DNA of 64,000 nt from Haloglycomyces albus DSM 45210 (GTDB lineage Bacteria; Actinomycetota; Actinomycetes; Mycobacteriales; Micromonosporaceae): assembly GCF_000527155.1 (NCBI RefSeq), contig NZ_AZUQ01000001.1, forward strand, positions 924,554 to 988,553. Direction: 5' to 3'. Below are positions 1 to 64,000 of the stretch, in pieces. Positions within the stretch are counted from its first letter, which is position 1. Each line of letters begins with the position of its first letter. The position numbers were made by a program, and so were the translations under genes. The notes beneath the pieces were generated by a model that saw only the letters and a program-made list of their open reading frames with translations, was not told where the DNA came from and did no database searches.

Positions 1-225
1 GATATGAAGCTGGTGCTCAGCCAGGTTGTCGAGAATCGCGTTAAGTGTCATTCATGTTATCGCTCGCATTAATTCTCAATCCGTTCATTTGCAACACCGC
101 GCAAGGCACGGTTTGGTTGCAGCGGACATTGAGCGGCCTGACTCAGATACCGCTCTCGTTCCACGCGTCATGGTAAGAATATGTACCGGGAGAAACGAAA
201 ACTCTGATGACCAGCACATCGACAT

Positions 226-462
226 GTGCCGACAAAGGATACGACCATTAAAGACCCGCGTTATCGCCGCTCCGAACCCCAGATTACCTCCGTGGAATAT
301 AGCATTGATCGACAGAATTCAGAGGTGTTCTGGTGCCGGATGGGGATCGCAAATGCAACCGAGGGAGAGCGTGAGCGGCTGTGTGCCGAGGTGGAGGAGG
401 CGGCGAATACCCTCACCGAGGGCTTGGCCGACGAGGATTGGAGCCGTCTTGAGCAGGAGTGA
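226..462 (+). CDS. hypothetical small acidic protein (78 aa)
   Basis: A short open frame from GTG to TGA encodes 78 residues with a basic start (residues 1-20) and an acidic, helix-forming C-terminal half rich in E, A and L. Third codon positions are mostly G or C, as in the clear genes of this window, which is why I prefer this frame over the longer overlapping frames on both strands. There is no clear Shine-Dalgarno sequence before the GTG, so the start is uncertain. No domain is recognised. It stands alone upstream of the acyl-CoA dehydrogenase gene on the same strand, about 380 bases away. It could be a chance frame. Confidence 0.4.
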   Translation: MPTKDTTIKDPRYRRSEPQITSVEYSIDRQNSEVFWCRMGIANATEGERERLCAEVEEAANTLTEGLADEDWSRLEQE

Positions 463-839
463 GGTGTACTCGCTGTTCTCAAGGCCCCAAGGGGACACGA
501 AGCCGGCGCGACCGACTCCCTTTCTTCCACACCACCCCATGACACCGGACTGGTCGTTACCATCGTTCGTTCTCGCCATCTGGACGGAAACACGGCGGAG
601 GTCCCGAACGGCACCCCATGGACGAACCGCACAGCGATCGATTGACGAGCTTACTCTGGTTCCTTATATGCTGGTAAGACGCCCAGTTCCGCAGAAGAAA
701 GACCTGTGAGCCATACTTGGCTTTAACTCCATCACAGATGGAGCCGACATTCTCACACCGTGCGCGGCTTCACGTGGTCGCGGTTCGCACGGTAGAATTG
801 TTATAGAAATTACTGACTAGTAACAACCGGGAGCCATCG
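463..839. other. intergenic region upstream of acyl-CoA dehydrogenase
   Basis: I see no convincing gene here; the open frames on either strand look like arginine/serine-rich out-of-frame translations. The last 60 bases are AT-richer and probably hold the promoter of the downstream gene. A GGGAG ribosome-binding site lies seven bases before its ATG. Confidence 0.4.
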
Positions 840-2003
840 ATGACCACCGGATTCACTCCGTATGAGATGCCTGACGACTACGCCGACATTCGTTCGGGAG
901 TTCGTGAGGTCGCTGAAGCCGAACTTGCGCCGCGAGCCGCCGAGGTCGATGCCACGGCCTCGTTCCCGCAAGCCTCCTATGACGCCTTGAAGGCCGCTGA
1001 CCTGCACGCTCCCCACATCCCCACCGAATACGGTGGAGCGGGGCTGGACGCACTTGGTTTTGCCATCGTCATCGAAGAGCTCTCCCGCTGCTGCGCGTCG
1101 ACCGGGCTCATGCCGGCGGTCACCAAGCTGGGCACCACCCCCCTGTTGCTGGACGGGTCTGAGGAGCTGAAGCAGAAGTACCTGCCTCCGGTAGCACGAG
1201 GAGAGGGACTGTTCTCCTACTGCCTGTCCGAGCCCGAAGCCGGTTCCGACGTGGCCAATATGAAGACCAAGGCCGTTCGCGACGGAGACGGTTGGATTCT
1301 CAATGGCGTCAAGCGCTGGATCTCCAACGCCGGGGTCAGCGACTACTACACCGTGTTCGCCGTGACCGATCCGGAGGCCGGACCACGCGGTATCACCGCG
1401 TTCGTCGTGGAGAAGTCCGACCCGGGCGTCTCCTTCGGCGCTCCGGAAAAGAAGCTCGGCATTAAGGGTTCACCCACCTGCGAGGTCTACCTGGACGACG
1501 TCCGCATCCCCGGCGACCGTGTGATCGGCGAGGTCGGCAAGGGATTCCACCTGGCCATGAAGACGCTGGACCACACCCGCATCACCATCGCCGCACAGGC
1601 CCTCGGCATCGCGCAGGGTGCTCTCGACACCGCGACCGAGTACGCCAAGGAGCGTGAGCAATTCGGTAAGTCCATCACGCAGTTCCAGGGCGTCCAGTTC
1701 ATGATGGCCGATGCGGCCATGCGCATAGCCGCAGCACGCGAGCTGACCTACTCGGCCGCCGCCAAATCGGAGCGCGTGGAAGAGAATCTCACCTTCTACG
1801 GTGCCGCCGCCAAGTGCTACGCCTCGGACGCGGCCATGGACATCACCACCGACGCCGTCCAGATCCTCGGCGGTTACGGCTACACGAGCGATTTCCCCGT
1901 CGAGCGCATGATGCGCGACGCCAAGATCACCCAGATCTACGAGGGAACCAACCAGATCCAGCGAGTGGTCATGGCCCGCGAAATGTTGCGTGGGAAGAAC
2001 TAA
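840..2003 (+). CDS. acyl-CoA dehydrogenase
   Basis: A 387-residue FAD-dependent acyl-CoA dehydrogenase, full length for the family. It has the N-terminal helical domain (about 1-120), the middle beta domain with the SEPEAGSD flavin-binding motif near residue 135, and the C-terminal helical domain carrying RDAKITQIYEGTNQIQR. Glu368 in YEGTNQ is the expected catalytic base. Such enzymes oxidise acyl-CoA to 2-enoyl-CoA and pass electrons to ETF. The sequence resembles the short-chain/branched-chain type, but the substrate cannot be fixed by eye. GGGAG lies seven bases before the ATG, and a strong hairpin follows the stop. Leucine catabolism would fit with the HMG-CoA lyase elsewhere in the window; this is inference. 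Confidence 0.93.
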   Translation: MTTGFTPYEMPDDYADIRSGVREVAEAELAPRAAEVDATASFPQASYDALKAADLHAPHIPTEYGGAGLDALGFAIVIEELSRCCASTGLMPAVTKLGTTPLLLDGSEELKQKYLPPVARGEGLFSYCLSEPEAGSDVANMKTKAVRDGDGWILNGVKRWISNAGVSDYYTVFAVTDPEAGPRGITAFVVEKSDPGVSFGAPEKKLGIKGSPTCEVYLDDVRIPGDRVIGEVGKGFHLAMKTLDHTRITIAAQALGIAQGALDTATEYAKEREQFGKSITQFQGVQFMMADAAMRIAAARELTYSAAAKSERVEENLTFYGAAAKCYASDAAMDITTDAVQILGGYGYTSDFPVERMMRDAKITQIYEGTNQIQRVVMAREMLRGKN

Positions 2004-2040
2004 GCGCTGACCTACCTGGAATACGGTTTTCGCAACTGAA

Positions 2041-2079
2041 CTGAGGCGGCACCGACGAGGCGATCCGGTGCCGCCTCAG
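2041..2079. terminator. hairpin terminator after acyl-CoA dehydrogenase
   Basis: Perfect 13-bp inverted repeat (CTGAGGCGGCACC and its complement) with a 13-base loop, followed by a short T-containing tract (TTCTGT). It lies 38 bases after the stop codon. Confidence 0.75.
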
Positions 2080-2287
2080 TTCTGTCTCAGGATCGCGCGT
2101 CTCGGCCACAGGAGACCCCGATCAGGTGTCGCCCCGGCATCGACACCAACCCAACACTTTGAGAATTGCCGATTCCTCGCTTTATTGAGGCTGTTCAACT
2201 GTGGCGATCCTGAACGATCCGCCCTACCCGTTGACGTCGGTGGGCAATGTGAGTCATACTGAAGCGGGCATTTGTTACTCACGAGTA

Positions 2288-2524
2288 GGTGGCAGGAATT
2301 TCGTAGAGACTCCTGCCACCGGCGGAAACGGATACGATCCGTTTCCGCCGGGTTGACGGGCCCAATCGGAACCTACGAGTGGCCTTGAGTCGTGAGCTGC
2401 TTAAAGGCAAGGTGTAGATCAGGACCACAGCATAGGCCGGGTTTGAGCACCCCAACTACTGTTGTCAAACCCGGCCCGGTCACTCGTGGCGTGAGGGGAT
2501 GCGTTCAGAGCCGCATCCCCTCAC
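2288..2524. repeat. array of four consecutive perfect hairpins
   Basis: Four perfect inverted repeats stand in a row with unrelated arm sequences: 2288-2320 (10-bp arms, 13-base loop), 2321-2349 (12-bp arms, 5-base loop), 2436-2475 (11-bp arms, 18-base loop) and 2491-2524 (12-bp arms, 10-base loop). None has a clear T-run. They fill the space between two convergent genes that together need at most two terminators. Their role is unknown; stacked terminators are one possibility. Confidence 0.7.
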
Positions 2525-2592
2525 GTATTTGAATGAACAACCAGTATGGCCTATTCGATCAGCCGCGCGATGGCGGCCGACGACCTGCGTGC

Positions 2593-3042
2593 CTACGAAG
2601 CGGAGTGTCGCAGGTTTTCCGGTGGCTTGCGCCCCGGCAGTAGCGCGAGGAACGCCAGGCCGATGAGCCCGAAGGAAAGTCCCACTTGTTTGGGTGTGGA
2701 CATCTCCAGCCAGGCGTCCGATTCCGATCCTTCCTTTCGGTCGTCGCCGGCAGGAGTACCGTCCTCTTCGGATTCGGTATCGCTATTGTCCGAATCGGAC
2801 TCTTCACCTTCCGGAGGCTCGGCCTCCTCAATGATGTTTCCCTCGCGGTCCACTTTGTTTCCGTCTTCATCGATGTAATACGGTGGCAAGGAAGGCGGGT
2901 CTTCCTCATTGACTCCATCGACCAAGACCCAAGCGGGTTGCTCGGGTGCGGAGTCCGTCGGGGTTTTAAGCAGCAGAAGACCGGTCACCGCCGCGCAGGC
3001 AATGACCAGAGTTCCCAGGATCAAACTCCGTTCGGTACGCAC
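2593..3042 (-). CDS. small membrane protein with acidic extracytoplasmic linker
   Basis: A 149-residue protein with a hydrophobic segment near the N-terminus (about residues 7-25) and a second near the C-terminus (about 120-136). Between them lies a long, highly acidic, S/D/E/G-rich stretch with a WVLVDGV...PPYYIDEDGNKVDREG segment. The layout suggests two membrane anchors with an exposed disordered acidic linker, possibly binding cations or wall. No family is recognised. The start is a GTG. It is transcribed alone, towards the hairpin array at its 3-prime side. Confidence 0.7.
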   Translation of the reverse strand: MRTERSLILGTLVIACAAVTGLLLLKTPTDSAPEQPAWVLVDGVNEEDPPSLPPYYIDEDGNKVDREGNIIEEAEPPEGEESDSDNSDTESEEDGTPAGDDRKEGSESDAWLEMSTPKQVGLSFGLIGLAFLALLPGRKPPENLRHSAS

Positions 3043-3361
3043 AAACTCACATTATCCTGTTATTGCCACCTTCGCTCTGTATTACATCCCATTCGACGCA
3101 CGACCGTCTCAAAACGAAAACAGCTCGCATTAACAGTGCTCACGGCATCTCCCACCTGTTCGAATCCCCTGCGGTTCAAGCCTAATCGCCGGGTAAAGCT
3201 CCCGACAAGTCGTCGGGCCGTTACCCTTCTTTCAGGTGAACGTAACGATAGAATCAGGAAACACCCACGCGGAGAACGTCCTCCACTGTGGACAAAAGAG
3301 TCGAAGCCCCGTCACCGCGCACTCACTGACGGACAGGGCTTCAACTACGTCTCTTCAACGT
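3043..3361. other. intergenic region with terminator hairpin
   Basis: No gene is seen. A hairpin at 3303-3342 (arms GAAGCCC/GGGCTTC with an inner CCGTC/GACGG pairing), followed on the minus strand by CTCTTTTG, probably terminates the acetoacetyl-CoA synthetase transcript. The upstream part probably carries the promoter of the minus-strand membrane protein. Confidence 0.5.
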
Positions 3362-5293
3362 CTAAGGGGCCCACTTCAAAAAATCGTTCATCGCATCCGG
3401 GTTGGCCAGGGACTCCAATGACACCGCTTGTGACACTGGGATTCCCTTGAGGATCTTTTTCAGGGGGACTTCGATCTTCTTCCCACTGAGGGTGCGCGGA
3501 ACCGCGCCGACCTCGTGGATCTCGTCGGGAACGTGCCTTGGGGACAGTTCCGCACGGATCGCCGTCGAAATCCGGCCACGCATGTCATCGTCCACTGACA
3601 CGCCCTCCGTAGGTTGCACGAATACGATCAGGCGATCGTCGTCATCGTCGAGGTGCACCACGAGGGAATCAACGACACCGTCGATACCTTCCACCACGGT
3701 GTAGAACTCCGAAGTTCCCATCCGAACCCCGCCCCGGTTCAAGGTGGCGTCCGACCGTCCCGAAATGATCGCCGAGCCGCGATCGGTGATGGTAATCCAG
3801 TCACCGTGACACCAAATCCCGGGAAAGGCGGTCAGATACGTATCGCGGTATCGATCGCGCAGAGGGTCGCCCCACAGGCTCACCGGCATCGAGGGCATCG
3901 GTTTGGTGATTACCAGTTCCCCTTCGCGCTCCAGTGCGTGATGCCCATCGGGGTCGAAGGACTCCACTTTTGCGCCCAGGCACAGGCACGACAGTTCCCC
4001 GCGCCATACCGGTACGTTCGGGGCTCCACCTACGAACCCGGTGCACAGGTCGGTGCCGCCGGACAGGGACTGCAGTTGCGCAGTGTCACTGATGGCCTCA
4101 TACACGTAGTCGAAGCCGACACCCGGCAGTGGGGCACCCGTGGAGCCGATGCCGTGAATCCGGGACAGATCGGCCACGTCCTTGGGAACGATGCCTCTGT
4201 CACGACAGGCCATGAGGAACGGAGCCGAGGTACCGAAGTACGTGACTTCGGCGTCTTCGGCCATGCGCCACATGCCTTCCGGATCCGGAGCACCGTCGAA
4301 CGTCACCAGAGCCGCTCCCACCAGCGGAGCGGAGGCGAGATAGTTCCACATCATCCAGCCGGTCGTGGAGTACCAGAAGAAACGGTCTCCCGGGCCGAGG
4401 TTCTGGTGTAGCCCCAGCATCTTGGCGTGCTCTAGGGCGATTCCGCCGTGCCCGTGGACGATCGCCTTGGGCAATCCGGTCGTTCCGGACGAGTAAAGGA
4501 TGTAAAGGGGATGTTCGAAGGGGAACATCTCAAAGTCCAGTTCACCTTCGGCGGCGGTGAACTCTTCCCAGCTCTTGCCGACCCCGGTTTTCGAACCGAG
4601 GTAGTTGAACGTGACGATGGAGCGCAGGTCTTCCTCCATCGTCTCCACGACCTGTTCGATCTCCTGGCGACGTTCAATCCTCTTCTTGCCGTACATATAT
4701 CCGTCGGTAACGAACAGGATCGTGGGTTTGACCTGCTGGAATCTGTCGATCACGGCCTTGGCCCCGAACTCCGGAGCGCACGAGGTGAACACCGCACCGA
4801 TAGAGGCCGCGGCCAACATCAAGGCGTGGGTCTCGGGAATGTTCGGCATCCACGCCGCCACGCGGTCGCCCTTCTGCACGCCGTGGGCCAAGAGCCCCGT
4901 TCGCAGACGCGCGACCATGGAACGCAACTCGTCGAGAGTCCACTCGAAGGTGTCCCGTGTATCGGAATAGGCGCGAATCGCCACATCGGTATCGGCCATG
5001 CCGGGTGCGTTCAGGACGGCCTTGGCGTAGTTAAACCCCTGGTCGGGAAACCACACCGCTCCCGGCATGGAATCCTCCGTCAAGACGCGGTGTGAAGGGA
5101 CCGGCTCGCCCAGTTGGAAGTACTCCCACACCGCGCCCCAGAACGTCGCCGGATCATCTACCGAGAACTGCCATAGATCCGGATACGAGGTCAGGTCGGT
5201 TCCGACCTGACGGGACAACCGGGAACCGAACTCCCCGATATTGGTGGTGTCCACCGCGTCCGGGCGCGGCAGCCATAGAACCTCGCTGGTCAC
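3362..5293 (-). CDS. acetoacetyl-CoA synthetase (acetoacetate-CoA ligase)
   Basis: A 643-residue ANL-superfamily enzyme joining acetoacetate to CoA with ATP. The start is set at GTG 5293, where GGGAGG sits five bases upstream; a longer frame adds nine residues without support. Visible are the family N-terminal segment (FWGAVWEYFQLGE), the P-loop-like YSSGTTGLPKAIVHGHGG, GGTDLCTGF, and the C-terminal RTLSGKKIEVPLKK carrying the adenylation lysine. Full length matches AcsA/AacS enzymes, which are about 650 residues and longer than typical acyl-CoA ligases. It would recover ketone bodies or intermediates of leucine and polyhydroxybutyrate breakdown. It lies downstream of, and is probably separate from, the MFS gene (about 140 bases). 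Confidence 0.92.
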   Translation of the reverse strand: MTSEVLWLPRPDAVDTTNIGEFGSRLSRQVGTDLTSYPDLWQFSVDDPATFWGAVWEYFQLGEPVPSHRVLTEDSMPGAVWFPDQGFNYAKAVLNAPGMADTDVAIRAYSDTRDTFEWTLDELRSMVARLRTGLLAHGVQKGDRVAAWMPNIPETHALMLAAASIGAVFTSCAPEFGAKAVIDRFQQVKPTILFVTDGYMYGKKRIERRQEIEQVVETMEEDLRSIVTFNYLGSKTGVGKSWEEFTAAEGELDFEMFPFEHPLYILYSSGTTGLPKAIVHGHGGIALEHAKMLGLHQNLGPGDRFFWYSTTGWMMWNYLASAPLVGAALVTFDGAPDPEGMWRMAEDAEVTYFGTSAPFLMACRDRGIVPKDVADLSRIHGIGSTGAPLPGVGFDYVYEAISDTAQLQSLSGGTDLCTGFVGGAPNVPVWRGELSCLCLGAKVESFDPDGHHALEREGELVITKPMPSMPVSLWGDPLRDRYRDTYLTAFPGIWCHGDWITITDRGSAIISGRSDATLNRGGVRMGTSEFYTVVEGIDGVVDSLVVHLDDDDDRLIVFVQPTEGVSVDDDMRGRISTAIRAELSPRHVPDEIHEVGAVPRTLSGKKIEVPLKKILKGIPVSQAVSLESLANPDAMNDFLKWAP

Positions 5294-5431
5294 TAATGCC
5301 TCCCTGTATCTACAACTCAACCACGGCCTTGTGGTTTAGCGCACTCCCATGGTGCCAAAGAAGGGAGACGGTGACGCTACCGGGTGGACGGCGCGAGGTC
5401 GGCGTCGCCGTCGACATGATTCCGAGAGCCG

Positions 5432-6691
5432 TTACCTGGCCGCGGCGATCTCGTCCTCCACATAGCGATTTCCGGACACGTAGAATCCGGCGACCACCTG
5501 AACGGCGATTAGGACGAACATGAACATGAAGGGCAGGTCGAAACCGCCACTGGCTCCGAACAGCGCTCCCACCGCGAAGGGCCCCAGCCCGGCCATGAGG
5601 TAACCGGCCGACTGAGTGAAGGCGGAGAGCGCTTCGGTTCCTGCGGGAGTGCGGGCGCGCAGCGTAAACAGGGTCAAGGCCAAGGGGAACATCCCCATTC
5701 CGAAACCGAAGAGAACGACCCACAACCACGTCAAGGGCCCTCCGATGAACCACAGGCCGAGCAGCCCCAAGGGACTGAACGTCGACAGGCAGACGAAAAG
5801 CAGTCGTTGGCTACCGCGAGAGGCCGCCAGCATGGGAACCACCATGCTCGGCACGATGACCACCAGGGTGTACAGGCCGAAGAGCGCACCGGCCTCGTGG
5901 GCGTCCAAGCCGTTGTACCGCAGGATACGCGGCAACCAGCCCATACCGATATAGGCGATCGACGCCTGGCCTCCGAAGAACAGCATGAACATCCACGCCA
6001 GTTTCGTGCGCAGGACACCGTCCAGCTTCGCGTTCTCTCCCCCGGATTTCGCGGCCGCCGGCTGTGGCCACACCAACCAGACCGAAGCCGCCAGCAGAGC
6101 GGGGAGAGCCCAAATAGCCAGCGTGAACGCCCACGAATCGGTCATATCGTGGATCGGGACGGTCGTAGCGGCCGCGATCGCCGTTCCCACGGCCAGCGAA
6201 ACCGAGTAGGTCGTCATGAGCGGACCGATTTTGGAGGGAAAATACTGTTTGACGATCCCCGGCACGGCGACGTTGCCGACCGCGCCGCCCGCCAAGGCAC
6301 AGGCGGAAAAGACGAGAAAAAGAAGAGGTCCGTCCACGCTGACCCGCGCCAACAGGCCGAAGCCCATCACCAGCAGCGACCCGGACATGACGGCCTTGGC
6401 ACCCCATTGGCGCATGAAGCGCGGGGTCAATGCCCCGAGGAAGGCAAAGGCGATGACCGGGAGCGTGGTCAAGACTCCTGCGAGTGTCTCCGACATTCCC
6501 AGGGCGCGCTGAATCTCGGGAAGCACGGCACCCACGCTGGTAATGGCCGTACGGAAGTTGAAGGTCGCCAGCACGATACCGGCGATCAAAACCCAGGCGG
6601 CGGCACTGAAGGGTCGAGCGTAGCCGCCTGCGGGCCGGTTATTCCGTTCCCCGGCCTCCTGGGCAGGTGTGGACTGGGCTTGAGTCACCAT
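5432..6691 (-). CDS. MFS transporter, CynX/NimT-like
   Basis: A 419-residue polytopic membrane protein with about 12 hydrophobic segments. The first (about 30-50) follows a polar 25-residue head, and a short acidic tail ends the protein. The repeat TFNFRTAITSVGAVLPEIQRALGMS...AGVLTTLPVIAFAFLGALTPRFMRQWG is typical of the cyanate/nitroimidazole branch of the major facilitator superfamily (CynX/YeaN/NimT). The substrate is unknown; these carriers usually export or import small anions or drugs. GAGGA lies about nine bases before the ATG. It is divergent from an Rrf2-type regulator across a 400-base AT-rich gap, so regulation by that protein is possible (inference). Confidence 0.88.
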   Translation of the reverse strand: MVTQAQSTPAQEAGERNNRPAGGYARPFSAAAWVLIAGIVLATFNFRTAITSVGAVLPEIQRALGMSETLAGVLTTLPVIAFAFLGALTPRFMRQWGAKAVMSGSLLVMGFGLLARVSVDGPLLFLVFSACALAGGAVGNVAVPGIVKQYFPSKIGPLMTTYSVSLAVGTAIAAATTVPIHDMTDSWAFTLAIWALPALLAASVWLVWPQPAAAKSGGENAKLDGVLRTKLAWMFMLFFGGQASIAYIGMGWLPRILRYNGLDAHEAGALFGLYTLVVIVPSMVVPMLAASRGSQRLLFVCLSTFSPLGLLGLWFIGGPLTWLWVVLFGFGMGMFPLALTLFTLRARTPAGTEALSAFTQSAGYLMAGLGPFAVGALFGASGGFDLPFMFMFVLIAVQVVAGFYVSGNRYVEDEIAAAR

Positions 6692-7094
6692 GGGCGAAGT
6701 TCCTCATTCTGTAGAATGTAGACACAACAAAGGCGTCATGGTCAGCGCGAAACCTCGGGGGTCACCGCTCGGTCCGCACTCGGTTCGAGTCAATGGAGAG
6801 GCAGGTCATACGACCTTTTTCGGGACCTCACCCAGGACGAACCGATCAAAGCTAACGCCGTGGCGAGGTGAATACCGCCCATGGTGCGGTTAAACACTAG
6901 TAATGTTCATTATTTTTTGCCGGCCCTCAATATTCAGAACAATATTCATTTCCTGGTCACGGGCCGAATCACCGCCGAACGCAGGTACTGAAACACACCT
7001 CGGTTCAACCAAGGCGTTAACCTGGAGTGGAGCACAGACGTTCAGGAGCGGGACGACGGTGACGCGACATGACTGACCGGTAAGGAGCACACAG
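6692..7094. promoter_or_regulatory. divergent promoter region between MFS gene and Rrf2 regulator
   Basis: A 400-base gap without a convincing gene. A markedly AT-rich block at about 6895-6955 holds two AATATT elements six bases apart and TTCATTATTTTTT. This is a plausible promoter/operator for one or both divergent genes, but no defined operator can be assigned. Confidence 0.4.
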
Positions 7095-7571
7095 GTGAGA
7101 CTGAGCGCGCGGGTGGATTACGCGCTGCGGGCCACGGCCGTATTGGCCGCCGCACCCCGTGACGAATGGGTCAGGGCCGATTCGATCGCCTCCGAACAGG
7201 AGGTGCCCCGCAAATTCCTGGAATCGATCCTGGTGCAGCTGCGCAACGGATCGATCGTGCAGTCCAAACGCGGTGCCGACGGAGGCCATCGCCTCTCGTG
7301 TCCCGCCGACGAGGTTTCGCTGGCCGATATCATTCGCTGCGTCGACGGTCCCCTGCTCGGTGTGCGCGGGCAGCGTCCCGAACACATCCGCTACCGCGGA
7401 GCCGCGGGTACCTTGACCGACGTGCTGATCGCACTACGAGCAGCCGAGCGCAATATCCTAGAGCACGTCACCTTGGCCGACATCGCGGCGGGAACCCTGC
7501 CCGGCCCGATTGCCGATCTGGTGGACGATCCGGACGCATGGACCATACGCGACCTGCCGAAATCGGAGTGA
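7095..7571 (+). CDS. Rrf2-family transcriptional regulator
   Basis: A 158-residue regulator with the family N-terminal winged helix (MRLSARVDYALRATAVLAA, then PRKFLESILVQLRNGSIVQSKRGADGGHRL, residues about 1-65) and a helical C-terminal part. It lacks the three-cysteine cluster that holds [Fe-S] in IscR, NsrR or RsrR; only two cysteines, in HRLSCPAD and IIRCVDG, are present. It is therefore probably not a classical iron-sulfur sensor, or it uses other ligands. AAGGAG precedes the GTG start. Divergent from the MFS transporter, which is a possible target along with its own promoter. Confidence 0.88.
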   Translation: MRLSARVDYALRATAVLAAAPRDEWVRADSIASEQEVPRKFLESILVQLRNGSIVQSKRGADGGHRLSCPADEVSLADIIRCVDGPLLGVRGQRPEHIRYRGAAGTLTDVLIALRAAERNILEHVTLADIAAGTLPGPIADLVDDPDAWTIRDLPKSE

Positions 7572-7664
7572 ACTCCACATCAGGCAGTCCAATAACCGAT
7601 GACGATGTTTGGAGGCATCGACGTTTCACCGGCGAAATCCGTTGTTCTCATCGACCACTGGAAC

Positions 7665-7961
7665 CTACCCGTAACGCGCAGTGGCATAACGCTCCATTAG
7701 CACCGAAAGCGGAGTATAAGCATCGTCTCCCTGTTCAGCACGGGCTTCATCCGCCCGACGTGCCAGATAGGCGTCTTCAGCCTGTTCAAGCGCTTCCGCA
7801 TCCTCGACCGGGACTAGGGCGGCGACATGATTCCCCTCCTCAGTCAAGTAGAGACGGTCACCGCCCCGTACCCGTGAAACCAGTTCGGACAGCCGGTCAC
7901 GGGCAATGTTCATCGATACTTCGCCCACTTTGTCCCACTTTTCGTCACTCGGCACAGTCAC
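7665..7961 (-). CDS. Phd/YefM-type antitoxin, orphan
   Basis: A 98-residue protein with the antitoxin fold signature: GEVSMNIARDRLSELVSRVRGGDRLYLTEEGNHVAALVPVED. This is the Phd/YefM DNA-binding N-domain, followed by an acidic helical tail that would wrap a toxin. The start may be the ATG at 7913 (MNIARDRLSE). No toxin-sized frame follows in the expected downstream position, where only about 90 bases separate it from the convergent Rrf2 gene. Its C-terminal half resembles that of the antitoxin at 58939-59253, including PVED, EDAYxAxRA and an AQGD-like segment, so the two are paralogues. It may act as a solitary repressor. Confidence 0.8.
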   Translation of the reverse strand: MTVPSDEKWDKVGEVSMNIARDRLSELVSRVRGGDRLYLTEEGNHVAALVPVEDAEALEQAEDAYLARRADEARAEQGDDAYTPLSVLMERYATARYG

Positions 7962-8219
7962 AAATGTCGCCCCTCAACCGTCATATGGAACGTCCACCGA
8001 AACCGCACTCAAACCCCTTATTCCGAGACTTTCGGTTCTTCCCGAAACCGACGGTCGTCCGGTACCGATTTTGAAACCGGCACGTCCCTACCGGTGATAT
8101 CGCGCCTTGCACTCTAACGCCGTGAAGTGACCTTCACCGCACTGAATCCGAGTGTCGTGTGAACTGCTTTTTCACCGCGCATGCCCGCAGAGCGCATCGC
8201 TTTCTGAGAAAATCCCAAC
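7962..8219. other. intergenic region
   Basis: About 260 bases between the divergent antitoxin and YihY genes. No gene is supported. Several imperfect CGAAACCGACGG/CCGGT short repeats occur at 8000-8090, but no clear stem. Confidence 0.3.
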
Positions 8220-9107
8220 GTGAAAACGCCCGACCTTGGAGCGTGGTTCGACGCGTACGTCGAACGTGTCCGCAAACGCTCTCCGTTCGCCGACCATTCC
8301 TGGCGATCCGGCGAGCGCTTCGCGGCTACCGACGGCGGTCTGCTCTCCGCTTCAATCGCCTATTACGCCTTCTTCGCGTCGTTTTCCATGTCCTTGCTGG
8401 CGCTGGCGGTATTCGGTTATCTGTTGCACGTTCCCGCGATCTATCAGGCGGTGGAGTCGTGGCTGGCGCAGAATCTTCCCATCGTGGACATCGGCTTGTT
8501 GGAGGAGTCTCGGCAGCAGGTGGGGATCTTGGCGGTCGTGGCCTTGATCGTCGCCGGGGTGGCGTGGGTTCAGGCGGTGCGCAATTCGGTGCGGCACGTC
8601 TGGGGTTTGGAACGCGCACCCGGTAATCCCTTTTTGCGTTGGTTCATTGACCTGGGTGTCTTGGCGGGGTTGTCGGTTCTCCTGTTGTTGACCATTGCCG
8701 CGTCGGCGGGTTTTCACACGATTGTCGGCTGGTTGAGTTTGGATTCGGTGATCGATTCGCCGTCGTTGTTGTCGGTCTTGTCGCTGGCGACGGCTTTGAT
8801 CACCGATATGGTTCTGGCAATGGTGATGCTGATCGCGTTGCCGCGCATGTCGATGTCGCTGCGGCGCGTGCTTCCGGCGGCATTGATGGTGGCGGTCGGC
8901 TTGGAGGGTTTGAAGACGATCGGTCGGCTTTTCATTTCCAATGTCTCGGATCGGCCCGCTTATCAGGCGGTGTCCACGGCGGTCGGTCTGCTGTTGTTCT
9001 TTTACCTGTTCAACTTTGTTCTGTTGTTCGCTGCGGCGTGGACGGCGACGTCGCGGCACGGGCAGGTGCGGGATCTGTACAACGGCCGTTTCATTCCCAA
9101 TTCTTAA
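8220..9107 (+). CDS. YihY/BrkB-family inner-membrane protein
   Basis: A 295-residue protein with about six membrane segments and the family motif [23 protein letters not shown] near residues 40-65, then [26 protein letters not shown] and a C-terminal [28 protein letters not shown]. Members of this family were first called RNase BN or virulence factor BrkB, but are membrane proteins of uncertain function, possibly transporters or lipid handlers. The start is a GTG. It converges with the desulfhydrase gene, the two stop codons overlapping by four bases. Confidence 0.9.
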
Positions 9108-10168
9108 GGCAGCAGTGGGTTCAAACGCTCTTCGGCTTCGGTGAGGTCGATGTCGTGGTCGGCGATCCATTCATCGTTGAAGTAGGTGGTGGCGTAGCGC
9201 TGCCCGGGGTCGCAGATGAGGCTGACGATGCTGCCGGTGTCACCGTTTTCCCGCATCTGGGCTATCAGTTGGAAGACGGCGACGAGGTTGGTTCCGGTCG
9301 ATCCGCCCAGGGGGCGGCCGAGGCGTTTGGAGGCCCAGCGCAGTAGGTATATCGATTCGGCGTCGTCGACTTTCACCATGGCGTCCACCAGGCTGGGTAT
9401 GAAGGAGGCTTCCACGGTGGGACGGCCGATTCCTTCGATGCGACTGCTGGGTGCTTCGACGGCGGGATCGTGGTCGCGCCAGGAGGCGAAGAAGGCGCTG
9501 TTTTCCGGGTCGACCACGCACAGCCGGGTGTGGTGGCGTTTGTAGCGGACGTAGCGTCCGATGGTGGCGGAGGTTCCGCCGGTTCCGGCTCCCACCACGA
9601 TCCAGTCGGGTATCGGGTGTTTCTCCAGTTCCATCTGTTCGTAGATGGATTCGGCGATGTTGTTGTTTCCCCGCCAGTCGGTGGCGCGTTCGGCGTAGGT
9701 GAACTGGTCCATGAAGTGCCCGTTGACCTTGTTGGCCAGGGCGCGGGCTTCCGCTACGACCTGGGTGCCGTCGTCGACCAGATGGGCCTGTCCTCCGTAG
9801 AACTCGATTTGGGAGATTTTGGCTCGTGAGGTGGAGGAGGGCATGACGGCGATGAACGGGAGGTTCAGCATGCGGGCGAAGTAGGCTTCGCTGACGGCGG
9901 TCGACCCGGACGACGCTTCGATGACCGGGGTGTCGCGAACGACCCAGCCGTTGCAGACGGCGTACAGGAAGAGCGATCTGGCCAGGCGGTGTTTCAGCGA
10001 TCCGGTCGGGTGGACCGATTCGTCTTTGAGGTAGAGGTCGATGCCCCATTCCGTGGGCAGGGGGAAGGGCAGGAGGTGGGTGTCGGCGCTGCGGTTGGCG
10101 TCGGCCTCCACGGTGGTGATTGCCCAGTCCGTCCAGCTGCGGTCCAGGGAACGGTCGATGAGGTGCAT
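9104..10168 (-). CDS. cds1: PLP-dependent L-cysteine desulfhydrase, Cds1-like
   Basis: A 354-residue fold-type II PLP enzyme resembling mycobacterial Cds1 (Rv3684) and cysteine synthases. Lys59 in [11 protein letters not shown] is the expected Schiff-base lysine. [18 protein letters not shown] is the substrate loop, and [14 protein letters not shown] the phosphate-binding loop. Cds1 releases sulfide, pyruvate and ammonia from cysteine. An Lrp/AsnC regulator gene ends only seven bases upstream and AGGAG lies before this ATG, so the two are probably one transcript. Cysteine-responsive control by the Lrp protein is a reasonable inference. The gene could instead be a cysteine synthase-like enzyme. 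Confidence 0.88.
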
Positions 10169-10175
10169 GGCGTCG

Positions 10176-10643
10176 TTACTCCTCTGGGGTCAACAGCTTA
10201 GGACGTCCTTCCCATTTGGTGGACAGGGTAATCGTAGTACGGGTGCGGGAGACGCCGTCAATGCGCCCGAGTTGTTCGATCAGGCGCTCCAGGTCCTCGA
10301 TTTCGGCGACGCGGACTTTCAGCATGTAGCATTCTTCACCGGCCAGGAAGTAGCAGTCTTCGATCTCTTCGATCTGCGAGAGCTGTTCGGTGATGTCGGA
10401 GTAGTTGCGCGCCGAGTTCGTCACCAGTCCGATCAGGGCGGTGACCGGAGTTCCGATGGCGCTGTGGTCCACGACGGCGCGAAATCCGGTGATGATATTG
10501 GCTTTTTCCAATTTCGTGACACGGTCCTGTACGGAAGGGGCGGTCAATCCGACCTGTCTGGCCAGCTCGGCGTAGGAGATCCGGCCGTCCTCCCGAAGGA
10601 GATCAATGATTTGGGAGTCGATGCTGTCCACAGCACCGAGCAT
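10176..10643 (-). CDS. Lrp/AsnC-family transcriptional regulator
   Basis: A 155-residue regulator from ATG 10643; a TTG at 10664 would add seven residues. The N-terminal helix-turn-helix is [47 protein letters not shown]. The C-terminal RAM domain (about 65-150) contains the effector-binding/oligomer segment with [22 protein letters not shown]. Such proteins bind amino acids and form octamers. Its position directly upstream of the Cds1-like gene suggests control of cysteine breakdown, as with cysteine-sensing Lrp members; the ligand is inferred. Confidence 0.9.
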
Positions 10644-10694
10644 AGCGCGGACGGTCGTTGCCAAGCGGGACGGCGAAACCCGGGTGGGACAATC

Positions 10695-11183
10695 TCAACT
10701 CATTCTTGGTACCGATCGTTGCCGCCACAACCTCCTCCTGTAACGAAGTTTTCTCAGGCGGGTGCATTTCGGGACCCAATAATAGTGCGTTTGAGTCAAA
10801 ACACAACGTAACTGACTTCGTCCCTTATATACGCCTTTAAAATCGGTCAAGTTACGTTTCCGCCTCAGGTGATGACAGAACATGCTACGGTACTTGTCCG
10901 GTTCGCGTAATGACACAATCGTATTTATGTAAGCTCCACACCCTGCAGGTATTTCAGCTAACGTACCGCTCAAAAGTATGTCCAAGAACTCATGGCGGTT
11001 TTGACGTAAAAGTGTTGTAATGGGAATAACCGCACTATGTGAGTATTCATCAGGAAGTAGCGAACATGCCTCAATGGAATGAGATATGGGCACGAGGTTC
11101 ACGGGATTGAACGCCTCGCGATACTTACTGAGCAGCCTCATCAATAGGCTGGTATATGAGCGCAGTTCCACGGAACTGCACAA
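10695..11183 (-). CDS. unrecognised ORF in AT-rich island (possibly foreign)
   Basis: A 162-codon frame, with possible starts at TTG 11183 or ATG 11141, lies wholly in the AT-rich stretch (roughly 46% GC by eye) upstream of bldC. The translated middle part is balanced and protein-like (for example SIEACSLLPDEYSHSAVIP and LLRQNRHEFLDILLSG), while the last 40 residues are K/R/Y-rich and look less natural. No ribosome-binding site is convincing and no family is recognised. A stop-free frame this long is unusual at such base composition, which argues for a transferred gene or remnant. It could equally be non-coding DNA holding the long bldC leader. Confidence 0.35.
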   Translation of the reverse strand: MCSSVELRSYTSLLMRLLSKYREAFNPVNLVPISHSIEACSLLPDEYSHSAVIPITTLLRQNRHEFLDILLSGTLAEIPAGCGAYINTIVSLREPDKYRSMFCHHLRRKRNLTDFKGVYKGRSQLRCVLTQTHYYWVPKCTRLRKLRYRRRLWRQRSVPRMS

Positions 11184-11201
11184 AACGGGGAGGATACATA
11201 A

Positions 11202-11444
11202 ATGGAAACCGACGACCGACTCCTGACGCCGGGTGAAGTGGCCGCACTATTTCGTGTTGACCCCAAAACGGTGACACGCTGGGCTGCCGCTGGCCGGATC
11301 GGCTCGATTCGGACTCCTGGAGGCCACCGACGCTTCCGCGAATCCGAGGTGTACGCCCTGCTTAACGGCAACCCGGATATCGTCAATGCGCTGCCGGGGG
11401 AGGGTATGCCCGCCCCGTCGGAAGGACAGCGACCCGCCCAATAG
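11202..11444 (+). CDS. bldC: BldC-type MerR-like developmental regulator
   Basis: An 80-residue protein consisting of a single MerR-type winged helix (about residues 6-60): LLTPGEVAALFRVDPKTVTRWAAAGRIGSIRTPGGHRRFRESEV. It lacks the MerR dimerisation helix and sensor domain, as in Streptomyces BldC, which binds DNA cooperatively as asymmetric head-to-tail multimers and delays differentiation. GGGGAGG sits seven bases before the ATG. The tail of about 20 residues is P/G-rich and disordered. About 500 AT-rich bases lie upstream, leaving room for complex regulation. Confidence 0.92.
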   Translation: METDDRLLTPGEVAALFRVDPKTVTRWAAAGRIGSIRTPGGHRRFRESEVYALLNGNPDIVNALPGEGMPAPSEGQRPAQ

Positions 11445-11511
11445 CGGCCTGGTCCCGCGCACCTTCAAGCCGTCGGGGACGCCGTGGCGCGTCCCCGAAG
11501 TGGAGCCGGGT

Positions 11512-12186
11512 TTACTGCCGCGCCGCTCCAAGTGTCCCGTTCCAACGTTTATACAGGTCATGATCGACCGCAGCCACATCCAGAATCCGGCCCGCCAAAA
11601 AGTCCACCACCTGCTGCAGATCCCTGCTTCCCGCATAGAAGGCCGGGGTCGCCGGCACCACCGCAGCGCCGACATCGTGCAGCTCCAACAGATTCTGCAG
11701 ATGCGACCGGGAAGCCGGAGTCTCCCGAGGAACGACGATGACGGGACGTCCTTCCTTGAGATTGACCTCACCGGCTCGTTGAATCAAATCCTTCGACAGT
11801 CCGAGCGCGATTCCCGCGCAGGCAGCGGCCGTCGCCGGTACGACGATCAAACCTCGCGCCCGATACGAGCCCGAGGACGGACCGGCCGCGAAATCATCGG
11901 CTCTCCAATACCGCAGATCCGCCGTCGCCAGATCGATGCCCAGCCAAGCGGCCACGTCGTCCTTCCACTGCCGGTCGCGAAGATTCCGTCCCGTCTCATC
12001 CAACAGGGTCAGTCGCGCCGCCTTGGAAATGATCAAATCCACCGGATGCCCCGCCTGGATCAACGCACGCAGTACGGCGGCGGCGTACAGGGAACCCGAC
12101 GCTCCGGTAATCCCCACAATCCAGGGCTGACGAGAGGGCTCGGTCGCACCGGCGGTCGCTGAGTTGGAGGACGGCTGTGAATCCAT
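11512..12186 (-). CDS. ubiX: UbiX-type flavin prenyltransferase
   Basis: A 224-residue UbiX/Pad1-family flavoprotein from ATG 12186 (a longer frame starts at 12258). The body begins with WIVGITGASGSLYAAAVLRALIQAGHPVDLIISKAARLTL, the FMN-binding Rossmann start. Further on are the RARGLIVVPATAAACAGIALGLSKDLIQRAGEVNLKEGRPVIVVPRETPAS and FYAGSRDLQQVVDFLAGRILD segments. It prenylates FMN with dimethylallyl phosphate to make the cofactor of UbiD decarboxylases; no ubiD lies in the window. In actinobacteria it serves menaquinone or aromatic-acid decarboxylation. About 20 residues of A/S/T-rich head precede the fold. Confidence 0.9.
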   Translation of the reverse strand: MDSQPSSNSATAGATEPSRQPWIVGITGASGSLYAAAVLRALIQAGHPVDLIISKAARLTLLDETGRNLRDRQWKDDVAAWLGIDLATADLRYWRADDFAAGPSSGSYRARGLIVVPATAAACAGIALGLSKDLIQRAGEVNLKEGRPVIVVPRETPASRSHLQNLLELHDVGAAVVPATPAFYAGSRDLQQVVDFLAGRILDVAAVDHDLYKRWNGTLGAARQ

Positions 12187-13065
12187 GTCTCCAGGGTGCC
12201 TGAGCGACAGCCGGTCGGCATTAGGACCTGCCTCACCGTCAACAAGCGATCGGCACACGGAAAACCATAAGTCTGTTGTCCGATTACCGGCAGCGATTCG
12301 TTAGGCTGAAACCGTTGAGGCCGACGCACGACTTCAGGAGGTCGCGCTACGGTCGTCCCCACGGGGTCGACTGCGATGCGGAGCACTCACATGAGGAAAT
12401 TGTTTCTCCACCGTCGCAGACGCCACGACCCGACGCGTTCCACCTACGTCCCATCCCTGCCGGGTGCCGCTTCTCCGGAAGTCGGTGAGCCCGCCCGGTG
12501 CGCAGGTCCCTCACCCCAGAGCCGTCTCGACCTCACGACCGAAGAATCTTCGATACTCCCTCGGATCGGCGTCATGGGCCCGCGCTCAAGTCGTCCATAC
12601 AGTAAGCCTCGACCACCGAGGACGTACCAAAGAGAAGCCCACAGAGAAAGGTCCCAATGGAGCCGTAACTTTCGACCTGTTGTCGCGTTAAGCATCATGT
12701 CGAACTTGTTTGGGGTACAACAGCTCGAATCAGTCGACACGATTGCGGTCGCTGCGACGAACCACCGTCGGATACGTCATCACCGGTGACCGTCCGGGCA
12801 CACGCCTCATGAACCCTGGCTTTGGTGGCGCTCGACCGCGTGACAGCTACCTGACGATCTGCCGGACACCAAGGAGACGATTCGTCGCCCTGACCGGTAA
12901 ACGTTCGTCTCAAAACGATACCGTCTTCGCCTCCGATATCGGAGGCAACTGTCGGCTATTTGACGAACTCTCAGGACAGGCCGAAATTAATCAGGTTTAA
13001 TCAGACATACCCTTTCAGGCTCTGGTTGGACTCAACTCGCGATTTTTGAGAGGCGCGAAGCCATA
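12187..13065. other. gene-poor 880-base stretch
   Basis: No gene can be supported with confidence. Two plus-strand frames overlap: one from 12376 (or ATG 12391) to 12789 is arginine/proline-rich, and one ending at 12691 closes with a protein-like segment (VVHTVSLDHRGRTKEKPTEKG). They could be parts of a decayed gene split by a frameshift. A frame at 12710-13000 shows no family features. Promoters for ubiX (minus) and the M20 gene (plus) are expected at the two ends. Confidence 0.3.
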
Positions 13066-14490
13066 ATGGAGACGCTCAAAGCGGAAAACAACACCACATC
13101 GAATCTGAACCTGCCTGAAAAGCCCAACCCTCTGACCGAGAACGAATCGACCGAAACCGAACCGCTCGGCACACACCCGACTTCCGCCCCTGAAGCGCTT
13201 CCGGTCTCGAACGGCGCGGCTCAGAGTGCGACCGACGCCGCCGACCCGACCGCTCCGGCCAATCAGAAGGCGGACTCATCCAAGGCGGAAGGCACCATGT
13301 CAACGTTCACGCTTCCCGACTTCCTCGACGGCTGGATCAGCGAACACTACTCCGACCTCGTGCGCGTCCGGCGCCATATTCACGCCAATCCCCGGCTGTC
13401 CCGCCAAGAGCAGGACACGGCCGCCTACGTCGCGGACGAACTGCGCGAAGCCGGGCTCAAGCCGGAGATGATTCCCGATGGAACCGGTCTCACCTGCGAC
13501 ATCGGCGACGGCGACCAGGTCATCGCGATTCGAGCCGACATGGACGCCCTTCCGATTCACGATCCCAAACAAGTGCCGTACCGTTCGACCGTGGACGGCG
13601 TCTGCCACGCCTGCGGCCACGACGCCCACACCTCCATCGTCCTGGGCGTCGGCAAGGTTCTGGGCGCACTCGCCGCTCGCGGTGAACTGCACGGGCGCTT
13701 TCGACTGATCTTTCAACCCAGCGAGGAACGGTTCCCGTCCGGAGCGCCGACCATGATCAAGCACGGTGCGCTCCAAGACGTGTCGGCGGCTTTCGCCTTC
13801 CACTGCGACCCGAACTTCCTCGCCGGTCAGGTCGGCATCCGCAACGGTGGGCTGACCGCCGCCTGCGATCTGATGGAGGTGAACATGACCGGGCGCGGCG
13901 GCCACACGTCCCGCCCTCACCTCACCACCGATCTGTGCGACGCCATCAGCCGTGTGGTGGTGGAGGTTCCCTCCATCGTCAACCGCCTGCTCGATCCGCG
14001 ACAGAACGTCGCGATCGTCTTCGGCTCGGTCCAGGCCGGTGAGGCGGCCAATGCGATTCCGCAGAAGGCCTCCGCCAAGGCCACCATCCGCATGCAGGGA
14101 CGCGAAATGAGCGAGGAGGTCCCGCGTCTGGTCCAAGACGTCACGCGCAACGTCGCCGCTGCCGCCGGGGCCACCTGCGACATCACGTACACGCGCGGCG
14201 TTCCGCCAGTGGTCAACGACCGTTCCGCCGCCGCCACCTTCGCCGGGGCCACCTCTGCGGCTCTCGGACAGCACGCCGTCGCCGAAGCTCCCGCCTCCAT
14301 GGGAGGCGAAGACTTCGCCTATTACCTTGAGCAGGTGCCCGGTGCGATGGCCCGCCTCGGAGTAGGACGGCCCGGCGAAAAGCTCGACATTCACCAGGGC
14401 AACTTCGACATCGACGAGAAGGCTCTGGCCTACGGAGTTCGAGTCATGACACACACCGTCTTGGCCGCTGCCGCCTCGCCGGTCTTGTAG
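13066..14490 (+). CDS. M20-family amidohydrolase (IAA-amino acid hydrolase type) with N-terminal extension
   Basis: A 474-residue M20D metallo-amidohydrolase. The catalytic core starts near residue 78 (MSTFTLPDFLDGWI; internal ATG 13297) and shows the metal-binding motifs CHACGHDAHTS and FQPSEE, an internal lid domain, and the C-terminal MGGEDFAYYLEQVPGAMARLG. Such enzymes cut N-acyl amino acids (aminoacylase/hippuricase type). The first 77 residues are acidic, P/T/A/E-rich and disordered; codon third positions there are G/C-biased, so the extension looks translated. No signal peptide is visible. A hairpin follows the stop, and the gene converges with the cyclotransferase gene. The substrate is unknown. 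Confidence 0.9.
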   Translation: METLKAENNTTSNLNLPEKPNPLTENESTETEPLGTHPTSAPEALPVSNGAAQSATDAADPTAPANQKADSSKAEGTMSTFTLPDFLDGWISEHYSDLVRVRRHIHANPRLSRQEQDTAAYVADELREAGLKPEMIPDGTGLTCDIGDGDQVIAIRADMDALPIHDPKQVPYRSTVDGVCHACGHDAHTSIVLGVGKVLGALAARGELHGRFRLIFQPSEERFPSGAPTMIKHGALQDVSAAFAFHCDPNFLAGQVGIRNGGLTAACDLMEVNMTGRGGHTSRPHLTTDLCDAISRVVVEVPSIVNRLLDPRQNVAIVFGSVQAGEAANAIPQKASAKATIRMQGREMSEEVPRLVQDVTRNVAAAAGATCDITYTRGVPPVVNDRSAAATFAGATSAALGQHAVAEAPASMGGEDFAYYLEQVPGAMARLGVGRPGEKLDIHQGNFDIDEKALAYGVRVMTHTVLAAAASPVL

Positions 14491-14499
14491 ACATATCGG

Positions 14500-14525
14500 C
14501 TGGTTCCGCTCGGGAGTGGAACCAG
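14500..14525. terminator. hairpin between convergent genes
   Basis: CTGGTTCC and GGAACCAG arms (8 bp) with a 10-base loop, lying in the 39-base gap between the M20 gene and the convergent cyclotransferase gene. It probably serves as a shared terminator. Confidence 0.55.
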
Positions 14526-14529
14526 CGTC

Positions 14530-14982
14530 CTAGAAACCGTAATCGGAGGTCGGACGCTTCCGCAGAGAGTCGATGTATTCGGTGGGGGCTCCGCCCGCCT
14601 CCGCCGAACGAACCAACTCGTCCAAATACCACTGCGACGGCAGACCGCCCTCGAAACCGTCGAAAACGTACACCCATACGGGTTGTATGCCCTCGGTCGT
14701 GGTAGCGTGAGTTTGCAGCCGACGGTACAGACCTGCGGTATAACCCTCCAGCTCATCAAGCACCCCCTGATCGAAAGAGTCCAACTCGTACAGAGCCGTG
14801 AACACCCTTTCGACCGGAGATTCCACAACGGTGGTGACGGCTGATTCCCAGCCCAGATCACCACCGGCGAAAGTCAATCGCCAACCTTCCAACCATCCCG
14901 TGCCCATCAGGGGAGAGCGCGGACAGGTACCGCGCATGCGAGCAGGGTCAAGGTTTGAGCCATACGCCGCGTAGAGAATCAC
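14530..14982 (-). CDS. gamma-glutamylcyclotransferase-like protein
   Basis: A 150-residue protein of the GGCT/AIG2-like fold. MILYAAYGSNLDPARM is the conserved substrate-loop start, and FTALYELDSFDQGVLDELEGYTAGLYRR contains the acidic region with the expected catalytic glutamate. The family releases 5-oxoproline from gamma-glutamyl compounds; actinobacterial members may act on gamma-glutamyl peptides linked to ergothioneine or mycothiol-type metabolism, which is inference. The start is a GTG. It stands divergent from the LpdA-like gene with only about 60 bases between starts, so the promoters must be close or overlapping. Confidence 0.85.
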   Translation of the reverse strand: MILYAAYGSNLDPARMRGTCPRSPLMGTGWLEGWRLTFAGGDLGWESAVTTVVESPVERVFTALYELDSFDQGVLDELEGYTAGLYRRLQTHATTTEGIQPVWVYVFDGFEGGLPSQWYLDELVRSAEAGGAPTEYIDSLRKRPTSDYGF

Positions 14983-15044
14983 ACCCTAAAGATACTCTTT
15001 AAACACCGATTCAAACAGCAGCAACGCCAGAAAGGTGGAAGCCC

Positions 15045-16424
15045 GTGCCACGTGTAGCGATCATCGGGGGCGGACCGGCAGGATACGAAGCGGCCCTGGT
15101 GGCGGCACAGTTGAATGCCGAGGTAACACTCGTGGAGTCCACGGGCGCGGGAGGGGCCTGCGTCTTGACCGACTGCGTCCCCTCAAAGACCTTCATCGCC
15201 ACCTCCAACGCCGTCACCGAAATCGACGAAGCCGGTGACTTGGGTGTGGAATCGCCCCGTCCGACCGTCAACGCCAAGGCCGTCAACGCGCGCGTGCAGC
15301 ACCTCGCCTCACAGCAGTCGAGTGACATCGCCGGGAAACTCACCACGGCCGGCGTCAACCTCGTACACGGCAAGGCTTCACTCTTCGGGGCCGAAGGGCA
15401 CCGCCACCTGGTCGAAGTCAAACCACACGAGGGCGACGCCTATTCTTTCAGCGCCGACGTGGTTCTCCTGGCGACCGGCGCGACTCCCCGGGTACTGCCC
15501 AGCACCCCCATCGACGGCGAACGCATCATCACCTGCCGCGAGCTGTATGAACTGGACGAGCTCCCCGAACACCTGATCGTAGTGGGGTCTGGTGTTACCG
15601 GTGCCGAATTCGCCTCCGCCTACCTGGCCACCGGTTCACGGGTCACCTTGATCTCCTCCCGCGACCGCGTCATGCCGCACGAGGACCGCGACGCCGCCGA
15701 GGCGATCGAGTCGGTATTCCGCGACCGGGGCATGGACATCCGTTCTCACGCCCGCGCCAACGGGGTACGCCGTACCGACTCGGGCGTTGAAGTGGAACTG
15801 TCGGACGGAACGCTCATCAACGGCTCCCACGCATTGATCACGGTCGGATCGGTACCGAATTCGGAAGGCCTGGGCTTGGAATCGGTCGGCGTGGCTCTCA
15901 ACGAACGCGGGCACGTCCCCGTCGACAAGGTCTCGCGCACCAACGTTCCGGGAATCTACGCCGCCGGTGACCTCACCGGCGTCCACGCCTTGGCCTCGGT
16001 AGCGGCCATGCAGGGTCGCATCGCCGTCTGGCACGCCTTGGGCGAGGCGGTCCGCCCGATCAAACTGCGCAACGTCGCCTCGAACGTCTTCTCCGACCCC
16101 GAATTGGCCACCGTCGGCGTCACTCAAGGCGATGTGGACAACGGCAAGGTCGACTGCCGGGTCGTGAAGGTTCCACTGTCGTCGAACCCGCGCGCCAAAA
16201 TGCTGAACCGCTCACGTGGTTTCGTCAAGCTCTTCGTGTGGCGGGCATCGGGAATCGTCGCCGGTGGTGTCGTCGTAGCGAGCCGTGCGGGCGAATTGAT
16301 TCACCCCGTGGCGATCGCGGTGGAACAGCGTCTCACCGTAGAGCAGTACGCCCGCACGCTAACGATTTACCCCTCGGTATCGGGATCGTTCGCCGAAGCC
16401 GCCCGGCAACTCATGGAGTACTAG
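15045..16424 (+). CDS. lpdA: NAD(P)H-quinone dehydrogenase, LpdA-like flavoprotein disulfide reductase
   Basis: A 459-residue two-dinucleotide-binding flavoprotein: FAD site IIGGGPAGYEAALVAAQ, redox segment GGACVLTDCVPSK (Cys39 and Cys44), NAD(P) site VVGSGVTGAEFASAYLATGS, and FAD-closing GIYAAGDLTGVHALASVAAMQGR. Where true lipoamide dehydrogenases have the HPTxSE active-site pair, this protein reads YPSVSG (Tyr442, Gly447), so the His-Glu dyad is missing. This fits the mycobacterial LpdA (Rv3303c) group, which reduces quinones and not lipoamide. AAGGTGG precedes the GTG start. It converges with the DUF3105 gene, overlapping it by four bases. Confidence 0.88.
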   Translation: MPRVAIIGGGPAGYEAALVAAQLNAEVTLVESTGAGGACVLTDCVPSKTFIATSNAVTEIDEAGDLGVESPRPTVNAKAVNARVQHLASQQSSDIAGKLTTAGVNLVHGKASLFGAEGHRHLVEVKPHEGDAYSFSADVVLLATGATPRVLPSTPIDGERIITCRELYELDELPEHLIVVGSGVTGAEFASAYLATGSRVTLISSRDRVMPHEDRDAAEAIESVFRDRGMDIRSHARANGVRRTDSGVEVELSDGTLINGSHALITVGSVPNSEGLGLESVGVALNERGHVPVDKVSRTNVPGIYAAGDLTGVHALASVAAMQGRIAVWHALGEAVRPIKLRNVASNVFSDPELATVGVTQGDVDNGKVDCRVVKVPLSSNPRAKMLNRSRGFVKLFVWRASGIVAGGVVVASRAGELIHPVAIAVEQRLTVEQYARTLTIYPSVSGSFAEAARQLMEY

Positions 16425-17293
16425 ACCGTCGTTTTGTTGCCCCGGCTGCAGACGGCGCCCGGTTCGGGCGTGTAGTCGGGGTTCTGCCGATAGGCGTCCA
16501 GGTAACTTTCGACCATTCCCGTGTCGAGCTCATCAAGCTTCATCTGCACACCCCACGACTGTAGTGAGACGGGCGAATCGAGTTCCGGATACGGACTCAT
16601 GAAGAGGTAATCGCCTCCGCCGACGAGCTCGGCAAGCGTGTCGATGTCCGACTGAGGCAACTCGTCCGGGTGGTAGGTGATCCAGACGGCCCCGTGCTCT
16701 AGGCTGTGCACGGCATTGCCTTCGTGTACAGGGGCGTCGTAGACTTTTCCGTCGCAGCTCTGCCAGACCGACAGGTGCGGCCCACCTGTCGCGGGAGACG
16801 TGGCATAGCCGTCGAAGTCGGCCTCGCTGCTGTCGGTATCACCCAAGTCAAGCTCGGTATCTTCTTCCAGTTCCTCCAGATCGACCGAGAGTTCATCTTT
16901 ATCGAGATGGTCGAGCTGCACGACCCAGGGGTGATCGAGTTCTTCGGCTTCCAGTTCCTCGTTCTCGATGAGGTCCTGGATTTCCCACATGCCTTGATAC
17001 GGCGCCGTGAAGTCGGTCAGCCCGTCGGGCGGATTATCGGCGTCGAATCCCTCCGCTGACGATTCGCCGTCCGAATCCTTGTCGTCGGAATCTTGGCTGA
17101 GGTAAAAGTACGCTCCTCCCCCGGCGAGCAGAAGCACCAGGACGGAGGCGTTCAGCCAGACCCAGAACGGGACACCGCTTTTTGACGGTTGTGGTTGCTG
17201 ATAGGGCTGTTGTCCCGGAGGCATACCGGGCGGCGGCCCCGGAGGTTGTTGTGGCGGTTGCCCAGAAGGCGGCTGCTGCTGGTTGTCGTACAT
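16421..17293 (-). CDS. DUF3105 membrane-anchored protein
   Basis: A 290-residue protein with a P/Q-rich cytoplasmic head (residues 1-40), one membrane segment (about 42-65), an acidic linker, and a C-terminal DUF3105 domain. That domain contains ATSPATGGPHLSVWQSCDGKVYDAP, EGNAVHSLEHGAVWITYHP and LFMSPYPELDSPVSLQSWG; the histidines in GGPH and LEHG are the family hallmark. Function is unknown, presumably extracytoplasmic. AAGGG precedes the ATG. The gene follows a broken YefM-like antitoxin gene on the same strand. Confidence 0.85.
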   Translation of the reverse strand: MYDNQQQPPSGQPPQQPPGPPPGMPPGQQPYQQPQPSKSGVPFWVWLNASVLVLLLAGGGAYFYLSQDSDDKDSDGESSAEGFDADNPPDGLTDFTAPYQGMWEIQDLIENEELEAEELDHPWVVQLDHLDKDELSVDLEELEEDTELDLGDTDSSEADFDGYATSPATGGPHLSVWQSCDGKVYDAPVHEGNAVHSLEHGAVWITYHPDELPQSDIDTLAELVGGGDYLFMSPYPELDSPVSLQSWGVQMKLDELDTGMVESYLDAYRQNPDYTPEPGAVCSRGNKTTV

Positions 17294-17328
17294 GGTTTCC
17301 CTTTCGAAACGCCAAGTCGGTGTCCTCC

Positions 17329-17622
17329 TTAGAGTACCGAACCGGGTTTTCGGTTCCCCTCATACGAATTCGCAGCGTCGCAGGCGCGCTCGGCAGGACT
17401 GTTGCCCCTGTCGGCCTCTTGTATCGACTGCATCAATCGCTCGGCGTTCTTGCGCGACCGCAGCAGAAACATCGTCTCCTGCCAGGCCTCGTAGTCCTCT
17501 TCACTGAGCAACACGGCATTGCCGTATGTCGACGTAATCCGTACCGCAGCATGCTAATCATTGACACGCTTAATCAGCTGCAACCAGTTCTTTCGGGCTT
17601 CAGTTGCCGTAATCGTTTCCAC
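17329..17622 (-). pseudogene. YefM-like antitoxin gene with in-frame TAG
   Basis: Reading minus from GTG 17622, with AAAGG nine bases upstream, gives VETITATEARKNWLQLIKR-VND, then TAG at 17554-17556. The same frame continues HAAVRITSTYGNAVLLSEED and an ETMFLLRSRKNAERLMQSI helix to a stop at 17329. Joined across the stop, the 97 remaining residues match the YefM/Phd antitoxin layout: SEAR-like start, ITxxxGNAVLLSEEDYEAW, and LLRSxxNAERLxxSI. One nonsense codon therefore interrupts an otherwise intact antitoxin. No RelE/YoeB toxin lies next to it; the DUF3105 gene follows immediately. A 61-residue C-terminal piece could restart internally. Sequencing error or suppression are alternatives. Confidence 0.75.
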
Positions 17623-17738
17623 GACGTTGCACCTTTCACCTTGAGTCAGTATTCCTTATGCACAGAAAACTGCACCATTCTGGAATGTTATTGAATTAGG
17701 TCCTATATCTGGCCGCAATCCGATTCAGAATCGATTCG

Positions 17739-17869
17739 GTGGCTGCACACGAACGGTGCAGCCACTCTCCACACACGAATAGGGGTCCTGTCGGGGCTGC
17801 CCACCTATCTGAGCCCCGACAGGACCGGGGTTCTCTCTCCCGCAGCGCCGGTTACCGGGCGAGAGAACC
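17739..17869. repeat. array of three consecutive perfect hairpins
   Basis: Three perfect inverted repeats in a row: 17739-17765 (10-bp arms GTGGCTGCAC, 7-base loop), 17784-17826 (15-bp arms GGTCCTGTCGGGGCT, 13-base loop) and 17829-17869 (9-bp arms GGTTCTCTC with a 23-base loop). They lie about 80 bases downstream of the last gene of the minus-strand cluster. No T-run follows. The organisation repeats that of the four-hairpin array at 2288-2524 with different sequences. Confidence 0.7.
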
Positions 17870-17951
17870 GGGAGTAAAGATCATGAACCGCAACGCGACG
17901 CACATTGGCGGACGTGTTGTTTCGGCGCGGGTTCGTTGGTTGGTGACGGGA

Positions 17952-18401
17952 TCATGTGGGTCGCCACTTGTTGTGGCGTTGTCCGGGTAGACGGTGTCCT
18001 TTCGGTTGTGTCCGGTCGGGGTCGAGGTGTGGTGTCACCGTTTGGTGGAGTGTGTGGGCGAGTCGGTGGATCCATCCGGCGTCGGTGATGGTGTGTTGGA
18101 AGAGTCGGTCGTCGTAGAGCACGATGGTGGGTGTGAGTGGGTTGGTGCAGTTGGCCAACACGTCCGGAGGTCGGTACTCCACAATCACACTGTCATCGTG
18201 CAGCTTGTCCGACAGGCTCTGAAAGTCACCGCTGCCCACGCCAGGCTCGTCCCCAGAGTCGGGATTGGTGTGGTTGGTGGTGAGGAACAGGAACACGTTG
18301 GAAGAGGCTACGTCGAGTCGTCCGTGGAATCGGTAGGACTCGTGGGTGATGGTGCCGAGGTTGAACGTCCCGATGGGGAGATAACGAACCGACATAAGCA
18401 T
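17952..18401 (-). CDS. unrecognised protein, third gene of minus-strand cluster
   Basis: A 149-residue protein, RYLPIGTFNLGTITHESYRFHGRLD at the N-terminus, mixed alpha/beta in character to about residue 120, then a basic R/P/H-rich tail. GGAGG lies six bases before the ATG, supporting this start, although the gene begins about 175 bases inside the 3-prime end of the longer frame at 18226-19839. Either the genes overlap, or the upstream protein once ended earlier and reads on because of a frameshift. No family is recognised. It is probably co-expressed with its two upstream neighbours. Confidence 0.6.
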   Translation of the reverse strand: MLMSVRYLPIGTFNLGTITHESYRFHGRLDVASSNVFLFLTTNHTNPDSGDEPGVGSGDFQSLSDKLHDDSVIVEYRPPDVLANCTNPLTPTIVLYDDRLFQHTITDAGWIHRLAHTLHQTVTPHLDPDRTQPKGHRLPGQRHNKWRPT

Positions 18402-19839
18402 TCACCGCCTCCGCCTGTGTCTGCGCTCTTACTTCTGTTTTCGTTCGTGTTGTTGCTGGCGGTCGGGTGTGTGTCTGTTGGTGTCTGTGTCGTGGTTGTG
18501 CTGGCATCGTCGCTTGTGGTTGTCTCTGTGTTGGTGTGTGTATTGGTGTTGGCGGGTTGGCGGTGTTTGGTTCGTGGTTGTCGTGTCGCGGTGGTGTTGT
18601 GGTTTGTCGGTGGCAGACCGCTTCGACTGCTTGGAGGAGGCGGTCGGTGAGTTGCATCGATTCCCGGCTGTCCCGTGGTACGAGTTGTTGTTGGGCGGGT
18701 CTGCCGGTCCAGGTGGGCGAGTGGCAGGCTTGGGCGTCCCACTGCACCGCACCCAACACCGTCGGCGTCCTGTCGGGGCCAATGGCAAGGAGGGTGGCTG
18801 ATCTGAATGAGGCTTGCCGCGCCTCGATGCGGTAGTCCCGCCAGGGAATCGTGGTCAACACCGGTCCGTGGGTGGGATAGTCGCTTTCTACTTCTGTTGT
18901 TTCCGTTGGTGTCTCAGGGCTCGTTCGGTGGCGTTGCACCGGGATCTCTTGGCGTTCATACACTGACGGCCGGGATGATGCCGAGCTTGACCCGGGTTTT
19001 CGCACGTGGGTATACGGGCGAGACAACGCTGTTCTGCGGTAGGTGGGCCACTGGTAGGTGGAGCGTTGTCTGCTCAATGGTTGGCTGGTGGGCCGGTGGT
19101 GGGTTTTGTGTTTTGTCTGGTGGGCGGGGCGCTGGTAGGCACTGCTGTAGTAGGTGACAGGTTGACTGACCGTGTTCCACCGCTCCAACCCCCGCGACGG
19201 GTGCGGCGACTTGGTAAGGTGGGAGGCTGCTCGTTTCGCTACCGTATGCCGCCCTTGCGATGAGCGGACCGTTGCTTGTCGGTCTCTCCTGTCGTGGCTG
19301 ATGAGGGCAGCGTCGGTGGCATGGCGAGCCTCGGGACGGTAGTTGCCGACCGGCAGTGTGAGGGTATGTCCTTCGGCTGATTCACGATTGGCCGTGTCCG
19401 TCTCGGTCGCGCGGTGACGTCCTGAACTGTTGCCGTGCGAGTACTGTGACCACGGGTCTTGGTCGGGCCGGTTATGCTGGTGACCAATGTGGTTCTGGTG
19501 CGTGGTTGACCATCTGGTGCTGTCGGGCTCGACCGAATCGTTCTGTTGCGGTGTACGGTGATCGCCTCTCCCGTTCAACGGAACATGGTGACGGTGGGAT
19601 TCACGACGATGCGATGTGTGTGAATCGAAACCAGGACAATAGGTGTTTGTTCTGGTGGTAGTGACACGTGGCCAACGACTGGTGCTTGTGGTGTCTTTCT
19701 GGGATGTTGTGGCGACGGCGGTGATGCCTGAACGCTTATCCCGGACTCGGTCGTGGACCAAGATCATTGGTACCGCCACTAGGTAGGCGATGAGAATGAC
19801 CTCGTAGAGGGCGAACAGGTTGTGAGAGTCGATGTTCAT
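18226..19839 (-). CDS. long membrane-anchored low-complexity protein
   Basis: A 537-codon frame. An N-terminal hydrophobic helix (about residues 8-28, LFALYEVILIAYLVAVPMILV) is followed by hundreds of T/H/R/Q/S-rich, probably disordered residues. A motif of the form YRxEARxA occurs twice (167-174 and 336-343), the second within a more ordered segment (about 326-412, with TVLGAVQWDAQACHSPTWTG). The last 60 or so residues overlap the next gene and look out of frame. The start ATG overlaps the stop of the preceding gene as ATGA, implying translational coupling. The low-complexity coding makes the plus strand conspicuously GT-rich. Function is unknown. Confidence 0.55.
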   Translation of the reverse strand: MNIDSHNLFALYEVILIAYLVAVPMILVHDRVRDKRSGITAVATTSQKDTTSTSRWPRVTTTRTNTYCPGFDSHTSHRRESHRHHVPLNGRGDHRTPQQNDSVEPDSTRWSTTHQNHIGHQHNRPDQDPWSQYSHGNSSGRHRATETDTANRESAEGHTLTLPVGNYRPEARHATDAALISHDRRDRQATVRSSQGRHTVAKRAASHLTKSPHPSRGLERWNTVSQPVTYYSSAYQRPAHQTKHKTHHRPTSQPLSRQRSTYQWPTYRRTALSRPYTHVRKPGSSSASSRPSVYERQEIPVQRHRTSPETPTETTEVESDYPTHGPVLTTIPWRDYRIEARQASFRSATLLAIGPDRTPTVLGAVQWDAQACHSPTWTGRPAQQQLVPRDSRESMQLTDRLLQAVEAVCHRQTTTPPRHDNHEPNTANPPTPIHTPTQRQPQATMPAQPRHRHQQTHTRPPATTRTKTEVRAQTQAEAVNAYVGSLSPHRDVQPRHHHPRVLPIPRTTRRSLFQRVPVPHHQPHQSRLWGRAWRGQR

Positions 19840-20186
19840 TGCACCGCCTCCACATCACGACCGACCGACGGGTTCGGACTGGCATCTCGACCAGCTGGTG
19901 AGGTCGGTTCCCTGTCGTGGTCGGAGGATTCGGCCGGTGTCGTCGGTTCGATGTCTGGACAGACGCGAACCTGGTTGGTCTGTGCGGTAGCGGCGAGGCG
20001 CATGAACCAGGATTGGATTTCGTCAAGAATCGTCCAGTTGTTATGTGGACGGAGGCGAGTTCCGGACGTGTGGACGAGCGCGGCCAGTTTGCCGTCCACG
20101 GTGACCCATAGGGTTTGTCGTCCGAAGTGTTGAACAATGTCGACGCGGGAGCCTTCCCACGTCACAGTGCCTATCAGTTGAGGCAT
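19836..20186 (-). CDS. unrecognised 116-residue protein, first main gene of minus-strand cluster
   Basis: The protein reads MPQLIGTVTWEGSRVDIVQ, then beta-rich LWVTVDGKLAALVHTSGTRLRPHNNW, a helix (TILDEIQSWFMRLAATAQT), and an acidic, P/S/T-rich tail. I chose ATG 20186 because GGAG sits eight bases upstream; ATG 20201 and a longer frame to 20312 are alternatives. No family is recognised; the first half looks like a small beta domain followed by a helix. It overlaps the start of the long low-complexity gene by four bases, so the two are translated together. Confidence 0.6.
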   Translation of the reverse strand: MPQLIGTVTWEGSRVDIVQHFGRQTLWVTVDGKLAALVHTSGTRLRPHNNWTILDEIQSWFMRLAATAQTNQVRVCPDIEPTTPAESSDHDREPTSPAGRDASPNPSVGRDVEAVQ

Positions 20187-20266
20187 GTCGGTGATCTCCA
20201 TTCTCCCCGGGGATCGGGGGATAGGTGAGAAACAAAGAGGCAGTCGAATTGAGCCGGCTCCACCAA

Positions 20267-20509
20267 TCACCGCGTTTCCAGTCGAACCCCGCATTTCAAC
20301 GACCATTCCCAAAGCAGAGGCATGAGTGGTTTGAGTTCACTCGTGGCCCGCTTTGTGGGCATGACGGGATAGCCGCGTGTCCTCAAGGCGACCGTGGCCG
20401 TCCGTTCTTTGGACACACGCGGATTGGGAATTAGCTGGTATAAACGGTGATTATGGTGAATATGCCGGTCAGGCGGCGGGTTAGTAGTAACTGACGCGCC
20501 CGGTGACAC
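20267..20509 (-). CDS. possible small basic protein
   Basis: An 80-codon frame with a GTG start, or a 31-residue version from ATG 20362 that reads MPTKRATSELKPLMPLLWEW. The C-terminal part looks protein-like; the first half does not. It lies between the 26-residue leader frame and the 116-residue gene on the same strand. No ribosome-binding site is convincing. It may be untranslated leader. Confidence 0.25.
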   Translation of the reverse strand: MSPGASVTTNPPPDRHIHHNHRLYQLIPNPRVSKERTATVALRTRGYPVMPTKRATSELKPLMPLLWEWSLKCGVRLETR

Positions 20510-20561
20510 CGGCTCGTGACTGGAATTGAACGTGCGAATGCACTACCATGTGTGAGAACAC
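20481..20561 (-). CDS. candidate 26-residue leader peptide
   Basis: A short frame on the minus strand: GTG 20561 (or ATG 20549) to TAA. It reads MFSHMVVHSHVQFQSRAGVT and six more residues. AAAGGAGG, the strongest Shine-Dalgarno in this region, lies four bases before the GTG. It opens the unrecognised minus-strand cluster and overlaps the next candidate frame. It could be a true micropeptide, a regulatory leader or a coincidence beside the strong ribosome site. Confidence 0.35.
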   Translation of the reverse strand: MFSHMVVHSHVQFQSRAGVTGRVSYY

Positions 20562-20564
20562 GAG

Positions 20565-20636
20565 ACCTCCTTTCGAGGTTTTGTAGTTGGGGGCGACTCG
20601 CCAGTCTCAAGTTGCTAGCTAGGTCTGGCGAGTCGC
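20565..20636 (-). promoter_or_regulatory. leader with large hairpin and Shine-Dalgarno-occluding stem
   Basis: Reading the minus strand, a perfect 12-bp inverted repeat (GCGACTCGCCAG arms, 20593-20636, 20-base loop) is followed by CCCC and then a small stem ACCTC-GAAAG-GAGGT (20565-20579). The 3-prime arm of the small stem is part of the AAAGGAGG ribosome-binding site. Folding would hide the site. The arrangement resembles a translational switch at the head of the 18-20.6 kb cluster; the function is inferred. Confidence 0.5.
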
Positions 20637-20639
20637 TGT

Positions 20640-21100
20640 CGTCGGCAAACTAGATGCTTGCCTAAGACCCCGGGAGATCATCGGGATCACCCAGCGATCG
20701 TTAGTGTCGCGTATTGCTAACACATAGTCAACAATCACAAGCGCGTGTCGCGCAAACAAAAACCCGAGCCAGGTGTCAAATACCCGACTCATTTGTTGAG
20801 CAGCTTCTACACTTACAGGTGTATTCACTCCCAGTATCGATATCTCTTCGATGCAGTAAATCTACTTTGTGTTATCTCGTTCAAACGTGCTGAACTGGGA
20901 CATCGATTGTCTCCGAGACAGGTGACCGCTTTCCCGGAACATGTATCTGCGTTTAGATTCGCAAGGTCCGCTTCGAATACAGTCTGGCGTCATTTTGCTA
21001 CGCTTTAAAACGAAGCTTCTTTATATGTATTTCCAATGAGATGTCTCTAGGTTGACTAGTACAGACGTGGCTTAGATCATCGGACCTATGGAGCACGTAT
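20640..21100. other. intergenic region between divergent clusters
   Basis: About 460 AT-richer bases between the divergent minus-strand cluster and the plus-strand operon at 21101. No frame is convincing. A TTGACT element at 21052-21057 and a TTAGAT at 21072-21077 might be a weak promoter for the operon, but the 14-base spacing is short. Confidence 0.35.
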
Positions 21101-21355
21101 ATGACGTTTACGGTCAAGCTCGACCTCAAGAACGCCGTAGAACAGCTGCGCCACGCCCAGAGCGCGCTCAGTTCCAGTGTTACCGCGTTTGAACAACATC
21201 AAGGTGCCTTCAACCTTGTGGCCGACGGCTCCAGCGCCTCAGAGGGAACGGAAGCCGCCAGCGACTTCGGGCGTTGCAGACAGGAATCGGAGTCCATTAA
21301 TGCTGTAATTGACCAGATTATTTCCGTAGTCGAACAGTACGAGAACAGCATCTAG
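21101..21355 (+). CDS. small helical protein, WXG100-like in size, first gene of unrecognised operon
   Basis: An 84-residue, cysteine-poor, almost entirely helical protein: KLDLKNAVEQLRHAQSALSSSV, a central A/S/G-rich turn, and ESINAVIDQIISVVEQYENSI. Size and two-helix layout resemble WXG100/ESX substrates, but the WXG motif is absent and the C-terminal YxxxD/E signal is imperfect. GGAG lies seven bases before the ATG. The next gene starts 12 bases after the stop. I do not recognise the family; an ESX-like secreted partner or a coiled-coil adaptor are both possible. Confidence 0.7.
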   Translation: MTFTVKLDLKNAVEQLRHAQSALSSSVTAFEQHQGAFNLVADGSSASEGTEAASDFGRCRQESESINAVIDQIISVVEQYENSI

Positions 21356-21366
21356 GAGGCCGCAGG

Positions 21367-21969
21367 ATGACGCCCATCATTATCCCCGTGGGAAAATCTC
21401 TCGGCCCGGTTCTCAACGAGAAGTACGGAATAGACCACTACGAGCTTCTCATCGGTGACGAGATTGAGTTGTTGGACGAGCCCTCCTGGGCGGTATGGAA
21501 TATCGCCCACTCCGAGACCGCTACACAAGGCGAATTGAAGTTCGATCGGGAACGTCTCACCAAAAGGGTGCTATCTGACGTGGACAAGATGGACCGCTAC
21601 AAGGTTCAGCAGACTGTCGACCGTCTAACGTCGCTTCACGCGCTTGTAGAGTTCGATCCCGACGGAGCTGGAATCGAAACGGTTCTTCGACAACACATCA
21701 TGGTTCCATCGGGTGTCTCTTATGGTTCGTCACCGGATGACTCGGATTTGTTCCGTATCGGTGACGCCTCCGGTGATTGGCTGGACCTTGACGGTTGGGA
21801 GCGGGCCGTCTGGTCTGGGTCATACCGCGACCGATCCATGTGGCATGCGTGTGAGCAGTTGGCCGAATATTCCGACGGCGGCTCCGCGCTCAATGTCGCA
21901 GAGGCGATACTTCCGGCGATGGCAATGGTGAACGCAATGTTCTTGGGTCATTGGGAGCCTGCGAAATGA
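21367..21969 (+). CDS. unrecognised 200-residue protein, second gene of operon
   Basis: A soluble protein. Residues about 25-105 (YELLIGDEIELLDEPSWAVWNIAH, then RYKVQQTVDRLTSLHALVEFDPDG) have the helix-helix-helix-strand pattern of a winged helix. The C-terminal half includes LFRIGDASGDWLDLDGWERAVW and a short hydrophobic helix. GGAGG sits close to the ATG, in the tail of the preceding gene. It overlaps the next gene by four bases (ATGA), so the two are coupled. Function is unknown. A role as sensor or adaptor for the neighbouring proteins is only a guess from context. Confidence 0.72.
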   Translation: MTPIIIPVGKSLGPVLNEKYGIDHYELLIGDEIELLDEPSWAVWNIAHSETATQGELKFDRERLTKRVLSDVDKMDRYKVQQTVDRLTSLHALVEFDPDGAGIETVLRQHIMVPSGVSYGSSPDDSDLFRIGDASGDWLDLDGWERAVWSGSYRDRSMWHACEQLAEYSDGGSALNVAEAILPAMAMVNAMFLGHWEPAK

Positions 21970-22499
21970 GCGGACGTTACCAAAACAAGGGTCGAAAAAA
22001 TCGGAAGCGTCGATTCCGTGAAGAGGCGGAAAAGAACCGCCCCATGTTCGCCGGTGACATGTTTAAAGGCTTCGGATCGGCGGTCGGTTCCGTTGTAGGC
22101 GCAATTGGCGGAGTCAAAGCCATGGGGCCGGTCGGAGCTGGAGCAGGAGCCATAACAGGCTCTGTATTGGGTGAGACGGGGAAGCACTATCTCACCTCGT
22201 GGATGAATTCAAGTTCAGGCCCGTCAGTGGGATCGTTCAATTCAGTCGCCGAATTGAAGTCTTCTGTATACGGTCTCATTGACTCCGTGCGAGCCGACTG
22301 TGACACAAGAATTAAAGCCGCTCGGGGAAACGCTGAGACTGCTCTTGACCTTATCGAACGTGCTACTGACGGATCGACGAACAGTCTCGTTTCCGACGCG
22401 ATCACGGGACTTCACGAAACTCTGATGCGCATGGAGGAAGTCCTGTCAGCTTCTGACAGAGGGAAATCGAATGCGGAGACATGGGTGGAAGGGTTGTAG
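21966..22499 (+). CDS. glycine-zipper protein with basic head, third gene of operon
   Basis: A 177-residue protein from ATG 21966 (a longer frame starts at 21951). The order is a strongly basic head (residues 1-25, KGRKNRKRRFR), then a glycine/alanine-rich hydrophobic segment (about 32-70) with GSAVGSVVGAIGGVKAMGPVG spacing like a glycine zipper, then a long helical region. Glycine-zipper segments insert in membranes in pore-forming or matrix proteins. No family is recognised. The start overlaps the stop of the upstream gene. Possible effector, holin-like or membrane-associated protein (inference). Confidence 0.68.
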   Translation: MSGRYQNKGRKNRKRRFREEAEKNRPMFAGDMFKGFGSAVGSVVGAIGGVKAMGPVGAGAGAITGSVLGETGKHYLTSWMNSSSGPSVGSFNSVAELKSSVYGLIDSVRADCDTRIKAARGNAETALDLIERATDGSTNSLVSDAITGLHETLMRMEEVLSASDRGKSNAETWVEGL

Positions 22500-22584
22500 G
22501 GGGAAGCTCCATTAGATCTCGGTAGAGCTCGGAAACATGACTGCTAGTAGTAGCTAGGCGTTCAGAAGCATCTTTTGTCGCAGT

Positions 22585-22818
22585 TTATTGGCGGTTAATC
22601 TCGTCATCTGTGAAATGCCAGCGAATAACGACATCAGCATCATCATAGGGACAGATATCCATGACATCGAGATAATCGCGCACCATATGTTTCGCCTTGA
22701 CGGTTGTCACTGTCTGCGTGCAGCCGATGCCGTCAATGTGCAACTCCCACATATCTTCGACGCCCTCATCAGGCACGGCATCGACGGTGTAGATCGTCGC
22801 CTCTACCGTGCCTGTCAC
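22585..22818 (-). CDS. HicB-like antitoxin-type protein, orphan
   Basis: A 77-residue acidic protein. The central WELHIDGIGCTQTVTTVKAKHMVRDYLDV follows the HicB partial RNase-H-like pattern, with a strand, a G-x-x-T turn and an AxxMxxxYL helix. The last third is acidic with WHFTDDEINRQ. No HicA toxin (double-stranded RNA-binding, about 60 residues) is seen on either side. It could be a solitary regulator or a diverged protein of another family. It converges with the 21.1-22.5 kb operon. Confidence 0.6.
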   Translation of the reverse strand: MTGTVEATIYTVDAVPDEGVEDMWELHIDGIGCTQTVTTVKAKHMVRDYLDVMDICPYDDADVVIRWHFTDDEINRQ

Positions 22819-22887
22819 TGCAATCGCCCTATTTCAGGTTCATTGCCCGGTTTTGAGAACGTTCGCCGTTTCCGGCGTTAGCGCTGC

Positions 22888-23796
22888 TTAGCTGCGCTCG
22901 ACCAGACGAGTGCGCGGTCCGGCCTTGTAGACACCGCTGGGCAGTTCGTGGCCGACCATCTCTTCGGCCATCTCGGCGACCTCAAGCAGCTTGTCCAGGT
23001 CGATTCCGGTGTTGTAGCCCATGTCGTGCAACATGTGGACGACTTCCTCGGTCGCGACGTTGCCACTCGCACCGGGCGCGTAGGGGCATCCACCCAGCCC
23101 GCCGACGCTGGCGTCAAACTGATCGACCCCGTAGTCCAGCGCGACCATGATATTGGCCAGAGCCGTACCTCGGGTGTTGTGGAAGTGCATGAGGCGCGGC
23201 AGATTGGTGTCGACGGCCTCCAGCAGGTCTTTGACGCGCTTGGGCGTGCCCATCCCGGTGGTGTCGCCGAAGGCGATGCGGTCGATTCCGGCGGCTTCGG
23301 CGCGCTCTACGATCCCGGCAACCCGCTTGGGGTCGGTGTCCCCTTCGAAGGGGCAGCCGAAGCTGGTGGCGATGACCAGCTCGATGAAGACGTCATTGGC
23401 GTGGGCGAGTTCCACGAGCGCGTCCAGTTCCGCCACGGAGTCCTCGGTGGGACGGTTGAGATTGGCGCGGTTGTGCGTGTCGGAGGCCGACAGCACGACG
23501 TTGACCTCTTTGAATCCCGCGTCGATGGCCCGTTGCAGCCCACGCAGATTGGGGATCAGGGCGCTGTAGAGGACGTCGGGGTTGCGGTCGACCTTGCTCC
23601 ATACTTCGTCGGCGTCGGCCATTTGGGGAATCGCCTTGGGGTGTACGAAGCTGACGGCTTCGACGCGCTGGTGGCCGGTGCGGGAAAGAGCGTTGATGAG
23701 CTCGATTTTCTGGTCGGTCGCGATGGGCGGCTCGTTTTGGAGTCCGTCGCGCGGTCCGACTTCCCGAATATGGACATCAATCGGTTGTGACGCCAT
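22888..23796 (-). CDS. hydroxymethylglutaryl-CoA lyase
   Basis: A 302-residue TIM-barrel lyase that splits HMG-CoA into acetyl-CoA and acetoacetate, the last step of leucine breakdown. ATG 23796 is chosen because GGAG lies nine bases upstream; the longer frame reads through the ribosome site. Motifs are REVGPRDGLQNE (metal-binding Asp and Arg), FGDTTGMGTP, HFHNTRGTALANI (metal histidines) and the lid signature GGLGGCPYAPGASGN with its catalytic cysteine. Length matches the family. It is separated from purL by a strong terminator, so it has its own promoter. Acetoacetyl-CoA synthetase at 3.4-5.3 kb could use its product. Confidence 0.95.
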   Translation of the reverse strand: MASQPIDVHIREVGPRDGLQNEPPIATDQKIELINALSRTGHQRVEAVSFVHPKAIPQMADADEVWSKVDRNPDVLYSALIPNLRGLQRAIDAGFKEVNVVLSASDTHNRANLNRPTEDSVAELDALVELAHANDVFIELVIATSFGCPFEGDTDPKRVAGIVERAEAAGIDRIAFGDTTGMGTPKRVKDLLEAVDTNLPRLMHFHNTRGTALANIMVALDYGVDQFDASVGGLGGCPYAPGASGNVATEEVVHMLHDMGYNTGIDLDKLLEVAEMAEEMVGHELPSGVYKAGPRTRLVERS

Positions 23797-23878
23797 TGTC
23801 GCGTTCTCCTTCACATCGAATGCGGTACCTGAAGTCTAACGCGATTGTGGCCGGTCCCGACAGGACGGCATAGAGCAG

Positions 23879-23907
23879 CGGCCCCGGGGGCTTCGCCCCC
23901 GGGGCCG
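23879..23907 (-). terminator. strong hairpin after purL
   Basis: A perfect 13-bp GC-only stem (CGGCCCCGGGGGC arms) with a TTC triloop, 14 bases past the purL stop and upstream of the HMG-CoA lyase start. It probably ends the purSQL transcript. Confidence 0.75.
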
Positions 23908-23921
23908 CAATGGCTCGGATT

Positions 23922-26213
23922 CTAGTCCTCCGAAGGTCGCAGCGCTTCGGCGATCCGACCTTGCCAGGCGTCCCGCAGTTCATCGCGGGTGGCGTCGAAG
24001 TGTCCCTTGATCGAGAGGCCGTCGACGCTGTCGTCCACGACCCCGAGCGGGGTGAAACCGAGATCCTGTTTCTCCAGCGCACCCTTGACCGCTACGGTGT
24101 GTCCCTGTGGAATGGTCACCAGAATGCGTGCGGTCGACTCGCTGAACAGGGTCACGAACGGGTCCTGCCCCGAGGGAAGTTCGATCGCCGCACCCTGACC
24201 GGAGTTGACGACCGCTTCCACCAGCGCCTGCGACAGTCCGCCTTCGGACAGGTCGTGAGCGCCGGTGACCTGCTGGGTTCCCGCCAGATAGGCCATGACC
24301 TCGGCGAGTCGCTGCTCGCGGCCCAGGTCGACGGCCGGGCCGACTCCCCCGATGTGGCCGTGGCGCACCCAGGCCCATTCCGAACCGGAGAGTTCCTCCT
24401 CGGTCGGGCCACCGATGAGTGCGATCAGGTCGCCGTGGTGTCCGAAACCGGTGGGGACGCGATAGGACACGTCGTCCAGAACCCCCAGCACACCGAGTAC
24501 CGGCGTGGGGTGGATGGCTTCGACCCCGGTTTGGTTGTAGAACGAGACGTTTCCGCCGGTCACCGGGACATTCAGCTGCCGGCAGCCGTCAGCGATACCG
24601 GTGACGGCCTCCTTGAACTGCCACATCACGTGCGGGTCCTCTGGGGAGCCGAAGTTGAGGCAGTCGGTGACGGCGATGGGGCGGGCTCCCGTGGCCGCGA
24701 CGTTGCGGTAGGCCTCGGCGAGCGCCATCTGCGCCCCGCGGTACGGGTCGAGGCGCGCGTAGCGTCCGTTGCCGTCGAGGCTCAACGCGATTCCGGCTCC
24801 GGTGTCTTCGTTGATGCGCACGACTCCGGCGTCGTGGGGCATGGCCAGCACGGTGTTACCGAGAACGCTGGTGTCGTATTGTTCGGTGATCCAGCTGCGG
24901 TCGCAGAGGTTCGGGCTGGCGGCCAGGTCGAGGACGGTCTGTTTGAGTTCGGCGTCGTCGGCGGGCCGTTCCAGGGTTTCGGCGCGGTCGACGGCGACGA
25001 GGTCGCGGTCGTTCGGTTCGGCGACCGGACGTTCGTAGACGGGTCCTTCGTCGGCGAGCGTGGTGGGTGGGACGTCGACGACGGTTTGACCGTGGTAGTC
25101 GATGACCAGGCGTCCTCCGTCGGTGACTTCTCCGATCGGGGTGGCCAGGAGGCCCCAGGTTCGTGCGGTGTCGAGGACCTTGTCCACCTTGCCGGGGTCG
25201 ACGATGAGGAGCATGCGCTCCTGCGATTCGGAGGCGAGGATGTCGTGTGGTTCCATCCCGGTGGCGCGGAGGGGAACGCGGTCGAGGTCGACGTGCATTC
25301 CTCCGGTTCCGGCCGCTGCGGTCTCCGAGAGCGCGCAGGTGAGTCCGGCCCCGCCGAGGTCCTGGATGCCCACGACGTCGCCGTTTTGATACAGCTCGAC
25401 GCAGGATTCGATGAGTAGTTTTTCGGTGAAGGGGTCGCCGACTTGGACGCTGGGTCGGGCGTCGGAGTCGTCGTCCTCTTCGAAGGTGGCCGATGCCAGT
25501 ACCGAGACTCCGCCGATTCCGTCCTTACCGGTTTTGGCACCGAGGAGGATGACGACGTTCCCCACTCCGCTGGCTTGCATGGTCTGCAGCTGTTCGCGGG
25601 GCAGAACTCCGACCGATAGGGCGTTCACCAGTGGGTTTCCCTGGTAGCAGGGGTCGAAGTAGACTTCGCCGCCCACGTTGGGGAGTCCGACGCAGTTGCC
25701 GTAATGGCTGATGCCTTCTACCACGCCGGGGAGGACTCGGGCGGTGTCGGGGTGGTCGGCGGCGCCGAAGCGCAGCGAGTCCATTACCGCGACGGGTCGG
25801 GCGCCCATGGCGAGGATGTCGCGGATGATGCCGCCGACGCCGGTGGCCGCGCCTTGTTTGGGTTCGATGTAGGAGGGGTGGTTGTGCGACTCCACCTTGA
25901 AGGTGACGGCGGTGTCTTCGTCGACGGCGACGACGCCGGCGTTCTCGCCGATTCCGGCCAGCAGCCGGTCGGTGGTGGGGTTTTTCTGCCCGAACTGCTT
26001 CAGGTGCACGCGAGACGACTTGTAGGAGCAGTGTTCGGACCACATGATCGAGTACATGGCCAGTTCGGAATGAGTCGGTCGGCGTTCGAGGATCGACCGG
26101 ATACGTTCGTACTCGTCGCTTTTCAGCCCCAGGTCGACGTAGGGCTGCTTTTCGTCCGGCGTCGCCGAGGCGGCCCCGACGGTGTCCAGTGGTGGGGTCG
26201 TATTCCCGGTCAC
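23922..26213 (-). CDS. purL: phosphoribosylformylglycinamidine synthase subunit II
   Basis: The 763-residue small-type PurL that makes FGAM from FGAR with ATP and ammonia supplied by PurQ. GTG 26213 overlaps the purQ stop as GTGA; the extra 134 residues of the open frame are an out-of-frame reading of purQ and are left out. Visible motifs include [16 protein letters not shown] near the N-terminus, [27 protein letters not shown] (nucleotide and metal binding) and [13 protein letters not shown] in the second half, reflecting the internal PurM-like duplication. It is the third gene of the coupled purS-purQ-purL operon and ends at a strong hairpin. Confidence 0.96.
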
Positions 26214-26893
26214 GGTTTGACTCCTTCTACCAAGTGGGACAGTACCGAGGCGATCACGCCGCGGCCGTCTTCCGACGGTCCGGTCAGCGCCTCGACGGCG
26301 TGTTCGGGGTGGGGCATGAGGCCGACGACGTTGCCGCCTTCGTTGGTGACACCGGCGATGTCGCGTTCGGAGCCGTTCGGGTTGTCGAGGTAGCGGAAGA
26401 CCACTTGGCCGTTCTCCTCGAGGCGATCCAATACGGCCGGTTCGGCCACGTAGCGTCCTTCGCCGTGTTTGGCGGGGAATACGACTTCCTGACCGGCGTC
26501 GTAGGCCCGGGTCCAGGCCGTTTCGGCGTTGTCCACCCGCAGGCGGGCCGGACGGTTCCGGTAGCGCAGGTGTGCGTTGCGCACCAAGGCCCCCGGTAGC
26601 AGGTGCGATTCGCACAGCACTTGGAAACCGTTGCAGACGCCGAGAACCGGCATCCCCAGGTTGGCGGCCTCACGGACGACGTCCATCACGTCGCTGAATC
26701 GCGAAATCGCTCCGCAACGCAGGTAATCCCCATAGGAGAAGCCGCCGGGGAGGAACACCGCGTTGACCTTGTGCAAGGCGGCGTCGTCGTGCCACAGTCG
26801 TACCGGTTCGGCTCCGGCCAGCGCCACCGCTCGAGCGGCGTCGCGGTCGTCGAGGGAACCGGGAAACGTCACAATTCCGATGCGTGCGCTCAT
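26210..26893 (-). CDS. purQ: phosphoribosylformylglycinamidine synthase subunit I (glutaminase)
   Basis: A 227-residue class I glutamine amidotransferase that feeds ammonia to Pur[15 protein letters not shown] opens the fold, [15 protein letters not shown] is the oxyanion region, Cys87 in [10 protein letters not shown] is the nucleophile, and MPHPEHAVE near the C-terminus carries the catalytic His-Glu. Start and stop each overlap a neighbour by four bases (ATGA with purS, GTGA with purL), so the three subunits are translationally coupled in equal measure. Confidence 0.96.
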
Positions 26894-27141
26894 TCGTCGC
26901 CGTCCTCAACCACGACGTTGAAGTTTTCGATCACGGGATTGGCGAGAAGCTCGTCGGCGACCTTCTCAGCCTTCTTTTCAATATCGACGGTACTGTCGTC
27001 GAAGTCCAGCTCGATGCGCTTACCAACACGCACCGAGTTGACTCCTTTGACCCCGAGACGCGGCAATGCGTTCGCCACGGCCTCGCCCTGGGGATCAAGG
27101 ATCTCGGACTTCAGCATTACCTCGACCACAACACGACTCAC
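26890..27141 (-). CDS. purS: phosphoribosylformylglycinamidine synthase subunit PurS
   Basis: An 83-residue PurS, full length, the small bridging subunit of the PurS-PurQ-PurL complex that helps channel ammonia. The characteristic [27 protein letters not shown] and [15 protein letters not shown] segments are clear. It is the first gene of the operon; the promoter should lie in the 320-base gap upstream. Confidence 0.95.
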
Positions 27142-27461
27142 TGATACTCCTTCTGGGTGGGTGAGTGCCCGCTCGGCTTGGTTGGTGGGTGACCGCCCGG
27201 TCCCTCCGTGGCTCAGACGCCGTATCCCGCCTCAGGCGCGTACGGGTCTATGTCAATGGAGTTATTCGGTTGATTTCTCAGAAGGACGTTGCCCCGGCGG
27301 GCTCACGCCTCATCGTCGGTCCACATACCTCTTCGACGCGGGATGTTCCTACGTCGATTCCGAGCCGGTTCGTTTCACCATCGCTTGGATCGTTCAATCC
27401 TCGTTTAGAATAACCGGACCACTCTGTCCGCTCGGCTTCGTTAGCGCTGCTACGCCCTGGG
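27142..27461. promoter_or_regulatory. purSQL upstream region
   Basis: This 320-base gap between purB and purS, both on the minus strand, contains no gene; purC, often found here in actinobacteria, is absent. The sequence GGTGGGTGACCGC at 27184-27196 also borders the dispersed structured repeats at 35.5 and 60.5 kb (minus-strand reading), but no long stem is attached here. No riboswitch is recognised. Confidence 0.4.
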
Positions 27462-28883
27462 TCACAGGATGTCGGTAGGGCGGTACGCAGCGGCTTCAGG
27501 GTGCCGTTCCGCCACCTCGGCGATCCGGTGAACCACCTGATCCACTTGGCGGCCTGCGGCACCGGTGAATTCACCCGGATCGGCGACCAGCTGCTCCAGC
27601 GCCCGACGGTCCAGGGGAAGCCGATCGTCATCGGCCAGACGTTCGACGAGGTCATTGACACGTTGACCTTTTTCACGCATGTCCCGTGCCACAGCGACGG
27701 CGTGTTCCTTGATCGCCTCGTGCGCGTCCTCTCGACCCGCACCCTGTTTGACCGCCTCCATCAGGACTTTCGTCGACGTCAGGAACGGCAGGTAGCGGTC
27801 CAGTTCGGTACCGATCACCGCCGGGTAGGCCCCGAACGAGTCCAGCACGGTCAAGAAGGTCTCGAACATGCCGTCGAGCGCGTAGAAGATATCCGGCAGC
27901 GCCACACGACGCACCACCGAACACGACACGTCCCCCTCGTTCCACTGGTCTCCGGTCAACTCAGCCAGCATCGAGGCGTAACCGCGAATGATGACGGCGA
28001 AACCGTTGATGCGTTCGGACGAGCGGGTGTTCATTTTGTGCGGCATGGCCGACGACCCCACCTGGCCCTTGGCGAAGCCCTCGGTCACCAGCTCCTGCCC
28101 GGCCATCAGCCGGACGGTCAACGCCGCCGACGACGGGCCACCCGACACCTGAACCAAGGTCGAAGCGACCTCGTAGTCAAGGGAACGCGGGTACACCTGA
28201 CCGACCGAGTGCAAGACCCGATCGAAACCGAGATGCTCCGCGACGCGCTGTTCCAATTCGGCCAGCTTGTCCGCGTCGCCGTCGAACAGATCCAACTGGT
28301 CCTGCGCGGTTCCCACCGGTCCTTTAATCCCCCGCAAGGGATACCGCCGCAAAAGATCCTCCACACGCTCCAGCCCGACCAGAAGCTCCTCGGCCCATGA
28401 GGCGAAACGTTTCCCCAATGTGGTCGCCTGAGCGGGAACATTGTGCGAGCGCCCCGACATCACCAGGTCACGATACTGCTCGGCGCGAGCGCCCAAGCGC
28501 ACCTCACTCGACACGATCCGATCGCGAATCAGTTCCAGCGAGCGCCGCACCTGCATCTGCTCGACGTTCTCGGTCAGATCGCGACTGGTCATGCCCTTGT
28601 GGATCTGCTGATGCCCGGCGAGCTCGTTGAACTCCTCAATCCGGGCCTTGACGTCATGCTTCGTAACCCGCTCGCGGCGTGCGACGGAATCCAGATCGAC
28701 ATTGTCGACGACCGCTTCGTAATCCGTCATAACCTGTTCGGGGACGGAAACACCCAGATCGTTCTGCGCGCGGAGCACGGCCAACCACAGCCGACGTTCC
28801 GCAACGATTTTCCCTACCGGGTCCCAGATGTCACGCATTGTGGGAGAAGCGTATCTACTTGCGAGAATATTAGCGGTTACCAC
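27462..28883 (-). CDS. purB: adenylosuccinate lyase
   Basis: A 473-residue fumarase-superfamily lyase acting twice in purine synthesis (SAICAR to AICAR and adenylosuccinate to AMP). The start is placed at GTG 28883, giving the family-typical VTANILASRYASPTMRDIWDP; the open frame extends 34 codons further without support. Motifs are KIVAERRLWLAVLRAQ, the TSRDLTENVEQMQ substrate loop, SGRSHNVPAQATTLGKR with the catalytic histidine, and the signature GSSAMPHKMNTRSSE. Divergent from purD about 200 bases away. Confidence 0.95.
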   Translation of the reverse strand: MVTANILASRYASPTMRDIWDPVGKIVAERRLWLAVLRAQNDLGVSVPEQVMTDYEAVVDNVDLDSVARRERVTKHDVKARIEEFNELAGHQQIHKGMTSRDLTENVEQMQVRRSLELIRDRIVSSEVRLGARAEQYRDLVMSGRSHNVPAQATTLGKRFASWAEELLVGLERVEDLLRRYPLRGIKGPVGTAQDQLDLFDGDADKLAELEQRVAEHLGFDRVLHSVGQVYPRSLDYEVASTLVQVSGGPSSAALTVRLMAGQELVTEGFAKGQVGSSAMPHKMNTRSSERINGFAVIIRGYASMLAELTGDQWNEGDVSCSVVRRVALPDIFYALDGMFETFLTVLDSFGAYPAVIGTELDRYLPFLTSTKVLMEAVKQGAGREDAHEAIKEHAVAVARDMREKGQRVNDLVERLADDDRLPLDRRALEQLVADPGEFTGAAGRQVDQVVHRIAEVAERHPEAAAYRPTDIL

Positions 28884-29088
28884 TCGCCCATTGTCGCAGG
28901 TGGCACGCCATTCCTCGGTAACTCGGCCCGATATGTTGCTCTCGGTCACCCGAAGCCGACTCATCCTATCACTGGATGTATTCACTGGTCACACCTAAAA
29001 ATACGGGTTTACCTCGAATGGCTGTCACACTACGAACCGCCGTTCAGCCGAGCCGCTGACCGTTCGGCACACCACGTAAACTGAACGT

Positions 29089-30309
29089 ATGCGAGTTCTT
29101 CTGATTGGAACGGGCGGACGCGAGCACGCCCTGGCACAAGCGCTGGTGCACGACCCGGCGGTCGAATCGTTGATATGCGCACCGGGCAACCCCGGCATGG
29201 CGTCAATCGCCGAATGCAAGCCCGTCAACTCCAACGACCCCGGCTCAGTAGCCGCGCTCGCCGTCACCACCGGTGCCGACCTGGTCGTCATCGGCCCCGA
29301 GGCACCGCTCGTCGCGGGTGTCGCCGATGCGGTGCGCGCGAAAGGAATCGCCGTATACGGGCCATCGGGCGAAGCCGCTCGCATCGAAGGATCCAAAGCT
29401 TTCGCCAAAGATGTCATGGCGGCCGCCGACGTCCCCACCGCACAATCGCGCGTCTGCTCCTCAGACGCGGAACTCGAAGCGGCCCTGAACGAACTGGGTG
29501 CCCCGTACGTCGTCAAAGACGACGGACTCGCCGGAGGCAAGGGCGTCATCGTCACCGACGAACTCGACGCGGCGCTCGCGCACGGCCGCGAATGCGATCG
29601 AGTCGTGGTCGAAGAGTATCTCGACGGTCCGGAAGTATCGCTGTTCGTCATCAGCGACGGAACGAACGCCGCCCCCCTCCTCCCCGCACAGGACTACAAA
29701 CGCGTCGGCGACGGCGGTGCCGGACCGAACACCGGCGGGATGGGTGCCTACACACCACTGCCGTGGGCTCCGGATACCCTTGCCGACGAGGTCATGGAAA
29801 CCGTCGCACGGCCGACCCTGCGGGAACTCGCTTCACGCGGCACCCCGTTCGTCGGAACGCTCTACTGCGGACTGGCACTGACGTCCAAGGGCGTCAAAGT
29901 AGTGGAATTCAATGCCCGTTTCGGCGACCCCGAAATCCAGGCGATCCTTCCGCTGTTGGAATCACCGCTGGGCGACCTGCTGTACAAAGCCGCGAACGGC
30001 AACCTGGACGAGTCCGAAGCCCTGCAATGGAGCAACGATGCGGCCGTCTGCGTCGTGGTGGCCAACGAAGGCTACCCCGGAGAGGTCGTCAAGGGCCGCC
30101 CTATCGTCGGCACCGACACCGAGGGCGTCGTACACGCCGGGACCGCGACGGACGACGACGGACGGATCCTGGCGACCGGAGGGCGCGTGGTCAACTGCGT
30201 CGCTACCGGAAACGACGTCGCGAGCGCTCGCGACGCGGCGTATCGCGTGGTCGACGCGGTAAAGCTTGAAGGCGGACATTACCGCAACGACATCGCGCAA
30301 GGTATATAG
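29089..30309 (+). CDS. purD: phosphoribosylamine-glycine ligase
   Basis: A 406-residue GAR synthetase, the second step of purine synthesis. The N-domain starts MRVLLIGTGGREHALAQALVHDP. The ATP-grasp region has VKDDGLAGGKGVIV, VVEEYLDGPEVSLF and the GPNTGGMGAYTPLPW loop. VVEFNARFGDPEIQAILPLLESPLGDLL gives the metal-binding Glu and Asn. Length is slightly short for the family (about 420) but complete. It is transcribed away from purB with an AT-richer shared upstream region. Confidence 0.96.
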   Translation: MRVLLIGTGGREHALAQALVHDPAVESLICAPGNPGMASIAECKPVNSNDPGSVAALAVTTGADLVVIGPEAPLVAGVADAVRAKGIAVYGPSGEAARIEGSKAFAKDVMAAADVPTAQSRVCSSDAELEAALNELGAPYVVKDDGLAGGKGVIVTDELDAALAHGRECDRVVVEEYLDGPEVSLFVISDGTNAAPLLPAQDYKRVGDGGAGPNTGGMGAYTPLPWAPDTLADEVMETVARPTLRELASRGTPFVGTLYCGLALTSKGVKVVEFNARFGDPEIQAILPLLESPLGDLLYKAANGNLDESEALQWSNDAAVCVVVANEGYPGEVVKGRPIVGTDTEGVVHAGTATDDDGRILATGGRVVNCVATGNDVASARDAAYRVVDAVKLEGGHYRNDIAQGI

Positions 30310-30482
30310 AATTGCGGCTCTGAAATACGGTCCGGGCGCAGGGACGCACCCGGGCCGATTCCATCTACCCATTGAGGATACGTTCAGCGATCGACCACAA
30401 CCCGGGCGGCTGCATACGCCCGTTATTATGGAGCGGTCCAGAACAATAATTATTGCCCACCGGTTACAGGACAAGGTAACTC

Positions 30483-31211
30483 ATGGCCACCCCGAACGAA
30501 ACCTCCCAGGACACCGCCGGAAGCGAGCGAATCATCCGGTCTCTCAAATCATGGGTCTGGGCGCTGACACCGGCCTACACCATGGGTCTTCTGACGGCAG
30601 CACCGTTCCTCATCGCCGCTGTCAAACGGAAAACGATATGGATGTGGTTGTCCGCCGGACTGTATATCGCTGCGTTCGTTTCCATTTTGATCGGGCTGAG
30701 CCTTCCCGTTTACGGTATTGGAACCATCTATACCAATGCCGGATTCCTCGTCTCGCTGTTCGGAGGTTCCGTCCATACCTTGTGTATTCGCCGTATAGTC
30801 TGGGATCTGCCCAGCAAAACCGACATTGCTCCGCCCCCGAAGAGTGAAAGGCAAAACCTTCAAGACCACCTCAACCACACCAATCAGACCATTGATTCGC
30901 GTGGAGAGCTGCGTACCAAGTTCCGTGACATCGCAATGAACGACCCGATGTACGCCAAACTCACCTTGAAAATCGGTCGCCCCGACCTGGCCGACAGGCC
31001 GGTTGACGACGGCGGTTTGGTGGACGTCAACCACGCCCCCGTCGATGTTTTGGTAACGCTGCCGGGCATCAACGCTGCGGTCGCGCAGCACATCAATGAC
31101 CACGTAGCGGGTGGAAACACCTTTACCGATATCTACGAAATGACCCACCACATCCCCGTCGACACTCAGTACCTCCATATCCTGGACGAATACGCCATCT
31201 TCCTGCCTTAG
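30483..31211 (+). CDS. membrane protein with C-terminal helix-hairpin-helix
   Basis: A 242-residue protein with three to four hydrophobic segments in the first 100 residues (WALTPAYTMGLLTAAPFLIAA and WLSAGLYIAAFVSILIGLSL are clear), a polar linker, and a ComEA-like helix-hairpin-helix at about 175-225 (VDVNHAPVDVLVTLPGINAAVAQHINDHV, IYEMTHHIPVD). Such domains bind DNA or proteins; here it is tethered to the membrane on the cytoplasmic side. No competence genes are nearby. Function is unknown. Confidence 0.75.
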   Translation: MATPNETSQDTAGSERIIRSLKSWVWALTPAYTMGLLTAAPFLIAAVKRKTIWMWLSAGLYIAAFVSILIGLSLPVYGIGTIYTNAGFLVSLFGGSVHTLCIRRIVWDLPSKTDIAPPPKSERQNLQDHLNHTNQTIDSRGELRTKFRDIAMNDPMYAKLTLKIGRPDLADRPVDDGGLVDVNHAPVDVLVTLPGINAAVAQHINDHVAGGNTFTDIYEMTHHIPVDTQYLHILDEYAIFLP

Positions 31212-31328
31212 TCGAATCCATTCATCGGGCGACGTCGACTGTCGATGTGACGGCACAAAAATACGCGCACCGCGACCTCGGCCGAGTGACGCGATACGCG
31301 CAGAGACGGTTGCGGCAATCGATGCCTA

Positions 31329-31748
31329 TTACATCGACATTGTTCCCGCCATGCCGCCCCAGAAAATCATTCCTACGACACACGGCAGTACCAAAGCCAG
31401 AATTCCTGTGGCCAAGCCACCAATGGCCATCCCCTTGTTCGTGGCCTCCCCTTTGTTTGCCTTCGCAAGACCGATCGATCCGAAGATGATGCCCAGAATG
31501 CCGAGCACCCAACCGAAGAACGCGATAAAGGGAATCCATGCGAGAGCAAGGCCGATAACACCACACACCAGACCGGCAGTGCCCAGCCCGTTTTGTGGCA
31601 GTTGCTGTGGCGGTCCATAGGGAGACTGTCCCGGTGCGGGCGCTGGCCCCATCGAATAGCCGGGTTGTTGCTGCTGGTAGGGATCGCCCGGTGTTCCCTG
31701 AGGTCCTTGCGGGCTGGGGCCGGGTGGTCCGGGAGGCATGTTCGTCAT
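31329..31748 (-). CDS. DUF4190 membrane protein with P/Q-rich head
   Basis: A 139-residue protein with a proline/glutamine/glycine-rich head (1-50) and two membrane segments. A DUF4190-type pattern runs between them: GTAGLVCGVIGLALAWIPFIAFFGWVLGILGIIFGSIGLAKANKGEATNKGMAIGGLATGILAL. These small proteins are common in actinobacteria and have no assigned function. It resembles its upstream neighbour at 31805-32371 in layout and in the conserved ANKGxAxNKGMA loop, so the two are tandem paralogues. Confidence 0.82.
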   Translation of the reverse strand: MTNMPPGPPGPSPQGPQGTPGDPYQQQQPGYSMGPAPAPGQSPYGPPQQLPQNGLGTAGLVCGVIGLALAWIPFIAFFGWVLGILGIIFGSIGLAKANKGEATNKGMAIGGLATGILALVLPCVVGMIFWGGMAGTMSM

Positions 31749-31804
31749 TTATTTCCTTACGTTCGTCCGGAGACGTCATCCCCGGAAAGTCGTGAACATC
31801 TACA

Positions 31805-32371
31805 TTATGCTATTGTCGACAAATAGCTCGCACACCCATTATACGCTGCGACATCATCCGGCACAGATCCGTTATTGCCCACATGTTCGACTCCACCCGA
31901 CGCTTGACGACGTGGAATTTTCACGACATTGATCGGCAATAAGCCCCCGATCGGTCCGAACAACAGATTCCAGAAGACGGTCAACGCCACGATCGGAGCC
32001 GCCAAGGCCAATACCCCGGTTATCAGACCGGTCACGGCCATCCCCTTGTTGCTCGCCGCTCCCTTGCTCGCTTTGACGAGACCGACGCTCGACAGCACGA
32101 TCGCCGTCAGCGCCAACAGCCACGCCAGCAAGCTCAGTAGCACCATGGGCACGAGGCCGATCAGCAATCCACCGATCCCACACAGCATGCCCGCCGTCCC
32201 GAGACCGTTCTGCATCGGCCGTTGCGAGCCATAAGGAAACTGCTGTCCCATCGCATGGCCGGAATGCGGCTGTTGCGAGTAACCGGGATACGGTTGCTGT
32301 TGATAGGGAGCTCCACCATACGGCTGTGGCTGCTGGTAAGGCCCCGGTTGTCCGGGTGGCATCTGCGTCAC
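31805..32371 (-). CDS. DUF4190 membrane protein, tandem paralogue
   Basis: A 188-residue protein with a P/Q/Y-rich head (1-55), two to three hydrophobic segments, and the KASKGAASNKGMAVTGLITGVLAL loop shared with the downstream paralogue. The C-terminal 40 residues are polar and lack counterparts in the paralogue. The start is a GTG, or the ATG three codons later; GAGGG precedes both. Function is unknown. The structured RNA candidate at 32.54-32.77 kb lies upstream on the opposite strand. Confidence 0.8.
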   Translation of the reverse strand: MTQMPPGQPGPYQQPQPYGGAPYQQQPYPGYSQQPHSGHAMGQQFPYGSQRPMQNGLGTAGMLCGIGGLLIGLVPMVLLSLLAWLLALTAIVLSSVGLVKASKGAASNKGMAVTGLITGVLALAAPIVALTVFWNLLFGPIGGLLPINVVKIPRRQASGGVEHVGNNGSVPDDVAAYNGCASYLSTIA

Positions 32372-32539
32372 GGGTGCCCTCGTTTCGATAAGGGTTGGTA
32401 TAGGGGATTACGTATCTCTCGTATGCCTCGATCCTACAAACGACCGTCACACCACCGCATAACTCCGTCTAGACGGTTCTGAAAGAATTTCCTGTAACCG
32501 CTTTACTACTAGCGAGTACAGGCGTACAAATGAATTACG

Positions 32540-32726
32540 GAATCCAAGGGACTTCAGTAAGGAAGATGCTTCCAGAAGACCTGAGGGAACCGTACACAGC
32601 CACCGAGAACCCACGTGCGACTAGAGCCGTCGGGAGGCAAGAAGGGCTAAACGCTGCAGAGTTAAGCCCCGATAAAGAGACTCACGCTTGGTAACTCGGC
32701 ACGGATGTGACAGCGAAATATCGCAA
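32540..32726 (+). ncRNA. candidate structured non-coding RNA
   Basis: A gene-free stretch with several local stems in plus orientation. CTTCAG pairs with CTGAGG around an inner GGAAG-ATG-CTTCC hairpin (about 32552-32586). GGGCTAAAC pairs with GTTAAGCCC (32644-32669, one A-A mismatch). CCGAG can pair with CTCGG across the middle, and GCGA-AATA-TCGC lies just before the terminator. A textbook terminator follows directly. Together these suggest a discrete RNA of about 200-250 bases. It does not match tmRNA, SRP RNA, RNase P or the riboswitches I know. It could be a leader for the RDD gene, but the terminator lies about 100 bases before that gene. Confidence 0.5.
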
Positions 32727-32766
32727 ATACGGCCCAATCAGCGGAGCAACGCAGGTTGGGCCGTAT
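32727..32766 (+). terminator. intrinsic terminator of the candidate RNA
   Basis: Perfect 11-bp stem (ATACGGCCCAA / TTGGGCCGTAT) with an 18-base loop, followed by ATTTT. No protein-coding gene precedes it on the plus strand, so it most likely ends a non-coding transcript or attenuates transcription into the RDD gene. Confidence 0.75.
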
Positions 32767-32862
32767 ATTTTGCCTCACCGATCATGATTTCAGGTGCCGT
32801 ATCGCCACACCTGGATTGCCGCTCAGGACACATCGCCGAATCCAGCTGGCAGAATAGAGCCG

Positions 32863-33702
32863 ATGAGTGCGATTGAACCTGGGTGGTACCCCAATCCGTC
32901 CGACCCCACCGAACAACGTTACTGGGACGGCTCCCAATGGGTCGGTAAAGCGGTTGCCATCGGGGAGGAACCGCCCGACACGCCCGAACCGCTTGACCCC
33001 GAACCGGAACCCGACCTCAACGATCATACGCACCCCGATGCGTCCTCCCCCACCATCATCCCCAAAGCCCCCGGCAACTATCCCCCGAAAGACGCCGTGG
33101 AGATCCGATCCATGGGCGCACTCGTCGGGTGGATCGCCCGACGCGATGTCACCCGCATGCTTCAAGGACGCGCTCTCGCTCCGCCCGGTTCCCGTCTCGG
33201 GGCCCGGCTCGTCGACATCGCCTGTGTCGCGTTCCTTTCCCTGGTCGTCAATTTCTATTTCCTGTACCAGCTTTACCAGGAACTACGCCCGAGCATTGAC
33301 CAAGCGATGGCGGGAACCCCGTTCTGGGAAATCGACACTCCCGACGATCCCGGGCTTACTATGACCATCATTCTTCTCACCGTCGGCGTCTGGTTCGCCT
33401 ACGAAGTCCCCACCACTCTGAACAACGGCCAGACACTGGGGAAACGCATTTTCAAGATTAAGGTCGTATCCCTGGCTCCCAATGATCCCGGGTGGGGTCG
33501 CAACATCATTCGGTGGATGTACACGGCTCTGCCGCTCGTCTGCTTCCCCTGGGGAGCGTTCGTGTGGCTGATCGACGGCATTTGGTGCTTGTCCGACCGT
33601 CCCTTCCGGCAGTGCCTGCACGACAAGTCACCGGGCACGATCGTTGTCGACGCCTCCGCGGAGCCCGCCGAGCCGTCGAACCCGACTAAAACCATCGACT
33701 GA
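32863..33702 (+). CDS. DUF2510 and RDD domain membrane protein
   Basis: A 279-residue protein from ATG 32863; the longer frame has no support. The N-terminal DUF2510 motif reads IEPGWYPNPSDPTEQRYWDGSQWVGKAV. A disordered P/D/E-rich linker follows. The C-terminal RDD domain (about 110-260) has GSRLGARLVDIACVAFLSLVV, GQTLGKRIFKIKVVS and a pair of final membrane helices. RDD proteins are small membrane proteins, some with transport roles; this one is uncharacterised. It is monocistronic, just upstream of pat. Confidence 0.83.
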   Translation: MSAIEPGWYPNPSDPTEQRYWDGSQWVGKAVAIGEEPPDTPEPLDPEPEPDLNDHTHPDASSPTIIPKAPGNYPPKDAVEIRSMGALVGWIARRDVTRMLQGRALAPPGSRLGARLVDIACVAFLSLVVNFYFLYQLYQELRPSIDQAMAGTPFWEIDTPDDPGLTMTIILLTVGVWFAYEVPTTLNNGQTLGKRIFKIKVVSLAPNDPGWGRNIIRWMYTALPLVCFPWGAFVWLIDGIWCLSDRPFRQCLHDKSPGTIVVDASAEPAEPSNPTKTID

Positions 33703-33776
33703 CCACACGGGTCGGTCAACCATATTGCCCCGGTTCCGCCGTACAGTAGGTACATCTACTACCACAAGGAGCAACA

Positions 33777-34841
33777 TTGATCAAGCAGACGTCCAGTCCG
33801 CTTCGTGCGGACCTCGATGCCATTCCCGCCTACGTTCCCGGTAAAACGCATCCGGACGCGGTGAAACTCTCCAGCAATGAGATGCCCTTTGGCCCGCTTC
33901 CGGGAATCCAGCAAGCTGTGATGGACGCGAGCGCGAACGTGCACCGCTACCCGGACATGGGTGTCGTCGCGTTGCGTCAGGCCTTGGCCAGGCGTTTGGG
34001 AGTCACCGAAGAACAGGTTGCGACCGGTTCCGGTTCGGTCGGATTGTTGCAGCACCTCTTGCAGGCGATCGCCGAACCGGGCGCTGAGGTTGTGCACGCG
34101 TGGAGATCGTTTGAGGCGTACCCGATTCTGACGGCCGTGGCGGGTGTCAAGAGCGTTCCGGTTCCCAACACCGAGGACCACCGTCACGATCTGCCTGCGA
34201 TGGCTCGAGCGGTCGGACCGAATACCCGAGCGGTGATCGTGTGTAACCCGAACAATCCGACCGGGCAAGTGGCGACGGCTGCCGAGCTGGATGAATTCGT
34301 GGAGGCGATCGACCCGAATACGCTCATCATCTTCGATGAGGCGTATCAGGAGTTTGTGACCAGTAATGACGTACCGGATGCTGTGGAACGCTACAGCGAC
34401 CGCCCGAACGTCGTCGTCGCTCGGACCTTCTCCAAGGCGTGGGGCATGGCGGGCCTGCGTGCGGGTTACATGATCTCGTCTCCTGACGTCGTCAGAACGG
34501 TATCGAAATGCATTCTGCCGTTCTCTGTCAACATGCTGGCTCAGGTAGCGGCCACTGCCGCGCTCGAAGTCGAAGAAACCATGCGGGAACGGGTCGCGGC
34601 GAACGTCGTCGAACGGCAGCGTGTCCTGGCCGCTACACGTGACATCGTGCCCGGAGTGCCGGACACCGAGGCGAACTTCGTGTGGTTGCCGTTGGGGGAC
34701 GCGGCGGCCGATTTCGCCGCGCACTGTACCGCTCAGGGCGTCATCGTCCGTCCGTTCGCCGGAGACGGAGTCCGTGTGACGGTCGGCCTCCCCGAGGAGA
34801 ACGATCTGTTCCTGCGGACTCTGGCGTCGTTTGAGTCTTAA
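33777..34841 (+). CDS. pat: histidinol-phosphate/aromatic aminotransferase, Pat-like
   Basis: A 354-residue fold-type I PLP aminotransferase closely resembling the actinobacterial phenylalanine/aromatic aminotransferase Pat, a HisC relative. Segments include YVPGKTHPDAVKLSSNEMPFGPLPG, VVHAWRSFEAYPI, VCNPNNPTGQV and the PLP-lysine region ARTFSKAWGMAGLRAGY. NFVWLPLGDAAADF is typical of Pat. The start is a TTG with AAGGAG six bases before it. It would make phenylalanine/tyrosine or act on histidinol phosphate; the first is likelier because no his genes are near. Confidence 0.88.
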   Translation: MIKQTSSPLRADLDAIPAYVPGKTHPDAVKLSSNEMPFGPLPGIQQAVMDASANVHRYPDMGVVALRQALARRLGVTEEQVATGSGSVGLLQHLLQAIAEPGAEVVHAWRSFEAYPILTAVAGVKSVPVPNTEDHRHDLPAMARAVGPNTRAVIVCNPNNPTGQVATAAELDEFVEAIDPNTLIIFDEAYQEFVTSNDVPDAVERYSDRPNVVVARTFSKAWGMAGLRAGYMISSPDVVRTVSKCILPFSVNMLAQVAATAALEVEETMRERVAANVVERQRVLAATRDIVPGVPDTEANFVWLPLGDAAADFAAHCTAQGVIVRPFAGDGVRVTVGLPEENDLFLRTLASFES

Positions 34842-34852
34842 ACACCGCTCAT

Positions 34853-34886
34853 CCGTTCAGGGGATCAACACCTGCCCCCTGAACGG
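34853..34886 (+). terminator. hairpin after pat
   Basis: A perfect 11-bp stem (CCGTTCAGGGG / CCCCTGAACGG) with a 12-base loop, 12 bases after the stop codon and without a T-run. Likely terminator. Confidence 0.6.
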
Positions 34887-35124
34887 AATCGTCTATGATA
34901 TTGGTCATATTTCACAGTATTGCGCCGAGGAACCCACTGAGCTGCATTCCTCGGCCACAGTTCATACGCCCGGACGGAAGTCGCAGCACCAATTCGGACT
35001 CACGGCGCGCAGAGCGCGTCATCGAACGAACGACGCGACAACGGAGCCGTCTGCGCTTTCCAATGAACACAATCCCGTTCACTATCCCCGGCTAAACCAA
35101 CTCGCGAGCAGCTAACAGCACACG
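34887..35124. other. intergenic region before repeat locus A
   Basis: About 240 bases with no supported gene, leading into the tandem repeat locus. Confidence 0.3.
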
Positions 35125-35500
35125 TCGACGCTGTGGTCGAACTGCCTGCGTTTCCAAGAAAACTCGACCACAGCGTAAGTTCCCTACGTAACCGGCAAGC
35201 CCCAGCGAAGCGCAGAAGCGATAGAGCCGACTGTGCTCCCTAAAGAGCGCTGAAAGCACAACGCGGCGGTAAAGCTACCTGTACGGCCAAGCAGAACTCG
35301 ACCACCGCATAAATCCCTTACGTAACTGGCGAGCCGCAAGCACTGAAAGTGCGACGCGGCGGTAGAGCTGGAGGGGAGCTCAGGTTGTTCCAGGTGCTTC
35401 AGATTTGCGCGAGGAGGATTCGTCGCGACCTTCAGGTCGTGAGAATCCCCCACAGCGTAAATATGGAGTGCCTGGGGCAAGCTGAGCGGTCACCCACCAC
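35125..35500 (+). repeat. structured repeat, locus A (tandem modules plus long hairpin)
   Basis: In plus orientation: a perfect 12-bp hairpin (35129-35175, CGCTGTGGTCGA arms), then two related modules that share TACGTAAC(C/T)GGC(A/G)AGCC and ACGCGGCGGTA(A/G)AGC, then GCTGGAGGGGAGCT leading into a long hairpin. Its outer stem is 35378-35394 with 35471-35487 (GCTCAGGTTGTTCCAGG with CCTGGGGCAAGCTGAGC, two G-U pairs). Inner stems are ATTTGCGC with GCGTAAAT, GGATTC with GAATCC, and the CGACC-TTCA-GGTCG tip (35426-35439). It ends GGTCACCCACCACG inside the 3-prime end of the minus-strand regulator. Homologous loci lie at 46.64 and 60.3 kb. Confidence 0.75.
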
Positions 35501-35843
35501 GTACGTTTTCGTGGATGAAGGTCTCGTAGATCTCGGTTAGGGTTTGGCGTTGTTTGGGAGTGAGACGTTTGTCGCAGGCTATGGCCTTGGGGGCGTCTTT
35601 GTGTCCGCTTGGGTTGGACATTCCGGCTTTCAGATACATAACCGGGGTGCGCATCTGGAGTGCGCTGGTGATGTGGCGCATCATGGCGCTTCGGGAGGTG
35701 CGTACGGCGGATTGCGGCGTTTTGGCACGCCGACTGGCGATCCTGGTTAGGGCCATGGAATTGATGATTCCTGCCTGTTCAGCAAGTTGCCGCATGGACA
35801 CGCCTGCGCGGCGGCGCATGGGCACGCTGCGATGTTTCAACAT
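35490..35843 (-). CDS. diverged helix-turn-helix (XRE-like) regulator
   Basis: A 117-residue protein from ATG 35843 (AGAGG ten bases upstream; TTG 35849 possible). MRRRAGVSMRQLAEQAGI is an XRE-type first half of a helix-turn-helix. The second recognition part (NSMALTRIASRRAKTPQSAV) aligns only loosely with the usual NPYLSQIERG...KPSAE pattern, so the gene is diverged or decaying. The C-terminal ALQMRTPVMYLKAGM and LTPKQRQTLTEIYETFI are typical of an actinobacterial single-domain regulator group. The last codons lie in the border of repeat locus A. Confidence 0.6.
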   Translation of the reverse strand: MLKHRSVPMRRRAGVSMRQLAEQAGIINSMALTRIASRRAKTPQSAVRTSRSAMMRHITSALQMRTPVMYLKAGMSNPSGHKDAPKAIACDKRLTPKQRQTLTEIYETFIHENVRGG

Positions 35844-36250
35844 ATACAATTAACCTCTTTAATTCCACGACAGTCGCGATAGAACTCGGAAGTTGACGCG
35901 GTGACCGTCGCTCAAGTCACCTTACGCCATCAACCGGACGACTGTAAATGGGCCGCTCGGTTAAATACCTATAGGAGGCCTGTTCACAGCGCCACACGGG
36001 ATGTGGGTCACCACGGTGGTAACTGGAGACTGTACCAGCTGGACGCGTTTGACCTCCGCACAGATTATGCACCACCGACACGCGCCCCGCACCCGGTCTC
36101 CAAAGTGATTTTGGCGGCGCCGGGCAGGAGGACGACCGCACATCCGAGCATTTTGTGAGGTATTTTCCGGCTTGCACGTCCTGGAATGGTGTCAACGCTC
36201 GGTAGTATAGGAAACAGCCCAACGGAGGCTGTTGAACAAGGAGGAACCCG
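35844..36250. other. gene-free region upstream of fhaA
   Basis: About 400 bases with no supported gene. It is the likely site of the promoters for the divergent regulator and for the fhaA operon. I see no defined operator. Confidence 0.35.
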
Positions 36251-36970
36251 GTGAGCGTACTACAACGCTTGGAGAGACAACTGGAAGGGCTGTTCGAAGG
36301 CACTTTCAACAAAATGTTTAAGGGCGTTGTGCATCCTGTGGAAATCGCCAGCGCTATGCAGCGCGAAGCCGAATCCCACAAGGCAGTCCTGGCGGGCGAT
36401 CGAGTACTGGTGCCGAATCGGTACGTCATTGACCTTTCCCCGCCCGATCACGATCGTCTCGCTCCCTACGCGGCGGCCTTGGCACAGGAACTCGCACAAT
36501 CACAGGCCGAGTTTATCGGCGAGAACGGCTGGACGGTCTACGGCGACGTGATTGTGGAAATCGAGCGAGGCGAGGGCCTTGACTCCGGCATGTTCCGAGT
36601 CACCGCCGAAGTGGCCGCTCTGAACGAGGGCGCGGAGCAGGAGCCGCCCGGAGGCATGGGTGGAGGCTACGGAGGCCAACCCGCGGCGCCGTCCGGTCCG
36701 ATTCTGGCGGCCGGGGACGGCCGGCAGTTCAGCGTCGCCCACGGCTCAACGGTCATCGGACGAGGGGAACAGGCGCAGATTCGCCTGCCCGACGTCGGTA
36801 TATCCCGTCAGCACGCTCGGGTGGACTTCGACGGGAGGCAGGTGTCGGTGACGGATCTCGGTTCGACCAACGGCACTTTGGTCAACGGGCAGCGGATCAC
36901 AACCGTGTCGATACAGCCGGGAGACGTCGTTCAACTGGGAACGACGTCCCTGACCTTGCAGGTGGCGTAG
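36251..36970 (+). CDS. fhaA: FHA-domain protein FhaA (DUF3662 + FHA)
   Basis: A 239-residue protein. The N-terminal DUF3662 domain (about 1-115: VLQRLERQLEGLFEGTFNKMFKGVVHPVEIA) is joined by a short G-rich linker to a C-terminal FHA domain (about 150-239) with the phosphothreonine-binding GRGEQAQIRLPD, SRQHARVDF and DLGSTNGTLVNG. In mycobacteria FhaA binds phosphorylated MviN and other partners of PknB and restrains peptidoglycan synthesis. The linker is much shorter than in M. tuberculosis FhaA. The start is a GTG with AAGGAGG. It is the first gene of the fhaA-fhaB-pstP-rodA-pbpA block. Confidence 0.93.
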   Translation: MSVLQRLERQLEGLFEGTFNKMFKGVVHPVEIASAMQREAESHKAVLAGDRVLVPNRYVIDLSPPDHDRLAPYAAALAQELAQSQAEFIGENGWTVYGDVIVEIERGEGLDSGMFRVTAEVAALNEGAEQEPPGGMGGGYGGQPAAPSGPILAAGDGRQFSVAHGSTVIGRGEQAQIRLPDVGISRQHARVDFDGRQVSVTDLGSTNGTLVNGQRITTVSIQPGDVVQLGTTSLTLQVA

Positions 36971-37204
36971 CGCCACCGTCACGTCCCATCGCCAGGTGGC
37001 ACCTCCATGTGACACGCTGGACCGGCGGCGGCCCTGTTCGGGTCGCCGTTTTAGCCTGTGGCGGGGTTTTTCCACGGTGTCGCCGCCATCGCCGGTTCCG
37101 TCTCCGCGGCCGGATACGCATATTCCTTCAGCTGCCGCATCGGGGCGGTGCGTTCGGTACCGTGTGAGTACTAGTCCACCCACCCTCATGACTCGGGAGT
37201 TGTC

Positions 37205-37687
37205 ATGCCTGAAGCGATTGTGCAAACAGTGGCACGGTTCGGTTTCCTCGCTTTGCTGTGGCTTTTTGTCTTTTTGGCCGTCCGCACCATCACGAAGGAT
37301 CTTCTCGTTCAGCGTCGTGCCGCACCGGCTGGAGGCGCGCCCGGCATGGCCCCCGGTTCGGAGCAGCCCCAGCGTCGTGGTTCGAAGAGACCGGCTGTGG
37401 CGCAATGGCTTGTGGTCACGACCGGCGCTTTGACGGGGCAACGTTTTCCGCTCACCGGGCAGCCGATTTCCATCGGTAGGGCAAAGGACTCTACTATTGT
37501 GATCAACGATGATTTCGCTTCCAGCCATCACGCTCGCATAGTGCCGCGTGAGGGACAGTGGATGGTGGAGGACCTCGGGTCTACCAACGGCACCTATCTG
37601 GGGCGTGAGAAAGTCTCGCGACCGACTCCGGTACCCATCGGGGTTCCAATCCGCATTGGACGTTCGTCATTCGAGTTGCGGTCGTAA
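37205..37687 (+). CDS. fhaB: FHA-domain protein FhaB/FipA
   Basis: A 160-residue protein: an N-terminal membrane helix (about 10-28, FGFLALLWLFVFLAVRTI), a short basic linker, and an FHA domain (about 75-158) with GRAKDSTIVIND, SSHHARIVP and DLGSTNGTYLG. In mycobacteria the homologue (FipA) links Ser/Thr kinase signalling to the divisome through FtsZ/FtsQ. GGAG precedes the ATG. The 235-base space after fhaA contains no gene; pstP follows 30 bases later. Confidence 0.93.
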   Translation: MPEAIVQTVARFGFLALLWLFVFLAVRTITKDLLVQRRAAPAGGAPGMAPGSEQPQRRGSKRPAVAQWLVVTTGALTGQRFPLTGQPISIGRAKDSTIVINDDFASSHHARIVPREGQWMVEDLGSTNGTYLGREKVSRPTPVPIGVPIRIGRSSFELRS

Positions 37688-37717
37688 GGTAATTTTCTGT
37701 CAGGCGGTTGATATTCG

Positions 37718-39004
37718 ATGGCTTTGAGTCTGCGCTACGCGGCGATCTCCGACCGGGGTGTCGTACGCAAGGGTAACCAGGACTCGGTGTATGCCGGACC
37801 ACACTTTATCGCGGTAGCGGACGGCATGGGCGGCATGGCCGCGGGTGACCTGGCCTCGGCCATCGTCATCAACACCATGCGCACCATCGACCGCCCCCCG
37901 CCGGACGAAGCGGTCGACGACGAACTCGCCGATACCGTCGCCAGCGCCAATCAGCACATCCGCCACACCGTCGAACACGACCCCGGCAAGGAAGGCATGG
38001 GAACCACCCTCACGGGAATGTGGTTCGACGGCTCCTGGTTCCATCTCGTCCACATCGGCGATTCACGCGCCTACCGCCTGCGGTCCGACACCTTCGAACA
38101 GCTGACCATGGACGACTCCTACGTTCAACTGCTCATCAACGAAGGTCAGATCACCCCCGAAGAGGCCGAAACGCATCCGCAGCGGTCACTCATCCTCCGC
38201 GCGCTCGGAGCCCCCGAGGTCGAACCCGCATTTCAGACGCTCGCCGCGCACGCGGGCGACCGCATACTACTGTGCTCGGACGGCCTCTCCGGCCCGGTCA
38301 GCGATAATCGCATCCACGAGGTGATGCGCGACGCCGACAGTCCCGACGAGGTCGTTCAAACCCTGACTCAGGCCGCCCTCGACGCCGGCGCACCCGACAA
38401 CGTCACCGTTCTAGTGGCCGACGTCGTGGAGTCCGACGACGCCTCCGAACGCACGATCATCGACGGCGCGGCGCACGACCTCGTACTCGCCAACTCCGAT
38501 ACCACGTCCCTGCCGCGTATCGGCTCTGACTCCGAGGATTCCGACGCCGACGACGACAGCGACGATCCCGACTCCGACGACGCCGACCGCGCTCCGTCCA
38601 AGGGACGCGGGCGTGTATGGCGCACCGTTCTCGTCGGCGTCTTCGTTCTCGCCCTTATCGCCGGTGCCGGGCTCATCTGGGTACGCAGCCAGTATTATCT
38701 CGGCGTTTCCGACGACGACAGCGTCAGTCTCTACCGAGGCCTGCCACACGAGGCCTTCGGCGTATCGCTCTCCTGGGTCGAAGTCGAGACCGACCGGTCG
38801 ATCGACGACGCCAACGAAGGGATACAGGAGGATCTCAACGACGGTTTGCCGGTGGACTCATACGAGCACGGCATCGACAGACTCGACGAGATCACCGATT
38901 CCAGCGCCGATAACACGTACCTCCTGCCGCTGTGCGCCGAGAGCACCGACGACGACGTCACCGAAGCCCAACAGGTGAACTCCGACGGCTGCCGCACCGA
39001 ATGA
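37718..39004 (+). CDS. pstP: PP2C-type Ser/Thr protein phosphatase PstP
   Basis: A 428-residue membrane phosphatase. The PPM catalytic domain (about 1-240) has metal-binding motifs SDRGVVRKGNQDSV, FIAVADGMGGMAAGD, HIGDSRAYRLR, CSDGLSG and GAPDNVTVLV. Then follow an acidic juxtamembrane linker (D/S-rich, about 255-300), one membrane helix (about 307-327) and a roughly 100-residue extracytoplasmic domain. PstP reverses PknA/PknB phosphorylation of FHA proteins and cell-wall enzymes. Gene order with fhaA, fhaB, rodA and pbpA is the standard actinobacterial growth block. Confidence 0.94.
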   Translation: MALSLRYAAISDRGVVRKGNQDSVYAGPHFIAVADGMGGMAAGDLASAIVINTMRTIDRPPPDEAVDDELADTVASANQHIRHTVEHDPGKEGMGTTLTGMWFDGSWFHLVHIGDSRAYRLRSDTFEQLTMDDSYVQLLINEGQITPEEAETHPQRSLILRALGAPEVEPAFQTLAAHAGDRILLCSDGLSGPVSDNRIHEVMRDADSPDEVVQTLTQAALDAGAPDNVTVLVADVVESDDASERTIIDGAAHDLVLANSDTTSLPRIGSDSEDSDADDDSDDPDSDDADRAPSKGRGRVWRTVLVGVFVLALIAGAGLIWVRSQYYLGVSDDDSVSLYRGLPHEAFGVSLSWVEVETDRSIDDANEGIQEDLNDGLPVDSYEHGIDRLDEITDSSADNTYLLPLCAESTDDDVTEAQQVNSDGCRTE

Positions 39005-39249
39005 CCGTTCCCCTCCCCCGTCATTTCCCGCACCCCACGAAATGCGAGCTCCGCTTCTCACTCCCTCACGCGGTCACTTGCCGCCGTCACGCCAAACGGT
39101 AAGGTTAGTAAGGCGACGCGGTTTCGCTTGAGGTACTTCGCATTCACTGCCACAGCGCAAGAAGCCGAACAGCGCCTCAGAAGCCGGGCCACCCGCCGGG
39201 AACCGAGCCGGCCACGTCGCACCAAGGCACGATAGAGGACACTGTATTT

Positions 39250-40920
39250 ATGTCGCAATCATTCTCAGCGGTCGCTACGGCCTCTGAACCGAGTGAACCA
39301 ACGACGGTGCCCAAATCCGGCATGCCGCGAGACGACGCCCTCGCTTTGGGGATGATCGTGGTCGCCGGTCTGGCGCTTGTGTGCCTCCAAGCCTCGATCG
39401 AACAGGCCGTCGCCGACACACTGACTCTGAACACCCTGTTCATTCCCGGTGCGGTGACGATAACCGGATTCGCCGCCTGGGCCGCCACCAAGAAGTGGGC
39501 GCCTTATGCCGACCCGATTTACGTCGCGCTTGCTACGATCTTCTCCGGCGTCGGCATCATCTTCATCCGTCGCCTGGCGCTCACCCGAGCCGAGGAGCCC
39601 CTGGCTATCGACGCAAATATGTTTGCCGACACCGGTGGCCGACAACTTATTTACTCCTTCATCGGGGTGCTGGCGTTCGCGATCATCCTGGGGGTGTTGA
39701 AAGACCACCGTGATCTACGCAAGTTCGCCTACATCATCGCGGCGGTATCGCTGATCGGCATTATCCTGCCGCCGCTCCTGCCGGCCTCCATCTCCGAGGC
39801 GGGAGGAGCCAAGCTATGGCTTCGACTGGGGCCGATTTCGATCCAGCCCAGTGAGTTCGCCAATATCGGCCTCATCGTATTCTTCGCGCACTATCTGATC
39901 AGCAAACGCGACGTCCTGACCGTCGCCGGTCGCCGTTTCCTGGGGTTTCAGTTTCCCCGTCTCCAGGATCTGGTTCCCGTCATCATCGTTCTGGTCACAT
40001 CGCTGTTCGTACTGGTATTCGCCCGCAGTCTGGGCCAGTCGCTGATGATCTTCGCGGTCTTCCTCGCCATGCTGTACATGGCGACACGGCGCATCTCGTG
40101 GCTGTTCATCGGAGTCCTGTCCTTCGCGGCCGCCTGCGTCGCGGTCTATCCTCTCTTTTCGCACCTACAGGTGCGCGTGCGGATTTTCCTCGACCCCTAC
40201 AACCCCGACTACGTCAACGGGCAGTCCTATCAGCTGGTCAAAGCCTTGGACGGGCTCACCGAGGGCGGGCTCCTCGGAGCAGGGCCCGGGCAGGGCAAGG
40301 CCAATTCGATTCCACTGGCCGAATCCGACTTCATGTTCCCGACCCTGGGCTATGAAATCGGACTTTTCGCTCTGACGGCGCTGCTACTGCTGTATCTGAT
40401 CATGGTGGGACGCGGATTCAAAACGGCCATGTTGGTGCGCGACAACTTCGGGAAACTACTGACCGCCGGATTGTCGTTCCTCATCGCCTTCCAGGTCTTC
40501 GTCGTCATCGGCGGCGCCACCGCCCTCATTCCCATGACCGGAGCGACGACGCCGTTCTTGGCGGCGGGTGGTTCGTCCGTATTGGCCACCTGGATTCTCA
40601 TCGCCCTCCTGGTGCGGGTCTCCAATGAGGCCCGGAAACCGCACCGCGGCAGCAATCGGCTGGAAAAAGTTACGCCTCCGCCGGAATGGTTGCAGCAGAA
40701 AGAAAACGAACGCCAATTCGAGGAACGTCGTGCCGCCGCCCAAGCCGAGGGGGAATCAACGCAGGTAGTCGATCTCAACCAGCTGCGTGGACGGCAACAC
40801 CCCTCGGGAGACCCTTCTCCACCCCTGCACGGCGGTAACGCACCGCCACAACCACCACCGCAATCCCGACCCTACGGTCCAGGAGCACAACCCCGTTCGG
40901 AACGAGAGGACGAAGCGTGA
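39250..40920 (+). CDS. rodA: SEDS-family peptidoglycan polymerase (FtsW/RodA/SpoVE)
   Basis: A 556-residue polytopic protein with ten or more membrane segments. SEDS motifs include GGAKLWLRLGPISIQPSEFAN (with the conserved glutamate region), VLVFARSLGQSLMIFAVFLAML, YNPDYVNGQSYQLVKALDGLTEGGLLGAGPGQG and the late IGGATALIPMTGATTPFLAAGGSS. It is the lipid II polymerase partner of the downstream PbpA. The C-terminal tail of about 110 residues is P/Q/R/E-rich and cytoplasmic. The stop overlaps the start of pbpA (GTGA). Confidence 0.94.
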   Translation: MSQSFSAVATASEPSEPTTVPKSGMPRDDALALGMIVVAGLALVCLQASIEQAVADTLTLNTLFIPGAVTITGFAAWAATKKWAPYADPIYVALATIFSGVGIIFIRRLALTRAEEPLAIDANMFADTGGRQLIYSFIGVLAFAIILGVLKDHRDLRKFAYIIAAVSLIGIILPPLLPASISEAGGAKLWLRLGPISIQPSEFANIGLIVFFAHYLISKRDVLTVAGRRFLGFQFPRLQDLVPVIIVLVTSLFVLVFARSLGQSLMIFAVFLAMLYMATRRISWLFIGVLSFAAACVAVYPLFSHLQVRVRIFLDPYNPDYVNGQSYQLVKALDGLTEGGLLGAGPGQGKANSIPLAESDFMFPTLGYEIGLFALTALLLLYLIMVGRGFKTAMLVRDNFGKLLTAGLSFLIAFQVFVVIGGATALIPMTGATTPFLAAGGSSVLATWILIALLVRVSNEARKPHRGSNRLEKVTPPPEWLQQKENERQFEERRAAAQAEGESTQVVDLNQLRGRQHPSGDPSPPLHGGNAPPQPPPQSRPYGPGAQPRSEREDEA

Positions 40921-42386
40921 ACCCGACATTGCGCCGCACCGCCATCCTCAGCCTGGTCCTGTTCGCCGCGCTGTTCATCCACATCAACCGGATTCAGTTC
41001 TTCGGGCTCTACGCCCAAGACGACAACGGCTGGTGCACAGTGGAAGACGACGACTACGAGCACCCGCGCGGCTCAATCCTGGCGGGCGACACCCCCATCG
41101 CCGAGTCGATGGAGACGGAAGACGACTCGTACCTCGATTACACGCGTAGCTACCCCGACGGCGAATACTTTGGAAACATCACCGGTTTTGCCTCCATCCT
41201 TTACGGGGCCAACAAGTTGGAATGTGAGACGGCCGGTTATCTCGACGGCAGCGACGACGTCTTCTTCACCGACAAGATCCTCGCCTCGTTCAAGGAGGAC
41301 GAACAGATGCGCGGCAACGTCGTTACCTCGCTGGACGCCGGCCTACAGCGCACCGCCTACGACGCACTGGCCGCCGTCTCCGACAGCGGTGCGGCCGTTG
41401 CCATCGAACCGTCCACCGGGCGCATTCTGGCCCAGGTGTCGGTTCCCGGCTGGGACCCCAACCGGATTTCCAACGCCGACACCGATGCCGCCGGAGTCGC
41501 CTACGACGAGCTCAATGACGACGAGTCCAAGCCCATGGTGGACAAGACCGTTCAGGAACACTACGCACCTGGTTCGACGTTTAAGACCGTGGTGGCCGCC
41601 GCCTTTATCGAAAACGGTCACGGAGACGCCGACAGTATGGTTCCGGCCGGTAACCGCTACGATCCGCCCAATACCGAACGCGACATCACCAATTCCACAG
41701 ATCAGTGTCCCCAATCCGAATTGACGCTGGAAGAGGCGTTCGCCCGGTCGTGCAACACCACGTTTTCCAAAATCTGCAATGAGGTCCTCGAACCAGGAGA
41801 AGTGACCGAGATCGCCGAACAGTTCGGCTTCGGCGAGTCCTTCCGCACCCCCTTGACGACCCCGGCCGACTCCCGGACCCCCGCCAATATGGACGACCCC
41901 GGGATTCGGGCGCAGGCCTGCATCGGACAGAACGACGTCACCGAAACGGTCCTGCAGAACTCCATCATCGCCGCCACCGTTGCCAACGACGGCGTCCGCA
42001 TGGACCCGCAGTTGATCGACAAGGTCACCAATTCCGAGGGTGAAACCATCAAGAAGGTCGGTGAATCGGACAACGGCCGGGCCGTGTCCAGCGACACCGC
42101 CGCGGAATTGCGACAGCTTATGCGGGCGACGGTGGATCGGGGCACCGGCGGGAACGCCCAGATATCCGGCTACGACTCCGGAGGTAAAACCGGTACCGCC
42201 GAGCACTGGGACTCTAGCGGCGACCCCCTCCCCGACCACGGCTGGTTCATCGGGTGGGCCGGTCCCGACGACGGGGAACCCGAAGTGGCCGTCGCCGTAC
42301 TACTGGACTCCTACGGCAGCGGCGGCTCGGCGACCGCCACCGACATCGCCGGACAGCTCATGCAGCAATACCTGCAGAACGACTGA
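40917..42386 (+). CDS. pbpA: penicillin-binding protein 2-type transpeptidase PbpA
   Basis: A 489-residue class B PBP with an N-terminal membrane anchor (about 8-25), a dimerisation region and a transpeptidase domain. It has the active-site triad motifs STFK (Ser220-Lys223), SCN (278-280) and KTG (424-426). It crosslinks peptidoglycan with the SEDS polymerase encoded just upstream, overlapping its stop by four bases (GTG start). In many actinobacteria the next genes are pknA and pknB; here none follows and the strand switches. Confidence 0.95.
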   Translation: MNPTLRRTAILSLVLFAALFIHINRIQFFGLYAQDDNGWCTVEDDDYEHPRGSILAGDTPIAESMETEDDSYLDYTRSYPDGEYFGNITGFASILYGANKLECETAGYLDGSDDVFFTDKILASFKEDEQMRGNVVTSLDAGLQRTAYDALAAVSDSGAAVAIEPSTGRILAQVSVPGWDPNRISNADTDAAGVAYDELNDDESKPMVDKTVQEHYAPGSTFKTVVAAAFIENGHGDADSMVPAGNRYDPPNTERDITNSTDQCPQSELTLEEAFARSCNTTFSKICNEVLEPGEVTEIAEQFGFGESFRTPLTTPADSRTPANMDDPGIRAQACIGQNDVTETVLQNSIIAATVANDGVRMDPQLIDKVTNSEGETIKKVGESDNGRAVSSDTAAELRQLMRATVDRGTGGNAQISGYDSGGKTGTAEHWDSSGDPLPDHGWFIGWAGPDDGEPEVAVAVLLDSYGSGGSATATDIAGQLMQQYLQND

Positions 42387-42473
42387 TTGACACGCGCGGA
42401 GCGCACCGGCGGAGGTTCCTCCCGCTCGTCCACCCGACTGAATGACTATTTCGCCTGCCAGGCAATGAAAAAG

Positions 42474-42498
42474 GGGTGGCAACCATCGGTTGCCACCC
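42474..42498 (-). terminator. terminator after the DUF1416 gene
   Basis: A perfect 11-bp stem (GGGTGGCAACC arms) with an ATC loop. On the minus strand it is followed by a run of five T. It ends the cysA2-sseC transcript and may also serve pbpA. Confidence 0.75.
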
Positions 42499-42553
42499 GG
42501 TTCGTCCCACCGAAACGAGACGAACGATACCTAACGTGCTTGGCAATCCCTCT

Positions 42554-42880
42554 CTAGCGGCTCACCTCCACTGTGTACTCGTTCAAACCCTGTTCTGCTT
42601 CAACCTCATTGGTTGAGTCTCCATAACGGGACAGGGAGCGCAGAGTCCACGCCCCCGGTGCCGCGAAGAACCGGAAACGTCCCCCGCCACCGGTCACCAC
42701 CTCGGCGGTGAACTCACCCGAAGCGTCCAGAAGCCGCACGTACGCACCGTCCACTTCCTCGCCTTCGGGATTGACGACCGTGCCGGTCAAAACCGTCTCC
42801 GTCTCCAAATCCACCGCACTCGAAATCGAGCCTCCCTGAGCGGGCGCACCGCACCCGGCGTTCGCTTGTGCCGTCGCCAT
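42554..42880 (-). CDS. sseC: DUF1416 protein (SseC-like)
   Basis: A 108-residue protein of the actinobacterial DUF1416 family, a small beta-sandwich of transthyretin/CNA-B type. SSAVDLETETVLTGTVVNPEGEEVDGAYVRLLDASGEFTAEVV and FRFFAAPGAWTLRSLSR are diagnostic. ATG 42880 has AGAGG eight bases upstream. It always accompanies thiosulfate sulfurtransferases (SseC beside CysA2 in M. tuberculosis); its role in sulfur transfer is not established. It follows the sulfurtransferase gene by 45 bases on the same strand. Confidence 0.9.
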   Translation of the reverse strand: MATAQANAGCGAPAQGGSISSAVDLETETVLTGTVVNPEGEEVDGAYVRLLDASGEFTAEVVTGGGGRFRFFAAPGAWTLRSLSRYGDSTNEVEAEQGLNEYTVEVSR

Positions 42881-42925
42881 GACCATTACCTCTTTCCGTC
42901 GATCGCTACAGTCCCATCCGAATGC

Positions 42926-43774
42926 TTACTTCTCGCCCGGCTCATCGCCGAGGGCCACCGGCACACCGACCAGCGAGCCGTATTCGGTCCACGAACCGTC
43001 ATAGTTCTTCACGTTGTTGAACCCGAGCAGCTCCCGCAGGGCGAACCAGGTGTGCGAGGAGCGCTCGCCGATACGGCAGTACGCCACGATGTCCTTGCTG
43101 TCGTCCAGCCCGGCCGCCTTGTAGAGGTCGGCCAACTGCTCGTTGGACTTGAACGTGCCGTCCTCGTTGGCCGCCTGACTCCACGGCACATTGATGGCCG
43201 TGGGAATGTGGCCCGCACGCTGCGACTGTTCTTGAGGCAGGTGTGCGGGCGCGAGAAGGCGACCGGCGTACTCGTCGGGAGAACGCACGTCCACCAGATT
43301 GGCCTGTCCGATCGCGGCGACGGCGTCGTCACGGAAGGCGCGGATCGAGGTGTCGGGGGCCTTGGCCACGTAGTCGGTGGCAGGACGGTTGGGAACCTCG
43401 GTCACCAGCTCCCGGGCGTCCAGTTCCCACTTCTTCCGTCCGCCGTCGAGCAGACGAACGTCCTGATGTCCGTACAGTTTGAAGTACCAGTAAGCGTAAG
43501 CGGCGAACCAGTTGTTGTTGCCGCCGTATAGCACTACCGTGTCGTCATTGGAGATTCCGCGTTCACTGAGCAGCGTGGAGAACTGTTCGGTGTTCACGAA
43601 GTCGCGGCGAACGGGGTCCTGGAGGTCCTTCTTCCAGTCGAGTTTGACGGCACCTTTGAGGTGTCCGGAGTCGTAGGCGGCGGTGTCCTCGTCCACCTCG
43701 ACGAATACGACACCGTCCTTGTCGAGATTGTCCTCTGCCCAGTCAACGGTGACGAGTACGTCTTCACGAGCCAT
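42926..43774 (-). CDS. cysA2: thiosulfate sulfurtransferase (rhodanese), CysA2-type
   Basis: A 282-residue double-rhodanese protein. The inactive N-domain covers about 1-130; the catalytic C-domain carries Cys233 in AYCRIGERSSHTWFALREL. The active loop CRIGERS matches actinobacterial CysA2/SseA thiosulfate sulfurtransferases, which transfer sulfane sulfur from thiosulfate to cyanide or thiols. It is the first gene of the pair with the DUF1416 gene. The upstream 40 bases are AT-rich and probably hold the promoter. Confidence 0.93.
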   Translation of the reverse strand: MAREDVLVTVDWAEDNLDKDGVVFVEVDEDTAAYDSGHLKGAVKLDWKKDLQDPVRRDFVNTEQFSTLLSERGISNDDTVVLYGGNNNWFAAYAYWYFKLYGHQDVRLLDGGRKKWELDARELVTEVPNRPATDYVAKAPDTSIRAFRDDAVAAIGQANLVDVRSPDEYAGRLLAPAHLPQEQSQRAGHIPTAINVPWSQAANEDGTFKSNEQLADLYKAAGLDDSKDIVAYCRIGERSSHTWFALRELLGFNNVKNYDGSWTEYGSLVGVPVALGDEPGEK

Positions 43775-44325
43775 GTTGGCACTCCTAAAAGTGTAGATTT
43801 TTAATTATTGGACCGTTCGAACCACCACACGAGTGCGATCACATCGCAAGTACTCGTGACCGGCGGCAAACCGAACGGTTTGGTCGTTCGAACGCCCGCG
43901 ATTCCCCGGCCAAGTGGCGCGGGTGTATCACTGACGGTCATTTGTATTCATTGATTTGGATATAATGGAATTCAGATGTCCCGAGTGGGAAATGAAGTGA
44001 TGAAAACGGCTGCCCACCATGCGCTTCGCACCGAGGAAGGTCTGGAATACAGTTCTCTCCCCGAATGGAAAAATCGATGAGTTGAGCCGCGTGAGCGGCA
44101 GAATGCAAGCCGTCATCCGGCGACTGGCTCGTGCCAGCCGCCTAAAACATTCGACACAGTGTGGCGGCGACGTAACAGAAGTCGATCGCACGCCGCCTGG
44201 TCAACAAAGGCGAGCGCATGACCTATAACGTAACAGACAATCCTCGCCTTTGCCATAGACGTTCCCGGTATTTGGAAACGAACTCCACCTACGTTCCGCG
44301 TTCCCGGCGCTGGGCTTGGCCGTGT
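43775..44325. other. gene-free 550-base stretch upstream of cysA2
   Basis: No supported gene on either strand; the short frames lack family features and ribosome sites. The AT-rich part next to cysA2 (43785-43815) is the likely promoter. In M. tuberculosis a thioredoxin gene (thiX) sits at the corresponding position; it is not found here. Confidence 0.35.
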
Positions 44326-45054
44326 TCAGCGCAGTTGGACGTCGTCGGCCGACATGTCCAGATGCAGTTTGGTGCCGTCGACTCGCAAGTCGTCCAAGGT
44401 CGTTCCGTACGGGAGCTCGGGTAGTTCCACGACGGTGTTGAGACGGTCGGCGATGCGGTTGATGAGTTCCTCTACGCCGGACGGTAGGTCGGTGTCGTCG
44501 GCCGAGCGCACGTTTCGCGCGGAGAATTCGATGCCGTTCGACACCTGAGTGATGTCGACGTCGCTGGTGAAGTTCAGTTCCCGACCCAGCAACTCGGTGG
44601 TGATGTGGGCGGTCAGGTCGTCGCCGGACTGCTCGAACGAGATATCGCTGTCGTCGAGCAACACGTCGTCCAGCCCGTCGAGCGGTAGGACGGCGGTTCC
44701 GCTGACGCGTTGCGCGGTGATGTCTCCGTCGGCTCCGAGATAGGTAAGCGTGTCGGCTTCGAGGTGACGTGCGGTGAGGTTGAACTCCTCGAACGTCAGT
44801 GAATTATAGGTGACCTCGCTGAGCTCGATGTCCATGGTGTCGATGTCGTTCCGGGTGACTTGGGTGAGGAACGGGAAGCCCGCGACGTCGACGTCGACGC
44901 GTTGGCTCGACCATGCGCCCTCTTCGGCGGCCTCCTCGGCGACTTGGTCGGCCGCCTTGCTCTCGAAGACGTTGGCGACGATGCGGTCGGCCAAGAGTAG
45001 GAGGAGTGCCGCGATGATGAGTCCGATGACGATTCGGACCAGAATTTTCGCCAT
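44326..45054 (-). CDS. lmeA: DUF2993 protein, LmeA-like
   Basis: A 242-residue envelope protein: an N-terminal signal/anchor helix (about 5-24, VRIVIGLIIAALLLLLADRIV), then a DUF2993 domain beginning VDVDVAGFPFLTQV, with repeated beta strands ending ELPYGTTLDDLRVDGTKLHLDM. In mycobacteria LmeA binds phospholipids and supports the mannosyltransferase MptA in lipomannan synthesis. It lies 18 bases after a membrane protein gene on the same strand. Its place between cysA2 and glnR matches M. tuberculosis Rv0817c. Confidence 0.85.
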   Translation of the reverse strand: MAKILVRIVIGLIIAALLLLLADRIVANVFESKAADQVAEEAAEEGAWSSQRVDVDVAGFPFLTQVTRNDIDTMDIELSEVTYNSLTFEEFNLTARHLEADTLTYLGADGDITAQRVSGTAVLPLDGLDDVLLDDSDISFEQSGDDLTAHITTELLGRELNFTSDVDITQVSNGIEFSARNVRSADDTDLPSGVEELINRIADRLNTVVELPELPYGTTLDDLRVDGTKLHLDMSADDVQLR

Positions 45055-45072
45055 GGTGGTTTCCTTATCGGT

Positions 45073-46287
45073 TTAGGCGATGATGTAATACGCGCTGAGT
45101 AGGTACACGACCGGCCCGGTCATTCCGAAGGCGAAGAGAGGCCCGGCGATCCCGGTTACCGGCCAGGGGGCGCCGCCGTCGCCGTCGATACGGCGGGAGG
45201 CGACCAGATAGGCGACGGCGATGTCGGAGAGGATGGCCGTCAGGGCGATGATGAGGCCGCCGATGGCCGCCGTGGCGGGTTCGGGTCCCTCGATGACCAT
45301 TCCGGCGTAGGCCGCGGCGGCGGTCCCGGCCATGGTGCCGAGGACGACGCCGAACGCACCACGGGGTATTTGGCGGTTGATGCGGGGGTCGGGCAGACTG
45401 AGGTCCACCGCGCGCGCGGTGACGATGGCACATCCGGCGGCCAGTAGCGCGGAGTACATGGCGGGGGGTGCCGCTCCGAGTCGGGAGAGCACGAGGTAGC
45501 ACCCGTAACCGAAGACGGCGACGATCGCCAGGGAGGCGGTTCCGGTGACGTTGGTGGTGTCGCGGCGGCGTGGGTTGAGCACTTGCATGAGCAGTGCGGC
45601 CTGGACGGCGAACGCCAAAAACACCAGGAGGGGCGTGATGGAGGGTCGTGGCCACTGGACGACGAGGGCGTTCCCGGCGACGATGCTGAGCATGCTGGAG
45701 GCCCAGACGATCCAGGGGTGTGGGACGGATCGGACCCACGTCAGGCACACGACCGCGGCCGTTTGGAGGACACCGATGCCGAGGGCGTAGAACCAGCGTT
45801 CGGTCTGAGTGCCGAGGATGATGCTTCCGGTGATGGCCACCGTCAGGCAGATGGGCGGTAGACGGTGGAACCATTCGGGCGTGGGTGGTGGGTTGGTGTG
45901 GTCGGGCCGACGGACTTCAGGGGTGGTGGGTGGGTTGTGGTGGATCGAGCCGTCGGTGGCGACGTCGCTCGGTTCGCCGTCAGGGCCGGGGCGAGGCGGG
46001 GCGCTCGTGAAGGTCGGCGGGGCGAGCCCTGCGGTCGGCCGCGGGCGGGGTGCGTTGGGGACTTCGGCTTGCGACGGTACGCGAGCGGCGGCCTGCGGTG
46101 GGACCGGTTGTTGATACGGCTGCCCCCACTCGTTGTCGTCGGCGGGTGGTGTCGCGGTTGCCGGCCCCGTCCACAGACGGCCTGATTCGGGCCGCTTCGG
46201 CTCGGGCCAATCGGATTGGTCCGCCGATGGGGCCCAAGGACCTTCCTGCCGGGGTCGATCGCTGTCGCCACTTGAATGTTTACCCAC
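45073..46287 (-). CDS. membrane protein with long proline-rich head
   Basis: A 404-residue protein with a 140-residue cytoplasmic P/R/A-rich disordered head and then eight or so membrane segments (about 150-400). LPPICLTVAITGSIILGTQTERWFYALGIGVLQTAAVVCL and the later GAFGVVLGTMAGTAAAAYAGMVI are typical hydrophobic runs. No family is recognised. GTG start. It ends 18 bases before lmeA and is probably co-transcribed with it, suggesting an envelope role (inference). Confidence 0.75.
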   Translation of the reverse strand: MGKHSSGDSDRPRQEGPWAPSADQSDWPEPKRPESGRLWTGPATATPPADDNEWGQPYQQPVPPQAAARVPSQAEVPNAPRPRPTAGLAPPTFTSAPPRPGPDGEPSDVATDGSIHHNPPTTPEVRRPDHTNPPPTPEWFHRLPPICLTVAITGSIILGTQTERWFYALGIGVLQTAAVVCLTWVRSVPHPWIVWASSMLSIVAGNALVVQWPRPSITPLLVFLAFAVQAALLMQVLNPRRRDTTNVTGTASLAIVAVFGYGCYLVLSRLGAAPPAMYSALLAAGCAIVTARAVDLSLPDPRINRQIPRGAFGVVLGTMAGTAAAAYAGMVIEGPEPATAAIGGLIIALTAILSDIAVAYLVASRRIDGDGGAPWPVTGIAGPLFAFGMTGPVVYLLSAYYIIA

Positions 46288-46795
46288 GTGTACAGATTAA
46301 ACAGCCGTCGGCTGAGTACTTGCTCAGAGGTCGGCATGGCGCGCCAAGGCCACCGGTTCAAGTGAAAAATGTCGCTGTATTCCAATACACACCTGCCGTA
46401 GGGGCGTGGAGTCGGCTATACTGTCGCTTATCGCGACGGTGTTTGGTCGGCTCGGCAGGGCCGCCGACACCGCAGGCGCAATGAGGCGCACGATTTGGAC
46501 AGACCGCTCACGGGTTCGCACCGACGGCATGAGACACGTCGGGTTTGAGCCGGTGAGACCCGCTCCACCTCATCAATCCACCCCGGCAACGACGCCATAG
46601 CGGAGTCACCGGCGCATCAGCGCGAGATGATGTGACGGCTGGAGAGGAGCTCAGGTTGTTCCAGGAACATCCGGTTGACGCACGGAGGTGGTGTCATGAC
46701 CTCCCCGTCCTGACGGGGTTCCTGTGGCAAGCCGAGTGGTCGCCCCCTACCTACCGGGTTCGTTCAACGACAAGCCTGTCTTTCGGAGGCCGCCT
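46288..46795. promoter_or_regulatory. glnR upstream region containing structured repeat C
   Basis: About 500 bases without a gene. The proximal part (46636-46752) is a copy of the dispersed structured repeat. The distal part probably holds the divergent promoters of glnR and the membrane protein operon. Confidence 0.4.
46636..46752 (+). repeat. structured repeat, locus C, in the glnR leader
   Basis: GGCTGGAGAGGAGCTCAGG and the following bases are nearly identical to locus A. The outer stem is 46649-46665 with 46721-46737, mostly paired with several G-U pairs. The interior differs from A and B and carries two other hairpins: GGAGGT/ACCTCC (46684-46703 region) and CCCCGTC/GACGGGG (46703-46718 region). 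It ends GTGGTCGCCCCCTACC, an altered version of the A/B border, 44 bases before the glnR start codon. Confidence 0.65.
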
Positions 46796-47524
46796 GTGGA
46801 AATTCTGGTTCTGACCGGGTATCCGGTTCCTCAGTTTCCTGAAAACATTCTTCCCGCCATCACCTTGCTGCCCCACAACGTGCGCTATGAACCCCGTGAC
46901 GCCCGTTCTCTGTTGGACGGGCCGTCACCCGATTTGATCGCCGTCGACGCCCGCGACGATCTCGCCGACGCCCGTTCGACCTGCCGTATGCTGCGGACGA
47001 CCGGAGTGAGTGTTCCCGTTTTCCTCATCATCGGTGAGTCCGGGCTGATCACTCTGCAGGCCGATTGGAAGGTGGACGACTTCCTCCTGTCCGGCGCCGG
47101 TCCCGCCGAGGTCGAAGCTCGTCTGCGACTCGCCGTCGGGCGAGAGGACTCCCGCAAACTGGAAAACTCCCGCATGGTGAAAATCGGGGATTTGACCATC
47201 GACCCCGACATGTACGCCGTCAAGATCAAAGGCAGCCCCATTGATCTGACCTACAAGGAGTTCGAGCTGCTGCGGTACCTGTCCGAACACCCCGGTCGGG
47301 TGTTCAGTCGCGAACAGCTGCTGCGCGAGGTGTGGGGCTACGACTACTTCGGCGGCACCCGCACGGTCGACGTGCATATCCGTCGTCTACGCGCCAAGTT
47401 GGGTGCCGAGCACGAAAGCCTGATCGGTACCGTGCGGCAGGTGGGCTACCGCTTTGTACTGCCTCCGTCGGCGCGGGACAAGCGCACCTCGCCCGCGCCC
47501 GACATCACTCCGATGGAGGTTTAG
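46796..47524 (+). CDS. glnR: nitrogen-response regulator GlnR (OmpR-like)
   Basis: A 242-residue regulator from GTG 46796 with GGAGG six bases upstream. The receiver-like domain starts EILVLTGYP and lacks the acidic residue pair that ordinary receivers have after the first strand; Asp51 in AVDARDD is kept. The C-terminal winged helix carries LTYKEFELLRYLSEHPGRVFSREQLLREVWGYDYFGGTRTVDVHIRRLRAKLG. This matches the orphan GlnR of actinobacteria, which controls nitrogen and some carbon uptake genes without phosphorylation. It converges with nagA, stop codons overlapping. The leader holds repeat C. Confidence 0.9.
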   Translation: MEILVLTGYPVPQFPENILPAITLLPHNVRYEPRDARSLLDGPSPDLIAVDARDDLADARSTCRMLRTTGVSVPVFLIIGESGLITLQADWKVDDFLLSGAGPAEVEARLRLAVGREDSRKLENSRMVKIGDLTIDPDMYAVKIKGSPIDLTYKEFELLRYLSEHPGRVFSREQLLREVWGYDYFGGTRTVDVHIRRLRAKLGAEHESLIGTVRQVGYRFVLPPSARDKRTSPAPDITPMEV

Positions 47525-48630
47525 GCGGCGTCCAGCCACTCGCCGGCCCGCATGACGCCCTTCAGCTCCAGATCATTGTCCAGTACCAGCAGATCGGCAC
47601 GCTTACCAGGATCGATCGTGCCGACGTCGGTGAGTCCGAAGGTCTCGGCGGGCACTTCCGAGGCCATGGCCGAGGCCGCCGGGACCGACTGCTTACCGAG
47701 GTGGACGGCGTTGCGGAAGGCGTCCAGCAGGGTAATGGTGGATCCGGCGATCGCGCCGTCCTTCGTGCGGGCGGTTCCGTCCTCGACGTCGACGTCGAGA
47801 TTGCCGAGCTTATACGATCCGTCGTCCAGACCGGCGGCGTCCATCGCATCCGACACGAGGTGCACCCAGGTAGGCAGGGCGGTGTCGAAGATGAACTGCA
47901 TCGTACCGTGGTGCAGATGGACGGGATCGGCGATGACTTCCGAGATGGTCCGTTCGTCATCCAGCAAAGCGGGGATCGGGCCCGGATCGCGGTGTTTGAA
48001 CGGGCGCATCGCATTGCACAGGTGGGTGGCGACGATCGCTCCCGCGTCCATGCCGTCCACGGTCTGTTCCCACGTGGCGTCCGTGTGGCCCAAGGCCACC
48101 ACCACACCTTGGGAGGCCAGATATTCGATCGTCTCCACGGCACCGTTCAGTTCCGGCGCGACGGTCATCATCTTGGCGCTGCCGTCGGCGGCGGCCATGA
48201 GCTGCTTGGCCTCTTCCACGGAGGGGTCGCGCAAAACCGAGGGGTCATGGGCTCCGCGCCGTTCAGGTGAAATGTACGGACCTTCGTAATGCACACCCAT
48301 GATCGTGCCGTCGTCATACAGCGGTTTAAGATTTTTGGTGGCCTCCAGCAGAAAGTCCTGGGAACCCGATACCAGCGACGCCATGACGGTCGTCGTTCCC
48401 CGGCTCGCGTGAAAAGCCGCCGCTTGGCGCGCCTGTTCGGCGTTTCCACCGGTGAACGAATACCCGCCGCCCCCGTGAGTGTGGGTGTCGATGAATCCGG
48501 GTATGACCCAACCGTCCGGCTCTCCCGACGTCTCCTCAATCCCGGCTATTCGATCACCATCGACGATCACGGTGCCGTTCATCACGCCTTCGCCTGTCAC
48601 AACATGCGCATGTGCGGGCAATTCGTTCAC
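47521..48630 (-). CDS. nagA: N-acetylglucosamine-6-phosphate deacetylase
   Basis: A 369-residue amidohydrolase that deacetylates GlcNAc-6-P. Motifs are GWVIPGFIDTHTHGGGGYSFTGG (metal site), GVHYEGPYISPERRGAHDP (metal glutamate), VALGHTDATWEQ (histidine), THLCNAMRPFKHRDPG and SDAMDAAGLDDGSYKLG with the catalytic aspartate. TAGGAG precedes GTG 48630. Divergent from a DeoR regulator that probably controls it. Amino-sugar catabolism beside glnR is reasonable, because GlcNAc supplies both carbon and nitrogen. Confidence 0.94.
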   Translation of the reverse strand: MNELPAHAHVVTGEGVMNGTVIVDGDRIAGIEETSGEPDGWVIPGFIDTHTHGGGGYSFTGGNAEQARQAAAFHASRGTTTVMASLVSGSQDFLLEATKNLKPLYDDGTIMGVHYEGPYISPERRGAHDPSVLRDPSVEEAKQLMAAADGSAKMMTVAPELNGAVETIEYLASQGVVVALGHTDATWEQTVDGMDAGAIVATHLCNAMRPFKHRDPGPIPALLDDERTISEVIADPVHLHHGTMQFIFDTALPTWVHLVSDAMDAAGLDDGSYKLGNLDVDVEDGTARTKDGAIAGSTITLLDAFRNAVHLGKQSVPAASAMASEVPAETFGLTDVGTIDPGKRADLLVLDNDLELKGVMRAGEWLDAA

Positions 48631-48777
48631 AATTAGCTCCTAAGCAAGCAAGGAGGCGTGTTGCACTTCACGCCAACTGACATAATCGAGCCCTAATGTG
48701 CATTATTTGAGCACCCAGGTGTCCCACTATGAACAATAACGCGCGATAATTGAGCGTGGACATGGGTTAGGAGAAAG
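48631..48777. promoter_or_regulatory. nagA/DeoR divergent promoter with repeated ATTATTTGAG-like sites
   Basis: A 147-base AT-rich intergenic region. TGCATTATTTGAGCA (about 48697-48711) and GATAATTGAGC (about 48746-48756) are near-identical direct elements spaced about 49 bases. They are candidate operators of the DeoR-type regulator; the sequence match is by eye only. Confidence 0.4.
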
Positions 48778-49563
48778 ATGGACCGTTACGCACGATGGAA
48801 TACCCTGCTGGAAATCCTCGCAGAACAGGGGCGCATCACCGTTGAGGAGGCGGCCACGAAACTCGAAGTCTCCCAGGCCACCATCAGGCGGGATTTTGAT
48901 CAATTGTCACAACAGCAAATGATCACCCGCACGCGCGGCGGCGCGGTGGCGGGAGGGATTTCCTATGATCTGCCCTTGCGCTATAAGACCGCCAAACACG
49001 TGCAGGAAAAGAATCGGATAGGGCAGGCCGCCGGTCGCCTGGTGCAACCGGGACAGGTGATCGCACTCAACGGCGGCACGACGATCACCGAGGTCGCCCG
49101 CGCTCTGGCGACGCGCACCGATTTGGTTGCCACGCCCGGATCGACCGGATTGACCATAGTCACCAACGCGCTCAACATCGCCAACGAACTGATCGTCCGC
49201 CCGCATTTGAAGGTGGTCGTCGCCGGCGGCGTCGTTCGCCCGCAGTCCTATGAGCTCATCGGCCCGCTCGCGGCGCCGATTCTCAGGGAGATCACCTTGG
49301 ACATCGCCTTCCTCGGCGTCGACGCGGTGGACTTCAAGCTCGGGGCCACCTGCCATCACGAGGGCGAAGCGGCGATCAACGCTCTCATGGCCGCCCGGGC
49401 ACGGAAGGTCGTCATCATCGCCGACGGCTCCAAAGTCTCCGGACACGCCTTTGCCCGCATCTGCTCCAGCGACCGTATCCATACCCTGGTCACCGACACC
49501 ACCGCCCCACAGGAGCAGTTGCGCGACTTCGAGGCCGCCGGGGTACGCGTCGTCGTCGCGTAA
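48778..49563 (+). CDS. DeoR-family transcriptional regulator
   Basis: A 261-residue sugar-phosphate-responsive repressor. The N-terminal helix-turn-helix is RITVEEAATKLEVSQATIRRDFDQLSQQQMITRTRGGAV. The DeoRC sensor domain (about 75-240) has GQVIALNGGTTITEVARAL and IAFLGVDAVDFKLGATCHHEGEAAINALMAARARKVVIIADGSK. AGGAG precedes the ATG. It is divergent from nagA, so it likely responds to an amino-sugar phosphate (AgaR/NagR-like); effector inferred. Confidence 0.92.
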   Translation: MDRYARWNTLLEILAEQGRITVEEAATKLEVSQATIRRDFDQLSQQQMITRTRGGAVAGGISYDLPLRYKTAKHVQEKNRIGQAAGRLVQPGQVIALNGGTTITEVARALATRTDLVATPGSTGLTIVTNALNIANELIVRPHLKVVVAGGVVRPQSYELIGPLAAPILREITLDIAFLGVDAVDFKLGATCHHEGEAAINALMAARARKVVIIADGSKVSGHAFARICSSDRIHTLVTDTTAPQEQLRDFEAAGVRVVVA

Positions 49564-49580
49564 CCGATAACGGTGCGTTT

Positions 49581-50645
49581 TTACGCCTCGATCGAGGAGG
49601 CCGGCGACCGGCTGGTACGACGCTGCGGCGGGGTCGGCGGTTCGGAACGGGGTCGACGTCGGCCCCGCACGAGACGGACCAAGCGCCACACCCACCGGAA
49701 GAACATGTAGCTGCGAAAGGACCGGGCCAGAAGCAAGCGCTGTTTCAATCCCTTCGGTTTCCACGACGGCGGTCGATACCGTGCACATATGTCGTGGGCG
49801 GCAAGGAAGAACTCACGGCGATGCGAGGGCACGATGCGGTCGGTGTTTCCCATGACGATCAACAAGTGCCACACCATGTGCTCGAAGAGTGCCGTTCGCA
49901 GCCCGTCGTCCTCCACGGCGTCCCAGTCACGCCAAGTACGTTCCCATTGGACGAATACGTCAAAATGCTTACGGTCCTGCGTCAGGGTAATCGAGCTCTG
50001 TGGACGTTGATGCCACAGATAACTCTCTTCCAGCACCAGTCCGATTGAATTCACGCGACGCAACAACCCGTAAGTCCAGGGAATGTCGGTATACCAACCA
50101 CTGGGAAATTCCAGTCCACCGTCGGCCAGCAGTTCTCGACGGGCAATTTTCGTCCACGGCGTATGCGTATAGGGAATGATCCCGGTCCATTGCTGGAGTG
50201 CAAAGAAGTCGGTGTCGACAGGCGACTCCTCAGCGAGACGCGGTAGAAAAGCGGGGCGCTGGACACCGTCAGAGGAAATACGGGAATGCTGAATCAACAA
50301 AAGATCCGGACACCGATCGGCACCGATACGTTCCACGATCCGCTCGACCGCTCCGGGAGCCACGCGGTCATCGGCGTCGACGAACCACACGTACTCTCCT
50401 GTGGCCTGCCGGAGGCCCTGGTTGCGTGCGGCACCCGATCCACCGTTCGCTTCGGTGCGACTCAATCGAACCCGCGAATCCCGCCGGGCGAATTCGGCGG
50501 CGATGCGACCCGAATCATCCGGGCTGCAGTCGTCTACCACGACCACTTCCATACGTTCCGTAGGAGACTGCAATACGGAGCGTAGGCAATCAGCCAAGTA
50601 TTGTTCCGCCTTGAATACGGGCACAACAACACTCAATTCAGCCAT
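49581..50645 (-). CDS. family 2 glycosyltransferase
   Basis: A 354-residue GT-A enzyme. SVVVPVFKAEQYLADCLRSVL opens the nucleotide-binding domain; VVVVDDCSPDDSG is the first acidic motif and YVWFVDADDRV the DxD metal site. WTKIARRELL and WYTDIPWTYGLLRRV fit the acceptor region. The last 60 residues are basic (WVWRLVRLVRGRRRPR) and may attach to membrane. It resembles teichoic-acid or exopolysaccharide transferases such as the CDP-glycerol-associated type, but the sugar cannot be named. Divergent from the nucleotide-sugar dehydrogenase; both could serve one surface polymer. Confidence 0.9.
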   Translation of the reverse strand: MAELSVVVPVFKAEQYLADCLRSVLQSPTERMEVVVVDDCSPDDSGRIAAEFARRDSRVRLSRTEANGGSGAARNQGLRQATGEYVWFVDADDRVAPGAVERIVERIGADRCPDLLLIQHSRISSDGVQRPAFLPRLAEESPVDTDFFALQQWTGIIPYTHTPWTKIARRELLADGGLEFPSGWYTDIPWTYGLLRRVNSIGLVLEESYLWHQRPQSSITLTQDRKHFDVFVQWERTWRDWDAVEDDGLRTALFEHMVWHLLIVMGNTDRIVPSHRREFFLAAHDICARYRPPSWKPKGLKQRLLLARSFRSYMFFRWVWRLVRLVRGRRRPRSEPPTPPQRRTSRSPASSIEA

Positions 50646-51008
50646 TTTTCAACATTATCTTTCCGTGGCAGTACTAGCGAACAACAGTGACACAGAAGAA
50701 TTTTCGCATAGTCTCTCCATAGGGTACGCCGGTTCAATTTTTTCGACAGTGGAATATTCTCCCATCCCGGCTATATCACGAATCCGACTCACCTGAAACC
50801 GACATTCCGCTGTATCATGGGTTCCATCGTGTCGATCTCAGTTGATCCCCCGATGAATTGATATTGACCATTCAGTGGAACTTCCTCAAACACCAAACGA
50901 ATACCAAGGTCACAACCTTCGCGTACTCACTTCACCAGCGCTCACCGAGTGTTAACGTCGCTGTTAAGAATACCCTTCACCACTACCCAGCCAAGAAAGC
51001 CAAGTCAT
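50646..51008. promoter_or_regulatory. divergent promoter region between glycosyltransferase and sugar dehydrogenase
   Basis: About 360 AT-richer bases without a gene. No defined operator is seen. Confidence 0.3.
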
Positions 51009-52277
51009 ATGTCCGACAGTAAAAACACCACATTGGACCTCGTCGTCATCGGCCTCGGATACGTCGGCCTCCCCCTGGCTCACGCTGCCGGACACTCCGG
51101 GCTACGCGTGGCCGGTTTCGACCTCGACGATGACGTGACACAAGGACTCAACCACGGTCACAGTCATATCGACGACCTTTCGGACGGCGCGGTGCAATCC
51201 CTCCGCGACCACGGTTTCCATGCCACCACCGACCCGGGTGTCATCGGCCGAGCCGACACCGTCATCATCTGCGTCCCCACTCCACTGTCGGAAACCGGCG
51301 GACCCGATCTGACCGCCGTCAACGGTGCCGCCGACCTGCTTGCCGACCATATCCGTTCCGGTAGCCTGGTCATCCTGGAATCGACCACCTACCCCGGTAC
51401 CACCGAGGAAATCCTGCTTCCCCGTCTCGAGAAGAGCGGATTGCGCGCCGGACACGATTTTGACCTGGCCTTCTCCCCCGAACGCGTCGATCCGGGGAAC
51501 GCCGTCTGGGGTATCACCAATACCCCCAAGGTCGTCGGGGGCATCAACGCCACCTCGACCGGTCGAGCGGCCGATTTCTATCGCCGTTTCATCGACACCG
51601 TGCACGGGGCTCGCAGCCCCAAAGAGGCCGAAATGGCGAAGCTGTTGGAAAACACCTACCGGCACGTCAATATCGCGCTGGTCAACGAGATGGCCGTCTT
51701 CTGCCACGAACTCGGCATCGACCTCTGGGAGACCATTCGACTCGCCTCCACCAAACCCTTCGGGTACCAGGCTTTCTACCCCGGCCCCGGTGTGGGTGGA
51801 CACTGTATCCCCATCGACCCCAACTACCTTTCCTATAAGGTACGCACCCTCGGTTATCCGTTCCGTTTCGTAGAACTCGCCGGTGAAATCAACAATCGCA
51901 TGCCCGAGTACGTCGCCCAGCGCGCGATGGAGATACTCAACAACGATCGCAAAGCGCTGTCCGGATCTCGAGTGGTCCTCCTGGGCGTCACCTACAAACC
52001 CGACATCGCCGATCAACGGGAGAGTCCAGCGGTCGCGGTGGCCCGCAAACTGATCGCTTCGGGCGCCGAAGTGGCGTTCCACGACCCGTACGTCGACGAC
52101 TGGGACGTCGGGTCCGGCCCCGTCGAGAAGGTCGCTGAACTGAACGATGCCCGGGCCGACCTCTATGTGCTCCTCACCCACCACCGCGAATACGTCGACT
52201 CTCAGCTGCACGACTGCCGTCCACTGCTGGACACCCGAGGCGTCGTCAACTCTCAGGAAGGCGTCTCACGACTCTAG
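51009..52277 (+). CDS. UDP-sugar dehydrogenase (UDP-ManNAc/UDP-glucose type)
   Basis: A 422-residue NAD-dependent four-electron dehydrogenase from ATG 51009. LVVIGLGYVGLPLAHAAGHSGL is the NAD site, ESTTYPGTTEEILLP and AFSPERVDPG belong to the substrate region, LLENTYRHVNIALVNEMA and GVGGHCIPIDPNYLSYKVR (catalytic cysteine) to the active site, and VVLLGVTYKPDIADQRESPA to the C-domain. The ERVDPG and HCIPIDP variants favour the UDP-N-acetylhexosamine (WecC/TuaD-like) branch. It produces a uronic acid for surface polysaccharide; the divergent glycosyltransferase supports this. The promoter-proximal 20 codons of the longer frame are unsupported. Confidence 0.9.
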   Translation: MSDSKNTTLDLVVIGLGYVGLPLAHAAGHSGLRVAGFDLDDDVTQGLNHGHSHIDDLSDGAVQSLRDHGFHATTDPGVIGRADTVIICVPTPLSETGGPDLTAVNGAADLLADHIRSGSLVILESTTYPGTTEEILLPRLEKSGLRAGHDFDLAFSPERVDPGNAVWGITNTPKVVGGINATSTGRAADFYRRFIDTVHGARSPKEAEMAKLLENTYRHVNIALVNEMAVFCHELGIDLWETIRLASTKPFGYQAFYPGPGVGGHCIPIDPNYLSYKVRTLGYPFRFVELAGEINNRMPEYVAQRAMEILNNDRKALSGSRVVLLGVTYKPDIADQRESPAVAVARKLIASGAEVAFHDPYVDDWDVGSGPVEKVAELNDARADLYVLLTHHREYVDSQLHDCRPLLDTRGVVNSQEGVSRL

Positions 52278-52281
52278 ACGA

Positions 52282-52330
52282 ACCGAGGGCGCGGCGCAGG
52301 CACTTCGATGCCCGCCGCCGCGCCCTCGGT
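52282..52330. terminator. bidirectional terminator between convergent genes
   Basis: A perfect 15-bp stem (ACCGAGGGCGCGGCG arms) with a 19-base loop, directly after the sugar dehydrogenase stop and facing the ABC binding-protein stop. Confidence 0.7.
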
Positions 52331-52361
52331 CCACTGGACTCCGGAGGTTGGACCGTGGTTA

Positions 52362-54167
52362 TCAGGCCGGTTTCACGTCACCGGTCAGGATTCCCAGAAT
52401 CAACGGGTTGTCCTTCGTGGGGTTGTTCTCGTCATAGGCCGAGTTCACCGTGACCTCGCCGAGACGGTCGCCCACCACGTAGTGCGAGGTGTGCTGCTCC
52501 TCCCAGATAGGTAGGCGGGGCAGCGTCTCATTGAAGATGACTGCGAGCTTCGCATTCGCCTCCCGCAACTTTTCCGGGTCGGATGCTGAAACGGCATCGT
52601 CGTAGATGTCGTCGACGTTGACCGTCCCGTAGGCCTCGGTCTCGATGTCCTTGGTCTCCACACCCATACCCGGCGATTCGTCGGTACGGTCGTTCTCCCA
52701 GAAGAAGTTGAACTGTGCCGCACCCGAGTACTGCGGACGCAGCGGGTTGCCCCAGTGGCGAATGGTCATGTCGTACTCACCACTCGGCCACATGGCCCAG
52801 ACGCTGCTTTCGGGGACCGTCTGGAACTCGACGTCCAGACCGAACTCCTGCAGCTGATCGGCAACGGCGATGGCCGTGTCGGTCCAGTCGTCCCAGCCGT
52901 CTGGAGCGACGAGGGTGTACGACTTCGGGTCCTCACCCTCGGGAGCCCACTTGCCGTCCTGCTTGGACCAGCCGGCCTCTTCCATGAGTTCGGCGGCTTT
53001 GTCCACATCGTAGTCGTAGTGGGTCAGCTTGCTCTCGGGGTCGTCGAGCAGGTCCTCGGTTACCAGGATGGCGCAGCCGGAGTCGTAAGTGTTGTTCAGG
53101 AAACCGCCTTCACCACGCGCGGCGACACCGATCGCCTCCCGGTCCAGCGCGTGCAGGATCGCCTTGCGAACCCGGTAGTCGGCCAGTTCGGGGTGGCGGT
53201 TGTTGTTCAACGCGATGCCCCCACCGCTGAGCGAACCGTGCTGCAGCTGCTCGGAACCGTCGATGTCCTCCAGAATCACGTCCCGGTCGTTGGGGTTCAA
53301 CACGTGAGTGGAGTAGTCGACCTCGCCGGATTTCATGAACGGCACAACGTCCGAGTTACCGGCTGCACGGGCGATGACCTCGTCGAACAGAACCTCGTCG
53401 GCGAACAGACCACCCTCGTGGTGTTTGAAGATGACCTGGTTGTCGGTCTGCTCCTCGAACTTGTACGGCCCACAACTGATCCAGTCATCGAAATCCAGGT
53501 CGGCGAGATCAGAGTTGAACGACTCCTGGTCGCCACTGCCCCACACGTCGGTGCCCTGCTCCATGAGTCCCTTGGCGCGCTCCATGAAGTCGCCGTACCG
53601 CGCCGACGAGTGAACCTGAGTTTCCCCGGCTATATAGCCGATTCCCTCATAGGAGTGGTTCAGAACCAGTTCGACGGTGTAGTCGTCCGTCTCGTTGATC
53701 TCGTCCACATACGGCCACAGGGTGTTGGCGGCATTCGCCCCGGCATAGGCCATTCGATAGCTTCCCGCCAGATCCTTGGCGGTTACTTCATTACCGTCGG
53801 TCCACTTGACGCCTTCGCGCAGCTTGACGGTAATAAGCTTTCCGTCCAGGTCGACGTCCAGCGACTCCGCCAGCATAGGGATGTATTCCTGGCTGCCCCA
53901 GTTGTAGTTGGCCACCTTGGGGTAGAAGAGAGGAGCAACGGCCTGACCGATGAGCAGGGCACCATCGCTGAAGGGCGGGTTCTTGTGGTTTTCCACGGGG
54001 TTCATGTCGGCGGTCGCGACGAAGCGTCCGCGGCGCTCGCCGTCTCCGCCACTCGTGCCATCGGCCTTACAGGCGCTCAACAATCCGGCGCCCGCTACTC
54101 CGGCCGCGCCGAGGCCGGTAGCCTGCATGAGGCGCCTACGTGACATTTCCATTCGCTGAGAGGTCAT
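52362..54167 (-). CDS. ABC transporter substrate-binding lipoprotein, family 5 (oligopeptide type)
   Basis: A 601-residue SBP_bac_5 protein. The N-terminus has a twin-arginine-type SRRRLMQATGLGAAGVAGAGLLSAC, so it is probably a Tat-exported lipoprotein with the lipobox LSAC. Body motifs include EYIPMLAESLDVDLDGKLITVKLREGVKWTDGNEVTAKDLAGSYRMA and ALNNNRHPELADYRVRKAILHALDREAIG, typical of DppA/OppA-like proteins. The substrate may be peptides, or oligosaccharides as in some actinobacterial members. It is the last gene of a six-gene coupled operon, its start overlapping the small membrane protein stop (ATGA). Confidence 0.93.
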   Translation of the reverse strand: MTSQRMEMSRRRLMQATGLGAAGVAGAGLLSACKADGTSGGDGERRGRFVATADMNPVENHKNPPFSDGALLIGQAVAPLFYPKVANYNWGSQEYIPMLAESLDVDLDGKLITVKLREGVKWTDGNEVTAKDLAGSYRMAYAGANAANTLWPYVDEINETDDYTVELVLNHSYEGIGYIAGETQVHSSARYGDFMERAKGLMEQGTDVWGSGDQESFNSDLADLDFDDWISCGPYKFEEQTDNQVIFKHHEGGLFADEVLFDEVIARAAGNSDVVPFMKSGEVDYSTHVLNPNDRDVILEDIDGSEQLQHGSLSGGGIALNNNRHPELADYRVRKAILHALDREAIGVAARGEGGFLNNTYDSGCAILVTEDLLDDPESKLTHYDYDVDKAAELMEEAGWSKQDGKWAPEGEDPKSYTLVAPDGWDDWTDTAIAVADQLQEFGLDVEFQTVPESSVWAMWPSGEYDMTIRHWGNPLRPQYSGAAQFNFFWENDRTDESPGMGVETKDIETEAYGTVNVDDIYDDAVSASDPEKLREANAKLAVIFNETLPRLPIWEEQHTSHYVVGDRLGEVTVNSAYDENNPTKDNPLILGILTGDVKPA

Positions 54168-54352
54168 TGCCTCTTCCTTTCAATCAGGATCGTAACGGTA
54201 CTGATGGCGCTGAGAAACACCCCGAGCCCTATATTCATTACACTCAATGTGAACTCAGCCGTTCCGGTAGGGTGATAGCACGCCGACAGCCCGCCCAGAA
54301 TGATCAACAGCATCCCGAAGCCCAGCCCGAAGCGCGCCATCAGATAGATCAT
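54164..54352 (-). CDS. small membrane protein inside oligopeptide ABC operon
   Basis: A 62-residue protein from ATG 54352: MIYLMARFGLGFGMLLIILG, then GLSACYHPTGTAEF, then a second hydrophobic run (VMNIGLGVFLSAISTVTILI) and a basic end. It overlaps the upstream ATPase gene and the downstream binding-protein gene by four bases each, so it is translated with both. Two membrane helices are likely; alternatively Cys25 in LSAC could be a lipobox. No family is recognised. Position suggests an accessory subunit of the transporter. Confidence 0.75.
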   Translation of the reverse strand: MIYLMARFGLGFGMLLIILGGLSACYHPTGTAEFTLSVMNIGLGVFLSAISTVTILIERKRQ

Positions 54353-55362
54353 GTCTCTACCTTTTCCAAAGCCGCCGTGTGGTTTCGACTCACCACAGTG
54401 CAAGCCAGACGCCGACTCTCCTCAATCTCGGTCAGAGAGGGCGTCATAGTGTCGCAGGTTCCGCTTTCAAACAGCGGACAGCGCGGATGGAAGGTGCAGC
54501 CGGAGGGAAGATCCGTCAAGTTCGGGATCTCGGCGCTGCGCAAACCACCTGATTTGTCTCCGCTCTTGGCCAGACGCGGATCCGGTTCGCAGACCGCGTC
54601 GATGAGAGCCTTCGTGTAGGGGTGCTGCGGGTTGTTGATCACCTCGGGAGTGGGTGCCTGTTCGACCACCTTCCCCAGGTACATGACGGCGATTTCACCG
54701 TCCCAGGCAAAGTATTTCGCTACGGCGAGATCGTGGGTGATGAACAGGAATCCCACGCCGAGTTCATCGCGTAGTTTGCCGAGCGTGTTGAGCATGCTCA
54801 CGCGAATCGACACGTCCAGCATCGAGGTCGACTCGTCGGCGATCAGGACCTTGGGGTCGAGGGCCAGTGATCGCGCCACGTTCACCCGCTGCCGTTGACC
54901 GCCCGACATCTGGTGCGGGTACTTGTCGAGGTACGTCTCCGGCGGAGTCAGATCCACCAACTCCAGCAGCTCCCGGGCCTTTTGGCGCGCCTGCCTCTGA
55001 GTGGTCACCACTCGGTGTTTCCGCACGGCCGCCGTCAAAGTGGACACCACGGTGCGGATCGGGTTGAGCGCCGCGTACGGATCCTGGTGAATGTACTGCA
55101 CGTCCAGGCGGAACCTGCGGAAGTCACGCTTCGACAAGGAGTGGATGTCGCGACCCAGGTACTCCACGCTTCCCCCGGTCGGCTTCGTCAGGCCGGCCGC
55201 CGCGCGAGCCGTCGTCGTCTTACCGCAGCCGGACTCTCCCACCAGGCAGACGACCTTTCCAGGCACGACGTCCACATCGATCCCGCCCACCGCGGGCACC
55301 GCTCCGGACTTGGTGCGGAAGGTCTGTTCCAGGCTTTTCAATCGCAGTATTGCCTCAGACAT
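54349..55362 (-). CDS. oligopeptide ABC transporter ATP-binding protein (DppF/OppF type)
   Basis: A 337-residue ATPase from ATG 55362, which overlaps the previous gene by eight bases. Walker A is GESGCGKTTTARAAAG, the signature HQMSGGQRQRVNVARSLALDPKVLIADE includes Walker B, and LLFITHDLAVAKYF precedes the switch. The C-terminal oligopeptide-type tail has LPSGCTFHPRCPLFESGTC, whose cysteines in related proteins hold a [4Fe-4S] cluster. It pairs with the upstream ATPase. Confidence 0.92.
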   Translation of the reverse strand: MSEAILRLKSLEQTFRTKSGAVPAVGGIDVDVVPGKVVCLVGESGCGKTTTARAAAGLTKPTGGSVEYLGRDIHSLSKRDFRRFRLDVQYIHQDPYAALNPIRTVVSTLTAAVRKHRVVTTQRQARQKARELLELVDLTPPETYLDKYPHQMSGGQRQRVNVARSLALDPKVLIADESTSMLDVSIRVSMLNTLGKLRDELGVGFLFITHDLAVAKYFAWDGEIAVMYLGKVVEQAPTPEVINNPQHPYTKALIDAVCEPDPRLAKSGDKSGGLRSAEIPNLTDLPSGCTFHPRCPLFESGTCDTMTPSLTEIEESRRLACTVVSRNHTAALEKVET

Positions 55363-56404
55363 GAGTGTCCGCCCTTCCCTGGAATTCAACTTGGTCATGG
55401 TGTCGACATTGCACGGCGTGAGACATGCCTTCACCCCGCTCTCGGAGCACCTCCAACCCCGGCATCTGAGAAACGCACTCCTCGGTGGCGTATCCGCAGC
55501 GCGGGTTAAATGAACAACCCGAGGGGAGACTGTCCAAACCGGGAGGAGAACCCGAAATGGACGAGAGGTCTCTTATCCCGCCTTTCACCGGCAGAACCGC
55601 GTTGATCAGTCCCGCGGTGTAGGGATGTTTGGGGTTGTAGAAGATGTCGTCGGCGTTTCCGGACTCGATGATCCGACCGGCGTACATAGTAGAGACTCGA
55701 TCGGCCAACTCGGCGGCCAGACCGAGGTCGTGGGTCACGAAGATCATCGTGAAGCCGTACTCTTCCCGCAGTTCATGCAGCTGCTTGACGATTCCTCGCT
55801 GTGTCAACAGATCCAAGGCCGTGGTCGGTTCATCGAGGACCAGCACCTGCGGCTCCAACGCCAACGACAGGGCGATGAGGGCACGTTGCTTCATACCGCC
55901 GGACAGTTCGTGCGGGTACGAATCGAGTACGCGATCGGGATCCAAGCGGACCCGCTCCAGAAGTTCGGTCGAACGCCGCTCGACCTCCTTCTTCGACAAA
56001 TGCTTCTCCGCGTGGTCTCGCATGGTCTCGGCGAAATGCGCCTTCATCTTCAGCACCGGGTTGAAGGCGTTCATGGCTCCTTGGAACACCATCGCCGCCT
56101 CTTCCCAGCGAAACTTGCGCATTTCCTTGGCGCTGAGCTTGAGAAGGTCGACTTCACGACCGTCCTTGCACTGGTAGATGATCTCGCCGCGCGGAATCCG
56201 TCCCAGCTTGGGAAGCAGCCGCAGCAGACCGAGCCCCAAAGTGGTTTTACCGCAACCGGACTCGCCCACCAAGGCCATCGACTGACCGGGATAGAGGTCG
56301 AAATTGATGTCATCGGCCGCGACGACCCGGCTGTTCTTACCGGTTTGATACGCGATCTGCAGGTCGCGGACGGAAAGTATCGGTTTGTTGACGTCCATGG
56401 TCAT
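55355..56404 (-). CDS. oligopeptide ABC transporter ATP-binding protein (DppD/OppD type)
   Basis: A 349-residue ATPase with Walker A GESGCGKTTLGLGLLRL, signature ELSGGMKQRALIALSLALEPQVLVLDEPTTALD, and the C-terminal LPSGCSFNPRCGYATEEC cysteine motif typical of peptide-importer ATPases. Five-gene arrangement and spacing show it works with the permeases upstream. Start at ATG 56404, two bases past the preceding stop. Confidence 0.93.
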   Translation of the reverse strand: MTMDVNKPILSVRDLQIAYQTGKNSRVVAADDINFDLYPGQSMALVGESGCGKTTLGLGLLRLLPKLGRIPRGEIIYQCKDGREVDLLKLSAKEMRKFRWEEAAMVFQGAMNAFNPVLKMKAHFAETMRDHAEKHLSKKEVERRSTELLERVRLDPDRVLDSYPHELSGGMKQRALIALSLALEPQVLVLDEPTTALDLLTQRGIVKQLHELREEYGFTMIFVTHDLGLAAELADRVSTMYAGRIIESGNADDIFYNPKHPYTAGLINAVLPVKGGIRDLSSISGSPPGLDSLPSGCSFNPRCGYATEECVSQMPGLEVLRERGEGMSHAVQCRHHDQVEFQGRADTHV

Positions 56405-56405
56405 A

Positions 56406-57290
56406 TCACCTCTCGCGCAGCCTGGGGTTGAAGATCTGTTCCAGCGACCGTTGCAGGGTGATCAGGCCGATGGTGAACAGGATGATGAGGGCCAAGGGGA
56501 CGACGATGTACAGCAACCCGGCGGTGGTGTAGAAGGCATTGTCCTCCCAGCCGGAGTTGACCATGACTCCCCAGTTGTTCTCGGTGTACGGGAGCAGACC
56601 GAGGACGTACATACCCACCAGCGCGTAAATGGCGTTGTTGACCGCGATGATGAAACTGATGATGATGAAGCCGACCATGTTGGGCAGGATCTCCACGAAG
56701 ATGATCCGTCCCTTGCCCAGATCCTGCAGCCGGGCCGCCTCCACGAATTCACGTTCCTTCAGCGACATCACCTGCGCCCGGATCGAACGGGTCAGGTAGG
56801 GCCAAGCGGTGAGACCGATGATCAGCGCCACCTGCCAGGAGTTCAAGGTGTCCAGTACCGATATCAGCATGATCATCAGGACCAGAGCCGGAATGGTGAC
56901 CACCACGTCGGTGACGTAAAGGACCACCGTATCGATCCAGCCGCGCAGGTAACCCGCCAAGGCACCCAAGACGATGGCGACTATGACGGCGATGAACCCC
57001 GCCAGGAAGCCGACGGAGATGGGCTGCACCCCACCGAGCATCGTCTGTTGAAAGATGTCCTGGCCGAATTTGTTGGTACCCAGCCAGTGGTCTCCGGAAG
57101 GATCCTGCCAGGGATTGCGTAGATCCTGAGCATTATCGCTGCCCATGATCAACGGTCCCAAATAGGTGATGGCGAGAATGAACAGGACGATCAACCCGCC
57201 CACAAAGCCGGACTTCGATCGGGTCATTCCGTGCAGGAACCGCTTGAATACACCTGGTTCGTCGTCAACGACCGTCGGGGTGGCACTCAT
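56406..57290 (-). CDS. oligopeptide ABC transporter permease (DppC type)
   Basis: A 294-residue permease with an N-terminal cytoplasmic stretch, six membrane segments and the EAA-loop region EFVEAARLQDLGKGRIIFVEILPN. HWLGTNKFGQDIFQQ is the characteristic DppC/OppC periplasmic motif. The ATG shares its A with the stop of the upstream permease (TGATG). Confidence 0.93.
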   Translation of the reverse strand: MSATPTVVDDEPGVFKRFLHGMTRSKSGFVGGLIVLFILAITYLGPLIMGSDNAQDLRNPWQDPSGDHWLGTNKFGQDIFQQTMLGGVQPISVGFLAGFIAVIVAIVLGALAGYLRGWIDTVVLYVTDVVVTIPALVLMIMLISVLDTLNSWQVALIIGLTAWPYLTRSIRAQVMSLKEREFVEAARLQDLGKGRIIFVEILPNMVGFIIISFIIAVNNAIYALVGMYVLGLLPYTENNWGVMVNSGWEDNAFYTTAGLLYIVVPLALIILFTIGLITLQRSLEQIFNPRLRER

Positions 57291-58393
57291 CAGGCTCCCT
57301 CCTTGCTGTTGAGGCGGATCCGGGGGTCGAGACGGGAGTTGATGATGTCGACGAGCAGGTTCGCGAACACCACCGCCGACGTCAAGAAGATCGTCATCGC
57401 CTGTACGACCGGATAATCGTGTCGCCAGGTGGCTTCGAACAACATGAGGCCCAAGCCCTTGTACTGCATGATCTGCTCGACCACGATGGCACCGCCGATG
57501 ATGGTTCCCAAGGCGAGCGCGATTTGAGGAACGACCGGGAGGATGGCATTGCGACCGACGTACTGGGTGCGAATGCGCCCTTCTTTGAGCCCGCGAGCGC
57601 GAGCGACGGTCACGTACTCCTCTCCGAGTACTTCTGCGGTCGTGGACTTCATGGTGAGCATCCAGCCACCGGTGACGGTGACGGCGTAGGCGATGATGGG
57701 AAGCATGGCGTGGTACAGGGCGTCTCCGATGAATTCGAAGGTAAACCCGACTTCCACATAGGGCGACAATCGCCCCTGCATGGGTGCGTAATCGAAAAAG
57801 CCGAGCCAGACCGAACCGACGAGGATCAGTACCGCGAGAAACAGGTAGTTGGGGATTCCGGCCATGACTCCGGCGATGGGACTGACGATCTGATCGAGGA
57901 GACCGTTACGGCGGTAGGCGAGAACCATACCGACGAAGAGTCCGAAGACGACGGCGATGGTGATACCCGCGCCGACGCTGAAAAGCGTCCAGGGGAGGTA
58001 TTCCATGATGCGGTCGAGGACCGGTTCGGTCCGGCCGGTCAGGGTGGTTCCGAAGTCGCCGCGTAGCGCGTTGGCGAGGTATTCGAAGTACTGCTGTATC
58101 AGTGGGGCGTCGGGGTCGTAGGAGATACGGGCACGAGCGACGGAATAGGCCTGATCGGGGTGCGTGCCGTTAGCGATGAGGGAGTTGGCCATTTCCTCGA
58201 CGGGGTCGCGGGGCATTGCCCGCAGGAGAAAGAAGGTCCCGGTAATAACCAGGTAGATGGTAAAGAGCGAATGGATCACGCGCTTCAGTACATAGCTGCG
58301 CCGTAGGCGTCTCCACAGCGACGGCTTGTGCTCCTTCGGGGACGGCGGAGACCCCTCCACCGCTGGGTCCGAGGACGTGGTGTCTGTTGCCAC
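57290..58393 (-). CDS. oligopeptide ABC transporter permease (DppB type)
   Basis: A 367-residue permease. The N-terminal head (1-35) is polar and longer than usual; then comes VIHSLFTIYLVITGTFFLLRAMPRDPVEEM, with six membrane segments and the EAA loop EEYVTVARARGLKEGRIRTQYVGRNAILPVV. It is the first gene of the operon and defines its promoter upstream (58394-58660). Together with the other five genes it forms one complete importer. Confidence 0.93.
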   Translation of the reverse strand: MATDTTSSDPAVEGSPPSPKEHKPSLWRRLRRSYVLKRVIHSLFTIYLVITGTFFLLRAMPRDPVEEMANSLIANGTHPDQAYSVARARISYDPDAPLIQQYFEYLANALRGDFGTTLTGRTEPVLDRIMEYLPWTLFSVGAGITIAVVFGLFVGMVLAYRRNGLLDQIVSPIAGVMAGIPNYLFLAVLILVGSVWLGFFDYAPMQGRLSPYVEVGFTFEFIGDALYHAMLPIIAYAVTVTGGWMLTMKSTTAEVLGEEYVTVARARGLKEGRIRTQYVGRNAILPVVPQIALALGTIIGGAIVVEQIMQYKGLGLMLFEATWRHDYPVVQAMTIFLTSAVVFANLLVDIINSRLDPRIRLNSKEGA

Positions 58394-58938
58394 GTTGGCA
58401 CCCCTTCGTACTCGCTATTGGCATTCAAATAAATGAGAAAGAAAACTTTCTGTTTTTGAACGTACCCGTGATCACGTAGCGCACGCCATAGCGGGGGCGT
58501 AATCTTTATCATTCTTAACTGGTGTTGATACGTTTCTGTAACACGATCGAGAAACCCGGTTAAACGGTCCAACATACGGGACGATTCCGGTGCACAGACC
58601 TCACGCGGTCGAATCAGCGTCCTTCCCGACGATCCACAAATCCGACGCTTAAATACCCACAGGCAATAAAAAAGCGGCTCGCCAAAAAGCGAGCCGCTGT
58701 GCGTTCGGTCCCAGTCTAACGTACGAAGTGGAGGTTCTCGACGGCCCCTTCCATTGCGGGCAAACAGTAACCGCCACACGCACCTCAAAGCTCCGAGTGC
58801 GAGAAACCGACTGGCGCACAACAATCACACAGTCCACCGAGCCGCAATTGCAGAGCACGACGCGGCGGTAGATCAGCCTTTGATCAATCGTAGTTCGGGG
58901 GTCGAGAAGGACACCTGCGAAAAGTACGCTCGTCCTCG
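58394..58938. other. intergenic region with minus-strand terminator and partial repeat
   Basis: No supported gene. A 10-bp hairpin at 58673-58698 (AGCGGCTCGC arms, CAAAAA loop) followed on the minus strand by six T is a clear terminator, presumably for the antitoxin transcript. At 58832-58880 CCACCGAGCCGCAA and ACGACGCGGCGGTAGA match modules of repeat locus A. The dpp promoter should lie at 58400-58660. A TTG-started 97-residue frame (58649-58942) overlapping the antitoxin stop shows no toxin features. Confidence 0.5.
58673..58698 (-). terminator. intrinsic terminator (minus strand)
   Basis: A perfect 10-bp GC-rich stem with a six-base loop and a TTTTTTATTG tail on the minus strand, about 240 bases downstream of the antitoxin stop. 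Confidence 0.8.
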
Positions 58939-59253
58939 TCAATAACGGCGATAGATCTCGCGACGGTGCCCTACCTCGGTCATCAGTGCTTCCAACGATG
59001 TACCCGGCTTATCGCCCTGTGCGGAGAGAGCAGGCTTGGCGCGTTCAGCCCAGTACGCGTCCTCCACCTCCTCTATTAGGCCGACATCTTCTACCGGGAC
59101 GAGTGCCGCGATGCGCCGCCCTGCGCGAATAACAAAAATGCGCTCTCCCTGCGAGGCCGTTTCGAGCACGCCCACCGGGCGCGAGCGGAGCTCGCTCACC
59201 TGCACCTCATATTCCGAGTACATATCCATACATACAAAGTAGAGGCTGTACAA
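58939..59253 (-). CDS. Phd/YefM-type antitoxin, orphan
   Basis: A 104-residue frame; the start may be the ATG at 59223 (MYSEYEVQVSELRSRP) or one two codons earlier. The fold signature is VQVSELRSRPVGVLETASQGERIFVIRAGRRIAALVPVEDVG, with a helical tail EEVEDAYWAERAKPALSAQGD that parallels the antitoxin at 7665-7961. No PIN, RelE or Doc toxin frame follows. It is probably a solitary regulator or a remnant. Confidence 0.78.
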   Translation of the reverse strand: MYSLYFVCMDMYSEYEVQVSELRSRPVGVLETASQGERIFVIRAGRRIAALVPVEDVGLIEEVEDAYWAERAKPALSAQGDKPGTSLEALMTEVGHRREIYRRY

Positions 59254-59419
59254 CTTGTCAAGCCAGCACCACTCCTCAGACCGAACAAGTATTCGGAATA
59301 ATCAGCGTTTCTTGCCGAAAGTAGGCACCTTGCCACAGGTGCGACGCTCTTTCCAACAAGCCTGGCAGCACAGAGTGGGGTATCGAACGATGCTGATTCC
59401 GCCCACTCTCGCACTGCGT

Positions 59420-59662
59420 TTAGACTGCAGTCCCAGGCGAGAGGGTATAAGATGTTGCGCCGGAGAGAAGCCCGATGATCAGAATAACGACAACGGCAAG
59501 GTTGACCGCGACAATGCCACCCCTGACAGCCGTCGAGCAGTCGCGCAGGCGTGTAAACGCCAGAACGAGGGCCCCGACCACGCCGGTACCGACAAGCAGA
59601 CAGTTGGAAATTGCGGTCACTGCAAACCATGTTGTGACTTCAGCTCGAGTTCTCGTGTTCAC
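59420..59662 (-). CDS. possible two-helix membrane protein
   Basis: An 80-residue frame with a GTG start, RAEVTTWFAVTAISNCLLVGTGVVGALVLAF then a short basic loop and GGIVAVNLAVVVILIIGLLSG, forming two membrane helices. The frame is open further upstream (to 59740), and no ribosome site is at ideal distance (GGGGGAG is 15 bases away). No family is recognised. Confidence 0.45.
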   Translation of the reverse strand: MNTRTRAEVTTWFAVTAISNCLLVGTGVVGALVLAFTRLRDCSTAVRGGIVAVNLAVVVILIIGLLSGATSYTLSPGTAV

Positions 59663-60238
59663 TTCGGATTCGATTGGCTCCCCCTGGATTATCCGTGAGA
59701 CATGATGGTTCCGGTGTGGCAAATGACTGGCACAATGCACTTTCTTTTCGGATCAGGATGGAGTTGAAGTGGGGAATGAAGATTTCTCTGTGAAACTCCG
59801 TACCCTTCCAGAAAATCATCATATCGATAGTCGTAACCTTCACACTGCCCCACTGTTGTATCTCGCCAACGGTCAGCGATGTTCCGCTCATCCGTTGTGA
59901 TGGCCGGACAGTCCATTGTCCTGTGGGTCGACCAAATCCGCATCGTCAGCGTCCACTGTGTCTGTCGTTGGTGAAACGGTCGAATACCAAGGTCATGACG
60001 ATACGGTCGCTGGCACGATCAGACACCCTTCGGCATGAAACCGCCTCGAACGATAGGTACCCTGGTGAAACGCTGTATACTCACAGAGGTTCTCACGTCC
60101 ACAGTGCTACAACTTCATGATGACGCGGTGAGGATAAGTAGCACGATGACCAAAGCTAGAATCCACTCGACCCGGTTGCTCCAGCCCGACAAACAAGCCC
60201 AACGTTCGCAGTTCATTTTCACCGCCGCTTTTAGAGAC

Positions 60239-60282
60239 GAGAATAGGAATGATGACGGTACGCCGTCTTCATTCCTATTCTC
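60239..60282. terminator. long AT-rich hairpin
   Basis: A 14-bp perfect stem (GAGAATAGGAATGA arms) extended by an inner GACGG/CCGTC pairing around a TACG loop, followed by a T-rich tract on the plus strand. It looks like an intrinsic terminator, but no gene ends beside it on the plus strand. Confidence 0.55.
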
Positions 60283-60299
60283 TCTTTCAAGTTTTCTCT

Positions 60300-60552
60300 A
60301 GGCTTTAGGACGGATGACGCGCCGGTAGAGTGCCTGGCATTCTTAAAATGCCCCACCACCGCACATTCCCCACAGATATACCAACTGGCGAGCTTCCAGC
60401 GAAGCGCAGAAGCGGTAGAGCTGGAGAGGAGCTGGGATCGGCTGAGGTGCTGCGAATTCGCGTGAGGAGGACTCGTAGCGACCTTCAGGTCGTGAGAGGC
60501 CCCCGCAGCGCGAAGGCGTAGTGCCTCAGCCGATCCCAGCGGTCACCCACTA
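60300..60552 (+). repeat. structured repeat, locus B (module plus long hairpin)
   Basis: In plus orientation: a module homologous to locus A (CCACCACCGCA, AACTGGCGAGC, AGCGAAGCGCAGAAGCGGTAGAGCTGGAG), then a long hairpin whose outer stem is perfect over 17 bp (60431-60447 with 60524-60540, GCTGGGATCGGCTGAGG arms). Inner stems are TTCGCG with CGCGAA and the CGACC-TTCA-GGTCG tip (60479-60492), identical to that in locus A. The outer stem shares almost no sequence with that of locus A yet pairs perfectly. It ends GGTCACCCACTACG, at the 3-prime end of the minus-strand permease gene. Confidence 0.75.
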
Positions 60553-61311
60553 CGCAGCTGCTTTGGAGAACTTTCGGGTCGACCAGAACATGGCCAGGAG
60601 CATGAGTCCACCTAGGAATACTCCGGCCTGCCAAATCGTCGGATCCGACAGGTCTCCCGCGAAGAGGGACCGTGCCGCTTCCACCGCGTAGTAGAACGGG
60701 TTGAAATCGGCGACCGTCTGCAGCCAGTTGGGAGCCAAGGCCATGGGCAGCATGATTCCCGACAGCAGCATGACCGGCTGAACCACAGTGTTTACCACAG
60801 GAGCCAAGGCATCTTCACTACGCAGAATGATTGCCAGCGCATAGGAGACGCTTCCCAGAAGGAATGCCACCAGCACCACGATCAACAGCATCATTCCCAG
60901 GCCCTTCCAGTGGATGGTCAGGCCCGCGATGGGTGCGGACAGCAACACCAAGACCAGGGCTTGCACCACGGTGGTGGAAACGGTCTGCAGGACACGTCCC
61001 GCCGACAATGCGGCCCGGCTGACAGGTGTCACCCGCATACGTTCGATGATGCCTTCCTTCAGCTCCGCGATCAGGCCGAAGCCGACGAAGGTGGAACCGA
61101 ACAGCGCCATCATGATGATCAGTCCGGGCACGAACGTCTCCATCGCACCGTTTTCGAATCCGGGCATGGATTCGAAGCCGTTCAGCAAGGGCGCGAAGAG
61201 AATGAGGAAGTACAGTGGTTGAACCAGCATGACGACCAGCCATACCGGCTGTTTGAGGTTCAGCAGCATGGAGCGCTGATATACCAGCCAGGTATCGCGC
61301 AAGAATTTCAT
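60550..61311 (-). CDS. ABC-2 type permease (DrrB-like)
   Basis: A 253-residue permease with six membrane segments. QPVWLVVMLVQPLYFLILFAPLLNG, GLIIMMALFGSTFVGFGLIAELKEGIIERMRVTPVSRAAL and MLPMALAPNWLQTVADFNPFYYAVEAARSL follow the daunorubicin-exporter (DrrB) pattern. It works with the ATPase encoded seven bases upstream. Exports a drug or lipid; the substrate is unknown. The stop lies at the edge of structured repeat B. Confidence 0.92.
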   Translation of the reverse strand: MKFLRDTWLVYQRSMLLNLKQPVWLVVMLVQPLYFLILFAPLLNGFESMPGFENGAMETFVPGLIIMMALFGSTFVGFGLIAELKEGIIERMRVTPVSRAALSAGRVLQTVSTTVVQALVLVLLSAPIAGLTIHWKGLGMMLLIVVLVAFLLGSVSYALAIILRSEDALAPVVNTVVQPVMLLSGIMLPMALAPNWLQTVADFNPFYYAVEAARSLFAGDLSDPTIWQAGVFLGGLMLLAMFWSTRKFSKAAA

Positions 61312-61317
61312 GGTGTT

Positions 61318-62286
61318 CTATTTCCCTTCTCGGAGGCTGCGACCGGTTTGTTTGAGGAAGACGTCGTCGAGGCTGGGGCGGTGCAGCTCAATCGAGGCCG
61401 GAGCGATATCGGCCTTGTCAAGCAACCGCAACATGGTCGGAACCGCTTCGGCGCCGTCTTCGACGTAGAGACGGATCTCGGAGATCCCCGTGGTCGGGTC
61501 GGCCTCCTTGCGCTCCACCTCCCGCACGAATTCCTGGCCGGTCAGGATGTCTTCGGCTTCGGCGGCTTGACCGTTGACGCCGACGGAGACGACGTCTCCG
61601 GCCACATCGTGCTTGAGGCTGCGTGGTGTTCCCTCCACGACGATCTCGCCGTGATCCACAATGGCCATGCGGTCACACAGCACATCGGCCTCGTCGAGGT
61701 AGTGGGTCGTGATGAAAATACCGGTGCCGCCCTCGCGCAGCCCTTGGACTTCGTCCCACATGTGCGCACGGCTCTGCGGGTCGAGACCGGTCGTCGGTTC
61801 GTCCAGAAACAGCAGTTTGGGGCGATGCACGACGCCGAGAGCGATGTCGAGGCGGCGACGCTGGCCGCCCGAGTACGTCTTGGTGCGGCGGTCGCCGTAT
61901 TCGCTCAGTTGAAACAGATCGAGTAGTTCGGCCGCGCGCTCGCGCGCCTGGGCCTTTGACATGCCGTAAATGCGGGCCTGCATGATCAGTTCGTCGCGGG
62001 CACTGACGTCACCCCAGGTTCCGCCGTGCTGGCCCACATACCCAATATCGCGACGTACCGCTTCGGCGTTCTTGCGCAAATCGTGTCCGACTACCTTCGC
62101 TTCACCCGCGCTGGGCTCGAGGAGAGTGGACAGCATCCGCATGGTGGTGGTTTTTCCGGCTCCGTTTGGACCGAGGAGGCCAAAGATCTCACCTTCGGCG
62201 ACCGACAGGTCCACGCCTTTTACGGCTTCCACCGTCTCGCCGCGGGCTTTGAAGGTCTTTTTGAACCCCTTGGTTTCGATCAACAT
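61318..62286 (-). CDS. ABC transporter ATP-binding protein (DrrA-like)
   Basis: A 322-residue ATPase from ATG 62286 (the frame runs 26 codons further upstream, across the operator). Walker A is GLLGPNGAGKTTTMRML, the signature KTYSGGQRRRLDIALGVVHRPKLLFLDEPTTGLDPQSR; the C-terminal 100 residues fit the DrrA accessory domain. A PadR-type palindrome lies 24 bases before the start. Divergent from padR; the pair with the downstream permease makes a drug/lipid exporter. Confidence 0.93.
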   Translation of the reverse strand: MLIETKGFKKTFKARGETVEAVKGVDLSVAEGEIFGLLGPNGAGKTTTMRMLSTLLEPSAGEAKVVGHDLRKNAEAVRRDIGYVGQHGGTWGDVSARDELIMQARIYGMSKAQARERAAELLDLFQLSEYGDRRTKTYSGGQRRRLDIALGVVHRPKLLFLDEPTTGLDPQSRAHMWDEVQGLREGGTGIFITTHYLDEADVLCDRMAIVDHGEIVVEGTPRSLKHDVAGDVVSVGVNGQAAEAEDILTGQEFVREVERKEADPTTGISEIRLYVEDGAEAVPTMLRLLDKADIAPASIELHRPSLDDVFLKQTGRSLREGK

Positions 62287-62309
62287 GATGATGTTCCCTT
62301 GTTTGCATG

Positions 62310-62330
62310 ATGACACTATTATGATGTCAT
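62310..62330. promoter_or_regulatory. candidate PadR operator
   Basis: The palindrome ATGACA-N9-TGTCAT lies between the divergent exporter and padR genes. Dyads of this size (ATGT-N8-ACAT-like) are typical of PadR-family operators. It overlaps the likely promoter of the DrrA-like gene. Confidence 0.5.
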
Positions 62331-62450
62331 AATGAAGTCTAATATATGCTCGCCTTTTGTTCAACTTTGACTATAGGCGCGACCATAACCAGTAGTCCAA
62401 CGAATTTCTGGTGATACACATGATAGTCAAGGCTGGTATATTCTAGAACC

Positions 62451-63110
62451 ATGTGGAGCACTCGACTGACGGTTTTGGGACTGGTGCGTTGGCTCGGTCC
62501 GGTTCACGGCTACCTCATTCGCCACGAACTCGAACGATGGAGCCCACCCGAGAGCCCGAACAAGCTCAAGGCCGGGTCGATCTATCACGCGCTGAAAAAG
62601 TTGACCTCCGACGGCCTTGTCGAGATCGTCTCCACCGAATCGGTCAACGACCGTCCGGCCCGCACCAGCTACCGCATCACCACCGCAGGCGAGCGCGCCT
62701 TCCACACCGAGCTGCGTCGGCAGCTGTGGGAGTTCACCCCGGCCACCGACCCCTTCGAAGCCGTCTGGGCGTTCGCCCCGGCCCTGGGAACCAAGGAAGC
62801 CATCGCCGTGCTCCGTGAGCGCGCCGACGCGCTCTACGGGCACATCGAACAGCTCACTCAGTGCTTGGCGAATACCACGGGTGAATGGGAATCTCAGGAC
62901 CTCGATTTCATGCCCGACCATGCTCGTGCGATGATGCGACGTCGGGCCGAAATGCTGGCCGTGGACGCCACCTGGTGTGAAGAGACCGCCGATCGCATCG
63001 CCAATGGGGAGATCGATCTGGGGACGGACATGAACTCTGACATGTCGCAACAATGGCGCGAAGCGATTCAGCACGACTATCAGAAAAAATCCACAAACGA
63101 ATCTGTGTGA
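62451..63110 (+). CDS. PadR-family transcriptional regulator
   Basis: A 219-residue regulator. The winged helix (about 1-90) reads RLTVLGLVRWLGPVHGYLIRHELERW, then LKAGSIYHALKKLTSDGLVEIV and RPARTSYRITTAGERAFH. The C-terminal helical dimerisation domain extends to about residue 195, and the last residues are polar. It is divergent from the DrrAB exporter genes and likely represses them until a drug or lipid binds; this arrangement is common in actinobacteria. Confidence 0.92.
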   Translation: MWSTRLTVLGLVRWLGPVHGYLIRHELERWSPPESPNKLKAGSIYHALKKLTSDGLVEIVSTESVNDRPARTSYRITTAGERAFHTELRRQLWEFTPATDPFEAVWAFAPALGTKEAIAVLRERADALYGHIEQLTQCLANTTGEWESQDLDFMPDHARAMMRRRAEMLAVDATWCEETADRIANGEIDLGTDMNSDMSQQWREAIQHDYQKKSTNESV

Positions 63111-63205
63111 ACCCTACAAATTATGCCCGGTTTATACCGAAATAACTTCACTAAATTGCTCTAGCCGTAGCAACCGGGTGAAGGCCACCCATTACACTGC
63201 CTAAC

Positions 63206-64000
63206 GTGCGTAAGGTATTGATCGCCAACCGCGGCGAAATCGCGGTGAGAGTAATCCGAGCTTGCAAAGACGCGGGCCTCGAATCCGTCGCAGTGTACGC
63301 CGATGGCGACCGGGACGCTCCTCACGTCCTGCTGGCCGATGAGGCGTACTCCCTAGACGGAACCACGGCGGCCCAAAGCTACCTCGATATGGACAAAATC
63401 CTAAAGGTAGCCAAGCGCTCCGAATCCGATGCCATCCACCCCGGCTACGGCTTCCTGTCGGAAAACGCCGACTTCGCCCAGGCGGTCATCGACGCCGGAG
63501 TCACCTGGATCGGCCCCAACCCACAGGCCATTCGCGACCTCGGCGACAAGGTGACGGCGCGAAAAATCGCCGAACGAGCCGGTGCGCCATTGGTACCCGG
63601 CACCAAAGACCCCGTCGACACCGCCGACGAGGTACTGGCCTTCGCCGACGAACACGGCCTGCCCGTAGCCATTAAAGCGGCCTTCGGTGGTGGCGGACGC
63701 GGACTCAAAGTCGCCCGCGAGCGCGAAGAAGTCGCCGATCTGTACGAATCGGCCGTCCGTGAAGCCGAATCCGCCTTCGGACGCGGAGAATGCTTTGTGG
63801 AGCGCTACCTCGACAAACCTCGTCACGTCGAAGCGCAAGTCATCGCCGACCAGCACGGCAACGTCGTCGTCGTGGGAACCCGTGACTGCTCCCTGCAGCG
63901 TCGCCACCAGAAGCTGGTGGAAGAGGCACCCGCGCCCTTCCTCAACAAAAAACAGCGTTCAAATATCCACGAAGCCGCCCGCAGCATCTGCAAAGAAGCC
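63206..64000 (+). CDS. acyl-CoA carboxylase biotin-carboxylase subunit (partial, 5-prime part)
   Basis: The first 265 codons of a biotin carboxylase, from GTG 63206, cut by the window end. [37 protein letters not shown] is the biotin-carboxylase N-domain; [35 protein letters not shown] (ATP-binding glycine loop) and [39 protein letters not shown] follow in order. In actinobacteria such subunits (AccA3 type) usually continue with a biotin-carrier domain and serve acetyl- or propionyl-CoA carboxylases. Acyl specificity cannot be told from this subunit. Confidence 0.94.

Follow-up and report, generated by a model that had tools for sequence, protein, structure and literature searches.

What is encoded between a divergently transcribed DUF4190-like gene and an RDD-family gene in Haloglycomyces albus DSM 45210, and is it a regulator of its neighbour or an independent RNA? 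We have addressed this in a window of 64,000 nucleotides, by which we mean the whole stretch of DNA analysed (C1:924554-988553 of a one-contig, 3.54-Mb genome, G000; window G+C content 60.7%), and by comparison with other genomes. The initial annotation had placed a candidate non-coding RNA at 32540-32766, limits which are right to within a few bases; homology gives 32537-32771 (+), a free-standing, structured RNA gene with a terminator at its end. Taken as a whole, the sequence comparisons make us highly confident that this locus is an actinobacterial Ms1 RNA gene, in a member of the Glycomycetales, with a predicted promoter and terminator of its own and a bubble that most likely binds the RNA polymerase core. 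The features of the locus are as follows:

31805-32371 (−): DUF4190-like gene, divergent neighbour (Pfam PF13828, E 5.7e-5, 23.2 bits, cut-off 35)
32502-32507 (+): predicted −35 promoter element TTTACT, 17 bases upstream of the −10 box
32525-32530 (+): predicted −10 promoter element TACAAA (a TA[CG]AA[AC] box occurs in 100 of 198 homologue cores)
32537-32771 (+): Ms1 RNA gene, about 235 nt; homology to the 5′ end of Ms1 puts its first base at A32537
32537-32593 (+): 5′ hairpin (P1), closed by ACGG/CCGT, from the minimum-energy fold; outside the covariance models R1 and R2 described below
32595-32709 (+): main stem (P2) with central bubble and inner hairpins, from the fold and helix conservation
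32609-32621 (+): 5′ side of the conserved bubble arm, ACCCACGTGCGAC, almost invariant in alignments A2 and A3
32626-32638 (+): conserved bubble arm GCCGTCGGGAGGC, the region with a 3-nt length difference in Glycomyces and the window genome
32644-32669 (+): variable apical hairpin (P3), from the fold
32683-32699 (+): conserved 3′ arm CACGCTTGGTAACTCGG, from sequence conservation
32727-32771 (+): intrinsic terminator, a 13-bp stem (32727-32739/32754-32766) with an inner 3 bp, then ATTTT
32863-33702 (+): RDD-family gene, downstream (Pfam PF06271, E 4.9e-22)

Extent, promoter and terminator

The nearest recognised gene upstream of the RNA is the DUF4190-like gene on the opposite strand; there is thus no recognised protein gene directly upstream on the plus strand, as had been noted from the sequence, of which the RNA could be the tail. 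Two DUF4190-like genes adjoin one another here (31329-31748 and 31805-32371, both −), and both score under the Pfam cut-off.

The 5′ end is predicted by comparison with a Mycobacterium-genus locus (L137), in which the match to the Rfam Ms1 model opens with the A of ACGGAAG, six bases past TACAAA; M. smegmatis Ms1 is likewise published as beginning with an A (PMC4191392). The window has TACAAA, then six bases, then ACGGAAT, the same −10-to-start spacing as in L137, and we therefore predict a start at A32537. Among the 100 homologue cores with a TA[CG]AA box, ACGG lies 6-7 bases past the box in 58, and the best −35 element is TTTACT at a spacer of 17 in 21; the other 98 of the 198 cores have no such box within the scanned part, so that the universality of the promoter motif is not established. 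A simple promoter scan around the RNA returned 0 promoter-like sites.

At the 3′ end, the terminator had been called a textbook example, which is slightly generous, since its 13-bp stem is followed by ATTTTG with four T only. A simple terminator scan of 5 kb listed four sites (3.9 expected by chance), and the RNA's terminator is not among them because two of the scan's settings, a loop limit of 3-8 bases and a need for five T in eight, are both unmet by it. By sequence prediction, the locus is a single-gene unit bounded by a promoter and a terminator of its own, and its size is within the expected range (about 230-300 nt).

Identity and conserved structure of the RNA

The remark that the RNA matches none of the common families was a fair one. 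An Rfam search of the window, proposed at the time as a check, gave no useful match at gathering or permissive thresholds, and even Rfam's Ms1 model (RF02566) finds nothing in the window at E up to 10. The same model, applied at E up to 0.01, finds nothing in four RNA-bearing loci of the window genome or its relatives (L001, L006, L075 and L101), and L039 and L065 yield nothing up to E 0.1. This failure on the window RNA and at these loci counts against Ms1; the window RNA thereby falls short of the model's 162-bit cut-off, which is a matter of curation rather than of biology. However, when RF02566 was run on six loci, L039 and L065 among them, it gave 322 bits at L137, 105 at L087, 33.6 at the Streptomyces-genus locus L144 (E 2.4e-5) and 29.5 at L107 (E 3.4e-4), all four of which are also matched by R1 or R2; because the Streptomyces-genus Ms1 itself scores 33.6 bits only, the 162-bit threshold does not define the family. 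BLAST is reported to find no similarity between the Ms1 RNAs of S. coelicolor and M. smegmatis (PMC9130861).

We have compared the RNA with Ms1 in both directions, using R1, a covariance model built from 17 sequences of the window genome's family only, and R2, a model built from 40 loci linked to a HAD hydrolase gene, none of them from that family; the sequences of the two models are independent and their structures are not, the R2 alignment having been fitted to R1. To identify Ms1 without recourse to synteny, published oligonucleotides were used to locate it in Streptomyces- and Mycobacterium-genus genomes, the genus labels being inferred from the oligonucleotide sites and, for L137, also from its match to RF02566. 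The S. coelicolor Ms1 3′ RACE primer has a two-mismatch site in one of 61 Streptomyces-genus genomes (L144), and the M. smegmatis anti-Ms1 oligonucleotide has sites with 1-3 mismatches in eight of 148 Mycobacterium-genus genomes, with one mismatch in L137. R1 matches the RNA at L144 with an E value of 5.2e-8 and at L137 with 3.4e-5, each beside a HAD gene, and matches the other seven Mycobacterium-genus loci weakly (E 0.0009-0.3); a HAD gene is present at all nine of these loci. In the reverse direction, R2 picks out the window RNA (32595-32711, 63.3 bits) at an E value of 7.2e-14, the second-ranked site in the window reaching only 2.6, and in a search of the whole of G000 it returns the window RNA alone up to E 0.5, this time with an E value of 2.1e-12. 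No second copy of the gene is found in G000 by R1 or R2. The RNA thus shares ancestry with the Ms1 RNAs that bind core polymerase, by the R1 and R2 tests, and of the earlier suggestion of a 6S/Ms1-like RNA it is the Ms1 half that stands. A literature search with conserved strings of 12-14 bases returned matches only in papers with seemingly unrelated titles.

The nested stems and terminator noticed at the outset are borne out, the fold consisting of a 5′ hairpin, a main stem with inner hairpins, and the 13-bp terminator stem. This is the Ms1 architecture, described as one long hairpin interrupted by a bubble, with a short hairpin towards either end (PMC4191392; PMC9130861). Folding energy was considered as proof of this structure and dropped: the whole RNA has z = −5.14 and none of 200 shuffles folds as well, but most of that signal comes from the terminator, and because the RNA without it has z = −1.55, with 14 of 200 shuffles folding as well, energy alone cannot prove the part ahead of the terminator. 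It is the comparison with other genomes, not folding energy, that places the feature beyond chance.

For that comparison, stem arms were collected solely on their sequence motifs, with no use of structure, which gave 182 distinct pairs. In the helix CCGAG/CTCGG, whose five pairs lie outside the motifs, 830 of 910 cells are standard pairs (91.2%), as against 54.5% and 54.2% when the helix is slid by one base, and none of 1000 shuffles reaches 830 (shuffle mean 770); these shuffle counts, like those that follow, are not probabilities, because the sequences are related. The comparative alignment that had been recommended agrees, with paired positions varying together above shuffled expectation: in alignment A4, both partners change in 13 of 18 pairs, a count that none of 500 shuffles attains, with a covariation score of 0.351 against 0.130 for shuffled alignments. 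A4 and R2 were aligned with R1, and their alignment thus leans toward its structure. The family-only alignment A2 gives a weaker signal, with seven of 18 pairs changing in both partners (equalled or exceeded by 12 of 500 shuffles) and a number of further pair types that is not above shuffles (176 of 500). The window RNA forms 15 of the 18 A2 consensus pairs, those that do not form being one bubble pair and two of the six in the apical helix, and its minimum-energy fold and the consensus differ inside the bubble. All six apical-helix pairs vary on both sides in A4, and four of them form in the window RNA.

The bubble region (window 32621-32638) is 3 nt longer in Glycomyces and the window genome than in the Stackebrandtia genome G045, and 2 nt longer in another Glycomycetales genome, G013, a lineage-specific change in the most conserved part of the RNA.

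Compared with M. smegmatis Ms1 (MTS2823; RF02566), the window RNA shares the bubble motifs ACCCACGCG ... CACGCTTGGT, the −10-to-start spacing, the 5′ hairpin, the bubble-bearing stem and the terminator, but it is shorter (about 235 nt, as against about 300 nt), with a much shorter apical part, does not lie beside a HAD gene and is not detected by RF02566. S. coelicolor Ms1 (scr3559) is similar in length at about 230 nt (PMC9130861), and R1 matches in a Streptomyces-genus genome at the near-match of the published RACE primer; it differs in that a HAD hydrolase gene adjoins it, whereas DUF4190-like and RDD genes adjoin the window RNA.

A descendant of Ms1 that has given up polymerase binding and acts on other targets in the Glycomycetales is the alternative that fares best, and we consider it very unlikely: it would suit the new neighbourhood described below and a bubble region 3 nt longer than that of the genus Stackebrandtia, but bubble sequence and helices alike are strongly constrained, and the spacing of the promoter is that of Mycobacterium Ms1; this retention of bubble, helices and spacing fits an unchanged partner such as RNA polymerase. 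Less probable still, to the point that we give it hardly any weight, is 6S RNA proper, which associates with the sigma-bearing holoenzyme and serves as a template for pRNA. Its overall shape is similar, a long hairpin with a central bubble that is said to imitate an open promoter (PMC9130861), but Rfam's 6S models give no match for the window RNA either at the gathering cut-off or at E up to 10, the Ms1-anchored profiles match strongly, and the Ms1 RNAs of Mycobacterium and Streptomyces bind core polymerase rather than holoenzyme (PMC4191392; PMC9130861), the form bound by 6S (PMC9130861).

Genomic neighbourhood and distribution

The usual neighbourhood of Ms1 is a HAD hydrolase gene (PMC9130861), which is typical of the family and does not define it, and its absence beside the window RNA is a second point against Ms1. 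Instead, a DUF4190 homologue precedes the RNA and an RDD homologue lies 3′ of it, each in 19 of 20 loci of the genus Glycomyces (g12), as in the window. The closest counterparts of the window in both the RNA and its adjoining genes come from Glycomycetales genomes. Of the two neighbours G013 keeps DUF4190 alone, and five loci of the genus Stackebrandtia show neither. The suggestion of a riboswitch or other cis-acting leader ending transcription ahead of the RDD gene at 32863, to which the position upstream on the same strand and the terminator at the RNA's end lend some appeal, is thereby rendered highly improbable, since the RNA is conserved with no RDD or HisC homologue within about 1.5 kb at six of six loci (G013 and the five Stackebrandtia-genus genomes), lies beside HAD genes elsewhere, and so holds no conserved position upstream of the same gene.

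Returning to Ms1, we note that in other families the RNA lies behind a HAD-IB hydrolase gene: HAD is present at 20 of 21 extra-family loci from an order-wide R1 search and at 13 of 14 weaker loci (L087-L100). The stretch examined lacks a HAD gene at L073 and L091, the latter probably being a chance match. Within the window genome's family, the seven matching Glycomycetales genomes (G000, G013 and the five Stackebrandtia-genus genomes), together with the 20 g12 loci, have no HAD beside the RNA, nor do four further family genomes (G007, G012, G025 and G034); HAD lies beside it in the remaining 19 of the 30 R1-matching family genomes, including G042, in which the RNA core begins 135 bases past the end of the HAD frame. 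In the window genome the HAD homologue is at C1:1217928 and the RNA at C1:957148, 261 kb apart, and the gap behind that homologue (about 0.5 kb to the next frame of at least 90 aa) contains no Ms1. The two HAD loci of G000 (L104 and L105) give no R1 match at E up to 1 and no Rfam Ms1 match, and L104 gives no R2 match at E up to 10. Among the class-search loci L107-L135, 18 of 29 likewise have no HAD within 1.5 kb, and its absence is therefore not definitive against Ms1.

Two side observations concern the HAD loci. In G007 (C4:178020-190459), Ms1 and the HAD gene are on the same strand about 12 kb apart, an arrangement that may be an intermediate of relocation. In L103, L101, L039, L065 and L137, the HAD gene typical of Ms1 has a 6C RNA (RF01066) close by; L103 is a Stackebrandtia HAD locus in which the 6C RNA is present though Ms1 has left, and none was seen at the window genome's HAD locus, L104.

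It is reported that 84% of Ms1 cases are near the origin and transcribed toward it (PMC4191392), again a usual and not a defining feature. Taking dnaA as the origin, the window RNA is 245 kb away in the 3.54-Mb genome and points toward it; of the four Glycomycetales genomes checked, the RNA points toward dnaA in G000 (245 kb), G045 (about 834 kb) and G004 (280 kb), and away from it in G013 (386 kb), the last being a third point against Ms1.

Conservation in relatives is found by BLAST, by a core pattern and by R1. BLAST with a 301-base region matches six of 101 genomes, the window genome included, and is too insensitive to give the true spread. The core pattern matches 32 of 300 family genomes, among them 21 of 22 of genus g12, compared with two of 300 for the pattern read backwards; a pattern scan gave at least 119 stretches, of which 80 are listed. 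When R2 was run on 24 named pattern loci, eight had no match (seven labelled as other phyla and one as Phytohabitans) and one Glycomyces locus matched at E 0.26 only; the unmatched loci and the backward matches indicate that the short pattern also matches by chance. With R1, 30 of 40 family genomes, picked mostly to give a single one for each genus, match at E up to 0.01; in the order, 87 of 249 genomes match at E up to 0.1, and in the class 78 of 296 do so at E up to 0.05. The order and class searches were run with stricter filters, which lose weak matches, and their weakest matches may be due to chance.

There are also genomes with no match. G202, a fragmented Glycomyces-genus genome that is 92% complete, matches neither the pattern nor R1 nor R2, possibly because of an assembly gap. 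No R1 or R2 match is found in the 98-100% complete family genomes G003 and G044 (both of genus g4), G001, G010, G019, G031, G033 and G035, and g4, a large genus of the same family, has no genome among the pattern, R1 or R2 matches; several genera thus seem to be without Ms1. Two MAG contigs, labelled by their submitters as Geodermatophilaceae (L164, 3056-3167, −) and Frankiaceae (L183, 693-809, +), carry Ms1 matches beside HAD, with R2 E values of 6e-17 and 2e-16 respectively.

Proposed function and significance

We propose that the gene would be transcribed from its own predicted promoter (TTTACT-17-TACAAA), starting at about A32537 and stopping at its own intrinsic terminator at about 32771, and that the RNA would form a hairpin at its 5′ end, a long stem interrupted by a central bubble, and a terminator hairpin. 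Through much of the class the bases of the bubble hardly vary, and the bubble most likely binds RNA polymerase core without the primary sigma factor, as in Mycobacterium and Streptomyces; such binding, mainly in stationary phase, would provide a reserve of core enzyme. Transcription, polymerase binding and a stationary-phase role in the window genome are what we infer by homology. In M. smegmatis, loss of Ms1 is reported to slow outgrowth from stationary phase and to lower the amount of polymerase (Sikova et al. 2019, as cited in PMC9130861 and PMC11077062), removal of the bubble weakens polymerase binding (PMC4191392), and in stationary phase Ms1 accounts for more than 60% of the reads from polymerase-bound RNA (PMC11077062); a search of titles and abstract openings found no structure of Ms1 with polymerase. 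CoRP RNA of Corynebacterium is another abundant RNA on an actinobacterial RNA polymerase (PMC11077062), but it is set apart by its description, being about 500 nt with close homologues reported in Corynebacterium only (PMC11077062).

A 2022 survey reports that neither Ms1 nor its synteny was detected in the Frankiales, Geodermatophilales and Glycomycetales, and offers two options: the Glycomycetales and Geodermatophilales might do without Ms1 in their regulation, or Ms1 might be present with its neighbourhood lost (PMC9130861). The Glycomycetales carry a gene homologous to Ms1, with a conserved structure, that has been relocated. The comparisons directly support the second option for this order, in which the shift of the gene to other surroundings explains why Ms1 was reported missing. 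Beyond PMC9130861 we found no literature report bearing on Ms1 in Glycomyces or Stackebrandtia, in a search whose coverage left most subscription journals outside.

A short sequence-and-structure profile now connects the Ms1 RNAs of Mycobacterium, Streptomyces and Glycomyces, where the Rfam model misses the window RNA, and it indicates the bases most likely to be in contact with the RNA polymerase core. We tentatively raise the further possibility, with doubts of our own, that the near-invariant bubble is a sequence-specific ligand of the polymerase core inherited from the ancestor of the class, and that Ms1 is far wider in distribution than synteny searches showed, including the Glycomycetales and probably the Geodermatophilaceae and Frankiaceae. 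If this is true, genera with no match of any kind, such as g4, would need a replacement RNA or would live without one.
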